A DNA stretch of 45,109 nt, from positions 1 through 45,109 of the IMG/VR virus record IMGVR_UViG_3300032086_002174; one strand, 5' to 3'. Below, one piece after another: positions 1-45,109 of the stretch. A program made the translations under genes and the position numbers. Source of the stretch: a virus. Position 1 is the first letter of the stretch; every line of letters starts with the position of its first letter. The notes under the pieces were generated by a model. The model ran no database searches, was not told where the DNA came from, and worked only from the letters and a program-made list of their open reading frames with translations.

Positions 1-1250
1 GTAACTGTACCGCTGCCTTTGTGGACAATACCCTCTGTGGCAGTGTCAATTACAACGCTACCAGACTTAATGTTGATGTCCTTATTCTCATCGATAAGCA
101 GTGCAGTAGCTCCGCCCGTTCTAATGATAACATCCCCGTCAGTACCAGTACCGTGCTTTGTACCTGCGTCTAGGTAGAGATCACCACCATCGCTGTTGGT
201 GTCTTCACCTATACCTGCTTTTACCACTACATCTCCTGCAGCAAATCCTGTACCTTGAGCATTTGCTCCTTGTATTGTAAGCGTAGTACCAGTACCTGTT
301 GTTGTTGGGGTTGCCTTTATCTCAGTGCTTACTGTTCCTGTGCTATTACCAAGGTGTATGCTGCTATCAACATTCAGTCTACCTGTGCTGTAGAATGTGC
401 CGGAACCAATGTATACCTTATCGTTGGTGTTGTGGAATCTAAGACCCTGATTGGCTGTACCGCTACCACTTATGTAGTTGGTGGCCATGATGATGTCTGC
501 CCCACTCATAGTCAAGTCTGAGGTGAATGTACCACCAGTGAATGACTGATCAATCCATTCTAGTCCAGATGCTGTACTGCTGTTTGCTGACAAGACCTTA
601 CCATTTGTTCCTGCTGATAGTGCTACTGGAGCAGCTGAAGCTTGACCTACCATCAAAGAACCTTTTGTATTGAAAGTAAGCTTTGATATAGTATCTGTTG
701 CAGAGAAGTGCAGAATATCACCTGCAATCCCTCTATCAAGTCCTGTACCCCCATTTGCTACACCAAGTATTCCTGTGAAGTCTGTACCTGCATTAGCAAG
801 ACTCAGTGGGTTACTACCACCTACCTCAGACAGAAACTTAGATGTTGTATTGTCAGCGCTGCTGAGTCCTATCTTATTGATGTTCAGAGCTATAACAAGG
901 TTACGCTTGTTAGGATCTGCCGTGCTCGTATCTGTTCTCATCTCGAGGGCTGCAACCTGAGATCCAGTTGTGTTGACCTCTGGCATGATGCCCTTGAAGA
1001 TGAGTGTGGACTTGTTCGTATTTGTTGCGGTACTACCAACTCCGCCCCCAATAAACAAGTCTTGCAGTGTACTACCTTGAGTACCGGTACTTACCGTTCC
1101 TGTCTCCTTACCGCTCTGCAGTGCAGGGAATACGTCATTGAGAGCAATCTTGGTAGATTCATTGGTCCCAATATCAGAGATAAGCAAGTACTGTCTGGTA
1201 GTTGTATTGCTCTTAGTTGTAGTCCTAAGCTGTCCTATATTTTTTGCCAT
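1..1250 (-). CDS. Tail fibre/appendage protein, 3' end cut by window edge
   Basis: An open frame starts at ATG 1248-1250 (MAKNIGQLRTTTK) and stays open for about 416 codons to position 1, so only the N-terminal part is visible. It is rich in Thr, Ser, Gly and Asn with repeated short patterns such as GTGTT, SGSGTANQGL and IGSGTFYSTGRL. This is the low-complexity beta-strand style of phage fibre shafts, like the repeat regions before chaperone-type fibre ends. It begins one base after the stop of the 2457-residue tail gene, so it is probably co-transcribed and part of the same appendage. The product is inferred from composition and position only. The receptor-binding end lies outside the window. 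Confidence 0.72.
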   Translation of the reverse strand, partial: MAKNIGQLRTTTKSNTTTRQYLLISDIGTNESTKIALNDVFPALQSGKETGTVSTGTQGSTLQDLFIGGGVGSTATNTNKSTLIFKGIMPEVNTTGSQVAALEMRTDTSTADPNKRNLVIALNINKIGLSSADNTTSKFLSEVGGSNPLSLANAGTDFTGILGVANGGTGLDRGIAGDILHFSATDTISKLTFNTKGSLMVGQASAAPVALSAGTNGKVLSANSSTASGLEWIDQSFTGGTFTSDLTMSGADIIMATNYISGSGTANQGLRFHNTNDKVYIGSGTFYSTGRLNVDSSIHLGNSTGTVSTEIKATPTTTGTGTTLTIQGANAQGTGFAAGDVVVKAGIGEDTNSDGGDLYLDAGTKHGTGTDGDVIIRTGGATALLIDENKDINIKSGSVVIDTATEGIVHKGSGTV

Positions 1251-1251
1251 T

Positions 1252-4200
1252 TTAGAATATTATTTCTTCCCCGTCGGGGCCAATGATTGACGATCCTCCT
1301 AAACCACGAGGTACGTTTTTGGTTATACCAACCTCTATTTTAGGAGCAGTTGGTCTTTCTCCTACTTTAGTATCTGGGGCTACCTCACAAGAATCACAGA
1401 ATCTTCTGTAGAACTCAAAGAATTTAACCAGGTACTCCTCCTCACCAGTGGCTATACCTAGTGGATCTTTTGTCATAGGCATAGTGTGAGATACAAGCTT
1501 CCACCCAGAGTCTTTGTACTTAGGATGTTTACCCTCAGCCTCGACGTCTCTAATAGCTTGGAAGTATGCTCTCTTAGTTTGCCCATAAGTGTTGTAGTAG
1601 TATGCTACTATTTCACCTTTTCTGTAGGCGTTAGATCTTGCCCATCTCTTACCTCCGGTCAATGCCCATCTTTCCTTTGCTGTGTACTTGTCGAACTTAG
1701 TAGTTGTCTCGTAGTTACAGTTGAACAAGCATGGGAGAGCCGTCTTGTTCATACCTCCCAAAAACAGGTATGATATGAGATCAAGCTTTATGAGGTCTGT
1801 GTCATCATAGTTAATTCCAGCCTTCATCTTAAGCAGAAGCTTAGAGCCTGCTGTTCCATGACAACTCATGATGGCATTCTGTACTTCCTCGAATGTAAGT
1901 CCTGGTCCCTCTACCAACGGTTCGCATGGAACAGATATTGGGACGAACGTTTCTATTATTGGATCTTCTTCTCCACCATCATCGCCTCCTGGGTCTCCCT
2001 CAGGACAGTTACCAAGTACAACACATGGGTCGTTTGGTGGTGGGCATTCTGCTGGGTCATAGCATACCACAGGTGGGTCAGTGTCACAGTCAGGGTTAGT
2101 TGGGTCTGGACATGGTGGTGGGGGTGGTGGTGCACAGTCTTCATCAACCTCTGGGTCACAACCACAGTCTTCACCTTCACAGCAGTCAACGCTATTCGGG
2201 TTACAGCTGCAGTAGTCACACAACTGGTTGTTGCTGTTTGATGCATCTATGAATGGATCATAGTTACATGCATTAGGATCTGTACATCCCTCACCTTCTG
2301 TTGTTGGGTCACATGGATCTACAACACCATCAGCCTTTGTTATGATACCACCTATTATTCTCTCAGCAAACTCTGTTTGACAATCGAAGCATGCTGGGTC
2401 TGTAGAGTTATCATCACATCCCGTATTTGGTACACATGAGCCATCATCAATTGTAGCAAACGGATCGTATTCTACATTGTCTGGATCTGTGCAGCCGTAC
2501 ACTTCATCGTTACATCCTGCTGGATTTCCACAGTCTTCCTCACAGGGAGGATCTGCATCAGTAAGTCCTACTACTGATCTAGTTACATTATCGAGGTAGT
2601 AGAATGCTTCGTTTGTGCATCCAAGCGTGTTTGCCAAGTCTGACCCAAACAGGTCTGCTTGTGGTGGGAATACAAATACGAAGTACTCACCAGGTGCAAG
2701 GTTTTCAAACAAGTATCCATTTCCTGACGCATCAGCTACGGTCTCATCATAGCTTCTGTTGACGAAGTCTGTGGCTACGCCTCCTGCTACAGGAACATCT
2801 ATAATCTGCTTCTTAGATACAGATATTGGGGTGTTGGACCCAACAATTGGTATTGTACCACCATTAGTTGCAAAGTCTACATCTACGGCCTGGTTCAATA
2901 TCATGAACACCAAGTCTGACTCACTCTGGATACCAGGCATCCCGATTATATTCGCAGGTGCAATAGCAATCTGTGCTTCTGTTGTACCTACGAACTCAGG
3001 GAAGTCTGCTGTATCTGTAGTGACCTTAACGGTCATCGTACCATTAGCGTTTACAACTGGGTAGCTGTTTGTTATTTCAACCCCTAGAACTGTCTCTGTT
3101 ATAGTTGCGCAAGTTACCGTTGCATTTGTAGTCGTAGGCTCAATCAAGCTATACCCACCTACATCTGATATAAAGATCTCTTCACAGTCAGAGTATTGAC
3201 ATGTTCCCTCAGCACCTGCGAGAGTAGCATTAGGATCGTAGTTTATAGCTATTGGGTCTGTACAACCTACAATAATCTCACAGTTACCTTCAGGGAAGAT
3301 GATGTCAGCTCCTACGAGTTCTTGGATACAGAGCGGTCCTGCTGTGTGTCCTTGGTAGATACCACTATCACTTGGTGGGTTAATGAACTCAATGCTGAAC
3401 TGATAGCTGCTTACGTTATTGAATACGAACGTATGTTGTATTCCATTTGCTGCCACATCTCCTTGTGCCTGACCCTGAGCTGCAGAAGTAAGTATCTCTA
3501 CTGTTCCATCTGTGTAGGTAACTGTTGGGGTAATTGTGTAGTTCAAGTACTGGCTAACCTCCCCAGTATTCTGATTTTGGAATTCGTAAGTGTTCGTTGT
3601 TGGGTTGTATATACCATCAATCTGAACAATTACTACAGTTTCTGAGGGATAGAAGTACTGACCCCCTGACTCAATAAGATCTGGGTCTTCGATACTTGTT
3701 ACCTCGTTCTCCAAGCACTGGGTTGTGGAGCTTACAAGGCAGTATTCATAAAGTGATGTACAATCCTTCAACTCATTATCTAGTGCAAAGCAAAGCTGTC
3801 CACTATCTCCAGGGCCTTGGCTGAATGTATCTACACAGTCCGTACCGTCATGCGCTACTGGGAATGAGTTGACCCCATCAACTTGCCATGGGAATGATGT
3901 TGGAGCATTCTGGTTAGTCAGATCTACACACCCGCATCTACCAAGCATAGTATAAGTGTAGAATGCTGGGTAGTTTATATTGTCTGCACACTCCTTGTCA
4001 GTTACTATGTACTCTACGACATACAGCGTATCTGTTGTCAAAGTAGCTGTTGTCTGAGCTCCGGAAGGTCCAGATATTCTAAACTTCGCTACGAGGGGTG
4101 CCGTGCTGGAGTAAGTTGGGAATTGTGTGCTTAGTGCACCATTGATGGTTGCCAGTGGGATAAATCCTGCTGCCTCCAAGGATGACTGGCTATTTACAGT

Positions 4201-7200
4201 CGAGTACCCTGGATTACCATTAGAGTCCTCTGCAATAAACTTCAGCTCTTGGGATATAGTGCTTGTACCTGTATTTGCATTGTTATCAGTTATGAATGAT
4301 ATCAATGTGTCAGTAGCTGCATATATTCTTAGCTTGTGGTTAGATACATCAGTTACTACATTTTCAAAGTCTGTTGTAGCATCCCCTTCTCCCACTAATG
4401 ATCCGTTGACGAATGGGAAGATAACGCTTATATCAAGCTCATGTCCCAGTGTTTGTGTGTTAGAAGCACTAGGCGCACCAGGTCCATACTGTGTAGTAGA
4501 GAGTGGTGTAGATGTTCTTGAGACAGGTACACCTGTTCTTCTCAACGCATAGTAGTAGTCTGGTGCATAGGCTGGGAAGTCACTACCAAGTTGGTTAAAG
4601 TAGACCTCACCAGAAAGTCCTCCTGTAACAGTTCCCAGCACCCCATTAAAGTCTCCTAAGCTAAATGTAGCATTGTAGTTATATCCTGCGAGGATTCCAA
4701 AGAAGTTCTCGTAGTTGCCTGTGTTCCCTGCAATTACATTGGTTATTGCAGTTGTATCAATAGGCCTAGTCCCATCACTTCCGCTCAGTATGTTGAGTCT
4801 AGTCGTGCAGTATGTGCATGACCCATCATCGGTGTTTGCTGCAGCATCGTAGTTATCTGCCAGTGGGTCTGTACACCCAAATACTGAGTCGATACAAGTA
4901 CCGTCATCTTGAATTGCATTCGGGTTGTAGTTAACAGCGTTTGGATCAGTACATCCGCTCAGCTCCCTAAATGTCCCGTATGTGACAAAGTCAAATATTC
5001 TCTTACCCTCTGATGCATAGGTAGCATTCTTTGGGGATACTATTATCCTGCTGGATCTGTATGGTATGTAGCTATTACCGCTGTCCTCTATTCCATCCAA
5101 TCCAGTGTGTGACTCAGTAATAAACTTAGAGATCTTAGCTCCTCCTGTAATAGCAGGACTCGAAGCAGCTCCTTCTCCTGTATCCTTGTGGTTGAAGAAG
5201 TTTGATCTGAATGCATCTAGAGTAATGTCTGATGGATTCAATGATGCGCCTACATCAGTCGTTGCTTGTGTGACAAATGGGTAGTCCCCTCCTGGCATCT
5301 TTCTCAGATATGGAAGATCTGGGAATACCTGCACAGGTTGAGTCAGACTTGTAACCGTCAGGAAGTTCTCTGTATTTGTAAATATGCCCTTAAGCTCATA
5401 TACGTTATTGCCTTTGTCGACAATTTCCAATGAGTGTATATCTTCAGCATCTTCTACCGTAATAGGGATAGCGTAGTTGAAGTATGTTGCATCAGATACG
5501 TTTGAAGATTGTCCTGCATTACCTGGTATGTATTGTATGTCCCAGATAGATAGTATATCTGCGAGAGCAGTAGGTGCTGCATCACTTCCTGATTTGAAGT
5601 TAGCTGATCCTGTACCCGAGCAGTTATTTCTATATCTGATGTTGAACTTAACAGTAATGCCTTTAAACCCAGGCCCAAGTCCATTTCCACCGCCTTCAAA
5701 TCCACCCTCTAAGTCTGATACTTCTACTGCGCTGCTTATAAACTCCAGGCAATCAGCTACACCAGTAGCATACACACATGGTTCAGCACCACCAGTCGAA
5801 GTTGATGGACCTGCCACTCCTGTATAGTATACCAATGCTTCTCTTCCCTCATTGAAGTCAGCTGGGGTATAGTTGAGTGTACTATTCCAGTAGTTCTGGT
5901 TGGGAGATTCGGCCACTGGTAGTGGGTCTAGGTAATATCCTGATGGTACTACTGTGTTGCTGATATTGTCCCTTCCCTGCTGCAGAGTTACATCTGTACA
6001 CTTGCATATAGCATTATCACTAAATGCATGTGCCATGTGCCAAACTTTAGATGCCGTACCAGTAAGGAACGAGTTAAAGTTGTCCTGGTAGTCGTAGTTG
6101 TATACGCTAAGACCACCACTGCTTAGTGTAGTGTCTGCGGGTACATGATAGGTTCCATGCTTTTCACCCGTAGAAGGTCCCTTATAGTAATCCCCAGTCT
6201 CAGCCATGTACACATCCGATGCGTGTGCTGGAGACATTGAAGATGACAATGAAGCTTCTGGTGCGCTTGGGCTTAGTGTTTTCTGCGTTGTACCGCTCAA
6301 GCTGTTTATAAAGTAGACGTCTTGGTACCCTGAGAATGTAAACGATGCTTTTGGTAGTGTTCTGTCTCCTACAGAGGTGCCTACTTGTACATTATTGAAA
6401 GGATTACCAAAGAGCAAGTATTGCCAATTAGTATCAGTGCTATTTGCGATGAAGGTAGATCCACCCCCACCATAAACATCCATAACTGGGTGTACGCCTC
6501 CTCCCCAAGATTCCTCTACTTTAAACCTATATAGTGGGTGTGTTCCATTCAGTCCCCCAACTGTTTCTGGGGACTCTGTTGCAAGCATTCCTCTAAGCCT
6601 TCCTACAATTTGACCTCCGTCACCATCTATATTGTACTCAGGAGCAGCAAGTGCATTTGGGTTGGTGTCTATTGAATACAGCTGGCCCTCCCCAAAGAAA
6701 GCGTTAGCTATCAACTCAATACCATTGACTGGCATATTTGCGAACTTAGCAGCTTCTGTTGTTTCAGTAAGAACTGCGTGGAAGTTATCCCTATTTCCTT
6801 GTACAAGGAACATGTTCGATAGCCCCTGCGTATCATTAGTATAGACTGTGTCCTCTTGGAACGTAAACAGCGCCCTCTTAGGGTGAAAGTCTCTAATTCC
6901 ATCAACACCAGAGCTATTCAAGTTTAGGCATGCAACGTTATTGCTTACCTGCTCTACGCCACCACCTCCGTTAACGTGAGTCACCATGTAGTCCTGCGCA
7001 TTTGTAAGTGCGAGGAACGCTGCAGTATCTACTACTGCTGTGCTAACTCCGTTCTTTGGGACAAGAGTTACTCTTGCGCATGTTACAATTGGTAGTCCCC
7101 CACCTACAGACAATACTTGCTGGAAGTAGGATGTTTTAAGATCCTTCAGCGTTGTTGCTACTGTAGTGGCTTCACCTCCTGGGTATGGGCTTATACTTGG

Positions 7201-8625
7201 GGATGAGAAGAATCCCCTGTTATGCTGTGGGTCTAGAAGCTGTTCTGCAACACTATTTTTTTCAGCAGGTGTTCCGTAACCAGCCAGTATATCTTGTACG
7301 TGTGAAATTCTTCTAGGGGCGTACATTGAGCTACCCCATATGTTGGGGGACTTTCCTGCTTGCACATCATATCCTAATGATACAGCTCTGGACTGTCCAC
7401 CACTTGTGTCTTGTGGCAAACTTCCAAATGCCCATCCCAATGTTGGTCCCTTACCGTGCCCATAGTCTACATTTCCTTCGGTATCAGGCCAAGCGTTGTA
7501 TGGGTGTGCAGTATTGCTGTTTAGGTTAGCTGAGAAGAAGTTTATAGTTCCATACTTTCTCCCCCAGCTCAAGTTACTTATATCTCCATAGACTGCACCG
7601 TTATTAGTTGGGGCATCAACTCTATCCATTTCAAAGAACTGGCCCAAGTTAATCCTACTGCTCTTTCCGAAATCGAGCTCGTTTACTCTAGCTGTAGCAT
7701 CTCCATTAATGAAGGGATCGGATGTACCTGATATCCAAGAGAATCCTGCTGTACCTCTATCAGTGCCACTCCCAAATGGTGTGCTTCCATAGTTGTAAGC
7801 ATCGTCTATAAGTCTATACGCTGGGAGAGCATATGGATTCGCAGTTGTACCAGTACCACATGCTGCTATGTCTGGGTTTTGTTCGGATGCAGTAGGTGTA
7901 CCATACCTCATAAACGAGTACAGAACATACGGAATAGCGAGTCCTTGATATCCAGCGTTACCTCTTACCTGAGGGCTAAATTCCATCCAGTTGTTACGTC
8001 CAGGAGGCAGTGTTCCTATCTGCAGCTGATTCATAGCCGTATCATCATTCAGTGTGATGATAGGCATACGCTTAATTTCCATAACGACAGGTACTGATGA
8101 CCCGTCTACAAAGTCTACTTGAATACTAGCTCTTACAACCCCTCTAATGCTTGAAGATACTGTGGCGGCTTCTTTTGAGAAACCTAGAGTTCCAAGGAGA
8201 ATGTCTCTGTGTATAAATAGGTAGATCTCTTTGTCGCCACCATTTGCTCCGTCATTGACGTAGTTGATGATGGTTACAGGGGCTTTTGATGGGTGATTGT
8301 AGAAATTAGTAGTTATAATAGAACCAAAGATTCCGCCACTTCTTACATCCTCCTTGTTGTGTCCTTCTACAAGTATGCTCTGAGCGTCTGGAGAAGTAAA
8401 GACACCATTACCGTAGCTTGTAGCAAGCAGCTTAACATCTAGGATGTGGTTGAATCTAGTACCGTTGTGCAGAGGTAATTTTCTGTAGAACGATCTAGCC
8501 TTTATGATGATGTGCGTATCATCAGAAAAATCATCGATCAGGTCATTGTTCAATGAGTTTTTAATGTCATCATACGCTACTTGGTAGACGCATGCAAACC
8601 TAAAATTAGCACTACCTCTTCTCAT
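1252..8625 (-). CDS. Giant tail/appendage protein with GCTDP Cys-rich repeats (2457 aa)
   Basis: This is the largest gene in the window and sits at the distal end of the virion operon, where tail and host-contact proteins lie. The first 1200 or so residues are Gly/Ser/Asn-rich beta-type sequence. Five Cys-containing repeats of the form GCTDPxAxNYxPxAxxDDGSC follow near residues 1223, 1248, 1785, 2040 and 2110. They are a signature of secreted Flavobacteria proteins and resemble Asp-rich calcium-binding repeats. A Pro/Cys/Asp-rich linker (about 2150-2230) with a PPPPPP run leads to a C-terminal domain whose W-x-AYxxGxxV...W spacing recalls small carbohydrate-binding modules of the CBM5/12 type. 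Probable role: adsorption or tail-tip protein. The CBM likeness is tentative. It starts two bases after the preceding stop. Confidence 0.8.
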   Translation of the reverse strand: MRRGSANFRFACVYQVAYDDIKNSLNNDLIDDFSDDTHIIIKARSFYRKLPLHNGTRFNHILDVKLLATSYGNGVFTSPDAQSILVEGHNKEDVRSGGIFGSIITTNFYNHPSKAPVTIINYVNDGANGGDKEIYLFIHRDILLGTLGFSKEAATVSSSIRGVVRASIQVDFVDGSSVPVVMEIKRMPIITLNDDTAMNQLQIGTLPPGRNNWMEFSPQVRGNAGYQGLAIPYVLYSFMRYGTPTASEQNPDIAACGTGTTANPYALPAYRLIDDAYNYGSTPFGSGTDRGTAGFSWISGTSDPFINGDATARVNELDFGKSSRINLGQFFEMDRVDAPTNNGAVYGDISNLSWGRKYGTINFFSANLNSNTAHPYNAWPDTEGNVDYGHGKGPTLGWAFGSLPQDTSGGQSRAVSLGYDVQAGKSPNIWGSSMYAPRRISHVQDILAGYGTPAEKNSVAEQLLDPQHNRGFFSSPSISPYPGGEATTVATTLKDLKTSYFQQVLSVGGGLPIVTCARVTLVPKNGVSTAVVDTAAFLALTNAQDYMVTHVNGGGGVEQVSNNVACLNLNSSGVDGIRDFHPKRALFTFQEDTVYTNDTQGLSNMFLVQGNRDNFHAVLTETTEAAKFANMPVNGIELIANAFFGEGQLYSIDTNPNALAAPEYNIDGDGGQIVGRLRGMLATESPETVGGLNGTHPLYRFKVEESWGGGVHPVMDVYGGGGSTFIANSTDTNWQYLLFGNPFNNVQVGTSVGDRTLPKASFTFSGYQDVYFINSLSGTTQKTLSPSAPEASLSSSMSPAHASDVYMAETGDYYKGPSTGEKHGTYHVPADTTLSSGGLSVYNYDYQDNFNSFLTGTASKVWHMAHAFSDNAICKCTDVTLQQGRDNISNTVVPSGYYLDPLPVAESPNQNYWNSTLNYTPADFNEGREALVYYTGVAGPSTSTGGAEPCVYATGVADCLEFISSAVEVSDLEGGFEGGGNGLGPGFKGITVKFNIRYRNNCSGTGSANFKSGSDAAPTALADILSIWDIQYIPGNAGQSSNVSDATYFNYAIPITVEDAEDIHSLEIVDKGNNVYELKGIFTNTENFLTVTSLTQPVQVFPDLPYLRKMPGGDYPFVTQATTDVGASLNPSDITLDAFRSNFFNHKDTGEGAASSPAITGGAKISKFITESHTGLDGIEDSGNSYIPYRSSRIIVSPKNATYASEGKRIFDFVTYGTFRELSGCTDPNAVNYNPNAIQDDGTCIDSVFGCTDPLADNYDAAANTDDGSCTYCTTRLNILSGSDGTRPIDTTAITNVIAGNTGNYENFFGILAGYNYNATFSLGDFNGVLGTVTGGLSGEVYFNQLGSDFPAYAPDYYYALRRTGVPVSRTSTPLSTTQYGPGAPSASNTQTLGHELDISVIFPFVNGSLVGEGDATTDFENVVTDVSNHKLRIYAATDTLISFITDNNANTGTSTISQELKFIAEDSNGNPGYSTVNSQSSLEAAGFIPLATINGALSTQFPTYSSTAPLVAKFRISGPSGAQTTATLTTDTLYVVEYIVTDKECADNINYPAFYTYTMLGRCGCVDLTNQNAPTSFPWQVDGVNSFPVAHDGTDCVDTFSQGPGDSGQLCFALDNELKDCTSLYEYCLVSSTTQCLENEVTSIEDPDLIESGGQYFYPSETVVIVQIDGIYNPTTNTYEFQNQNTGEVSQYLNYTITPTVTYTDGTVEILTSAAQGQAQGDVAANGIQHTFVFNNVSSYQFSIEFINPPSDSGIYQGHTAGPLCIQELVGADIIFPEGNCEIIVGCTDPIAINYDPNATLAGAEGTCQYSDCEEIFISDVGGYSLIEPTTTNATVTCATITETVLGVEITNSYPVVNANGTMTVKVTTDTADFPEFVGTTEAQIAIAPANIIGMPGIQSESDLVFMILNQAVDVDFATNGGTIPIVGSNTPISVSKKQIIDVPVAGGVATDFVNRSYDETVADASGNGYLFENLAPGEYFVFVFPPQADLFGSDLANTLGCTNEAFYYLDNVTRSVVGLTDADPPCEEDCGNPAGCNDEVYGCTDPDNVEYDPFATIDDGSCVPNTGCDDNSTDPACFDCQTEFAERIIGGIITKADGVVDPCDPTTEGEGCTDPNACNYDPFIDASNSNNQLCDYCSCNPNSVDCCEGEDCGCDPEVDEDCAPPPPPPCPDPTNPDCDTDPPVVCYDPAECPPPNDPCVVLGNCPEGDPGGDDGGEEDPIIETFVPISVPCEPLVEGPGLTFEEVQNAIMSCHGTAGSKLLLKMKAGINYDDTDLIKLDLISYLFLGGMNKTALPCLFNCNYETTTKFDKYTAKERWALTGGKRWARSNAYRKGEIVAYYYNTYGQTKRAYFQAIRDVEAEGKHPKYKDSGWKLVSHTMPMTKDPLGIATGEEEYLVKFFEFYRRFCDSCEVAPDTKVGERPTAPKIEVGITKNVPRGLGGSSIIGPDGEEIIF

Positions 8626-8626
8626 A

Positions 8627-9088
8627 TTAGCATCCGCATGCGCACACCTCTACACAGAGAGCTCGTGCTTTGTTGTATATATCTACTGCTGAATCTGCGC
8701 TCCCTACGCTTGCTTCGTATTCAGCTGAGCTAAGAAGGAGTCTTATTGTCTGAGCTCTCTTCAAGTCTTCTTTGCATCTGTCACACTTACATGTGCAGTT
8801 GATTGCGTCGTATACAAGCTTGGCTATGCAGCAGTCTACTTCAGCGCTGCCTACAGTGAGATAGGATCTATCGATGTTTCCTTTCTCGTCTATGACTTGT
8901 ACTCTTACAATGCCTCTAGCATCAATAGGTACTGTCTTGATGATCTTACCTCTACGTGAAGGTTCGAACACGGCAGACTTCTCCCCATTGCTTAGGTTAG
9001 TTGCTACGATCTTGTATCTAGCATTCTTTTTAAGACTGCTTGTAACAACTCTAATTCTGGTGTTAGATGCTAGGTTTCTTATTGGCAT
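8627..9088 (-). CDS. Conserved structural-type protein with Cys cluster (153 aa)
   Basis: Not recognised as a named family. Residues 1-80 look like a small beta-rich domain (IRVVTSSLKKNARYKIVATN, VRVQVIDEKGN). The second half is helical with a CTCKCDRCKEDL cluster near residue 100 and a C-terminal CVEVCACGC, so it could bind a metal or form disulfides. It lies between the 355-residue structural gene and the giant tail gene, and its TAA is followed almost at once by the next ATG. A hairpin at 9106-9128 separates it from the gene before. A tail or head-tail accessory role is inferred from position only. Confidence 0.7.
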   Translation of the reverse strand: MPIRNLASNTRIRVVTSSLKKNARYKIVATNLSNGEKSAVFEPSRRGKIIKTVPIDARGIVRVQVIDEKGNIDRSYLTVGSAEVDCCIAKLVYDAINCTCKCDRCKEDLKRAQTIRLLLSSAEYEASVGSADSAVDIYNKARALCVEVCACGC

Positions 9089-9105
9089 AGTTGTAAGGTA
9101 TTAAA

Positions 9106-9128
9106 GGGGGACACCCCATGTGCCCCCC
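9106..9128 (-). terminator. Hairpin after the 355-residue structural gene
   Basis: On the minus strand the arms GGGGGGCAC and GTGTCCCCC pair with a 5-base loop. The one non-canonical position is a G-T wobble in minus-strand RNA but would be an A-C mismatch in plus-strand RNA, so the fold fits leftward transcription. A short TTTAATA follows. It may be an intrinsic terminator or a 3' stabiliser for the upstream message. Confidence 0.65.
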
Positions 9129-9140
9129 ATTAAAGGTTTA

Positions 9141-10208
9141 TCAGAATACGTACTCGACCTTAGTAGCAGCTGGGTCAGCTGTTCCATTGTTAAGTACGAG
9201 ACCAACTTTGTTCTGGCCATTGACCTCATAGATAGTAACACTACCGTACTGAGATCCCTTCACAACGTTGCGGTCTCCGTCAATCTTGTACGTGATTTCG
9301 TATCTGTCGTACTCCGTAGAAGCAGACGTAACAAAATCAGTAAAGCTGTCAGGGAAGTACATACGGTTGAAGTTACCGCTGTAAGAGCGACCCTTCAACT
9401 CAGCAGCACGTGCTTGCCATGCATTACCAACACCGGGAACAAACTCAGTGACAGCAAAGTCAGTAGCAGTAACTGCAGCATCGTCTGTCAAGTTCTCACC
9501 AATAACTTCGAAGGTAACACCAGCGTGACGTGCAGTCAAGACTGCAGTACCTGATCCAGCAGCATTCACGCTGATCAATGCATTCAAAACACTGTGGTTC
9601 TGAACTGCAGTTCTAACAGCATCACACGTAGTTGTATCAGTACCAGTTGCAGTGAAGCTAATGTTGATGATCTTGTGGTTAGTGGTGTTGTGTGCACCGA
9701 GTGGGAAGTTGAAGTTATTACCTCCCAAATCAGCAAACGCAGCCTCACCATTAACGTAGTTCAAGTAATCAGAAGGGCTAGTTCTAATTACAAACTTGAG
9801 CTGAACTTCGTCATTAGCTCCTTCATTGGTTGTATCAGGCGTGTAGGTTACTGCATACTGAGTAGTAGCAACGTAGCCAGCACAAGTGACACGAACAATG
9901 TTGCGAGTGTCAATGATTGGGGAAGCAATAGGGTTGCTGCCTCCGTATCCTTGAACAACTTGCAACGATGTCTTCAGCATGAGTGGATTAGCTATCGTTA
10001 CTGCGTCGTCTGCAGTATCACCGCCTGTGGTGTCGTTATCTACAGTATTGGTAAACAAAGCAGAACCAAACCATGCACCCCCAGTAGAAGCGCTATTGAG
10101 ATCCCAGAAACCCAACTCTCCTGCGAGATTTGCGTCCGAGAATCTGTCGTCGCCTGCTGTACCAGCCGCAATAAGAGACGCCTGGGTTTTAAAAAATACT
10201 TGTCTCAT
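9141..10208 (-). CDS. Probable abundant virion protein (355 aa)
   Basis: Starts MRQVFFKTQASLIAAGTAGDD and is rich in Thr, Ala, Val and Asn with alternating beta-strand patterns throughout. No enzyme motif or membrane segment is visible. Two observations suggest high expression: its codon choice resembles the major capsid gene rather than the fibre genes, and it is followed by a strong GC hairpin like the one after the capsid gene. It lies after the ring-like 414-residue gene and before the tail genes. Tail tube, decoration or head-fibre protein are all possible; I do not recognise the family. Confidence 0.72.
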   Translation of the reverse strand: MRQVFFKTQASLIAAGTAGDDRFSDANLAGELGFWDLNSASTGGAWFGSALFTNTVDNDTTGGDTADDAVTIANPLMLKTSLQVVQGYGGSNPIASPIIDTRNIVRVTCAGYVATTQYAVTYTPDTTNEGANDEVQLKFVIRTSPSDYLNYVNGEAAFADLGGNNFNFPLGAHNTTNHKIINISFTATGTDTTTCDAVRTAVQNHSVLNALISVNAAGSGTAVLTARHAGVTFEVIGENLTDDAAVTATDFAVTEFVPGVGNAWQARAAELKGRSYSGNFNRMYFPDSFTDFVTSASTEYDRYEITYKIDGDRNVVKGSQYGSVTIYEVNGQNKVGLVLNNGTADPAATKVEYVF

Positions 10209-10236
10209 AATTGTTATTTAAGACATTGAACAAAAA

Positions 10237-11481
10237 TTACTCGCTCTCTAGGACTTCCCCAGATTGCGTATTATATCTTGGAGACTCGAAGCCTTCCAAG
10301 ATGCTTTTAACTGCCATCTCCACAATCTCGTGGTGAGTGTGCTCTGGCAGTTCGCACCCAATACCTTTCCTCTTGTTTATATCCCTAGGTTTACGGATAT
10401 ACTTTATCTGAACGGAATTGGGTACAAAAGATCTTGTCGTATACAAATCTACGAAAGTTTCCTGCACTGTGTATAAGATACCGTCTTCTTTTGTCGAATT
10501 AAATGGGTCATCTAAGATAGCGTATATGTCGTCCTGTTGCACGAACTTACAATTCGTTCTTAAGATACCAAGATTGCTTGTATCATAATTTACAGGCAAT
10601 ACGTCCTCAGAGTTTACAAATCTTCTTGTTTGTATGTATGACGTTGTGGGGTCAGAGTTAACTATTGTTCTTAGAGTTACATCTGACCTATCAGCTCTAA
10701 CCCATGTAATTACAGCGTAAGCCCCATTAACATCTACTGCATCGTCTGCTCCAATAGCCTCTCCTGCGATCTTTACAAATCCTACTTGTGTAGGATCGAC
10801 TGCTTCTTCCTCGCTTGTATATTCTCTAGAGAGGTAGAACTCATTTGCGTCAGCTGTAGGTGAGTCTGCAGATGCTGTTTCAAAGTATCTGTCAGTGTAG
10901 CTGTCATTGTTAGACAAGCTAGGTATAACATCACCAGAGTATACATCTGATAGAAGATCGTCAAATGTCAAACCACCTGTTGCAGATATTACAGCTTCTG
11001 GTGCACCGCTAGGCGCTGCCAGTTCTATCTGTTGTATGATGTACCCAGGCTGTGGTGGTGACAAGGGTATTCTTAGATACTGTCTGTAGATACCCCCCTC
11101 AACAACTGGGAGGGCCTCTTTCTTACAAGTGAACACTACTTCTGAGAGTAGGTTGATGAGATACATGTAGTCCGTTGGGAACTTGTATCTGTAGATATAT
11201 ACATTGCCGTGATTCCTAGAAGTATAACCGATGCCCATATAGCTACCGGTATACCCCGTGTAATCTTCAACAAGGTTGCGGAGGTCGTCCAACCTCTTCT
11301 GAGATTGTTCGAACCCCCGCTTGTACTTGTTGCCCATAGGATTATATCTCTGGTTGATAAACCTGCGTACGGCAAAGTTCAACTCCAGATCTATCTCTTC
11401 TGGGAGAAGTGTATCAGCCTGGAACGATGCAATTTTCTGCACGCCCTGGTTGATCGCAATATGCATATCTTCTACTGTCAC
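10237..11481 (-). CDS. Ring/head-tail connector protein, crAss-like (414 aa)
   Basis: The N-terminus (MTVEDMHIAINQGVQKIASF, then LLPEEIDLELN) resembles head-tail ring or tail-stabilisation proteins of crAss-like phages as I remember them: a helical N-terminal segment with the xxLPEEIDxxLN signature followed by beta-rich sequence. Such proteins stack beneath the portal and extend the DNA channel. It overlaps the 265-residue gene by 4 bases and ends before the 355-residue virion gene, which fits the order capsid, connector, tail. The N-terminal signature is the main evidence; it could be another connector class. A structure-based search should settle it. Confidence 0.62.
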   Translation of the reverse strand: MTVEDMHIAINQGVQKIASFQADTLLPEEIDLELNFAVRRFINQRYNPMGNKYKRGFEQSQKRLDDLRNLVEDYTGYTGSYMGIGYTSRNHGNVYIYRYKFPTDYMYLINLLSEVVFTCKKEALPVVEGGIYRQYLRIPLSPPQPGYIIQQIELAAPSGAPEAVISATGGLTFDDLLSDVYSGDVIPSLSNNDSYTDRYFETASADSPTADANEFYLSREYTSEEEAVDPTQVGFVKIAGEAIGADDAVDVNGAYAVITWVRADRSDVTLRTIVNSDPTTSYIQTRRFVNSEDVLPVNYDTSNLGILRTNCKFVQQDDIYAILDDPFNSTKEDGILYTVQETFVDLYTTRSFVPNSVQIKYIRKPRDINKRKGIGCELPEHTHHEIVEMAVKSILEGFESPRYNTQSGEVLESE

Positions 11482-12275
11482 TGCAATGATTTCAGTTGCG
11501 CCCTCATAGCATTTACTGCTCCTGAGTTCTTCTTGTTTTTAAAGTAGATGATTGTCTCAGTGATGTTCTCTCCGACTGTCTCCTCACCATAAATATGCTG
11601 ATTCCCAATCTTACGAATAACTCCTGCTGCAACCAATTCTTCGATCTCAGCTCTTAGGTCAAGGTTTTTATCGAGAACGATCTTCAAGAACTTATCAGGA
11701 GTTTTATCCTTAGCCTCGTACAAACTGTTCTCTACCTCCATCTCAGACAACTTATCAGGGTTGGTGTTACCAAGCACCCTCAGGATTCTTCTCATCTTAT
11801 CTATATCTGTAGATATCTTGATGAACTCCTTGTCTGCTTCCTTCTTCACTTTGATCTTGTTGTTCTGATCTATGAGGTCCTTATTAGGATCATAGATGTA
11901 GAATCTATGGTGTGAGTCCATAGTTTCTTTTTTGTCAGCTACGTGTCTATGCTTCTGGCACCACTTATAGGTTATCCAGTCCAGTATATTCACAGGTGTG
12001 CCATCATCCTCTGTTGTGATATCGAGCTCCTTGCCTTCGAATGGAACCTTTACTGCCATGTTGGCCCAAAAGGTTTTTTCTGCTGCGGGGAACTCTGGAT
12101 GACTGTGTGGCAATCCAAGAATCTCTGGTAGGTATTTCTTTGCTTGTTCGGAGTCCAGTCCTTTAAGTGGTTGTCTACCTACATACATAGAGCCGAGTGT
12201 GACTCTTGCGCCAGCTCTTATCTCCTTGGGGAGAAAGCCCTGGACTTCTTTGCGTCTGATTATAACTTTTCTCAT
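11478..12275 (-). CDS. Virion-operon protein of unknown function (265 aa)
   Basis: Not recognised. The first 100 residues are mixed alpha/beta (MRKVIIRRKEVQGFLPKEIR, then a VPFEGKELDIT region). Residues 125-265 are highly charged and helical, with many Lys/Glu/Asp, a likely coiled coil, and a short basic end (MRAQLKSLQ). It follows the capsid gene and its hairpin and overlaps the ring-like gene by 4 bases (ATGA). Head completion, inner capsid or scaffold-accessory roles are possible. Upstream there is a weak TTTG-N20-TAttCTTT resemblance to the Bacteroidetes promoter, not strong enough to call. Confidence 0.68.
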   Translation of the reverse strand: MRKVIIRRKEVQGFLPKEIRAGARVTLGSMYVGRQPLKGLDSEQAKKYLPEILGLPHSHPEFPAAEKTFWANMAVKVPFEGKELDITTEDDGTPVNILDWITYKWCQKHRHVADKKETMDSHHRFYIYDPNKDLIDQNNKIKVKKEADKEFIKISTDIDKMRRILRVLGNTNPDKLSEMEVENSLYEAKDKTPDKFLKIVLDKNLDLRAEIEELVAAGVIRKIGNQHIYGEETVGENITETIIYFKNKKNSGAVNAMRAQLKSLQ

Positions 12276-12314
12276 GTTCTTTTAAGTTGAAAGAATAAAC
12301 TGTTTTTAGGATGG

Positions 12315-12355
12315 TTGCAAATGGGGGGAGCCCCTCTCAGAGTCCCCCCTTGCAA
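12315..12355 (-). terminator. 13-bp hairpin after the major capsid gene
   Basis: Arms TTGCAA plus GGGGGGA and TCCCCCC plus TTGCAA pair around a 13-base loop, with a two-base bulge in one arm. It begins 13 bases after the capsid stop codon. There is no T-run, so it may stop transcription partially or protect the 3' end of the capsid message. Confidence 0.65.
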
Positions 12356-12367
12356 ACCAAACACAAA

Positions 12368-13846
12368 TTACGATGCAGTACAAGTCATATCGAGCGAAGT
12401 ATCGAATCTGCGGAGCAGGATACCAGCCGTCTTCAACATATGTACAGAAGCACCGTCTATATCGCTAGCGCGGGTATCGGTTTCAGTGAAGCCCTTAGGC
12501 ACAACTGAACCAGCGACACACCAACGCAACATTTCACGACCCTTCTTATTGATCATCTGGAGGTTGTTTTCTCCATCGTAAGAAGATTGGTCGACGAACG
12601 TCATTCTGTAAGACTCGAGTGGCAAACCAGTTTCTGGGTGCTTCTTAGAAGCTTGAGCAACTGGACCATGGTCGAACAATGGAACCTTGACAACGTTCAC
12701 ACGGTGACCATCAATGTGGTCGTATGACGTGAAGTAACCGGTGATTCCGAGGTTACGACCGCTACCCGTGATAAACTTAGACTCCGTTGTTCTGAGGTAA
12801 GCGTTATTACTACCAGTGCTAACACCAGTACCACTAACACCATTAGCGTAGTAGCTGCGCAGAGCCTTATCGAACTCACGTGCACCACCAATACCTGTGA
12901 ACAAAGTGACTTGCTTATCCGTAGCATCAGTCATGCCGTAGAACAAATCACCAATGGTGTCCTCGATTTTCTTTTGAGTCAACGTAGAGTACGTGTCCTT
13001 GTTGATGATCTGCTCGAACAAGCCAGGACCAGAAACAACTGGTTGACCATTCTCGTCAGTCATCTGCGTACGACCAGTATCGTCGTGCGTACGCTGACCG
13101 TACCAGTAGTACATCTCACACTCTTCCTTAAACTTGAGCATGTGACGGTACTCTTCGTAGTCCATCCACAACTTAGTGGTAGAACCCTCTTTCATTGGGA
13201 GGTTGAATTCCGCAACGTAGTCCTTAGCGTTACCAGAGAACTGGTAAGACTTACGTACGGTACCGATCTTAGAACGGACCAAACCTGGTGCCGTCCAGTT
13301 AGATGCGTTACCGCGTGAGAAGTCAAGTCCTACGTTAGCGAACAACATACCCCAGAGTGATCCCTCATCAAGGTCTTCACCTGAAGCAGCGCTCAATCCA
13401 GTAGCACCGGGCTTAACGAGTTGCAAAGTGTACTCGTATCCGTCAGCGACAGGGATTGGGTCAGCCATGATACGCGCAAGTTCACCTGATTGTGAGACGA
13501 GCGTGTATGGGAAGATGAACCACTTGTCTGGGAAGACAACTTTAAAGGTTGAACCGTTTGCACCAATGAGGGTGTCATTAGCGCTAGAGTTAACACGAAC
13601 AACGGGACGAACATTCACATCGTGAGTCTTCACCCGGTACTCGTACTCGTAACGGTTAATAGATCTGGTATTACCAACACCTTCGGTCAGGAACGAGAGA
13701 GGAAACTTCTTCTCTTCGCGGCCTGCGAGGTGGGTAATGATTGGAGACAGCTCTTCGGGCTTCTCCATCAACGCATTAACCAACGAATTGCTGTCGGTCA
13801 TTTGCGAGTCATTGTAGTACGTTTTCAGTACTTGCATCAAAGCCAT
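12368..13846 (-). CDS. Major capsid protein, HK97-type candidate (492 aa)
   Basis: Starts MALMQVLKTYYNDSQM. Length, position directly after an acidic scaffold-like gene, regular codon use and the strong hairpin behind it all point to the major head protein. The middle is a compact mix of beta strands and helices (for example FPDKWFIFPYTLVSQSGEL near residue 105) and a charged helical stretch (YEEYRHMLKFKEECEMYYWY near residue 225). Its size is close to crAss-like capsid proteins, which are about 490 residues. No protease is visible nearby, so if it is matured by cleavage the enzyme is outside the window or within another gene. Confidence 0.85.
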   Translation of the reverse strand: MALMQVLKTYYNDSQMTDSNSLVNALMEKPEELSPIITHLAGREEKKFPLSFLTEGVGNTRSINRYEYEYRVKTHDVNVRPVVRVNSSANDTLIGANGSTFKVVFPDKWFIFPYTLVSQSGELARIMADPIPVADGYEYTLQLVKPGATGLSAASGEDLDEGSLWGMLFANVGLDFSRGNASNWTAPGLVRSKIGTVRKSYQFSGNAKDYVAEFNLPMKEGSTTKLWMDYEEYRHMLKFKEECEMYYWYGQRTHDDTGRTQMTDENGQPVVSGPGLFEQIINKDTYSTLTQKKIEDTIGDLFYGMTDATDKQVTLFTGIGGAREFDKALRSYYANGVSGTGVSTGSNNAYLRTTESKFITGSGRNLGITGYFTSYDHIDGHRVNVVKVPLFDHGPVAQASKKHPETGLPLESYRMTFVDQSSYDGENNLQMINKKGREMLRWCVAGSVVPKGFTETDTRASDIDGASVHMLKTAGILLRRFDTSLDMTCTAS

Positions 13847-13871
13847 GATTGTTTATTTTAAAAGTTAATGC

Positions 13872-15005
13872 TTAACCAAGAAGCGCGTTTATGTCCAGCT
13901 GATCTGGATCAAATGCCTGTTGCTTTCTGCGTTGTGCACCCTTAGCGCTTCTTACTCTCTCTTCGTTCGAAATAATTCTCTCTCTGAGATTGCGTGCACT
14001 CTGCGTTCTAGCCTTTGTATTGATAATGCCCTCAAGATCAAATCCGCTGTACAGCAGATAATCCATTGCGAGCTTAATGTCCATATCTGACTCAGCGTAG
14101 TCAAGATCTCGTTGCGTTTGCCCCGCATCATTGACTGGCGCTGAGATGTATTCAAAGAAGTTAGCCTTCTCAACATCAGGGATGGTTACACCCCCGAAGC
14201 TGTTCCCGCCTTCGATAACGTCTGCGACTCCTTCCCAAAACTCTTCTTGCTCTGCTTGGAACTGAGCATACTCTTGTTGCTGCTGTTCAAACATCTGCTG
14301 TCGTTGTTGCTGCTGCAAGCTTGCCAACTCCTGTTGTGCAATTTGTGCCTTGTTGTAGAGCTTACCAGTGTCTTCGTAGTCGTTGAGCATTTCCTCAATG
14401 AACTCCTCTGGATGGCCCTTCGTTTCAAAGTACTGTGCAAGCAGAGCTTTTTGAACTCCTATGTCTCCTTCTTCTACTCGAAGGTTACCATAGTCAAGTT
14501 GTGGGTTGTAGGCTTGGAAGAACTGACCAGAGTCACCGCCTGCAAGTACATAGTCAAGGTGTTGCTGTACCTCGGGGAACTGTCTAAACAAATCCTCGAT
14601 CTGGTCTTCTGCAACTTCTTGAGCCATGTCTTTGACATACTCAGTAAGTCCCTCTACAGTATCATCGTACTCAAACTCCGGCTCGAAGCCCAGTACGTTT
14701 GAGATCTGATCGGCGATGCTAGCATCTTCGTCCAGGTCATCTTCTACTGTATACTCGTCGTTGTCGTTATCATAGTCTTCGTCAACGTAATCTTCATGGT
14801 CTTCATCCCCATGATCATCGTCATCTTCGTACTCTGCAACGTCCTCGTCGAGTTCGTTATCTACCTCATCATACTCTTCTTCATAAGAATCCTCAACGTC
14901 TTGAGGTTCCAGTTGTTCAGCGGCATCGAGCCCTGGAGCTCCGTCCCCGATTACATCATCGAAGCTTATTGCGCTGAAGTCTAATTTGTTGTTTGGATCT
15001 GACAT
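13872..15005 (-). CDS. Capsid scaffold-like acidic protein (377 aa)
   Basis: The N-terminal 110 residues are extremely acidic, with long Asp/Glu runs. The centre has a Gln-rich helical segment (near residues 215-255) typical of coiled coil, and the end is basic (RRKQQAFDPDQLDINALLG). An acidic N-terminus, coiled-coil core, basic C-terminal capsid-binding tail and a place immediately before the capsid gene are the usual marks of phage scaffolds. A TATTTTTG box lies 5 bases before the start codon, so it may have its own promoter. Function is inferred from composition and order. Confidence 0.75.
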   Translation of the reverse strand: MSDPNNKLDFSAISFDDVIGDGAPGLDAAEQLEPQDVEDSYEEEYDEVDNELDEDVAEYEDDDDHGDEDHEDYVDEDYDNDNDEYTVEDDLDEDASIADQISNVLGFEPEFEYDDTVEGLTEYVKDMAQEVAEDQIEDLFRQFPEVQQHLDYVLAGGDSGQFFQAYNPQLDYGNLRVEEGDIGVQKALLAQYFETKGHPEEFIEEMLNDYEDTGKLYNKAQIAQQELASLQQQQRQQMFEQQQQEYAQFQAEQEEFWEGVADVIEGGNSFGGVTIPDVEKANFFEYISAPVNDAGQTQRDLDYAESDMDIKLAMDYLLYSGFDLEGIINTKARTQSARNLRERIISNEERVRSAKGAQRRKQQAFDPDQLDINALLG

Positions 15006-15009
15006 GGTG

Positions 15010-15017
15010 CAAAAATA
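15010..15017 (-). promoter_or_regulatory. Possible -7 box (TATTTTTG) before the scaffold gene
   Basis: On the minus strand TATTTTTG matches the Bacteroidetes TAnnTTTG element. No TTTG element is found at 19-20 bases upstream, so it is only a half match. It sits very close to the ATG at 15005. An AT-only dyad (TATAAAA, TTA, TTTTATA) lies just upstream at 15041-15057. Confidence 0.35.
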
Positions 15018-15076
15018 TTTGTTTGTGTTTGTGGTTTGCTTATAAAATTATTTTATACAGTGACTATTATTATATA

Positions 15077-17035
15077 TCACTTGCGTTTTCTAGCCTTCCT
15101 TCTACGGTCCTTCAATCTCCTACCAAGCTTAGAGCGTACTTTCCTTCTGGTTACTGCTTTGTAGCCTGAATCAGAGGGCTGCAAGAACTTGTCTTCTTCC
15201 CCTCTTGGGTCAAACTCTTGAAGGTTAAGTTCGATATCTTCTTCTGGTGGTGCTGGGGCATTTTTAGGTGCCTGAGTTTTCTTAGCCTCTTCTCTCTGCT
15301 GCACTACCTTCTTAGCTTCCTTTCTTTCTTCCTTGACTTTCTTCTTGCTGGAAACCATGGCTCCCTTGTAGTTTGCCTTTATGTTGTCAGGGTACATTCT
15401 CTTCATCTTGGTAGTCTGAGTACCATCTACCCAGTTACCGTCTGAATCTTTTTCTCCACCCATATTACCACCGAGAACTTCGTAGTACTTTCTACCGTTT
15501 TCATCAACGCCTGTACCTACGATAATGTCAGAGTGTGAGCTGTATCTTTCTCCTCGCTTACTTGCCTTCTTGAAGTCTTGGTAACCCCATCCCTTTGTAT
15601 CACCTCTTCCTCTGTAGAGGATATCACCTACCTCGTAGTCATCCTCCCACTTAAGCTTTTTGGTCTTGTAGTTGCCCTCACTCTTGTAAGCTTTGTTGAT
15701 GTAGTCTGCGTGCAGGGGACTGCCTTGGAACTCAGGATCAATCTGCCTAGCAAAGTGGGTTACAGTTGCAGCACTCCATGGTGCATCTACAGAGTTTAGG
15801 TCAGGCTCACCTACGTCAGCAAACATCTTATTTATATACATAGCTGCCCTAGGATCACTCTCATTTCGGAACTGGCCTGTTTCGGGGTCCATCATCTCAG
15901 TCATGTAGTTGGCTACTGCATAACTCATCGTATCGTTCCTTGCCTCCTCTCTGGCTTTATCTATTGAGCCTTTTCTTTTCCCGGTGAAAAAGTCTCCCAT
16001 GACTTGTTGACCAGCTCTTACAGCATCCCATTTATTAGCCATAGTTCCAGGCTCTTCTCCAGGAGGTGGTGGGGTGTATCCTTCTAGTGGGTCTGATGAA
16101 CCTCCTACAGATCTTTTTATTCTCCCAAACTTATTGGTGTATCCGCCTGATTTGAACTTCGGGCCTCTAAATGTACCAGCAGGTACGCTATCCATAGCTT
16201 GTACTGTCTTGTCTCCAAGGTCTACGTAGTCTGCAGTTTTAGCTGCAGTAATAGCCGCCTCACCTCCGTGGTGCATAGCATGTGCTGTTTTTGCTACTAC
16301 CTTTGTCTCGCCTAGTGCTTTTGCGGTCTTTGCTATTGATGCGACACCTGCTGCGTTACCTATAACTGGGATGGCAGCTGCTACGTTAAGACCACCAAGT
16401 CCTGCATACTTTGCTGCGTTTGCACCATCTCCTGATAATGCATAGTATCCTGATCTACCAAAACTGATAGCTGCGTTTATCAAGTCAGCTGGTACACTTA
16501 TTACCTCACCTACACCTGTAGCTGCTGCTGCCAGTGATCCAGCTCCTAGTGCAATCTGTGCTCTGTCCAAGTAGTCTTTTACTGGTGTACCCTCTACAGG
16601 CACGCTACTCCAGCTCCCATCTATGTTTTCAGTTGGTGCAAACTCTGGTCTAGCTACTGCTTCTCTTGGCTCACCTTCCTCAGCTCTACGTCTACCGTAC
16701 TTACCTCTAGCTCTGAGATCACCTGCTGTTACTACACCTTTGAATGACGATATTCCCGGGGCGACTGGTGCACTACCAACCTTACTTCCTACACTCTTAG
16801 TTTTAATCGGTGGTCTTGTCCCGATCGTATTGACTGGGTTGTTAGGAGGATTATTTGGGAGGGCCATAGCCTGACCCCCGGGTTCGTTGTAGGGCTTTAG
16901 CCCTTTCATTCTTTCTTCTTGGGTGACAGCCAGCTTGAGAGAAGCAGCAGGATCACGGAACAAGTCTACATAACTTCCGTCATATCCTGATGCCTTAGCA
17001 TTCTCGATAATCTCTCTCCGCTGCTTGTTGTTCAT
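15077..17035 (-). CDS. Virion protein with DUF2272-like peptidoglycan hydrolase domain (652 aa)
   Basis: Overlaps the portal stop by 4 bases. Residues 1-170 are Pro/Gly-rich and probably unstructured. Residues 175-250 are Ala/Gly-rich hydrophobic with an AAAIPVIGNAAGVASIAKTA segment like the pre-toxin linker seen in polymorphic toxins. Residues 415-530 match DUF2272 (NlpC/P60-related) in order: PWSAATVTHF near 420, GDILYRG near 470, SSHSDIIV, and EVLGGNMGG near 525. The usual catalytic Cys is not evident (PWSA), as in many DUF2272 proteins. The last 25 residues are almost all Arg/Lys and could bind DNA. I infer a packaged ejection protein that opens peptidoglycan during DNA entry. Confidence 0.68.
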   Translation of the reverse strand: MNNKQRREIIENAKASGYDGSYVDLFRDPAASLKLAVTQEERMKGLKPYNEPGGQAMALPNNPPNNPVNTIGTRPPIKTKSVGSKVGSAPVAPGISSFKGVVTAGDLRARGKYGRRRAEEGEPREAVARPEFAPTENIDGSWSSVPVEGTPVKDYLDRAQIALGAGSLAAAATGVGEVISVPADLINAAISFGRSGYYALSGDGANAAKYAGLGGLNVAAAIPVIGNAAGVASIAKTAKALGETKVVAKTAHAMHHGGEAAITAAKTADYVDLGDKTVQAMDSVPAGTFRGPKFKSGGYTNKFGRIKRSVGGSSDPLEGYTPPPPGEEPGTMANKWDAVRAGQQVMGDFFTGKRKGSIDKAREEARNDTMSYAVANYMTEMMDPETGQFRNESDPRAAMYINKMFADVGEPDLNSVDAPWSAATVTHFARQIDPEFQGSPLHADYINKAYKSEGNYKTKKLKWEDDYEVGDILYRGRGDTKGWGYQDFKKASKRGERYSSHSDIIVGTGVDENGRKYYEVLGGNMGGEKDSDGNWVDGTQTTKMKRMYPDNIKANYKGAMVSSKKKVKEERKEAKKVVQQREEAKKTQAPKNAPAPPEEDIELNLQEFDPRGEEDKFLQPSDSGYKAVTRRKVRSKLGRRLKDRRRKARKRK

Positions 17036-19227
17036 ACTCCGTTTGGCTCTGTGTCACCTTCTACATCAAGCGCTCGTTCTTTCAGTGCAATGTCTTGCTG
17101 CTTCAGCTCGAAGTCTTTGAGCATCTTCTCGAGGTCAAGCTTAAGCTTGTCCGTCTGATCTCTAGACTCTGCTGCGATGAGCGCCTTCTCTATTTCTACC
17201 TGCCTGTCTTTATCTGCTTCAAGTCTCTCCTGCTCAAGCTCCATTTGCTTCTGCTTAGTAGCTTCTTGAGCTTGGATCTGTTGAGTCTTCTGCTGTTCTT
17301 CAGCCAGCTTAGCTGCTGCATCTTCAGCCTGCTTAATCTTATCCTTGATACCAGCGAAGTTCTCAGTGTCAAACAAGTCCATGACTGCAGATGCAGGTGT
17401 ACCGTTCTGAATCATAGACTGAGACAATGCCTTAGCTTGGTCAAGCTTATCCTGATCTCTACCAGAGTCAGAAACAAAGATGCCGTACTCACTCTCCATA
17501 TGCTCTAGAGACTCAATGTCTATCATCTCTATGCTTTGGTCGGGCATGACGTACATTGCCTTCTTTCCAGTAAGCCAAGCTTCCTTAGAGTAATCCAAAA
17601 GGCCTTGGAGTTCTCTCTGCTCAAATCTTGCGAATTTGCGGAAAAGATCTTCAGTAATGTGCGAGGACTGAACGATCGCTTGTTGGGATGCTGCTTTTCC
17701 TTCATAGGGTCCGATGCCACCTTGGCGTTGTCTGTTTACACCTGATATCTTCTCCCACTCCTGCATGATAGCCTCAAGCAGTTGCAGATACTGTGAGATA
17801 GTCTTGATAGACATATCCAGTACTGACTGGTGTTGTGGTGAGAGTTGGATACCCTCCTTATTGTAATCTACCCAGGCTATGCCTGTACCCTCGACGAAGT
17901 ACATGAACTTATCCATGTCCCACTTCTTGGGTATCATATTGATATCGAACTGAGCTATGATGTCCTTGCTTCGTGCAATGGCAAGCTCCATACGATACTT
18001 GAATATGTTGTAGTTAAGCTGAAAGGGGATGCCAAGCGATACGAGAGAAATGTTGTCGGAGTTGATGTCAGAATACTTCCGCCCATTTATAGGAAGTTTA
18101 CACACCGACGGGTTATCAAGTGATGTACGTTGATTAGCTATGGGACTGATATTGATGTAGAACCGCCCATCTATCCTGGTTCCTTCCCATACTTCGTTGA
18201 CCCATTCGTATCTTACTTTGGCACCCCCAGCCCTCGCCTCTGCGGGAAGTCTAAATCCTTCCTCTACCTCTACTTCTTCTGGCTCTCCTGTCAGTGGGTC
18301 TGTGTATGTCAGGAAGCCAATACGCTTACGACTCTTCCAGTACACCGTAATGCACTCTACCAGTCTGTTTCTGTAGATGTTCTCGTCGCTGCCCGTAGAC
18401 TCTGCTCTATACAGCAGGTACGAGTCAGCAGATGCTTTCTGTGGATTCTCAAGCTCTAGCACTTGTTCATCCGTCAGGTATTCTCCGTAGATGTCAATGA
18501 CTGAAGATGCGTGTGCATACTTACGGATCATTGCCCAATCCCCATCCTCTACGAACTCAAGATCTGGATCTTTGTCGTAGTCTATATCTAGTGGGTTGAG
18601 TATCTCGTAGAATGGTTCTTTACGCCGTACACCTTTGTGAGAGTATACCTCTCCGCAGATGAGATAATGGAAGAAGCCCTTCTGGAACTTGTGGTACATC
18701 TCCTCATTCTGCATGATGTAGTTGATCGCAGCTTGCCCCTTGATAGCTCTTCTATCTTTGTAGTTGCGCTCAAAATCTTGCATGATTTTGGGGGGCTTCT
18801 TTGGATCTGGCTCCTCCCCAGCAAGTGCATCCTGGAATATCTGTGATGCTTGCTGTATCAGCTTCTTGTTCTTCTCTTCCTCTTTGATGGATATAGCGTC
18901 AGCGTTCTTTACTGTAACTGTGTAGTTCAGTGGGCGCTTTGCTTTCTCCCCGAGCAAGAGATCGATGATAGGCTTTATGATTGGGTAGTTACGCAGCTTC
19001 GATGGGAAGTTGGCACGCGTCTTTCCGTACGGCTTCAAGACATATCTGTAGTCCTGTTCGTCGATGACACCATTGTAGTAGTCGTACAGAGACTTAAGGT
19101 AAGTTCTCCGTTCTGTCATCCCGAACTTGGACAGATTGATGAATGCTTCTACACACTCCTCTCTCCACTTCTTATTTTTCTTAGACAGCGGTAACCGCTG
19201 CCTGGGTATCTGGGCCTGTCCGTACAT
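17032..19227 (-). CDS. Portal protein (731 aa)
   Basis: The portal is the dodecameric ring through which DNA enters and leaves the head. It lies directly after TerL, and its length is in the large crAss-like portal range. The N-terminal stretch YNGVIDEQDYRYVLKPYG, then NYPIIKPIIDLLLGEKAKRP (about residues 80-100), closely matches what I recall of crAss-like portals. A stem/wing region follows, and the C-terminal 150 residues are Gln/Lys/Glu-rich coiled coil (AKLAEEQQKTQQIQAQ), forming a barrel or crown. A TAAATTTG box lies 5 bases upstream of the start. Confidence 0.85.
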   Translation of the reverse strand: MYGQAQIPRQRLPLSKKNKKWREECVEAFINLSKFGMTERRTYLKSLYDYYNGVIDEQDYRYVLKPYGKTRANFPSKLRNYPIIKPIIDLLLGEKAKRPLNYTVTVKNADAISIKEEEKNKKLIQQASQIFQDALAGEEPDPKKPPKIMQDFERNYKDRRAIKGQAAINYIMQNEEMYHKFQKGFFHYLICGEVYSHKGVRRKEPFYEILNPLDIDYDKDPDLEFVEDGDWAMIRKYAHASSVIDIYGEYLTDEQVLELENPQKASADSYLLYRAESTGSDENIYRNRLVECITVYWKSRKRIGFLTYTDPLTGEPEEVEVEEGFRLPAEARAGGAKVRYEWVNEVWEGTRIDGRFYINISPIANQRTSLDNPSVCKLPINGRKYSDINSDNISLVSLGIPFQLNYNIFKYRMELAIARSKDIIAQFDINMIPKKWDMDKFMYFVEGTGIAWVDYNKEGIQLSPQHQSVLDMSIKTISQYLQLLEAIMQEWEKISGVNRQRQGGIGPYEGKAASQQAIVQSSHITEDLFRKFARFEQRELQGLLDYSKEAWLTGKKAMYVMPDQSIEMIDIESLEHMESEYGIFVSDSGRDQDKLDQAKALSQSMIQNGTPASAVMDLFDTENFAGIKDKIKQAEDAAAKLAEEQQKTQQIQAQEATKQKQMELEQERLEADKDRQVEIEKALIAAESRDQTDKLKLDLEKMLKDFELKQQDIALKERALDVEGDTEPNGV

Positions 19228-19232
19228 CGTTA

Positions 19233-19240
19233 CAAATTTA
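19233..19240 (-). promoter_or_regulatory. Possible -7 box (TAAATTTG) before the portal gene
   Basis: The minus strand reads TAAATTTG then TAACGATG. The box fits TAnnTTTG, but there is no TTTG partner at the expected spacing. The same string ATTTGTAACGA recurs at 24113-24123 upstream of the lysis-side genes. Confidence 0.3.
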
Positions 19241-21190
19241 CTTATAGATTTGGTCGAACCAGCTATCTGCAGACCTATCGTTTACTATTTCTGTTACCTC
19301 TTTATTATATAACTCTCGCGTGTGATACATACCCACCATAAATGCCATAACTCGGTCAAAGTTACCCCTGTGATTGAACTTGATAAGTTCTTGGAGTAGC
19401 GCTGGATCGTAGATTTTATGCAGGTTTAGGGTCACATTACCATCTTCGTCTGTGTGCCTAGGAGTGATCAACCAGTCGCGTATGTAGAGCTCACCTTGTC
19501 TCTTACGCTGTTCTGTCATATGCATCCCATATTGACGCCTTACATTTCTGGATCGCAGTTCTCGTTTGTCCAGCATTTCAAATTCCTCCTGTAGCTTATG
19601 TAGTTTGCGATATCTTTTCGCGTAAGCAATAAGCTCGCCACGATCGTTCTCGAACCCAATTTTGGCGTTGTAGTAGTCCGCCAGCATAAATAGATTCCTG
19701 TTGTATTCATCCTGTGTTTGAGGTCTTCCGACATAGCTAGCTACAATTATATCGTCCGGCTTGGACAGGTTATTAGGTCGTTTGATTACGTATGCAGCCC
19801 CAAGCGATTCATTGCTGGTTGACTTGGACTGTGCGTACGGGTCATGGCAGATAAGGTACAAATTATGTGGTACTTCTCCCTCCTTTGTTAGGTATGGGGA
19901 TTGATATACTACTACTGCTCCCTCAGTCCTATCCCCTTTTCTGTGAGGGAATTTATAAACCGGATGTACTTCGTTAGATGCCCGGAACTGGACTTTTGAT
20001 TCTTTATCGTAGTAGAGTACCCCCGCTGTCCCTTCTGTCTGTAGGTCATGTGCTTTTACTTTGTTGTACTGCTCCTTCAGAGAGTTAACATCGAATAGGT
20101 TTGCTGTAACCTGAAGGGTTGCCTCCTGTGGTGTAAATGGGTGCTCCGCCACATACTGGTCAAGTGCCTTCGGGTCATTGGCCCCCTTCTTCTTTTCACG
20201 CTGTAGTTCTTCATGTTCTTTGGCTTGGTCTTTTAGTGAGTTCCCATCTTCGTCGATGAACCCGTCTAGGTTTTGGTAGATTGGGACAAAGTATCCGCAC
20301 TTAGTTCCCATAGCTCCTGCATCCCATTCGTTGTCGAATGCCATACAGTCGTACGATTCTGGGTGATAGAATAGCTCCTCCATACCGTCAAATCCACTCC
20401 CCTCTTCACCACCTGTACCAAATGCTATCATAGTGCCGAGGGTTTTAGAACCTTGGCGCATAGTAGGCATAGCAACCTCCCATGCTTTTAGTAGGCCCCC
20501 GAATGAACCTGCTTCCTCGAAGAATATCAGATCACCTGCTTTACCACGGACTTTGTCTGGGTTGTCTTTCAGAGATACCCCAATGATTTGGGACTTCATT
20601 CCTAGTTCTACATCTGCCCCGTTTACGTTCTTCTTGTACCCTGACTGCTTGTGCATTTCACGGTCACGTAGTCTTGGTTGTGTCCAGGCTGTATTGTCAT
20701 CGATAAATGATAGGAAGTCCCATGCTTTGGACAGAAGCCCATCCCCAATCAGGTATTCTTTCTGCGAGGCAAACACATAGTTCTTCGAGTTACGCATTAG
20801 GAAATAGTTCCTAGCTAGCATAGCCCCAGCTTTATACGAGAAACCCTTACGCCGTGCTTTTAGCACAACCATGTGCTTATTTGTTTTTCTGCACTCGTCT
20901 ACCGCAGTGAAGTACTCGTGGTCTCCGTCGTAGAAGGCAGGAAATGTTCTGTCTCTTCGGGCGATCTTTGTACCATCTGCCAGGTATGCGTCTACGACTC
21001 GGTCGATAGGGCAGAAATTTAGATAGAAGTAGTGGTATCCTGTAATGTCTAGATATCCCTGTAAGCATCTTTCTCTTTGTTCATCCCAGTACTCATAGTA
21101 TTCACGCGTGCCTGGGATGGCATCTGTGTAGAAGCCGAAGTCCAGGTAGTGCTGAGCAGCAGGTGAATACTTGACACTGTCTTTAAACAT
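19238..21190 (-). CDS. terL: Terminase large subunit (650 aa)
   Basis: This is the ATP-driven packaging motor with a nuclease that cuts the concatemer. Visible motifs: Walker A-like KARRKGFSYK at 111-120, Walker B DLIFFEEAG at 220-228, a coupling-type GTMIAFGTGG at 252-261, and RNase H-like nuclease acids LICHDPYAQ (Asp450) and IGFENDRGEL (511-520). The sequence around TWxQPRLRDREM, VSLKDNPDKVRGK and FGTGGEEGSGFDGMEELFY is what I recall of crAss-like TerL proteins. The stop of the upstream gene overlaps its start codon by one base. This is the strongest taxonomic marker in the window. Confidence 0.93.
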   Translation of the reverse strand: MFKDSVKYSPAAQHYLDFGFYTDAIPGTREYYEYWDEQRERCLQGYLDITGYHYFYLNFCPIDRVVDAYLADGTKIARRDRTFPAFYDGDHEYFTAVDECRKTNKHMVVLKARRKGFSYKAGAMLARNYFLMRNSKNYVFASQKEYLIGDGLLSKAWDFLSFIDDNTAWTQPRLRDREMHKQSGYKKNVNGADVELGMKSQIIGVSLKDNPDKVRGKAGDLIFFEEAGSFGGLLKAWEVAMPTMRQGSKTLGTMIAFGTGGEEGSGFDGMEELFYHPESYDCMAFDNEWDAGAMGTKCGYFVPIYQNLDGFIDEDGNSLKDQAKEHEELQREKKKGANDPKALDQYVAEHPFTPQEATLQVTANLFDVNSLKEQYNKVKAHDLQTEGTAGVLYYDKESKVQFRASNEVHPVYKFPHRKGDRTEGAVVVYQSPYLTKEGEVPHNLYLICHDPYAQSKSTSNESLGAAYVIKRPNNLSKPDDIIVASYVGRPQTQDEYNRNLFMLADYYNAKIGFENDRGELIAYAKRYRKLHKLQEEFEMLDKRELRSRNVRRQYGMHMTEQRKRQGELYIRDWLITPRHTDEDGNVTLNLHKIYDPALLQELIKFNHRGNFDRVMAFMVGMYHTRELYNKEVTEIVNDRSADSWFDQIYK

Positions 21191-21687
21191 TACTGTGAGT
21201 ACTTGTTAGTCACTACCCCTCCTCTGTTGGGGTTGTCTTTTTGCTGGTGTCTTTTGACTATTTCTTCTAGCTCTTCAAGTCCGTTCACAACTTTTCCCAT
21301 ATTGGCTAGGTTAGCTATGAGGTCCTTGGCGTGGTAGATTGGTTTCCCATTGTCATCCAGTACGTTAAGGTTGATGGTTGCAAAGTACTTCTCTAGTTTG
21401 GTGACTGAGGCCCTAGCAGACTTAAGTAGTTTAACTGCTGATGTCTCTGATAGTTCCTTATATTTATCAATCGCACCTCTAACCTTGGGGGTGAACTTAA
21501 CCTTTAGATCTTGACTTATTTTGTCCAACCTTTCACTCTCGTCATACACAGCGTACGGGGAGCGGTGATCCGTGTAGAAGTACACAGCCCCCAGCTCTTG
21601 GGATTTCAATCCTTTGAATTCGTTGATGGTGAGTGCGTAAGCGCTTGGAACAACTACGTTGTTGCTTACAGTGATCAGGTCTCTCAT
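21190..21687 (-). CDS. Putative terminase small subunit (165 aa)
   Basis: Lies immediately before TerL, sharing one base with it, and follows the 151-residue gene in the same way. The N-terminus MRDLITVSNNVVVPSAYALT leads to YTDHRSPYAVYDESER, a pattern I associate with a conserved gene next to TerL in Bacteroidetes and crAss-like phages. The rest is helical with charged coiled-coil character (VRGAIDKYKELSE, LEELEEIVKRHQQ) and a short Gly-rich end. Assignment as TerS rests on position and size; no classical helix-turn-helix is obvious. Confidence 0.55.
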   Translation of the reverse strand: MRDLITVSNNVVVPSAYALTINEFKGLKSQELGAVYFYTDHRSPYAVYDESERLDKISQDLKVKFTPKVRGAIDKYKELSETSAVKLLKSARASVTKLEKYFATINLNVLDDNGKPIYHAKDLIANLANMGKVVNGLEELEEIVKRHQQKDNPNRGGVVTNKYSQ

Positions 21688-22142
21688 TAAACGTCAGATG
21701 CCATGTGTATGGTAATAACATCGTTCCATGTTACACCAGCACAAGCTGCAGCGGCTGACCCAAACTGATCTTCACCCGCATCTGTTTGTGGTGTACACAG
21801 GTATTGTGATGTGTTGCTCCCCTTAATATCAAAGGCCTGCTTTTGCACTGCATTACCAAAGATTATTAGTACATCTACTATCCCCTTTGGGGTGCTGTTG
21901 ATGTTCGTCATGATGTTCCTGATAACAGTGCCTAAGACAGATGCATCAGTGAACTTTATTTTGACGTAGTCCACATCAACGTCGCTCCCAGCGTCTGCTT
22001 GGTTTGCGTTTCTAAGCGGGTCAAAGTGTATAAATAAGCACCCGCCGCAGGTTGCATCCTGTCTGCTAAACCCACGCAGCTTAGATAGTGGGTAGTATAC
22101 TTGGTCAAAGTTCCTGTCCTGGAACCTAAGAAGTTTCTCCAT
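21687..22142 (-). CDS. Small beta-rich virion/packaging-operon protein (151 aa)
   Basis: Not recognised. The sequence is globular with a CGGCLFIHFD segment near residue 33, a central VKIKFTDASVLGTVIRNIM region and an Ala/Gly-rich end with two further Cys. It overlaps the IHF-like gene by 17 bases and the TerS candidate by one base, so it belongs to the packaging operon. There is no membrane segment or signal peptide. A structural or head-completion role is a guess from position. Confidence 0.65.
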   Translation of the reverse strand: MEKLLRFQDRNFDQVYYPLSKLRGFSRQDATCGGCLFIHFDPLRNANQADAGSDVDVDYVKIKFTDASVLGTVIRNIMTNINSTPKGIVDVLIIFGNAVQKQAFDIKGSNTSQYLCTPQTDAGEDQFGSAAAACAGVTWNDVITIHMASDV

Positions 22143-22332
22143 TGTTTAAGTGTTTTAGTCGGCCTGGGAGTACGTGGAACTTGCCTAGATATGGTAGTCT
22201 GATCGGTTCGAATTTCCCTGCCTTGATTATCTCAGATACGTATTTGAACTGGTAGAATACAGCCTCCTCAACTTTGTTCAGTGGGAGGTTGTACTTCGTT
22301 GCCAGCTTCTGGATTATCACCTTTGTTGTCAT
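22126..22332 (-). CDS. IHF/HU-like DNA-binding protein (68 aa)
   Basis: The first 45 residues follow the HU/IHF helix-helix pattern (KVIIQKLATKYNLPLNKVEE, then a second helix), and FEPIRLPYLGKFHV matches the conserved strand with a Gly-x-Phe turn. It is shorter than HU (about 90 residues) and lacks the full DNA-clasping arm, as in the small IHF-like subunits of crAss-like phages. It overlaps both neighbours in the packaging operon. It may bend DNA at the packaging site or coat packaged DNA; that role is inferred. Confidence 0.6.
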   Translation of the reverse strand: MTTKVIIQKLATKYNLPLNKVEEAVFYQFKYVSEIIKAGKFEPIRLPYLGKFHVLPGRLKHLNNGETS

Positions 22333-22609
22333 TCTTCTTGAGTTTGATTTTCTTGCCCCCTTCCCCTACTTTGACTGGCTCCCATCTAGGTGGGTCATCT
22401 GGGCATTTTGCTGTGGCCCACTTTGCTTTGTGTTCCACTAGACATCCGCACAATCCGCATCTGTCTATTTCTTTCTTAAGGTGTGGGCATGCAGCACATG
22501 CATCTACTCTCTTCTTGTATTGGAGCGTGGTTACGTGTGGTGCTCCTGCTTCTGCAAACTGCGCTACTTCTTTAGCGAAGTTCTTCAGCATTTTGAAAGT
22601 TGACTTCAT
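22268..22609 (-). CDS. Small zinc-ribbon-type protein (113 aa)
   Basis: Residues 30-70 carry six Cys in the order CAACPHL, RCGLCGCL, KCPDD. This looks like the rubredoxin-like knuckles of a small Zn protein common in marine phages (a Cys-x2-Cys pair, a CGxCGC core and a final KCP). The C-terminal 40 residues are Lys/Asn/Pro-rich and disordered. It overlaps the winged-helix gene by 4 bases and the IHF-like gene by 65 bases, an unusually long overlap. Function unknown; nucleic-acid binding is plausible. Confidence 0.68.
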   Translation of the reverse strand: MKSTFKMLKNFAKEVAQFAEAGAPHVTTLQYKKRVDACAACPHLKKEIDRCGLCGCLVEHKAKWATAKCPDDPPRWEPVKVGEGGKKIKLKKNDNKGDNPEAGNEVQPPTEQS

Positions 22610-22908
22610 CTTACTATCTGTATTTCAGTTGTACTCTCGAGTACAGGGGTTAGTTTGTACCCGTCTGCTGTGCTTAATATAGCACCTTTGTCTTTCAGTC
22701 TCTTGACGTAGTTATTCAATGTACTATAGTCCTGTATCCCAAGCTTGTCTGCCACAACCTTCTTGTTCTTTGCAGAGCAGAGATTGGTGGTAGTAGAGTG
22801 GTCAACTAAGTGTGATAGTACTAGGAGCTCCTTGTCGGTCAACTCGAAGATCCCATTGAATACCTGCAGGTACTTGTACGTCGTGTCTGCTGCTATCTTA
22901 ATCTTCAT
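22606..22908 (-). CDS. Winged-helix DNA-binding protein (100 aa)
   Basis: A compact winged helix-turn-helix: ELTDKELLVLSHLVDHS (helix 1), KKVVADKLGI (helix 2), STLNNYVKRLKDKGAI (recognition helix), and a wing around STADGYKLTP. The final TTEIQIVR is extended. A similar small gene precedes the packaging genes in crAss-like phages as I recall. It overlaps both neighbours and is third in the operon that starts with GroES, so it may be a late regulator or a packaging-site recognition protein. The fold is well supported; the role is inferred. Confidence 0.68.
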   Translation of the reverse strand: MKIKIAADTTYKYLQVFNGIFELTDKELLVLSHLVDHSTTTNLCSAKNKKVVADKLGIQDYSTLNNYVKRLKDKGAILSTADGYKLTPVLESTTEIQIVR

Positions 22909-23140
22909 CCTTGAATACTATTTTGGCTCTCCCGTCTTCTATAGTTATTCTACATGTCTGAGATTGCCTGTTAAACTCGTCTAGGTATTCCTGTATGTGT
23001 TCACGTGTGCACATGAATGATAGGAATACCTCTAACTCCTTGGCTGCACGAGTCAGCCTAGACTTCCTGTCCTCCACTCTAGTGGATTCGTTTTTCAAGT
23101 CTTCGAAGTCTTTCAACGATATAGTAACTGTTCCGTTCAT
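22898..23140 (-). CDS. Small helical protein of unknown function (80 aa)
   Basis: Not recognised. It has a short beta start (MNGTVTISLKDFEDL), a long charged helix (TRVEDRKSRLTRAAKELEVF), then FNRQSQTCRITIEDGRAKIV. It starts within the GroES stop (4-base overlap) and overlaps the winged-helix gene by 11 bases, so the three are translationally coupled. Confidence 0.62.
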   Translation of the reverse strand: MNGTVTISLKDFEDLKNESTRVEDRKSRLTRAAKELEVFLSFMCTREHIQEYLDEFNRQSQTCRITIEDGRAKIVFKDED

Positions 23141-23415
23141 TCTGGGAATATGCCACAGATCTGGAATTCATTGATCATTACGAAGTCGCCCTCGTCTAGA
23201 TTGATGATGAGTCCTTCTGAGTTGGGGTGAACCATAACGGTATCACCCTCCTTGACCGCTTCACATTTCGGTCCGGCAGCAACTACCTCAAGAATGTTAG
23301 TACGTAGGGTGTGTGCAGCAGCATCGCTAAGGAGGATACCTGCTTCGGTTTCGTTCTGCTTCTGATACGGGAGAACGATCCAGTCACGTGTTGGTTGAAA
23401 CTTTATCTTTGCCAT
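23137..23415 (-). CDS. groES: GroES-like co-chaperonin (92 aa)
   Basis: Caps the GroEL chamber in which proteins, typically the phage capsid protein, fold. The order matches GroES: KFQPTRDWIVLPYQ (first strand), the mobile loop around residues 18-34 with a hydrophobic ILL equivalent of the IVL anchor, ILEVVAAGP (42-49), VKEGDTVMVH (54-63), and the C-terminal FVMINEFQICGIF. It is about family length. ATG 23415 is chosen over a TTG six codons upstream because a perfect Bacteroidetes promoter ends close before it. No GroEL is present, so it should work with the host chaperonin, as T4 gp31 does. Confidence 0.87.
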   Translation of the reverse strand: MAKIKFQPTRDWIVLPYQKQNETEAGILLSDAAAHTLRTNILEVVAAGPKCEAVKEGDTVMVHPNSEGLIINLDEGDFVMINEFQICGIFPE

Positions 23416-23430
23416 AGTGTTGGTTTTTGA

Positions 23431-23461
23431 CAAAGATATAAAGTTTTACCTTATATACAAA
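23431..23461 (-). promoter_or_regulatory. Bacteroidetes-type promoter for the GroES-packaging operon
   Basis: On the minus strand TTTG (23461-23458), a 19-base spacer, then TATCTTTG (23438-23431). This matches the Bacteroidetes primary-sigma consensus TTTG, 19-20 bases, TAnnTTTG with no mismatch. The GroES ATG follows 15 bases after the box, giving a leader of roughly 10 bases. It is the best promoter found in the window and indicates use of host RNA polymerase in a Bacteroidetes cell. Confidence 0.8.
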
Positions 23462-23462
23462 C

Positions 23463-23879
23463 TTATAGTATGTCTTTGAACTTTTCGCTAACCTTGAAGC
23501 TTGGACAAGCCTTGGATGCGTATTCGTTGTGACCGTGTATGGTGAGATGTTTGTCCCATACCATGCGTAGTGAGTAGATCAACTCCCTGAGCGCCTCTTC
23601 CTGGCAATCATACATTGTGTCTTTGGGGTTCATGTCCTCATCTGCCCCACCAATGTAGCATATCCCAATGGAGTCATCATTGTGGCCTTTGCAGTGTGCC
23701 CCCACAACATCAAGCGGGCGTCCACTTTCTATCTCCCCGTTAATCTTGATCACGTAATGGTACCCGATATCCGACCACCCATTTCCGTTCACGTGCCAAT
23801 CCTTGATTGTTGCTGCATCTATGTCCCTCCCTTCTGGTGTGGCTGAGCAATGTATGATTATTCTGTTTATTTCTCTCAT
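23463..23879 (-). CDS. N-acetylmuramoyl-L-alanine amidase, endolysin (138 aa)
   Basis: Cuts the amide between muramic acid and the stem peptide for lysis. It is an amidase_2 fold of T7-lysozyme size: Zn ligand His10 in RIIIHCSAT, WHVNGNGWSDIGYHYVI (29-45), AHCKGHNDDSIGICYIGG (61-78), HGHNEYASKACPSF with His115 or 117, Lys123 and Cys125 as the third ligand and catalytic partners. There is no signal peptide, so release needs a holin, perhaps one of the membrane proteins just upstream. Its start overlaps the stop of a 52-codon gene (ATGA). Confidence 0.92.
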   Translation of the reverse strand: MREINRIIIHCSATPEGRDIDAATIKDWHVNGNGWSDIGYHYVIKINGEIESGRPLDVVGAHCKGHNDDSIGICYIGGADEDMNPKDTMYDCQEEALRELIYSLRMVWDKHLTIHGHNEYASKACPSFKVSEKFKDIL

Positions 23880-24034
23880 GGATACAAGTATTCCCCCTTG
23901 GTTTTCGTGTTTAACGTTGGATTTCCACTCGCCGTGTTTAGCCTACGTGGGGGCATTTCTGTCAGCCTATAGCCTTGTTCCCACCCGAGTTTTATACCAA
24001 CGCACTTTTTGAAACTACCGGGGACAACGTTCAC
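23876..24034 (-). CDS. Small basic protein, GTG start (52 aa), coupled to amidase
   Basis: A short frame from GTG 24034 to TGA 23876. The sequence is not random: VNVVPGSFKKCVGIKLGWEQ, then YRLTEMPPRRLNTASGNPTL and NTKTKGEYLYP. It is basic and Pro/Thr/Asn-rich and ends in a tight 4-base ATGA overlap with the amidase start, the same coupling used throughout this operon. The leader upstream carries a TATATTTG box and interlocked inverted repeats. I do not know the family; lysis regulation or a small virion protein are possible. Confidence 0.58.
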   Translation of the reverse strand: MNVVPGSFKKCVGIKLGWEQGYRLTEMPPRRLNTASGNPTLNTKTKGEYLYP

Positions 24035-24116
24035 TGACTATGTTGACAGCTACTGTAACCCGATGTCTAGGCCCCTACTTGGTTACCTCAGGGCCGGTCG
24101 CAAAGCGGTTTCGTTA
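24035..24116 (-). other. Leader with interlocked inverted repeats (pseudoknot candidate)
   Basis: Between the 102-residue membrane gene and the 52-codon gene. Two complementary pairs alternate: GTAACC 24055-24060 with GGTTAC 24081-24086, and GGCCCCT 24070-24076 with AGGGCC 24090-24095 (one bulged C). The interleaved order allows an H-type pseudoknot in RNA of either strand. No gene is seen here. Confidence 0.45.
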
Positions 24117-24124
24117 CAAATATA
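24117..24124 (-). promoter_or_regulatory. Possible -7 box (TATATTTG) for small gene plus amidase
   Basis: The minus strand reads TATATTTG then TAACGAAACC. It matches TAnnTTTG but lacks a TTTG at 19-20 bases upstream. It would give a leader of about 80 bases containing the interlocked repeats. Confidence 0.4.
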
Positions 24125-24125
24125 A

Positions 24126-24434
24126 TCAATCACAGTTCTTCTGACGTAGTTCATCCACAAGTATTTGCAGATGTTGCACGTCACGCTCTACGTGATTGAG
24201 TCTAAGATTCTGCTCAGCATCATCAGGTAGGCTCCCCATTTCTCCTCTAGGCCACTTGATTCTAAACTCTGAGTTGAGCTCTATCTCCTGGTTGTGACGC
24301 ATCTTGTCTATCTCCAGGTGAGATATCCTTTCCATGATTGTGAAGTATCCCCATACAGCCCCACCAACACCCACAACTATTTGGATCAACCATTTGATGT
24401 TAATCCCAAAATTGGTGTTGTCGTCGAGCTTCAT
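24126..24434 (-). CDS. Membrane protein with coiled coil, lysis-cassette candidate (102 aa)
   Basis: A short N-terminal segment, one membrane helix (WLIQIVVGVGGAVWGYFTI, about residues 15-33), then a long charged helical tail (MERISHLEIDKMRHNQEIEL, VERDVQHLQILVDELRQKN) likely to form a coiled coil. It overlaps the 69-residue membrane gene by 4 bases. Two small one-helix proteins beside an amidase suggest a holin or spanin-like pair. There is no lipobox, so a classical o-spanin is not indicated. Confidence 0.65.
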   Translation of the reverse strand: MKLDDNTNFGINIKWLIQIVVGVGGAVWGYFTIMERISHLEIDKMRHNQEIELNSEFRIKWPRGEMGSLPDDAEQNLRLNHVERDVQHLQILVDELRQKNCD

Positions 24435-24640
24435 TCTACTTTGTTCTTAGCAAGTAGAAGCTTGATCTCTTGTATGTCTTTAAGGAGCTGCTTTACGTCG
24501 TCCTTAAACTCTTTGTTGTCTGCCTCCAAGGCGTAGACTCGAGATGATAGTTTGTTGTAGTCAGCTTGGAACTTTATCCAACCCCCAATCAATGATCCCG
24601 CTACAACTAAAAATTCAAAATGCGATAGATATTCTTCCAT
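24431..24640 (-). CDS. Small one-helix membrane protein, holin candidate (69 aa)
   Basis: Starts MEEYLSHFEFLVVAGSLIGG; the hydrophobic segment covers about residues 8-22. A coiled-coil tail follows (YNKLSSRVYALEADNKEFKD) with a Lys-rich end. A longer frame upstream lacks support because it would run into the 44-codon gene, so ATG 24640 is chosen. Together with the overlapping 102-residue protein and the amidase it makes a plausible lysis cassette. Confidence 0.63.
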   Translation of the reverse strand: MEEYLSHFEFLVVAGSLIGGWIKFQADYNKLSSRVYALEADNKEFKDDVKQLLKDIQEIKLLLAKNKVE

Positions 24641-24653
24641 AGTGATAGGTGTG

Positions 24654-24788
24654 TCACCTACCCTGGCCGCGATATGCTTTCTTGTAGTTCTTAGATTTCT
24701 TGTGTACAGAAGTCTTAGTCTTAGCATGTACCCCAGGACGGGAGACGTTTTTACGAATGTAAATGTCGAATGCGGTTTGCTTTGCCAT
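24654..24788 (-). CDS. Short conserved basic protein (44 aa)
   Basis: Starts MAKQTAFDIYIRKNVSRPGV and continues with HAKTKTSVHKKSKNYKKAYR and a GQGR end. It is strongly basic. I recall near-identical SRPGVHAKTKT...NYKK-YRGQGR micro-proteins in marine Bacteroidetes phages, so it is probably a true gene despite its size. It is the first gene of the minus-strand block, 127 bases from the first plus-strand gene. Nucleic-acid binding is plausible from charge; function unknown. Confidence 0.65.
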   Translation of the reverse strand: MAKQTAFDIYIRKNVSRPGVHAKTKTSVHKKSKNYKKAYRGQGR

Positions 24789-24846
24789 GTGGTAAAGGTA
24801 AGTCAAAAAAATTATGTGGCAAAAAAATTTTTGAGAGCGGATACCA

Positions 24847-24880
24847 ACACCATCAGTGACCCCGGCAAGCCATCGGAAAT
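24847..24880 (+). repeat. Repeated leader element, copy 1 (diverged)
   Basis: Contains CACCATCAGTGAC, then 9 bases, then CCATCGGAA. It matches copies 2 and 3 with the same internal spacing but a few substitutions. It precedes the 37-codon membrane gene. Confidence 0.5.
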
Positions 24881-24914
24881 TGAAGTACCCCCCTACTTCG
24901 CAAATTAAACTGCC

Positions 24915-25028
24915 ATGGAACCTTTGACAGCACAGATGGCTGACGTCACTATCGTATGGATGTGGGTCATCATCACCACAGCATTCATCGCTTTGGTTGC
25001 TCGTGAAGCAAAGAAGCGTCATCATTAA
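24915..25028 (+). CDS. One-helix membrane microprotein (37 aa)
   Basis: ATG 24915 to TAA 25028. Short polar start (MEPLTAQMADV), one membrane helix (TIVWMWVIITTAFIALVA), then a basic end (REAKKRHH). Positive charge after the helix suggests an N-out, C-in orientation. It has its own leader repeat before it and a textbook terminator 4 bases after it, so it forms a complete small transcription unit and is likely real. Possible early host-takeover or exclusion peptide. Confidence 0.6.
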   Translation: MEPLTAQMADVTIVWMWVIITTAFIALVAREAKKRHH

Positions 25029-25032
25029 TCAG

Positions 25033-25054
25033 CAGAGCATCGTGCTCTGTTTTT
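25033..25054 (+). terminator. Intrinsic terminator after the 37-codon gene
   Basis: CAGAGCA, loop TCG, TGCTCTG: a perfect 7-bp stem followed directly by TTTTT. Confidence 0.85.
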
Positions 25055-25058
25055 AAAA

Positions 25059-25096
25059 CTCCATCATTGACCTTGACTTTGCATCGAACCTAAATC
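25059..25096 (+). repeat. Repeated leader element, copy 2
   Basis: CTCCATCATTGAC, 9 bases, GCATCGAAC, then CTAAATC. It directly follows a terminator and precedes a micro-ORF. TTGACC and CTAAAT are 17 bases apart, so it could act as a promoter; equally it could be an RNA or protein target in the leader. Confidence 0.6.
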
Positions 25097-25104
25097 CAAT
25101 TGAT

Positions 25105-25185
25105 ATGATTGCTGGCATCCTTTATGTCGCAGCTGTTTGGGCTGCATGTTTTGTTGGTGGTACAGTTTACTGTGCTGTTGTTTAA
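25105..25185 (+). CDS. Putative hydrophobic micro-ORF (26 aa)
   Basis: MIAGILYVAAVWAACFVGGT plus six residues; almost the whole peptide is one membrane helix. It follows leader copy 2. At this length chance cannot be excluded, but composition and context favour a membrane micropeptide. Confidence 0.38.
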   Translation: MIAGILYVAAVWAACFVGGTVYCAVV

Positions 25186-25204
25186 CCTACCTAAATCTGT
25201 TCGC

Positions 25205-25270
25205 ATGACCTTTGTGCTGTACTGCGGAACACTCGTCACACTTGATGAGTACCGCGCAATGATGAACTAA
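25205..25270 (+). CDS. Putative micro-ORF (21 aa)
   Basis: MTFVLYCGTLVTLDEYRAMM plus Asn. A CTAAATC string precedes the ATG at 25205, as it does for several genes here, and a UUCG-capped hairpin follows 4 bases after the stop. Low confidence on length alone. Confidence 0.3.
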   Translation: MTFVLYCGTLVTLDEYRAMMN

Positions 25271-25273
25271 TTC

Positions 25274-25295
25274 ATCGGGGACTTCGGTCCTTGAT
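25274..25295 (+). terminator. UUCG-capped hairpin
   Basis: ATCGGGGAC, loop TTCG, GTCCTTGAT: a 9-bp stem with two wobble pairs closed by an extra-stable UUCG tetraloop. There is no T-run, so it may attenuate transcription or protect RNA. Confidence 0.55.
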
Positions 25296-25298
25296 TAA

Positions 25299-25344
25299 CT
25301 CCATCATTGACAGGTGCAAAGCATCGAACTCAAATACCTAAATC
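25299..25344 (+). repeat. Repeated leader element, copy 3
   Basis: CTCCATCATTGAC, 9 bases, GCATCGAAC, then CTAAATC just before the ATG at 25345. The first 13 bases and the 9-base core are identical to copy 2, with identical spacing. TTGACA here is a perfect -35-like hexamer. Confidence 0.62.
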
Positions 25345-25611
25345 ATGAGCAACGTAGTGCAAGTCTTGGAGCAGACTCAAAAAGCTACCATCGTCAAGTT
25401 CACTGACAATCATGCGTTGGTACGCATCGCAAGTGGTAATGCATTCTCAACCGAGGATACTTACTGTTACGTTAACAAGCAACCATTGGCTGATATGCCT
25501 GTGGATGCAGAGTTTGATTTGCCTGCAGGTAAGTTGGTCACTAAGACAAACCAAGAGGGTGATGTCATGACTACTACCACTGGTATTCCGCTGAAATTCT
25601 ACTCTGCGTAA
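25345..25611 (+). CDS. Small early-region protein (88 aa)
   Basis: Starts MSNVVQVLEQTQKATIVKFT. A compact beta-rich sequence (ALVRIASGNAF, DTYCYVNKQPLADMPVDAEF, GIPLKFYSA) that looks like a small OB- or SH3-type barrel; this is a shape impression, not a match. It has its own leader repeat directly before the ATG and a UUCG hairpin after the stop. There is no signal or membrane segment, so it is cytoplasmic. Confidence 0.72.
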   Translation: MSNVVQVLEQTQKATIVKFTDNHALVRIASGNAFSTEDTYCYVNKQPLADMPVDAEFDLPAGKLVTKTNQEGDVMTTTTGIPLKFYSA

Positions 25612-25617
25612 AGTATT

Positions 25618-25643
25618 AGGGCTGGCTCTTCGGAGTCAGCTCT
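25618..25643 (+). terminator. UUCG-capped hairpin after the 88-residue gene
   Basis: An 11-bp stem with two wobble pairs (arms AGGGCTGGCTC and GAGTCAGCTCT) closed by a TTCG tetraloop. No T-run follows. It is the second UUCG hairpin in 400 bases. Confidence 0.58.
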
Positions 25644-25761
25644 ACTATTGCAGAATGTGGGACTAACACGTAACACGTGAGTGTGCGTTGCTGGTCTCTC
25701 ACTGCATTTTTCCCCATGTTTCCCCAACACGTGGTTTGTATCACATCCTAATCTATAACAC

Positions 25762-25992
25762 ATGATTGTACTTCGCAGCTACTCACAGGTTGATGACTTC
25801 ATCAGTCGTCAGCATCAAGGCAATGAGATTATTGACTCGTGTCAACCATCTTACATGGAGTACACTAGAATTGTGACAAAGGAGATACGTAGAGGAGTTG
25901 TGCTCATCCTTGAGAAGAGGTTTGAACCAACAGGACTATACAACATACCCAGCGAGTATACATTACTAGCTGTGTATCGACCTAAGAAATAA
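25762..25992 (+). CDS. Small protein of unknown function (76 aa)
   Basis: MIVLRSYSQVDDFISRQHQG begins a mixed alpha/beta sequence with a basic centre (VTKEIRRGVVLILEKRF) and end (VYRPKK). No signal peptide. The 150 bases upstream hold two TTTCCCCA copies and repeated AACACGT strings that could be regulatory; a short GCC/GGC hairpin follows the stop. Not recognised. Confidence 0.62.
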   Translation: MIVLRSYSQVDDFISRQHQGNEIIDSCQPSYMEYTRIVTKEIRRGVVLILEKRFEPTGLYNIPSEYTLLAVYRPKK

Positions 25993-26131
25993 CCACCGCC
26001 TTTGGCGTGTGTCATGGTAACACATTATGCGTGGCTCCAGCGTGGGCCAGTGACTATTTGACGAAATAGGAGCAAGGCCAAAAGAGTTGACAGCGTGTTA
26101 TCATTTTACTTTGAAATCTAAATCTAATCCC

Positions 26132-26296
26132 ATGATTACAATCACAGTTGTTTCCATGCTCTTCAACATCCTGTTGACTGGAGCTCTGTACTTCATTATT
26201 CACGGTGATAAGCATGATGCCAAAGACTTGGTCATCATCCAACAATCCGTACGTATTAACGAACTAACTCGTAAGCTCGATGGAATCACCGACTAA
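26132..26296 (+). CDS. Small membrane protein (54 aa)
   Basis: ATG 26132 is preferred to an upstream TTG. One membrane helix (MITITVVSMLFNILLTGALY FII region, residues 1-23), then HGDKHDAKDLVIIQQSVRIN, a charged helical tail. It overlaps the next small gene by 17 bases. Upstream a TTGACA and a TACTTTG lie about 19 bases apart, a loose promoter. Function unknown. Confidence 0.58.
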   Translation: MITITVVSMLFNILLTGALYFIIHGDKHDAKDLVIIQQSVRINELTRKLDGITD

Positions 26297-26459
26297 TGAG
26301 ATCATCAACCCTGTACTCTACAGATACAGGCAAACCAAACGCGACGTAGTTATCCTCAGAGAATCTCTAATTGAGGAACGTCAGCGTCTTCAAAAACAAG
26401 TATCAAAACTTCAAGAGCAAATGGCTGAGATTACCAATGAGCTCTCCAAAACCCAATAG
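26280..26459 (+). CDS. Small coiled-coil protein (59 aa)
   Basis: ATG 26280 (MESPTNEIINPVLYRYRQTK) to TAG 26459. Residues 25-58 are a single charged helix with heptad pattern (LIEERQRLQKQVSKLQEQMA). It overlaps the membrane gene before it and ends 2 bases before the next ATG, so the three genes look like one translationally coupled set. It is probably real because of that packing. Confidence 0.55.
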   Translation: MESPTNEIINPVLYRYRQTKRDVVILRESLIEERQRLQKQVSKLQEQMAEITNELSKTQ

Positions 26460-26461
26460 TT

Positions 26462-26821
26462 ATGCCTTATTTAACTTCAATTCTATTCACTTCATTGATG
26501 GGGGTGGTTGGTGGCATCTTCGCCACAACAACTATATCCCACAATCCAGTTCCCGTTGACGCTTTCCTCATTGAGGATAACAGCGGTGTGGATTGGTACG
26601 CAGAACCTGCTATGTACTACGATTACTTGATTCTCTACAGCGATACTACGGACAACGCAGTCCAGAAGATCGTTGATGTCTACGCTCTTGACGTCGATAA
26701 AAGATTGCTCTCCGGAAAGAGAAGCGTGAAATTTTACATTGACGACAACAGCTTTACAGGCTACTACTACAAGCTGACCCTTACAGCTGCTGAGTTTAAT
26801 CAGTACTTCCCTGAAAAGTAA
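26462..26821 (+). CDS. Exported or membrane-anchored small protein (119 aa)
   Basis: The N-terminus MPYLTSILFTSLMGVVGGIF is an uncharged hydrophobic segment that can act as an anchor or uncleaved signal. The rest is a Tyr/Asp-rich beta domain (DWYAEPAMYYDYLILYSDTT, SVKFYIDDNSFTGYYYKL), presumably outside the membrane. No Cys and no lipobox. It follows the coiled-coil gene by 2 bases and is the first of a run of envelope-directed proteins. Confidence 0.62.
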   Translation: MPYLTSILFTSLMGVVGGIFATTTISHNPVPVDAFLIEDNSGVDWYAEPAMYYDYLILYSDTTDNAVQKIVDVYALDVDKRLLSGKRSVKFYIDDNSFTGYYYKLTLTAAEFNQYFPEK

Positions 26822-26843
26822 CCAATCCCACAACCCTATCGTC

Positions 26844-26993
26844 ATGAAAACCTTCATTTTGCGCACTCTTGCTGTGGCACTGCTCGCCACCTTCGTTTCT
26901 TCATGTTCAACTGCTTCACGGAGCACTAGTTCGTACCATGCTCACGAGTGGAGCTTTCAGAAAAAGCACACAATATGCGCAGCCTATTACTGA
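26844..26993 (+). CDS. Small lipoprotein (49 aa)
   Basis: ATG 26844: MKTFILRTLAVALLATFVSS followed by Cys21, a complete signal peptide with a lipobox-like VSSC, then a short Ser/Thr/His-rich tail. This is the classic small-lipoprotein layout for outer-membrane export in Bacteroidetes. Its 3' end overlaps the next secreted protein by 19 bases. Possible role in surface exclusion. Confidence 0.58.
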   Translation: MKTFILRTLAVALLATFVSSCSTASRSTSSYHAHEWSFQKKHTICAAYY

Positions 26994-27310
26994 TAGTCCT
27001 CATTGGACTATCCTTCACCTCTTTCTCCCAAGCGTACCATTGCGGTATGTTTGGGATGATTGAGGATGACTATGGCAGAATGTACATAGGTAACTTCAAT
27101 ACTACACTTGATAGTATCAAAGCCACCAATGTTGTAACCTGCGATGTCACCACAGTACCGATAGAGATTATCTCTGTCAACCACCGCCGGAGATATACGT
27201 ACATACACTTGTACATCAAAGGCAAAGAGTTTGATGACCTACCTTATCGCATCAAGTATCCTACTGGTGCATGGGGTATCATATCAAACGAACCAGGTCA
27301 CTGGCAATAA
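26975..27310 (+). CDS. Secreted small protein (111 aa)
   Basis: ATG 26975 gives MRSLLLIVLIGLSFTSFSQA, a clean signal peptide with likely cleavage after SFSQA. An earlier in-frame ATG nine codons upstream would put charged residues before it and is disfavoured. The mature part is a roughly 90-residue beta domain (YHCGMFGMIEDDYGRMYIGN, VNHRRRYTYIHLYIKGKEFD) with two Cys that could pair. Probably periplasmic. Function unknown. Confidence 0.63.
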   Translation: MRSLLLIVLIGLSFTSFSQAYHCGMFGMIEDDYGRMYIGNFNTTLDSIKATNVVTCDVTTVPIEIISVNHRRRYTYIHLYIKGKEFDDLPYRIKYPTGAWGIISNEPGHWQ

Positions 27311-27344
27311 ATCCTTGGGTCTTAGACTATACAAGGTGGGGTAA

Positions 27345-27497
27345 ACGACTCACCCTTAACACGAGTCGTCACTGGGCCGTCATGTCCTATATACATGTCA
27401 GGGAAGAGCAGCATACTACAGGGCTGACGTCAGGTGTAGGCGTGTAGATAGGATACTACCTCTTCCCTTTTCTCATTGTCTCGTAAGGACACTCCTT
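27345..27497 (+). ncRNA. Structured non-coding region, candidate RNA
   Basis: The gap 27311-27580 holds no convincing gene but many exact inverted repeats: ACGACTC 27345-27351 with GAGTCGT 27363-27369; GGGAAGAG 27401-27408 with CTCTTCCC 27460-27467 enclosing the palindrome CTGACGTCAG (27424-27433); two direct ATACTAC copies inside the outer stem; and AAGGA, CAC, TCCTT at 27485-27497. The outer stem is followed by TTTTCTC, weakly terminator-like. Either a small RNA or a cis-acting site such as an origin. Confidence 0.4.
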
Positions 27498-27580
27498 CAC
27501 ACTACGATAGCTTTATGCTTGACCAGTGGCGAGACTCACGTAATGTTGAATGAAGACTTCATCTAACAATCTAAATACCT

Positions 27581-28003
27581 ATGAAGTATTTGTTTATTCT
27601 AATCGGTGCGTTCGCTTTCACGAGCTGCACCAAAGAGGTTATTACGCCTAAGGCCAACACCTCAGAGTACACGCTTATCCAAGAGGGTAAGCAAGATGGA
27701 CTGAAGTATCGTATCTACGATATGCGTACTGAGTACGGTTCAGTCTATGTAGAAGCGCGTTCACCTCGTGGACACGTAAGTTTCATTGCTCAGGCTAACG
27801 CTGACCTCACAGGATATGAGGTAGTACTGCCTGACGACTACATCCCTACGTTCTGTTGGACATGTTGGGGTGACTGCGTCGAAGAGAGTGTTGATGACAA
27901 CACAGCTCTCGTAGTTACCATGACTCCGTTCTGTCCAGAATGTACGGTTGCGTTTGTAACAGGTATCGCCCTTGGGTGTGCCTCAATTGAACTCGGGCTA
28001 TGA
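27581..28003 (+). CDS. Lipoprotein (140 aa)
   Basis: MKYLFILIGAFAFTSC: a short signal peptide with lipobox FTSC, so lipidation on Cys16 is expected. The mature part has a YTLIQEGKQDGLKYRIYDMR region and a Cys-rich hydrophobic C-terminal third (FCWTCWGDCVEE, MTPFCPECTVAFVTGIALGC). This C-terminal segment may insert in a membrane. The stop overlaps the start of a 59-codon two-helix membrane gene (ATGA). A phage lipoprotein paired with a membrane protein suggests superinfection exclusion, by analogy. Confidence 0.7.
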   Translation: MKYLFILIGAFAFTSCTKEVITPKANTSEYTLIQEGKQDGLKYRIYDMRTEYGSVYVEARSPRGHVSFIAQANADLTGYEVVLPDDYIPTFCWTCWGDCVEESVDDNTALVVTMTPFCPECTVAFVTGIALGCASIELGL

Positions 28004-28179
28004 TTGGGTTCGATTTACCAGCAGCTACAATTCTTGTACTGCTCTTTGCAGGTGCATTCATCTATGCAAAGGCAAGAGGTTTCAACCCTCTTGATATCTA
28101 CGGTAGTATCAAGTTTCACAGGATACTATTGATAATGTTGGTTCTGTACATGGGCTACATTATCGCAACAGGTTGCTAA
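28000..28179 (+). CDS. Two-helix membrane protein (59 aa)
   Basis: ATG 28000 overlaps the lipoprotein stop by 4 bases. Helix 1 is AATILVLLFAGAFIYA (residues 8-23), then a polar loop KARGFNPLDIYGSIKFHR, helix 2 ILLIMLVLYMGYIIAT (residues 42-57) and a final GC. It forms a two-gene unit with the lipoprotein, closed by the hairpin at 28189. Holin-like or an exclusion partner are both possible. Confidence 0.6.
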   Translation: MIGFDLPAATILVLLFAGAFIYAKARGFNPLDIYGSIKFHRILLIMLVLYMGYIIATGC

Positions 28180-28188
28180 TATGGTGTT

Positions 28189-28211
28189 GGGGACTACCAT
28201 CAAGTGTCCCC
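28189..28211 (+). terminator. Hairpin after the lipoprotein/membrane unit
   Basis: GGGGAC pairs with GTCCCC around an 11-base loop, followed by a T-rich tract (TTTCTATTCTTTATTTTC). It separates the envelope-gene region from the 197-residue gene. Confidence 0.62.
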
Positions 28212-28236
28212 TTTCTATTCTTTATTTTCTTTTATC

Positions 28237-28830
28237 ATGGCACAAGCCTATGAAAATGCCCTGGCAACGGGCCAAGTTGTCGTTCGTCGTTGGTGGTTCA
28301 ACACTAACTCTTCTAAAAACCAAGTAACTGTGCAGTTTGCTCAGCAAGTGGAGCGACCGGCTTCATCTGCAGCAGATGCTAACAGTGCTTTGATTGCTCT
28401 CGAGCAGGGCACAGAAGGGCTTAGTAACATGACCACGGTAACTGCATTGCGCTCTATTGACGCAGCACGTGCACAAGCATTCTTCGGTTCCACGGAAGGG
28501 AACTCTATGGAAGGAGGCACTGTGTACTTTGCCAATGACTTGTACAAGTCACTTGGTGCTACTGCTGATGTAGACCTCGCAATTCAGATCACGGAGAACT
28601 TCGAGAAGAATCCTTACTCGAAGACTCAACAGCCAAAATCTAACCCTTCAACAGGTGAGGTTGTGGTTGCGTTGAACCCTGCGACTGGTACACACATGCC
28701 TGTGTACCGCCACACTGATCTTATGCTGAGCAAGATTTGCTCTAATAAGTTCATCGCATCTGAATCACAGGAAGCACAGACTGCCGCTCCAGGCCGTCCT
28801 GCTATCCTCGCTGGCGAACTCGCTAGCTAA
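28237..28830 (+). CDS. Probable high-expression cytoplasmic protein (197 aa)
   Basis: ATG 28237 (MAQAYENALATGQVVVRRWW) is chosen over an in-frame GTG inside the upstream hairpin. Ala/Ser/Thr-rich with a beta-type start (VVRRWWFNTNSSKNQVTVQF) and helical middle. Isolated between two terminators, the second very strong, which suggests a separate abundant message just ahead of the replication genes. A DNA-binding or replication-accessory role is a guess; the SSB candidate is elsewhere (37350). Not recognised. Confidence 0.7.
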   Translation: MAQAYENALATGQVVVRRWWFNTNSSKNQVTVQFAQQVERPASSAADANSALIALEQGTEGLSNMTTVTALRSIDAARAQAFFGSTEGNSMEGGTVYFANDLYKSLGATADVDLAIQITENFEKNPYSKTQQPKSNPSTGEVVVALNPATGTHMPVYRHTDLMLSKICSNKFIASESQEAQTAAPGRPAILAGELAS

Positions 28831-28859
28831 GATGTAGATAACCCGTAGATTTAGGTAGT

Positions 28860-28910
28860 AACGGGAACCCAGCTTCTTATCGGGTGGAGCATATGGGTTC
28901 CCGTTTTTTT
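28860..28910 (+). terminator. Strong intrinsic terminator
   Basis: AACGGGAACCC (28860-28870) pairs perfectly with GGGTTCCCGTT (28895-28905), 11 bp, followed by a run of seven T. The loop is 24 bases. Confidence 0.85.
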
Positions 28911-28936
28911 ACAACACCACGAAAAACCAACACGCT

Positions 28937-29143
28937 ATGGGTAAAATGAAAGAGATCGCTATGATCATACAGGAGGGAGAGACAGACACGCTCGAACTCA
29001 TGATAACTATGGCCAAGAAACATGGCCGCTCCGGGGTATTCTTCCGGGGTCGTAACCTTACCTTCGAAGAAGCTGACAACATGCTAAACTGCATCTACAA
29101 TGAGCAAAATAAGATTCGTGGGGACAAACTCTCCACTCAATGA
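28937..29143 (+). CDS. Small helical protein overlapping polA (68 aa)
   Basis: MGKMKEIAMIIQEGETDTLE starts after the terminator with a leader AAAAACCAACAC also seen before GroES. Helical and charged (LELMITMAKKHGRSGVFFRG, EEADNMLNCIYNEQNK). It overlaps the polymerase start by 44 bases, long but compatible with coupling. Not recognised. Confidence 0.52.
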   Translation: MGKMKEIAMIIQEGETDTLELMITMAKKHGRSGVFFRGRNLTFEEADNMLNCIYNEQNKIRGDKLSTQ

Positions 29144-30953
29144 TATCCCGACAGCGACGATACAAGAATGCAAGGCTTATTGTGAAAGCAAGACAGTTCT
29201 GGGGGTGGACACCGAGACGGAGGGCTTCGACTTCACATGCAAAAAGCTCATCATGTTCCAAATCGGGGACAGAGACAGACAATACGTCATCGACACGCGA
29301 GTCGTCGACATCTCCCCGCTCAAAGAAATCCTTGAGTCAAGAGAAATCGTCAAGGTTCTTCACAACGCGAAGTTTGACTACAAGTTCATTAAAAAATGGG
29401 CTGGAATTTCGTTGGAGGAAATATACGACACGTTTCTTGCCGAGAGAGTTATCAATTGCGGTAAGCAAGACTATGGATACTCTCTTTCCAGGTGTGTCGA
29501 AAGATATATCGGTCACACTCTCGATAAGGAGACGCGGAACAAATTCATCGGACTCAAGGGTCAACCTTTTACCGTCGATCAGATTACGTATGGGGCGAAC
29601 GATGTGGTTTATCTGCTTGACATACGGGAGAAACAGCTGGTCAAGATTCATTCGCTTGAACTACAGCAAGTCGCACGTCTTGAGAATGCCGTAGTCAAAG
29701 TATTTGCTGAGATTGAATACGAAGGCCTTGACATTGACAAGGACAAGTGGACAGTTATGGCAGAGGCTAACGTCAAGTTGGCACACGAACAGGCGATAAA
29801 GCTTGATGATATGGTATTGGAACACGATTTGCTACAGCATTACCGTGTCCCAGTACAGGTGGATATGTTTGCACCTATCGAAGAAGTCAGACATACACAC
29901 ATCAACTGGGGTTCCCCCTCGCAGACCCTTGAACTATTTAGAAACCTAATACCTGACCTTGAAGATGTCAATGGAAAGAAGCTCAACAAGTACAGGTACA
30001 AACACAAGCTTATCGATGAATATATACGCTATAAAGAAAGAACGAAGCTTGCCAACGCCTATGGTACTAAGTTCTTCAACTACGTCAATAGTGACGGAAA
30101 AGTGCACACTAACTTCTCACAGATCCTGGATACTGGACGAGTTTCGTCCTCTAAACCTAACATGCAACAGATTCCGAGCGATAATACCTTTAGAAACTGT
30201 TTCGTTACCGAGCCAGGATGGGTTTTCGTCTCTTCGGATTACTCTTCACAGGAACTAAACGTCATTGCCTATGGATCACAAGACCCTGTTTGGCTTGACG
30301 CCCTTGAAAAAGGACTGGATCTGCATGGAGTATGCGCCGACCTTGTCTTCGAAGATAAGTGGAGAAACGCGGATGCTGATGAAAAGAAGAAGCTTCGAAC
30401 GCAGATTAAAGCAATCAATTTCGGACTCGCCTACGGCATGGGACCGTTTAAACTTGCGGATACTCTACAGATATCTAAACAGGAAGCGGAGGTGCTCATA
30501 GAGAAATACTTTACAGAGTTCCCTAACATCAGAGATTTTCTACAAAAACTTGGTACATTCGGTACACGGAACGGTTATATCCGTACGTTCAAGCCGTTCA
30601 AGCGACGTCGTTGGTTCGACTCGTGGTACCCGAAGATGTGGAATGATAGGTCAAAGATGATGGAACTCGGTAGTATTGAACGTGCTAGCAAGAACACACC
30701 TATTCAGGGTAGCTCTGCTGACATGACCAAGCTAGCCCTCATTTACATTTACAAAGAAATACAAGAATCATGGAGTAACAACGTAAAGATTGTCATGACG
30801 GTCCACGACCAGATTGATACGATATGCAAACAAGAAGTTGCTGAAGCATGGGCAGTCAAGATGACTGAGCTCATGGAGAAGGCAGCGAAAGTAATTATAC
30901 CTAACGGTCTATTGAAAGCAGATACTAACATCTCACAGACGTGGGAGAAATAA
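29100..30953 (+). CDS. polA: Family A DNA polymerase with 3'-5' exonuclease (617 aa)
   Basis: Replicative polymerase of T7/crAss type. Proofreading motifs: Exo I VLGVDTETEG (Asp37, Glu39), Exo II VLHNAKFDYKF, Exo III YGANDVVYLLD. Polymerase motifs: A FVSSDYSSQELN (near 380), B KAINFGLAYGMG (near 440), C VMTVHDQID (near 566, with Gln instead of the usual Glu). There is no N-terminal 5' nuclease domain; that activity is encoded separately at 43472. It opens the replication operon. Confidence 0.95.
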   Translation: MSKIRFVGTNSPLNDIPTATIQECKAYCESKTVLGVDTETEGFDFTCKKLIMFQIGDRDRQYVIDTRVVDISPLKEILESREIVKVLHNAKFDYKFIKKWAGISLEEIYDTFLAERVINCGKQDYGYSLSRCVERYIGHTLDKETRNKFIGLKGQPFTVDQITYGANDVVYLLDIREKQLVKIHSLELQQVARLENAVVKVFAEIEYEGLDIDKDKWTVMAEANVKLAHEQAIKLDDMVLEHDLLQHYRVPVQVDMFAPIEEVRHTHINWGSPSQTLELFRNLIPDLEDVNGKKLNKYRYKHKLIDEYIRYKERTKLANAYGTKFFNYVNSDGKVHTNFSQILDTGRVSSSKPNMQQIPSDNTFRNCFVTEPGWVFVSSDYSSQELNVIAYGSQDPVWLDALEKGLDLHGVCADLVFEDKWRNADADEKKKLRTQIKAINFGLAYGMGPFKLADTLQISKQEAEVLIEKYFTEFPNIRDFLQKLGTFGTRNGYIRTFKPFKRRRWFDSWYPKMWNDRSKMMELGSIERASKNTPIQGSSADMTKLALIYIYKEIQESWSNNVKIVMTVHDQIDTICKQEVAEAWAVKMTELMEKAAKVIIPNGLLKADTNISQTWEK

Positions 30954-30961
30954 CAAATCAA

Positions 30962-31216
30962 ATGCAACCAGTAAACACGAAGAGCCTGTTTCACAAGCTC
31001 ACAACTACACTAGATCAACTCGATAGAGATGAGATAGATGTGTACAAAGCAGCAGCTACAGCCAAGCTCGTACAACAATGCGGGAACTTGCTCAACTATG
31101 AGCTCAAGCGTGCAGCACTCATGACTAAACCTGAGTTCAAAGCTGAGCATCGTAACCTTGAGAGCAAGAATTTCGATAGTATTGATCAGGAGAAGCCTAA
31201 GAAACTATCGTCATGA
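30962..31216 (+). CDS. Small helical protein (84 aa)
   Basis: ATG 30962 (MQPVNTKSLFHKLTTTLDQL) lies 8 bases after polA. All-helical with repeated Lys/Glu/Asp and an ending EKPKKLSS. Its stop overlaps the next start (ATGA). No family recognised; a replication accessory by position. Confidence 0.62.
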   Translation: MQPVNTKSLFHKLTTTLDQLDRDEIDVYKAAATAKLVQQCGNLLNYELKRAALMTKPEFKAEHRNLESKNFDSIDQEKPKKLSS

Positions 31217-31800
31217 TCAAGCTAGAAGCAGCCAAACAACCACAGTTTAGGAACTTCTTTAAGTCAACTAACCACCTGGAGGTTATGATCTCTATGGGCA
31301 TCCCACCTGAGATGATAGAAGACATACAACGTGATGAGTTCCACGAGAAGCTCACTGCGTTTATGGAGAACTATGGTATCCCTGAAGAGGAGAGACCCAT
31401 GGTAGTAGACTTCTATCACAAAGTGTATGCTAACTTCAGAGCTCAACAACCTAACGGTGGTCAGATTAACAGAAGAGACCCTGAGCTTTGGGAGCTACGC
31501 AAGAGCTTCCTTAAGAAGTGTGGGGTTGGGGTGAATACACGGCGTAAGTCCTACAACATACCAAAGGTTGTGTGGTACATGAGAGACCACTGCAATTTCT
31601 GTTGGTTAGATTTTAACATGGAAGACCTGGATGACGAACCTTTGGCGTATCTTGTGACAAATGCAGCATTGCATGTCGCAAACGAGAAAGCCAGTGAGAG
31701 AACATTCGACTACATGTGGGACGAGATGGAGGACAGCACGCTGTACGATGTCTACAAGCGAGTAAAAGAGTTTGAAAAATCAAATGTTGCACTAGCATGA
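31213..31800 (+). CDS. Unknown replication-region protein (195 aa)
   Basis: Not recognised. Helical N-terminal half (LEVMISMGIPPEMIEDIQRD, MENYGIPEEERPMVVDFYHK), a basic LKKCGVGVNTRRKS centre, then acidic helices. A CNFCW motif near residue 130 is too short for a zinc finger alone. It overlaps both neighbours by 4 bases, so it is part of the polA transcript. Confidence 0.68.
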   Translation: MIKLEAAKQPQFRNFFKSTNHLEVMISMGIPPEMIEDIQRDEFHEKLTAFMENYGIPEEERPMVVDFYHKVYANFRAQQPNGGQINRRDPELWELRKSFLKKCGVGVNTRRKSYNIPKVVWYMRDHCNFCWLDFNMEDLDDEPLAYLVTNAALHVANEKASERTFDYMWDEMEDSTLYDVYKRVKEFEKSNVALA

Positions 31801-32069
31801 GTAAAGATGTACAGGTAGGAGGCAAGACTATACGTCAGCTTGAAGTCAAGCTATTCGTAACGTCTATGCTGCTACAAGAATTGCTGGACGAAACACAGGG
31901 TGAGACACGGTTCAAGCACCAGCTGCGGTTCCATATAAACAGACTGCAGAAGGAGCTTGATAGAGTCCTGAGTGTAAACATGCAAGATGAAAGTCTTAGC
32001 ACGTTTATTACTCAGGCTGTCGGTGCCTTGGAAGACAGTATAGACAAACTATTGACAGATGAAGATTGA
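31797..32069 (+). CDS. Small protein of unknown function (90 aa)
   Basis: MSKDVQVGGKTIRQLEVKLF start, then helical segments (LLQELLDETQGETRFKHQLR, RLQKELDRVLSVNM) and an acidic end. Overlaps the preceding gene by 4 and the next by 11 bases. Not recognised. Confidence 0.62.
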   Translation: MSKDVQVGGKTIRQLEVKLFVTSMLLQELLDETQGETRFKHQLRFHINRLQKELDRVLSVNMQDESLSTFITQAVGALEDSIDKLLTDED

Positions 32070-32379
32070 GTTTGACAAGTTGATAGAGTTATCAGGTGCT
32101 ATGAAAGTCACCACTAATATTAATGGTGGCTTTGCTAAAGCACATTCCTCTAGGGACTTGGCTTCTTATCTACAGATGTACATATCAGGGTACACACTGT
32201 CAGAGATAGGTGATTATTATGAAATGACCTATAAATCTGTCTATAGTGCTCTTAGTAGTAATGTGATAGGGGACTGGGAACAAATCAGACCCTTACACAG
32301 GACAAATAGAAAACGACTGCAAAACAATGAACCACTCATGACTGTAGGTCAGTATGGTTGCGGGAATGATTTTCTGTAA
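32059..32379 (+). CDS. Helix-turn-helix protein candidate (106 aa)
   Basis: Residues 45-75 (QMYISGYTLSEIGDYYEMTY then KSVYSALSSNVIG) have the spacing of a sigma-region-4-like helix-turn-helix: a helix, a TLSEIG turn, then a recognition helix. The C-terminus is basic. It is the last gene before the tRNAs. A transcription-regulator role is plausible but unproven. Confidence 0.58.
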   Translation: MKIEFDKLIELSGAMKVTTNINGGFAKAHSSRDLASYLQMYISGYTLSEIGDYYEMTYKSVYSALSSNVIGDWEQIRPLHRTNRKRLQNNEPLMTVGQYGCGNDFL

Positions 32380-32385
32380 CCAACA

Positions 32386-32461
32386 TGCCTCGGTAGCACA
32401 ACTGGATAGTGCAACAGCCTTCTAAGCTGTAGGTTGTGGGTTCGAGTCCCGCCCGGGGTAC
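32386..32461 (+). tRNA. tRNA-Arg (TCT)
   Basis: Complete cloverleaf. Acceptor TGCCTCG/CGGGGTA with two wobbles, D stem GCAC/GTGC, anticodon stem ACAGC/GCTGT with loop CTTCTAA (anticodon TCT), and T arm GTGGG, TTCGAGT, CCCGC. No encoded CCA. It reads AGA (and AGG), codons used often in this phage, so it may supplement the host pool. Confidence 0.92.
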
Positions 32462-32511
32462 GCGTGTGAGGCGATAGCAGCTCAGACGTGTTTCATTCAT
32501 TTACAGTAGGG

Positions 32512-32540
32512 GGGCTGGCTAAACGTAGCTGGCCCTTTTT
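32512..32540 (+). terminator. Hairpin with T-run between the two tRNAs
   Basis: GGGCTGGCT and AGCTGGCCC form a 9-bp stem with two wobbles and a 6-base loop, followed by TTTTT. The T-run directly abuts the 5' end of the next tRNA. Confidence 0.65.
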
Positions 32541-32613
32541 GCGCCCTTAGCTCAGTGGTTAGAGCAATTGACTCATAATCAATCGGTCGCTGGTTCAAGT
32601 CCAGCAGGGCGCA
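32541..32613 (+). tRNA. tRNA with CAT anticodon (Met or Ile2)
   Basis: Acceptor GCGCCCT/AGGGCGC perfect, D arm GCTC/GAGC, anticodon stem ATTGA/TCAAT with loop CTCATAA (CAT), T arm CTGGT, TCAAGT, CCAGC. No CCA. CAT can be elongator Met or lysidine-modified Ile; the initiator is unlikely because position 1-72 is a G-C pair. The next gene starts 2 bases after the discriminator. Confidence 0.9.
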
Positions 32614-32615
32614 CT

Positions 32616-33137
32616 ATGGCACAACCTAAACCTAGTGCCTGGATATACCCAGGCTTACATTACAACACGATGCATCACATAAAGCGTGGTGCACAAATCA
32701 ATAGGGGTGAATTAGAAATCGTAGCTGCTACCTGCTGCGAGGAGTACGACCTGACTCTCGATGAATTCAAGAGCAGGTTGAAGACTGAAACTCTCTCAGA
32801 TGCGCGGAAGATATTCTTCTTGCTATGTAGAGAATACTTGTACAAATTTACATGCAAACGACTCGGCATGTATGTGGGTAGGGATCATTCAACGGTGACA
32901 GTTGCTGTGCAGCGAGCAAACGAACTGTTGAAAGTAGATCCTTCATTTAGAGTCAAATTCAATAATGTTAAACAAAGGGCGAGACAACGCCTAAGACTAA
33001 ACGGCTACCAATACAAGGGTAGCGAAAATCTAACTAACGATGGAACGAGAGACCAAAGATTACCTTCTCTCGAGAGTACAAATTGTAGAGAAGGAAGTTC
33101 ATACGCTGCGACGACAGTTGGTGAACTTAATTGTTAA
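32616..33137 (+). CDS. Stand-alone DnaA domain IV-like DNA-binding protein (173 aa)
   Basis: DnaA domain IV recognises DnaA boxes at origins. Residues 31-125 follow its order: ELEIVAATCCEEYDLTLDEF (first helices), LSDARKIFFLLCREYLYKFT (helix with SDARK), CKRLGMYVGRDHSTVTVAVQ with the signature GRDHSTV at 88-94, then a basic helix. No AAA+ domain is present, so it can bind but not melt DNA. The last 45 residues are low-complexity and overlap a coiled-coil frame. ATG 32616 is chosen because upstream sequence is tRNA. Confidence 0.85.
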   Translation: MAQPKPSAWIYPGLHYNTMHHIKRGAQINRGELEIVAATCCEEYDLTLDEFKSRLKTETLSDARKIFFLLCREYLYKFTCKRLGMYVGRDHSTVTVAVQRANELLKVDPSFRVKFNNVKQRARQRLRLNGYQYKGSENLTNDGTRDQRLPSLESTNCREGSSYAATTVGELNC

Positions 33138-33216
33138 GTACAATGAACTAAGCTATGAGCAAAAAATGGCAAACAGAAATCGAGTCGGAGATCGGGACAC
33201 TGTCCCTGAAGATTAA
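33040..33216 (+). CDS. Small coiled-coil ORF overlapping neighbours (58 aa)
   Basis: ATG 33040 (MERETKDYLLSRVQIVEKEV) to TAA 33216, a heptad-like helix (HTLRRQLVNLIVKYNELSYE) with a polar end. It overlaps the tail of the DnaA-like gene and the start of the 79-residue gene, so at least one of the three starts or ends is misjudged. Composition looks genuine. Confidence 0.42.
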   Translation: MERETKDYLLSRVQIVEKEVHTLRRQLVNLIVKYNELSYEQKMANRNRVGDRDTVPED

Positions 33217-33394
33217 CTACTGGCTCGACCTTGGTCAGGCTGGTGACTATCACACAGAGCATATCCCCCCAAGTATTGAGATTGATGACATACAAGTCGA
33301 GATCGTAAAGATTGACGACACGTTCATCGATCACATACGAGAGGAGATACTGGAAGAGGAAACCACTTATGACCCAGAAGACTATAGAGACTAA
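33155..33394 (+). CDS. Small acidic protein (79 aa)
   Basis: MSKKWQTEIESEIGTLSLKI start and an acidic end (REEILEEETTYDPEDYRD). Overlaps the helicase start by 26 bases. Not recognised; could be a helicase partner. Confidence 0.52.
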   Translation: MSKKWQTEIESEIGTLSLKINYWLDLGQAGDYHTEHIPPSIEIDDIQVEIVKIDDTFIDHIREEILEEETTYDPEDYRD

Positions 33395-34517
33395 AAGTAA
33401 GGAGCAGAGCAATGCCCTCAACGCATGGCATACGGCAGGATATCGCGGCAGCATTATTGCTGGTACTGGTTTTGGGAAAAGCCGGTGTGGTGTGTTGGCT
33501 GTTGCTCACGCTCTTACAGATGGTGGTAGAGGAATTGTTCTCGTACCTACGAATCAACTGCAAGATCAATTCGCAGATGAATTCAGAAAGTGGGGAAAAG
33601 AACACGTCCTCTCTCGAGTAGAAATACTCTGTTATCAGTCAGCGCATAAACTTCAAGATCAGCACTACGACATCGTAGTCTGTGACGAAGTTCACCTCGG
33701 ACTATCTCCTGTCTACAGGAGGTTCTTTGAGAGCAACACCTACGATAAGCTGCTATGCATGACTGCGACACCACCAGAGGAACCTGAATACAGGGAACTG
33801 TTAGAAAGACTAGCCCCGACTGTCTACACGATCACTCTAGATCAGTGTGTACAGAAGGGGCTGGTTGCTCCTTACAAGATCTTGGAGGTACCTGTAATGC
33901 TCACAGATATTGAACAGAAAGCCTACACAGCCCACAACAGAAGCTTCGTACATCAGAAGTATCTGCTTGGGGGGCATGACGCTTTCAATGTGGCGAATGA
34001 TATACTGCGCGACAGGGCAGGACAATTTGGTCCTGCAGATAAGAAAGCAGCAGCACAATTCTTCAATGCCATTAGAAAGCGTAAGGCAGTTGTTCAACAC
34101 GCGTCTAACAAACTAGAGATAGCTAAACAGATAGCTGACAGTCACAAGGGTGAGAAGATACTAACCTTCTCTGGTACCAATGACTTCACTAATCAGATGG
34201 CTGCAAAGCTTGACGGTATGATTTATCACTCTGGTAAGACGAAGAAACAACGTGAGAAGACTCTTGAGGAATTCAAGAGCACTGACGGTGCAATCCTATG
34301 CAGCACTAAGGCCCTCAATCAAGGGTTCGATGTGCCTGATGTAGGCATAGGTATCATTGCCGGGCTAGAAAGCAAGGCACTACCAATGATACAGCGCGTC
34401 GGTCGACTAATACGCTTCCGTCCTGGTAAGCAGGGCATTGTCTACATACTATATGTAGCAGGCTCACAGGAACAGAAGTGGATGGAACAAGCTACTAAAT
34501 CGTTTAAAAATATGTAA
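33369..34517 (+). CDS. Superfamily 2 DNA helicase (382 aa)
   Basis: ATG 33369 (MTQKTIETKSKEQSNALNAW) is preferred to an earlier in-frame ATG that adds a basic stretch inside the previous gene. Motifs: Q-like KEQSNALNAW, I GTGFGKS (32-38), II DEVH (106-109), III MTATPP (131-136), and VI QRVGRLIRFRPGK near 340. A compact two-domain SF2 enzyme of the type phages use in recombination-dependent replication or fork remodelling (compare T4 UvsW, T5 D10). First of the helicase block. Confidence 0.9.
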   Translation: MTQKTIETKSKEQSNALNAWHTAGYRGSIIAGTGFGKSRCGVLAVAHALTDGGRGIVLVPTNQLQDQFADEFRKWGKEHVLSRVEILCYQSAHKLQDQHYDIVVCDEVHLGLSPVYRRFFESNTYDKLLCMTATPPEEPEYRELLERLAPTVYTITLDQCVQKGLVAPYKILEVPVMLTDIEQKAYTAHNRSFVHQKYLLGGHDAFNVANDILRDRAGQFGPADKKAAAQFFNAIRKRKAVVQHASNKLEIAKQIADSHKGEKILTFSGTNDFTNQMAAKLDGMIYHSGKTKKQREKTLEEFKSTDGAILCSTKALNQGFDVPDVGIGIIAGLESKALPMIQRVGRLIRFRPGKQGIVYILYVAGSQEQKWMEQATKSFKNM

Positions 34518-34519
34518 CA

Positions 34520-34858
34520 ATGAAAAGGAGGACTTACTTCCGACATACTGAAGCCTCTGATGATATGATCATCATGGGTATGGATGAGCGTGGTACTATG
34601 ACACAGTCACGTGCATCTGTTAAGGTAGCCAAGGCTATAAAGAAAGACCTTGGTAAAACTATATCCCCAAAGGCTGTACTATGTAGATACCATGCTATAC
34701 GTAGCAGCTTTAAGAGCAAGGATAACTTTGATGGTTACCTAGACCACATCGAAGACTGGGGTAATCTCAGACAGCGTATGGCTAGGCACATGATGGACCC
34801 CAAAGTGGATCTCAACATCACTGTGAAAGGCAAGGAAATACACGTAGTGTTTAAATAA
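34520..34858 (+). CDS. Putative DNA-binding small protein (112 aa)
   Basis: MKRRTYFRHTEASDDMIIMG then a SRASVKVAKAIKKDLGKTIS helix and KAVLCRYHAIRSSFKSK, which looks like a Myb- or resolvase-style helix-turn-helix. A short beta end follows (LNITVKGKEIHVVFK). Two bases from the helicase stop. Not recognised. Confidence 0.6.
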   Translation: MKRRTYFRHTEASDDMIIMGMDERGTMTQSRASVKVAKAIKKDLGKTISPKAVLCRYHAIRSSFKSKDNFDGYLDHIEDWGNLRQRMARHMMDPKVDLNITVKGKEIHVVFK

Positions 34859-34863
34859 TTGGT

Positions 34864-35415
34864 ATGATAGTAGAGGTCAACACAAATATTCTCAAAGATC
34901 TTGGTATAACTGGGGATGATTTCTTATATTTGTATCTCTTGCATGCCACAAGCCATGAGTTGATCTCAGAGTTAAAGCTAAAGCCAAACCTAGAAGCCTT
35001 GCAAACCAAAGGGCTAATTAAGTTGGGGGAGGAGCCGCAAGACCACGTAGTACGTCAAGCATTCCTGGACAGTTTCCAGGATTCGTTCGACAGAATGTGG
35101 TCGGAGCTTCTCTCCCACTTTCCCCTTAAGGTGTACAATCAGGGACACATGCGTGTCCTTAGGGCTAAGGATGCTTTCGCTAAGAACAACGAGAAAGCTC
35201 TGCGGAAGTACTACAAAGTTGTTGGGACTGATAAGGCGAAGCACGACCACATCGTTCAGTGTTTGAAGAACGAGTTGGAGCTTCGCAAGTCAACCAACAC
35301 CCTAGGGTATATGCAGATGCTAACTACATGGATGAACAATCATACATGGGAGCAATACGAAGATGTCAATGAACAATCAGCACAACCAGCAGGTCGCATC
35401 ACACGCAAGCTATGA
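34864..35415 (+). CDS. Unknown replication protein before DnaB (183 aa)
   Basis: Mostly helical. The N-terminal third could be a winged helix (ITGDDFLYLYLLHATSHELI, LEALQTKGLIKLG), and the centre is basic (HMRVLRAKDAFAKNNEKALR). It overlaps the DnaB start by 53 bases. Position suggests a helicase loader or origin-binding partner, but no loader motif is visible, so this is a guess. Confidence 0.6.
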   Translation: MIVEVNTNILKDLGITGDDFLYLYLLHATSHELISELKLKPNLEALQTKGLIKLGEEPQDHVVRQAFLDSFQDSFDRMWSELLSHFPLKVYNQGHMRVLRAKDAFAKNNEKALRKYYKVVGTDKAKHDHIVQCLKNELELRKSTNTLGYMQMLTTWMNNHTWEQYEDVNEQSAQPAGRITRKL

Positions 35416-36346
35416 TCTCACAGGCATCAAGGAACTCAAGCATATCTCTCAAGACGTCAACAGATCTGTTGCTGAGGTCAAGACTGCTATGTATGGGAAC
35501 AGGACTGTCTATCCTACAAGATGGCCAAGACTGAACAAGAACTTGATGGGTGGATTGCAGCCCGGTAAGATGTATGTCATTGCAGGTCGTCCTGGTGTGG
35601 GTAAGTCAGCTTTCTCTAACCAGATGATCTTTGATATACTAGACATAAGTAAGGACAAGAATGTTATTGTTCTGTACTGGAGCTTTGAGATGCCAGGGTA
35701 TCAGCAGATACTGCGTGCAGGTTCAAAGGATACCAAGATGCAGACAGCAGAACTCTTGTCTGTTGAACACAGACTCAGCGATGAGAAGTTCAAAACCTAC
35801 GAGGGTATGGTACAGAAGTACAAGCAATACCCAATCTTTTTCTGCTCTATACCACAGGATATGGAGCGGGTCAAGAAGATCAATGAGGATGTATTCATCA
35901 GGTATCCTGGTACTACAGTCATCAATCTTATTGACCACTCTCGCCTCGTCAGAGGTAATGCAGATACGGAACTGCAGCGATTGAATGTATTGTCTAAGGC
36001 ATGCATGTGGATGCAAGCTAGAATGACATGCATCACGATACTGCTGTCACAGCTCAATCGTAACATCGAACAGGAGTTCCGTGCCAAACAACAATACCAG
36101 CCCCTCTTGACTGACCTATTTGGTGGTGACTCTATCGGTCAGGATGCACACGTAGTTATGATGCTACAGCGTCCTAATGATTTGTATGGGATTACTGACA
36201 AGTACTGTGGGGAAGACCCAGTAGGGCTCATGGCTGTACATGTCGAGAAGAACCGTGATGGGCTGCTCGGTATGATACCCTTTGAAACAGATTTATCAAC
36301 ATTTACAATCAATGAGCGAACTAAAACTCCCCACACAGGTGGTTAA
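35363..36346 (+). CDS. dnaB: DnaB-like replicative helicase, C-terminal domain only (327 aa)
   Basis: RecA-fold helicase of the fork. Walker A GRPGVGKS at 75-82, Walker B near INLIDHSRLV, motif with ITILLSQLNRNIEQE, and LFGGDSIGQDAHVVMMLQRP, the DnaB L2/sensor region. About 130 residues shorter than bacterial DnaB: the N-terminal collar and primase-interaction domain is missing, as in many phage DnaB proteins. It overlaps the next gene by 35 bases. Confidence 0.9.
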   Translation: MSMNNQHNQQVASHASYDLTGIKELKHISQDVNRSVAEVKTAMYGNRTVYPTRWPRLNKNLMGGLQPGKMYVIAGRPGVGKSAFSNQMIFDILDISKDKNVIVLYWSFEMPGYQQILRAGSKDTKMQTAELLSVEHRLSDEKFKTYEGMVQKYKQYPIFFCSIPQDMERVKKINEDVFIRYPGTTVINLIDHSRLVRGNADTELQRLNVLSKACMWMQARMTCITILLSQLNRNIEQEFRAKQQYQPLLTDLFGGDSIGQDAHVVMMLQRPNDLYGITDKYCGEDPVGLMAVHVEKNRDGLLGMIPFETDLSTFTINERTKTPHTGG

Positions 36347-37019
36347 AGCAGCACGCAAATCACCTAAGAATATGATTATCTATGGTCCTCCTAAAATTGG
36401 GAAGACCACAGCTCTCTCAAAGCTTGAGAACTGTCTCATCATTGACCTTGAGGACGGGTCTGATATGGTGGATGCACTCAAGATCAAGGCAAACTCTCTC
36501 GCTGAGCTTGCTGAGATTGGGAAGGCTATTATGAGCGAGGGAAAACCTTACAAGTACATTGCTATCGATACCATCACACAACTGGAAGTGTGGTGTGAGG
36601 AGGAAGCAAAGAAGATGTATCAGGCTACGCCCATGGGCAAGAACTTTGATCAGCAGAATAAGGGACTGTCTGTTCTTACTCTGCCTCAGGGTGCTGGTTA
36701 TCTCTACCTGCGTAAGGCTTTCATGAAGTGGTTCTTCAATCTCTCTAAACTTGCTGACCACGTCATCTTCGTTGGGCACTTGAAAGACAAGTACCTCACT
36801 AAGAATGGTAAGGAAGTCAAGGCTAATGATTTGTCCTTGTCTGGTAAGCTACGTGAGATTACCTGTGCCAATGCTGATGCTATCGGTCTTGTGTACAGGG
36901 GAGACGAAACCACAAAGATTTCGTTTGACTCTACAAACGACGACACAGCAGGCTCCCGCTGTGAGCATCTACGAGGACTTGATGCTGAACTTGATTGGAG
37001 TAAAATTTTCATCGATTAA
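36312..37019 (+). CDS. RecA-like NTPase, AAA_24/Sak4 type (235 aa)
   Basis: ATG 36312 (MSELKLPTQVVKAARKSPKN). Walker A GPPKIGKT at 25-32, Walker B KYIAIDTIT (81-89), and VIFVGHLKDKYLTKNGKEVK near 155 with a late GKLREITCANADAIGLVYRG. This is the phage nucleotide-binding family (PF13479), related to Sak4 single-strand annealing/recombination ATPases. Between DnaB and the SSB candidate, it fits a recombination or replication-restart role. Confidence 0.85.
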   Translation: MSELKLPTQVVKAARKSPKNMIIYGPPKIGKTTALSKLENCLIIDLEDGSDMVDALKIKANSLAELAEIGKAIMSEGKPYKYIAIDTITQLEVWCEEEAKKMYQATPMGKNFDQQNKGLSVLTLPQGAGYLYLRKAFMKWFFNLSKLADHVIFVGHLKDKYLTKNGKEVKANDLSLSGKLREITCANADAIGLVYRGDETTKISFDSTNDDTAGSRCEHLRGLDAELDWSKIFID

Positions 37020-37029
37020 ACTGATTCAC

Positions 37030-37350
37030 ATGTCTTTTGACGCACAAGTTGCAGTTACCCCAGAGGTAACACAGGAGGAGACACCACAGGTGTTGACCAT
37101 CTCGGCGCTCATCAGCCACATCAAAGATGATGGCATGAGTCGTGACGAGATCAGAAAGAAGTACGGTATGACCATTGCTGAGGCGAAGCAGATCTTCTCT
37201 CACCCTAAGCTCAAGGGTATCCGTGTAAAGAAACAAAGAGTCATGCGCATTCAGCTTGTTGACGACACTGCAAACACGCAGATGACGTTGCAACAAGGAA
37301 TTGCACAGGCTGACCCACATAACGACAATCAAGACGAAATCCAAGACTAA
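37030..37350 (+). CDS. Small helix-turn-helix protein (106 aa)
   Basis: ATG 37030 (MSFDAQVAVTPEVTQEETPQ). Core: LISHIKDDGMSRDEIRKKYG, then MTIAEAKQIFSHPKLKGIRV, a helix-turn-helix with a HPKLKG segment I recall from small proteins of Bacteroidetes phages. Acidic disordered C-terminus like an SSB tail (DNQDEIQD). Its stop abuts the SSB-like start by one base. Possibly a recombination mediator; uncertain. Confidence 0.62.
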   Translation: MSFDAQVAVTPEVTQEETPQVLTISALISHIKDDGMSRDEIRKKYGMTIAEAKQIFSHPKLKGIRVKKQRVMRIQLVDDTANTQMTLQQGIAQADPHNDNQDEIQD

Positions 37351-38111
37351 TGGCTATACAATCTAATTCTTCAGAAGTACAAGTAACAGGGGGTGGTATA
37401 CCTCTATACACAGGCATCGCCGCTGTGACTGTTGTTGCTGTCAACCCAACCCTAGGTGAGCTCGCATCTGTTGGTGTGAACCTTAGAACTGAACCCACCT
37501 ACGATGTAGATATGGGTGACAAGACTGGTAAGCTCACGTTCTGGTTGAACAACGATCAGTACAACTTCACTACACGCTTCGACATTCTTGTTGGTAATAA
37601 GCACAGAAACGAATCATCAACTGGTAAGTTTCAAATCACCAACAAGTATGGTCAGGTGACATGGGCTACTGACCCAAACTCTGCACCAGATTGGTTCAAG
37701 AGTGATGGTGTACGCCGTATGTATCCTGGCGAAGAGACACTGATCAACTTCGTTAAGGCATGGGCTAACATCCCTAACGATGGTGAGTGTGCATTTGATA
37801 CTATCGATGACATCGTCAACCTCAAGGTCGAAGAGTTGAAGTCTCTGATTACTTCTCTCAAAGACAACAAGCTTCGTGTCCTGCTTGGGGTTAAGGATGA
37901 TAAGTATCAGTCTGTGTACACACGTCACTTCGGTAGACTGAAGCCAAAGCGTGATGCATTGTTCGTCAAAGCGTTGAACGATTCCTATGGTGAGTTCAAT
38001 GCAGCGTACAATGAAGATCTGCAACTCCAGCCATACGCTGCGGAGATAATAGCTCCTACAGCTGAGGCTGCTGTACCAACACCAGAACCCAGTACGGATA
38101 TCTGGAGCTGA
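37350..38111 (+). CDS. Putative single-stranded DNA-binding protein (253 aa)
   Basis: Starts MAIQSNSSEVQVTGGGIPLY. Residues 20-120 are beta-rich (AAVTVVAVNPTLGELASVGV, TGKLTFWLNNDQYNFTTRFD, GKFQITNKYGQVTWATDPNS) as expected for an OB fold. The middle is helical (MYPGEETLINFVKAWANIP), and the tail is Pro/Ala/Glu-rich ending PEPSTDIWS, like an SSB tail. I recall related proteins in crAss-like replication modules. A GNRA-capped hairpin follows, implying high expression, fitting an SSB. Moderate confidence. Confidence 0.62.
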   Translation: MAIQSNSSEVQVTGGGIPLYTGIAAVTVVAVNPTLGELASVGVNLRTEPTYDVDMGDKTGKLTFWLNNDQYNFTTRFDILVGNKHRNESSTGKFQITNKYGQVTWATDPNSAPDWFKSDGVRRMYPGEETLINFVKAWANIPNDGECAFDTIDDIVNLKVEELKSLITSLKDNKLRVLLGVKDDKYQSVYTRHFGRLKPKRDALFVKALNDSYGEFNAAYNEDLQLQPYAAEIIAPTAEAAVPTPEPSTDIWS

Positions 38112-38118
38112 TAAATAA

Positions 38119-38140
38119 GGGGGCAGGGCAACCTGTCCCC
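38119..38140 (+). terminator. GNRA-capped hairpin after the SSB-like gene
   Basis: GGGGGCAGG, loop GCAA, CCTGTCCCC: a 9-bp stem with one wobble and a stable GNRA tetraloop. A TATATTTACT tract follows. Confidence 0.7.
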
Positions 38141-38153
38141 TATATTTACTCTT

Positions 38154-39164
38154 GTGATACAGTCAAGGAGGAGCAACGAGATCTTGGATAAGGATACGAT
38201 ACTAAGTAAAGTATCAGAGTATCAGATATTCAAACACTTCTGTTCAAATTTTGAGGATGTAGGCAAACGGTTTAGGAGCGATCTGCGCGAAGACAATAGT
38301 CCAACAGTTCATATCATTAACTGGAATCACAGGTTACTATACAAAGACTGGGGCTGTCCAGAGCATAGCTTTGACTGCTTCGAGTACATTAAATACAAAT
38401 ACAACACTAACTTCTATGGAGTACTTATACTCATCGATAGCGCTTTTGGCCTTGGTCTCTCTGCTAGTGTACGTCCTACGCGGACTGTACGGAAGGTGGA
38501 AAAAGAAACAAGAGTACAGACGCCGTCGAGAATTTCTGTAAGACTTAGGTCTTGGAACTATCAAGACAAGCTGTATTGGGAACAGTTTGGGATACCTATG
38601 GAGATTTTGCGTATCTTTGATGTAAAACCCATTACACATGTCTGGATTAATGAACAACGTTTTTCGTGCAATAGTATCAGTTACCGTTACCGTTTTGACT
38701 GCGGTTATAAGATTTATCGTCCGCTTGAAAGAGATTTTAAATGGTTTTCTAACGTGGGTAGCGAATGCCTTCAAGGCTATCGGCAGCTACCTGAACGTGG
38801 TAAGACTCTGGTTCTCACAAGCTCCCTCAAGGATATCATGTGCTTGGCGGTGCTTAACTACCCATCCATTGCTCTACAATCAGAAATGCTTGTGCCAAGG
38901 GAAAGCACCATCGAAGAAGCGCAAGCGCGTTTCGAAGAAGTGATTGTCCTGTATGACAACGACTTTGATAATCCCCGTAACCCTGGCCAGACTATGGCCG
39001 TTAAGATCTGTAAGAAGTATGGCCTTGACAATATTGTCATACCTTCGTATTATAGATCCAAGGACATCTCTGACTTAATCAGGGACCACGGATTAGAAGA
39101 AGCAAAGAATGTCATCACGAGGAAGGAGAACAGGCACACGTACATCAAGGAAGAAAGTACGTAA
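38154..39164 (+). CDS. DnaG-like primase without zinc finger (336 aa)
   Basis: Makes RNA primers for the fork. The N-terminal FRSDLREDNSPTVHIINWNH and YKDWG...FDCFEYIKYKYN keep the layout of the primase zinc domain but replace most Cys/His ligands, as in Zn-less phage primases. TOPRIM: LVLTSSLKDIMCLAVLNYPS (first acid changed to Ser/Asp) and VIVLYDNDFDNPRNPGQTMA with the D-x-D pair. Start uncertain: GTG 38154, or TTG 38184 behind a strong AAGGAGGAG at 38165-38173. It overlaps the nuclease gene by 56 bases. Confidence 0.75.
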   Translation: MIQSRRSNEILDKDTILSKVSEYQIFKHFCSNFEDVGKRFRSDLREDNSPTVHIINWNHRLLYKDWGCPEHSFDCFEYIKYKYNTNFYGVLILIDSAFGLGLSASVRPTRTVRKVEKETRVQTPSRISVRLRSWNYQDKLYWEQFGIPMEILRIFDVKPITHVWINEQRFSCNSISYRYRFDCGYKIYRPLERDFKWFSNVGSECLQGYRQLPERGKTLVLTSSLKDIMCLAVLNYPSIALQSEMLVPRESTIEEAQARFEEVIVLYDNDFDNPRNPGQTMAVKICKKYGLDNIVIPSYYRSKDISDLIRDHGLEEAKNVITRKENRHTYIKEEST

Positions 39165-39585
39165 CGCTAAGTCTAAGGAAGTAGACGGTATCAAGTTTAG
39201 ATCTCAGCTTGAAGCTCATTGCTACAGGCAGCTCAGAGACGCAGGTATACAGGCTGACTATGAGAAGAAGAAGTATGTTCTCATGGAAGGCTTTCACTAC
39301 ACTAATGAGTCCTACGAGGACAATGGTAAGACAGGCTATCAGGACAAACAGAAATACAAAGTCCGTGATATTACATACACTCCTGACTTCGTAGACCCCA
39401 ATGGTAAATGGGTCATCGAGTGTAAAGGCTACGCTAATGAACGCTTCCCCTTGAAGTGGAAGATGTTTAAGAAACTGTTGATGGAGAGTGATGATCCCCC
39501 GGTGCTATTCGTACCGAGGAATCAGAAACAGAACATCGAAACAGTTCAAAAGATTCTAGAACTAATGGCTCCTACAGTTTTGTAG
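39109..39585 (+). CDS. PD-(D/E)XK nuclease, DUF1064-like (158 aa)
   Basis: Basic N-terminus (MSSRGRRTGTRTSRKKVRNA), then KFRSQLEAHCYRQLRDAG (Glu helix), ITYTPDFVDPNGKWVIECKG holding the catalytic PD...ExK set, and a KWKMFKKLL helix. This is the DUF1064 family, likely a structure-specific or junction endonuclease in phage recombination. The stop codon TAG lies inside the terminator hairpin. Confidence 0.82.
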   Translation: MSSRGRRTGTRTSRKKVRNAKSKEVDGIKFRSQLEAHCYRQLRDAGIQADYEKKKYVLMEGFHYTNESYEDNGKTGYQDKQKYKVRDITYTPDFVDPNGKWVIECKGYANERFPLKWKMFKKLLMESDDPPVLFVPRNQKQNIETVQKILELMAPTVL

Positions 39586-39595
39586 GGGCCTTTTT
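39567..39595 (+). terminator. Intrinsic terminator overlapping the nuclease stop codon
   Basis: GGCTCCTACA, loop GTTT, TGTAGGGGCC: a 10-bp stem with one wobble, then TTTTT. The TAG at 39583-39585 is within the 3' arm. Confidence 0.88.
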
Positions 39596-39607
39596 ATTGC
39601 AAACCAC

Positions 39608-42307
39608 ATGAGCATTAAGACAATTGGTACAGCCGTGGAGTCTAACTCCACAGGTGTACAGAAGCGGATCAACAAGTCCGCAGAGAAACTTGTCTTCGAT
39701 GTTCTTCAGTCTACACAATACTCTACCCCGATACCTTCAACCGTACGTGAGCTGGTGACCAACGCCTGCGATTCACAACGTGAGAAAGAGATCGCGTTGG
39801 AGATACTGTCAGGCAAGAAGAAGGTCGAAGACTATTACATCACACGCAATGATGAGCAGTATATTGATTCAAACTTCACACCAGAGTACTATGATTTTCA
39901 GTATCTTTGTGCAGATAACAACAGAGTTATCGTTACATACAAAGAAAATGGAGGCACTGGCTTTTGTGATGTTTTTAGTGTTACTGACTACGGCGTGGGT
40001 ATCGGCGCGTCGAGACTCGAAGGGTATCTCGAACTGGGATTCTCAACAAAAAGAAACACAGCAGAAAACTTCGGGGCGTTTGGTCTCGGAGCCAAAGTCC
40101 CGCTCTCGACAGGCGTCGACTTCTACACGGTAGAGACTGCACACAATGGCAAGCTGTTCAAGATGAACTGCTTTGCTTACAAAACGGACTTCCTTATTGG
40201 TAAGTTCCAGGCCGATGGTCACATTACTTTCAGTGATGGGACTCAGGTTAACTATATAAAAACAAATTCCAAGAACTTCACGAAGATATCGTTCGGTGTC
40301 AAGCGACACAACCGTACGAAGTTTATTGATGCAGTACAGGATCAACTGAACTACATCGATAACGTCGACATGAAGTACATCTACGAAGATGGTCATGAGA
40401 TGGATAGGAGTGTAAGGAGTGATGTCCTCTACAACTCTGACAATCTTATCGTCTCAGACACTTGGGCATGGCGTAAGCCTCACATTGTCATGGTTAAATC
40501 CCCAGGAGCCACTACGGGTATTAACTATGGATATGTGGACTTCCGTGAGCTCGAGATGGAGAGCCTATGGGGTGCAGTGGGTATTAAATGCCCAGCACGT
40601 CAGGCCTACCTAGATGAGGATGGTAACGAGGTCGTAATCCAGGACGGCGTCGAAGTCACCCCATCACGTGAGAAGGTGATTTGGAATGAACACACAAAGA
40701 ATTACATCCAAGGTGCGATTGAGAGAGCAGCTCAAGACGCAGCAGATGTGATTACCGAACAACTCGACGAAACAGACTTTCTCACATGGGTGAAGAAGTG
40801 CAGTGAGGTGATCTACAAGAACACCGGTAATGATACTGTGCTACGTCAGCTAGGTGAGTTAATAGATAAAGAGAACATTCGACCACGCTTTCCTGGTACG
40901 AACATAACCTTTGCATCCCCTGCAGGTATACTCAAGGGATTCAAGGTGCGTAACGTATCTAGGACTTGGAAGAATGGTAAACATCAAATTGTTAGAGAAG
41001 ATGTAGGATGGGGCCAAGTTAATTGGAACAACCTGTACTTCGTCAAAGGGAATCCTTCAGCGCGTAAGGACCTGTACCTTATGCAGAACGAGACCCTTAC
41101 TCTCATTACAGAACATCAGATGACTAACCTGATGAATGACGATAAGGTGCAAATGAAGATTGACTCCATCAATCTACACAGGGCATCTAATTGGGAACTC
41201 ATCAAGGACTGTCCGCTCTTGAAGTTCGACTATGACGAGATAGAAGTACCGGCTGATTTCAATGAGGCCTTAGACACAAAGCAAGAACAAGAAGAGCTGA
41301 AGAACAGATACCGTTTCATGACACCAGAAGAAAGACGTAGCTTGACTAACGAGGTCGTCCTTTACACCTTACGACGTCCGTACGCTGGTGATGAGAAATG
41401 GTGTCACCGGATTTCAGACTGGACATGGGACAAAGTAGAAGCACCGCTGCAGTTGATTCAAGACACTGACATAGAAACGTACTATGGTACCAGTGAAGAT
41501 GAAGCTATGCTGCAACTGGCTGCTACAATCTGTGCCCCTACAGTTCCTGCTTGGACTGACGTGTATCCTAAGCTTTCACATTACCACCCGTTCTCAAACA
41601 CGGATACTCAAATGGCTAACCAGAACCCTGTGTTTACAGAGTTTAGGCCACATAGACTCCGCAATGATTACAATGGTAACTGGATGAAGGAGACAGATGA
41701 AGAACCCTCTAAGGTCACAGACATACAGCTGTTCAAAGTATCAGCTGCACTGTCCAAGAAGATGGTGGGGACTAACATCAAGCACATCAGTGAGTTCTTC
41801 TCTACTACACATGAAAACAAATGGAGTATGCACAGTAAAGTTCGAGAGTGGGTTACAGGATGTTTGACGCCTCATGTACCCAACTGGTTTGAAAAGTTGA
41901 AAGAAGTCGATCCTAAGTACAAAGATGTATTGGATAAGCTTCAGCCGTACGACAGGTACCGCTACCACAGTAGATACTGGGATCACAGCGATGGTGAGTT
42001 CAAAGAGGTTATCGATCTGATGAAGAAGATGCACGAGATGCAGGTCTTCATACTAGATGGCCACGATGAACAAGCTATTGCCCAGAAGTCTATGGAGCTG
42101 TTTAAGGTAGCGGATGCAGATTGTACGATTGCTGAGGATGATATCCACATACTCGGTGAGTACTTGAAAGAGTTCCTTGAGCCACTATATCCACTCTTCG
42201 AACGCATCAACTTCCCTTATCGCAGTGAAGACGATGATAAGTTCTGGAAGGAGATTCGTGCGTATCTTGAGCTAAAAGACAGACACGAATTCAACCCACC
42301 ACTATGA
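39608..42307 (+). CDS. rIIA: rIIA-like GHKL ATPase (899 aa)
   Basis: N-terminal HSP90/gyrase-type ATP-binding fold: N-box RELVTNACDSQ (47-57), G1 DYGVGIG (127-133), G2 GAFGLGAK (156-163). The remaining 700 residues are a large unknown region with helical C-terminal third. Size and the coupled downstream gene match the T4 rIIA/rIIB arrangement; these proteins act in host-membrane or exclusion-related control, mechanism unknown. It starts directly after a terminator and overlaps rIIB-like by 4 bases. Confidence 0.8.
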   Translation: MSIKTIGTAVESNSTGVQKRINKSAEKLVFDVLQSTQYSTPIPSTVRELVTNACDSQREKEIALEILSGKKKVEDYYITRNDEQYIDSNFTPEYYDFQYLCADNNRVIVTYKENGGTGFCDVFSVTDYGVGIGASRLEGYLELGFSTKRNTAENFGAFGLGAKVPLSTGVDFYTVETAHNGKLFKMNCFAYKTDFLIGKFQADGHITFSDGTQVNYIKTNSKNFTKISFGVKRHNRTKFIDAVQDQLNYIDNVDMKYIYEDGHEMDRSVRSDVLYNSDNLIVSDTWAWRKPHIVMVKSPGATTGINYGYVDFRELEMESLWGAVGIKCPARQAYLDEDGNEVVIQDGVEVTPSREKVIWNEHTKNYIQGAIERAAQDAADVITEQLDETDFLTWVKKCSEVIYKNTGNDTVLRQLGELIDKENIRPRFPGTNITFASPAGILKGFKVRNVSRTWKNGKHQIVREDVGWGQVNWNNLYFVKGNPSARKDLYLMQNETLTLITEHQMTNLMNDDKVQMKIDSINLHRASNWELIKDCPLLKFDYDEIEVPADFNEALDTKQEQEELKNRYRFMTPEERRSLTNEVVLYTLRRPYAGDEKWCHRISDWTWDKVEAPLQLIQDTDIETYYGTSEDEAMLQLAATICAPTVPAWTDVYPKLSHYHPFSNTDTQMANQNPVFTEFRPHRLRNDYNGNWMKETDEEPSKVTDIQLFKVSAALSKKMVGTNIKHISEFFSTTHENKWSMHSKVREWVTGCLTPHVPNWFEKLKEVDPKYKDVLDKLQPYDRYRYHSRYWDHSDGEFKEVIDLMKKMHEMQVFILDGHDEQAIAQKSMELFKVADADCTIAEDDIHILGEYLKEFLEPLYPLFERINFPYRSEDDDKFWKEIRAYLELKDRHEFNPPL

Positions 42308-43470
42308 TATCTATTAATGTAATAGGTGACATGATATCCGGTAGCTACGGCAACACCCCGTTCTCTCGTACATACGAGAAGGATATCTATAAGCAGATGG
42401 TCAAGCTCGCTACTGATGCTGACCAGGCTGAGACGGTTGAAGAATACAATGGGATACTCGCTGAGTTCTCGTTGTTGACTACAGAGGACCTCAAGACTAG
42501 ACGTCACATTGCAGACATTGCAGGTGATATCTACATATCTAGAGATGCCGCTGGTAGATATTTCATGGAGCTGAGTGACGGGTATCTCCTCGATACCCCG
42601 ATGCCACAGTCTCTGGTTGATAGAATCCTTGACTCCTTTGATACAGGAGCGGATACTACACCATTGGCTAAGCTCTGGTTGAGATGGCTACGTAATCCTA
42701 TACTTCGCAGGAAGAAGAGGAAGGGTAAAGGTGATGAGTTCACCAAGCGCTTCTTTGATTTTATCGACATGAAGTACGTGCACCCACGACTCAAGACTGA
42801 GTACATGGAGGAGCACGGACTGAGTGAAGAGCTCGCTGAGAAACGAGCAACCATGTATCAAGTTAAGATCACCAAGGAAGGTCTTGTCAATGCATTCAAG
42901 GTTTCGAGAGAAGTCTTGACTAAGTATGACACTGAGACCGGGGAAGAGATTCCTCGTTACACTCGTACCTTCAACCCTGACACAGGTGAGATCGACAGTG
43001 ATGGACTCCCAGAGTTTGTGGAGGACAGACTGTTCGAACCAGCTGTATGGAGGGGTGGTGATAAGTTCTACTGCGAAGGTGCTAACGGGTATGACAGCCC
43101 ACAGTACTTCATCAAGGTTGGTTGTGTACACAGACTCCCATCATGGGATATGGTAGACACTGACGATGATAGAAGCTGTGTCCCTGGACTGCACGTTGGT
43201 GGCCTGAAGTACATTGCTTGGTACACTGGTGAGATTCATAATGTCTTCGTAGACCCTATGCACGTTGGTGCTGTCCCTAACTCAGTGGACGGTGCTATTC
43301 GTTGTCTTCAATACTTCGTACACTCCAGCCTTGTTGGGGTGAACGGTAGCATGTATCATTCTTCAAAGTATGCCCAGCTCACTGATGAGCAGTGGGAGGA
43401 AATGAAGGACAAGATTATTGAGAAGTTCAACAAGCGTTCAGACAAGGTCGGTGAGATAAAGATGCTGTAA
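42304..43470 (+). CDS. rIIB: rIIB-like protein (388 aa)
   Basis: C-terminal signature CVPGLHVGGLKYIAWYTGE...FVDPMHVGAVP (about 295-325) matches the conserved end of T4-like rIIB proteins. The basic middle (LRRKKRKGKGDEFTKRFFDF) precedes a YHPRL helix region. Longer than T4 rIIB (312). ATGA overlap with the rIIA-like gene indicates coupling and a joint function. Confidence 0.78.
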   Translation: MISINVIGDMISGSYGNTPFSRTYEKDIYKQMVKLATDADQAETVEEYNGILAEFSLLTTEDLKTRRHIADIAGDIYISRDAAGRYFMELSDGYLLDTPMPQSLVDRILDSFDTGADTTPLAKLWLRWLRNPILRRKKRKGKGDEFTKRFFDFIDMKYVHPRLKTEYMEEHGLSEELAEKRATMYQVKITKEGLVNAFKVSREVLTKYDTETGEEIPRYTRTFNPDTGEIDSDGLPEFVEDRLFEPAVWRGGDKFYCEGANGYDSPQYFIKVGCVHRLPSWDMVDTDDDRSCVPGLHVGGLKYIAWYTGEIHNVFVDPMHVGAVPNSVDGAIRCLQYFVHSSLVGVNGSMYHSSKYAQLTDEQWEEMKDKIIEKFNKRSDKVGEIKML

Positions 43471-43471
43471 T

Positions 43472-44233
43472 ATGAGCAGTATCGAGAGACTACCCAGAGA
43501 CGGAAACATCTGTCTGATAGATGCAGATTCTCTCATATACTATGAGATGCACAAGCCAACTCTTGAGGAGGCTTTGTATGGGATAGACGAGAGAGTCACA
43601 CATATGCTTAGTGCTTGCAACACTTCGCAGTATGTTGGCTTTCTTACTGAGAAGAACTGCTTTAGGTACGGGGTTACTCCTGATTACAAAGGTAATCGTA
43701 AGGGTAGGCCCAAGCCTATTGTGTTTAGTGCCATACGTGAGTACATGGTTCAGAAGTACAACTTCTGGGGTGTACCCGGCTTTGAGGCAGACGACCTAGT
43801 GAGCTACTATTCGTATACGGATAAGCGCTCTACTATTATCTGTTCACCAGATAAGGACGTCTTGTATCAATGCGTAGGCATGCACTACAACTATCAGAAG
43901 GATGAGTTCCTTCATACTACCCCAGATGAGGCACTGAAGTTCCTATGGAAGCAGGTGCTGATGGGTGATAGTACTGACAACATCCAAGGCATTCCTGGTG
44001 TCGGCGAAAAGACTTCTGACAACTGGTTGAAGAACCGGAAGAATGACTTCGAGGGCTTTGCTCTTAAGAAGTATGTAGAGAAGTTCGGCATGGTGGATGG
44101 CATCATGAAGTTCCACGAAACATTTAGACTGGTGTACTTGCTTAAGACACCTGAAGATGTAGAACGTGAGACAGAATTGTTGCTTCCTTCGCTAGAAGTT
44201 GATACCTTACAGAAAGAGGAAGAGCTATGGTAA
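43472..44233 (+). CDS. 5'-3' exonuclease/flap endonuclease (253 aa)
   Basis: Removes RNA primers and flaps; complements the polymerase that lacks this domain. PIN-type acids: CLIDADS (Asp17, Asp19), DYKGNRKGRP (71-80, the R/K lid), FEADDLV (104-110), CSPDKDVLY (124-132), MGDSTDNIQGIPGVGEKT (164-181) with the helix-hairpin-helix. Length is typical of phage enzymes such as T5 D15 or T4 RNase H. Overlaps the next gene by 7 bases. Confidence 0.9.
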   Translation: MSSIERLPRDGNICLIDADSLIYYEMHKPTLEEALYGIDERVTHMLSACNTSQYVGFLTEKNCFRYGVTPDYKGNRKGRPKPIVFSAIREYMVQKYNFWGVPGFEADDLVSYYSYTDKRSTIICSPDKDVLYQCVGMHYNYQKDEFLHTTPDEALKFLWKQVLMGDSTDNIQGIPGVGEKTSDNWLKNRKNDFEGFALKKYVEKFGMVDGIMKFHETFRLVYLLKTPEDVERETELLLPSLEVDTLQKEEELW

Positions 44234-45000
44234 AATGTCAGGACATACAATTCACCCCTGTAAGTGGGAGAACTGTACGTTTGACTGGGGATCTCTCTAA
44301 GTGTGACATAGAGGAGATTCATGGGGTGATAACATCTATCACCTGCAAGTTCCCTGAGTGTGATTACACAATCAAACTGGGTGAGACTATACGGCCTCGT
44401 GCTAAGTCTCCCTATCGCGTGAATGTAATCAGAGCTCACACGGAGCTAGGTAAAGTAAAGTTCTATGACCTGACGGTCGCTAGGCTAACGGACAGCAGCA
44501 TCTTTGTTCTGCCCTTGATGGGTATGAACAGAGATCTGATGTTGTGGGATTCACTGTTCGTCAATGCCTTTATAGCTACAGATGTGGACGATGATTGTAT
44601 CGCCCTGCTGTACAGATTCTCAGGCGAGTCTACCTTTACCAAGTTTGAATCAGCTCTATGCTCGTTCAGAAATTTTAGACGTCGTGAGGACCCAGATCCT
44701 TATCACGTTCTGTTTGTGTTCGATGTTCCTGAAGATGCTAAGCGGTCATACCAAGCATACAAAGAAGGAAAATACTCAATGATAGACGACATATGGAAAC
44801 TAAGAATACTAGAATTTCATGACTTCGACATCGATGGACACACTGGGAAGATTCTCTTTCAGGCTCCCAGTCTAAGAGATCAACTTGAGGAAGAGCTAGA
44901 TGTGAAGCTACCTGCTGATGCAGAGCTACACAGCATGCCCAACCTTGACATTGAGATCTTTGACAGAGAGTACTATGCTCCCAGAAATAAGGTAATATGA
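44227..45000 (+). CDS. Conserved phage protein of unknown function (257 aa)
   Basis: First third is beta-rich (VKCQDIQFTPVSGRTVRLTG, ITCKFPECDYTIKLGE). The second part has FTKFESALCSFRNFRRREDP, then HVLFVFDVPEDAKRSYQAYK with KYSMIDDIWKLRILEF, a pattern I recall from many marine phage hypotheticals of this size. Coupled on both sides by overlaps. No catalytic motif seen. Confidence 0.68.
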   Translation: MVKCQDIQFTPVSGRTVRLTGDLSKCDIEEIHGVITSITCKFPECDYTIKLGETIRPRAKSPYRVNVIRAHTELGKVKFYDLTVARLTDSSIFVLPLMGMNRDLMLWDSLFVNAFIATDVDDDCIALLYRFSGESTFTKFESALCSFRNFRRREDPDPYHVLFVFDVPEDAKRSYQAYKEGKYSMIDDIWKLRILEFHDFDIDGHTGKILFQAPSLRDQLEEELDVKLPADAELHSMPNLDIEIFDREYYAPRNKVI

Positions 45001-45109
45001 ACGACAAGATTAAAGAACAGCTTGGGGACTGGTGGCCGGTCCTCAAGCCAATCTTTGACAGCCAGAGATTCATGGCTCTGCGTGAAGCTCTTAAGACTGA
45101 ATATGCTAA
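44997..45109 (+). CDS. ung: Uracil-DNA glycosylase N-terminus, cut by window edge
   Basis: ATG 44997 overlaps the previous stop by 4 bases and stays open for 37 codons to the edge: MNDKIKEQLGDWWPVLKPIF, then DSQRFMALREALKTEYA. The W-x2-L-x2-F...F-x2-L pattern is how family 1 UDG enzymes of phages begin; UDG is a recurrent crAss-like gene. The catalytic motif would lie outside the window, so this is a strong resemblance but not proof. Confidence 0.62.
   Translation, partial: MNDKIKEQLGDWWPVLKPIFDSQRFMALREALKTEYA

Follow-up and report, generated by a model that had tools for sequence, protein, structure and literature searches.

A conserved element ahead of the early genes of crAss-like phages is a candidate promoter of the virion RNA polymerase

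A bipartite sequence with a fixed internal gap recurs in front of very small genes in a viral contig, which raises the question of what this repeated leader does. The window analysed here is the whole stretch of 45,109 nucleotides of IMG/VR record IMGVR_UViG_3300032086_002174, for which the original prediction described three copies with the same internal gap, each part of a duplicated expression cassette of leader, tiny gene and hairpin, and acting either as a phage-type promoter or as a regulatory RNA target. Two mismatch-free copies of CTCCATCATTGAC-N9-GCATCGAAC are indeed present on the plus strand (Table 1). The third, copy 1, reads ACACCATCAGTGAC-CCCGGCAAG-CCATCGGAA at about 24847-24879 and has kept the 9-nt gap despite its substitutions. 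The chance expectation is zero, and 100 dinucleotide shuffles of the window yielded no CTCCATCATTGAC-N9-GCATCGAAC match. A position weight matrix scan of the window gave the three copies 38-40 bits and the next-best site 17, with the matrix biased towards the copies because it was built from them. The exact window motif is confined to this virus and one near-identical contig. The conserved element overshoots the predicted motif on both sides and occupies about 24824-24900 in copy 1. Although copy 1 had been taken for a diverged copy, and does differ in its letters, it is better read as the parent form from which copies 2 and 3 derive, because the relatives resemble copy 1. It is intergenic, between divergent late and early genes, with no terminator before it; its AT-rich upstream block, read on the opposite strand, stands 5' of the late genes. 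As predicted, copies 2 and 3 follow hairpins, the first of which was overlooked by a simple terminator scan and picked up by folding.

Table 1. Features of the early-leader region of the window.
Feature	Coordinates	Strand	Remarks
AT-rich upstream block	24824..24843	+	ends TTTTTGAGAGCGGATA in copy 1; relatives keep TTTTTGAGAG
Copy 1 (primary) core, early-leader element	24844..24881	+	at the late/early divergence
Hairpin GAAGTA-CCCCCC-TACTTC	24882..24899	+	directly 3' of copy 1 core
Micro-gene 1, 37 aa, MEPLTAQM...	24915..25028	+	one hydrophobic stretch; relatives likewise right after the element
Terminator-like hairpin CAGAGCA-TCG-TGCTCTG + TTTTT	25033..25054 (stem-loop 25033-25049)	+	local fold -11.8 kcal/mol
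Copy 2 core (motif 25059-25089)	25055..25092	+	12 nt 5' of ATG at 25105
Micro-gene 2, 26 aa, hydrophobic	25105..25185	+	
Possible micro-gene 2b, 21 aa	25205..25270	+	
Hairpin ATCGGGGAC-TTCG-GTCCTTGAT 5' of copy 3	25274..25295	+	-10.9 kcal/mol
Copy 3 core (motif 25299-25329)	25295..25332	+	12 nt 5' of ATG at 25345
Early gene, 88 aa	25345..25611	+	G017 homolog, E 7e-29, also preceded by an element copy

The window derives from a marine crAss-like phage. Its TerL best matches those of crAss-like phages (39-42% identity), and its portal, terminase and major capsid protein match head-and-packaging PHROGs; these genes, together with the divergent late and early blocks, place it in Crassvirales, whose crAss-like phages are among the most abundant human gut viruses and also occur in the sea. 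From about 24727 the late genes are read to the left, and from 24915 the early or replication genes to the right. The late block includes a giant ORF of 2457 residues (1252-8625, minus strand) that has no PHROG match and is Pro-rich near residue 2178. A search for relatives of the phi14:2 polymerase found no recognisable RNA polymerase gene in the window contig, so the polymerase of this virus is deduced from its relatives. Relatives of the phi14:2 enzyme are encoded by five of the 17 contigs searched (E 1e-13 to 3e-17), and all five carry the element. In phi14:2 the virion RNA polymerase gene belongs to the late block, at a great distance from the divergence, and the five contigs that encode a match to it are longer; the window contig is therefore probably a fragment without the polymerase-bearing block.

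Because the region has no DNA relatives in the phage collection, relatives were gathered through the terminase: loci bearing terminase relatives were fetched, and a profile seeded with copy 1 and five relatives detected further copies in the corresponding position. These matches are upstream of the terminase on the minus strand; at the divergence point this is the early strand. They share the linear core TTTTTGAGAG..CCTACAC.ATCA..GACCCC..CTA....CG, which in the alignment of 17 contigs reads TTTTTGAGAGTG..CCTACAC.ATCA..GACCCC..CTA....CG and runs into a C block; GACCC, C52, A54, G61 and CCC75-77 are invariant. A sequence-only covariance model found the element at 31 places in 21 of 29 related contigs (1.28 Mb), many of which had supplied its training sequences; the matches outside training comprise second copies in G005/G006 and G009, both copies in G016, and those in G011, G013, G014, G015, G017 and G024. 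All 31 matches fall at the late/early switch or at most about 1.5 kb downstream of it, on the early strand, and thus recur at the starts of early transcription units in the coding orientation. Absence of the motif from relatives, which the original prediction named as evidence against itself, is therefore not what the contigs show. Among the eight unmatched contigs, six end 0.8-4.3 kb from the terminase, probably short of the divergence point, and in G021 and G022 the model found no element. Seven contigs (G001, G002, G003, G004, G015, G017 and G026) end 350-1150 nt downstream of the primary element, reflecting either a hypervariable early region that breaks assembly or a nearby physical end of the genome.

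Second or third copies are present in the window, its near-twin, G003, G004, G005/G006, G009, G016 and G017. The clearest begin 0-10 nt past a strong hairpin (-11.8 and -10.9 kcal/mol in the window, -21.1 in G003/G009, -13.1 in G004 and -11.2 in G017) and lie shortly 5' of a small gene, so that the order of terminator, element and micro-gene recurs in relatives, in support of the predicted cassette. At these hairpin-preceded copies the distance from stop codon to core is only 11-32 nt, which leaves little room for another promoter. The extra copies of G005 and G016 and the third copies of G003/G009 have no clear terminator before them, and not every terminator of the early regions is followed by an element copy. 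The first micro-protein 3' of copy 1 bears the motif MEP.TAQM, which also follows the element in G017, L109, L121 and L171. The MEP[LMI]TAQM family to which it belongs has 34-68 residues and a single hydrophobic stretch, and provides the first early gene of the window, L178, L171, L109 and L121. In L215, at about 7070-7127, tandem partial repeats ACCATCAGAGAC adjoin a second element copy, possibly a copy caught mid-duplication.

Phages phi14:2, crAss001 and cr85_1 and five Suoliviridae likewise have a counterpart 5' of their first early gene. These counterparts span Suoliviridae and Steigviridae, and those of crAss001 and phi14:2 stand directly ahead of published early operons. In phi14:2, the pattern CCCC-N-GGGG-N-CCCC occurs once in 100 kb, just 5' of the first early gene, adjoining TTTGTGAG and AACCTACAATCA; the phi14:2 element stands before gp126, at 98,010. 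An exact-pattern scan with TTTGTGAG gave no matches. The full pattern also stands at the divergence in cr85_1; in the five Suoliviridae and PhiCrAssBcn18 the divergence carries either this pattern or its CCCC...CCCC part. In crAss001 the element is on the minus strand at about 100-200, 5' of gp1, the leading gene of the right-end early operon; a search of the segment 101980-102640 of the same genome found none. A comparison of crAss001, tikkala, cr85_1, cr128_1 and bajarodcaudo virus 1 revealed a nearly invariant stretch, ATGAG...ACACCAACC..CACC.CCCCAT.ACTTAGCC..GGGG..CCCC. The sequence model finds phi14:2 weakly (E 1.6-1.7), a score that does not prove homology; place and layout suggest that the marine and gut forms are homologous. 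In addition, the early genes gp127 and gp129 of phi14:2 (KC821624, 98455 and 98914) are preceded by terminator-like hairpins with ACAATCA after them, hinting at secondary copies. The early genes of phi14:2 are transcribed by the virion RNA polymerase in a rifampicin-resistant manner (PMC10136315), and the right-end early operon of crAss001 is switched on within 10 min (PMC8375218).

Whether the element acts as DNA or as RNA was approached through its folding. RNAalifold assigned no pairs to the core, its folding relative to shuffles was unremarkable (mean z +0.12), and comparison with Rfam gave no match beyond chance; a structured, riboswitch-like core was rejected on these grounds. By contrast, the 29 nt just 3' of the core fold better than shuffles, with a mean z of -1.35 over 23 copies and of -1.47 (p 0.001) over 16 representatives. 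In the gut phages alone, folding did not significantly exceed what composition explains (mean z -0.32); the statistic therefore rests on the marine set. The letters of the hairpin vary by lineage while its pairing is kept, as in GAAGTA/TACTTC of the window versus AAGTAC-CCCC-GTACTT of G017, and L112 and L175 differ by one compensated G-C to C-G swap. The hairpin is missing from copies 2 and 3, L007 and L181, and an N4-type promoter with a hairpin at every copy was accordingly rejected despite the enrichment. A mutually exclusive CCCC/GGGG switch is possible in the gut phages but broken in the marine clade, where GGGG is missing from the window, L007, L104 and L154, and the first CCCC from G013.

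The hairpin is what gives the strongest rival its footing. An RNA-level 5' leader, in which a linear protein-binding site plus the hairpin would control early-mRNA stability or translation while the promoter lies elsewhere, would account for folding beyond chance in the 16 representatives, for the compensated swap, and for a core that lies a few tens of nucleotides from the start codon. It sits poorly with an unstructured core that occurs without a downstream hairpin in copies 2 and 3, L007 and L181; moreover, copies 2 and 3 start 0-10 nt past the preceding hairpin, so that a separate upstream promoter would have to sit inside the previous gene. Of the two functions originally proposed, the RNA target is thus rather unlikely, and the promoter is favoured by its position, the unstructured core, the cramped gap between terminator and element, and the lack of a host -7 box. 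A structured leader accounts less well than a promoter for a linear core whose downstream hairpin is common but dispensable.

Two further explanations, which we consider about equally improbable, draw on the position and on the bipartite layout. Initiator-bound iterons of a replication origin, adjoining the AT-rich block at the divergence point, would agree with the nearby minimum of the cumulative GC skew, with an AT-rich flank and a hairpin, all three usual at origins, and with a position common to all these phages, which could in principle reflect an origin there. However, the skew here tracks gene orientation, many relatives have a single copy, and the extra copies are unclustered: they lie 200-1500 nt away, in most cases each ahead of a start codon, and many of them follow a terminator. 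Operators that serve an early transcription regulator and overlap an unrecognised promoter would suit a fixed-spacing bipartite site readable by a dimer, and early regions of crAss-like phages do encode regulators; yet no palindromy is apparent in the core, and operators are usually shorter than the conserved stretch, which reaches about 75 nt in copy 1.

The signals of the host enzyme are distributed by strand. The -7 box of the flavobacterial (Bacteroidota) sigma-A promoter is TAnnTTTG (PMC9723704). Around the element, 10 of 17 contigs have this box on the late strand, compared to a mean of 1.5 and a maximum of 5 in 500 shuffles, and none of the 17 has it on the early strand, although these counts are not fully independent because the contigs are related. 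The late-strand box stands just 5' of the first late gene in the 10 contigs, and the window has TACCTTTA with one mismatch; it is likely a late promoter read by the host. Also on the minus strand of the window, a late-strand counterpart with a CTCAAAAATTTTTT block spans 24770-24843. The bias agrees with published work, which assigns early genes to the virion polymerase and late genes to the host enzyme (PMC10136315; PMC8375218). Bacteroidota sigma-A promoters, as expected for host-driven genes, adjoin the element on the late strand but are absent from the early strand that bears it. No -35/-10 or -33/-7 boxes at proper spacing were found at the element, and its stringent pattern had no exact match in 84,980 prokaryote genomes, which together with the strand counts indicates a non-host type. 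The least probable reading is that the copies are ordinary host sigma-factor promoters with TTGAC as the -35 box: TTGACC and TTGACA do occur within copies 2 and 3, but the corresponding position is AAGAC or some other variant in most relatives, and a sigma-70 scan missed the copies and counted no more sites than in shuffles.

Altogether, the element is a real, conserved cis element, and we consider it probable that it is an early promoter, most likely used by the virion RNA polymerase. We infer that transcription starts at the element, and from the polymerase-encoding relatives which enzyme reads it. The parental copy at the late/early divergence would start the early strand, and the two derived copies, immediately past terminators, would restart transcription for further small early genes, each thereby forming an independent expression unit. 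The enzyme reading the element would be the giant RNA polymerase carried inside the virion and injected together with the DNA, with no use of the host enzyme. Recognition would take place at the DNA level, through TTTTTGAGAG, then CCTACAC.ATCA..GACCCC..CTA....CG and then the C block, and the downstream hairpin would belong to the promoter or else form the 5' end of the mRNA. The two-barrel virion RNA polymerase of Crassvirales is a relative of the eukaryotic RNA-interference polymerases. More tentatively, and with the balance of probability against it, the marine and gut forms may represent a single ancestral Crassvirales-wide promoter, with a linear core and a hairpin with a C-rich arm or loop, read by this enzyme. 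If so, this enzyme would gain its first known promoter, possibly a hairpin-assisted one that evolved independently of N4. In metagenomic crAss-like genomes, the element is also a strong marker of where the early region begins and an aid to annotating micro-genes.

Three virion RNA polymerase systems offer the nearest comparisons. In Thermus phage P23-45, an AT-rich pre-early motif, tied to mapped starts and ChIP-seq, is supported as the virion RNA polymerase promoter (PMC10770324). Both systems place a conserved motif before the pre-early genes and base the promoter case on its recurrence in relatives bearing a virion polymerase, and the P23-45 enzyme is likewise two-barrel and single-chain. 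The two motifs differ in sequence, the covered part of the P23-45 account describes no hairpin, and the present element is a promoter predicted from sequence. Coliphage N4 also injects a virion RNA polymerase, of the T7 type, with its DNA to transcribe early genes from promoters with a short hairpin. Its resemblance to the present system extends to the injected enzyme, the early genes and the short hairpin; unlike in N4, most conserved bases here belong to a linear core that precedes the hairpin, and the hairpin is absent from some copies. The third system is that of phi14:2, reportedly studied by Drobysheva et al. (2021; cited in PMC7886860 and PMC10136315), which belongs to the same phage order and has a counterpart directly 5' of its early genes. 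The structure of a crAss-like virion RNA polymerase has been solved, and the literature covered contained no description of how such an enzyme chooses its start sites and no promoter sequence for the phi14:2 polymerase; the original polymerase study lies outside that literature, and priority is thus unconfirmed. With a clear consensus present in the cultured phages phi14:2 and crAss001, the choice of start site becomes directly testable.
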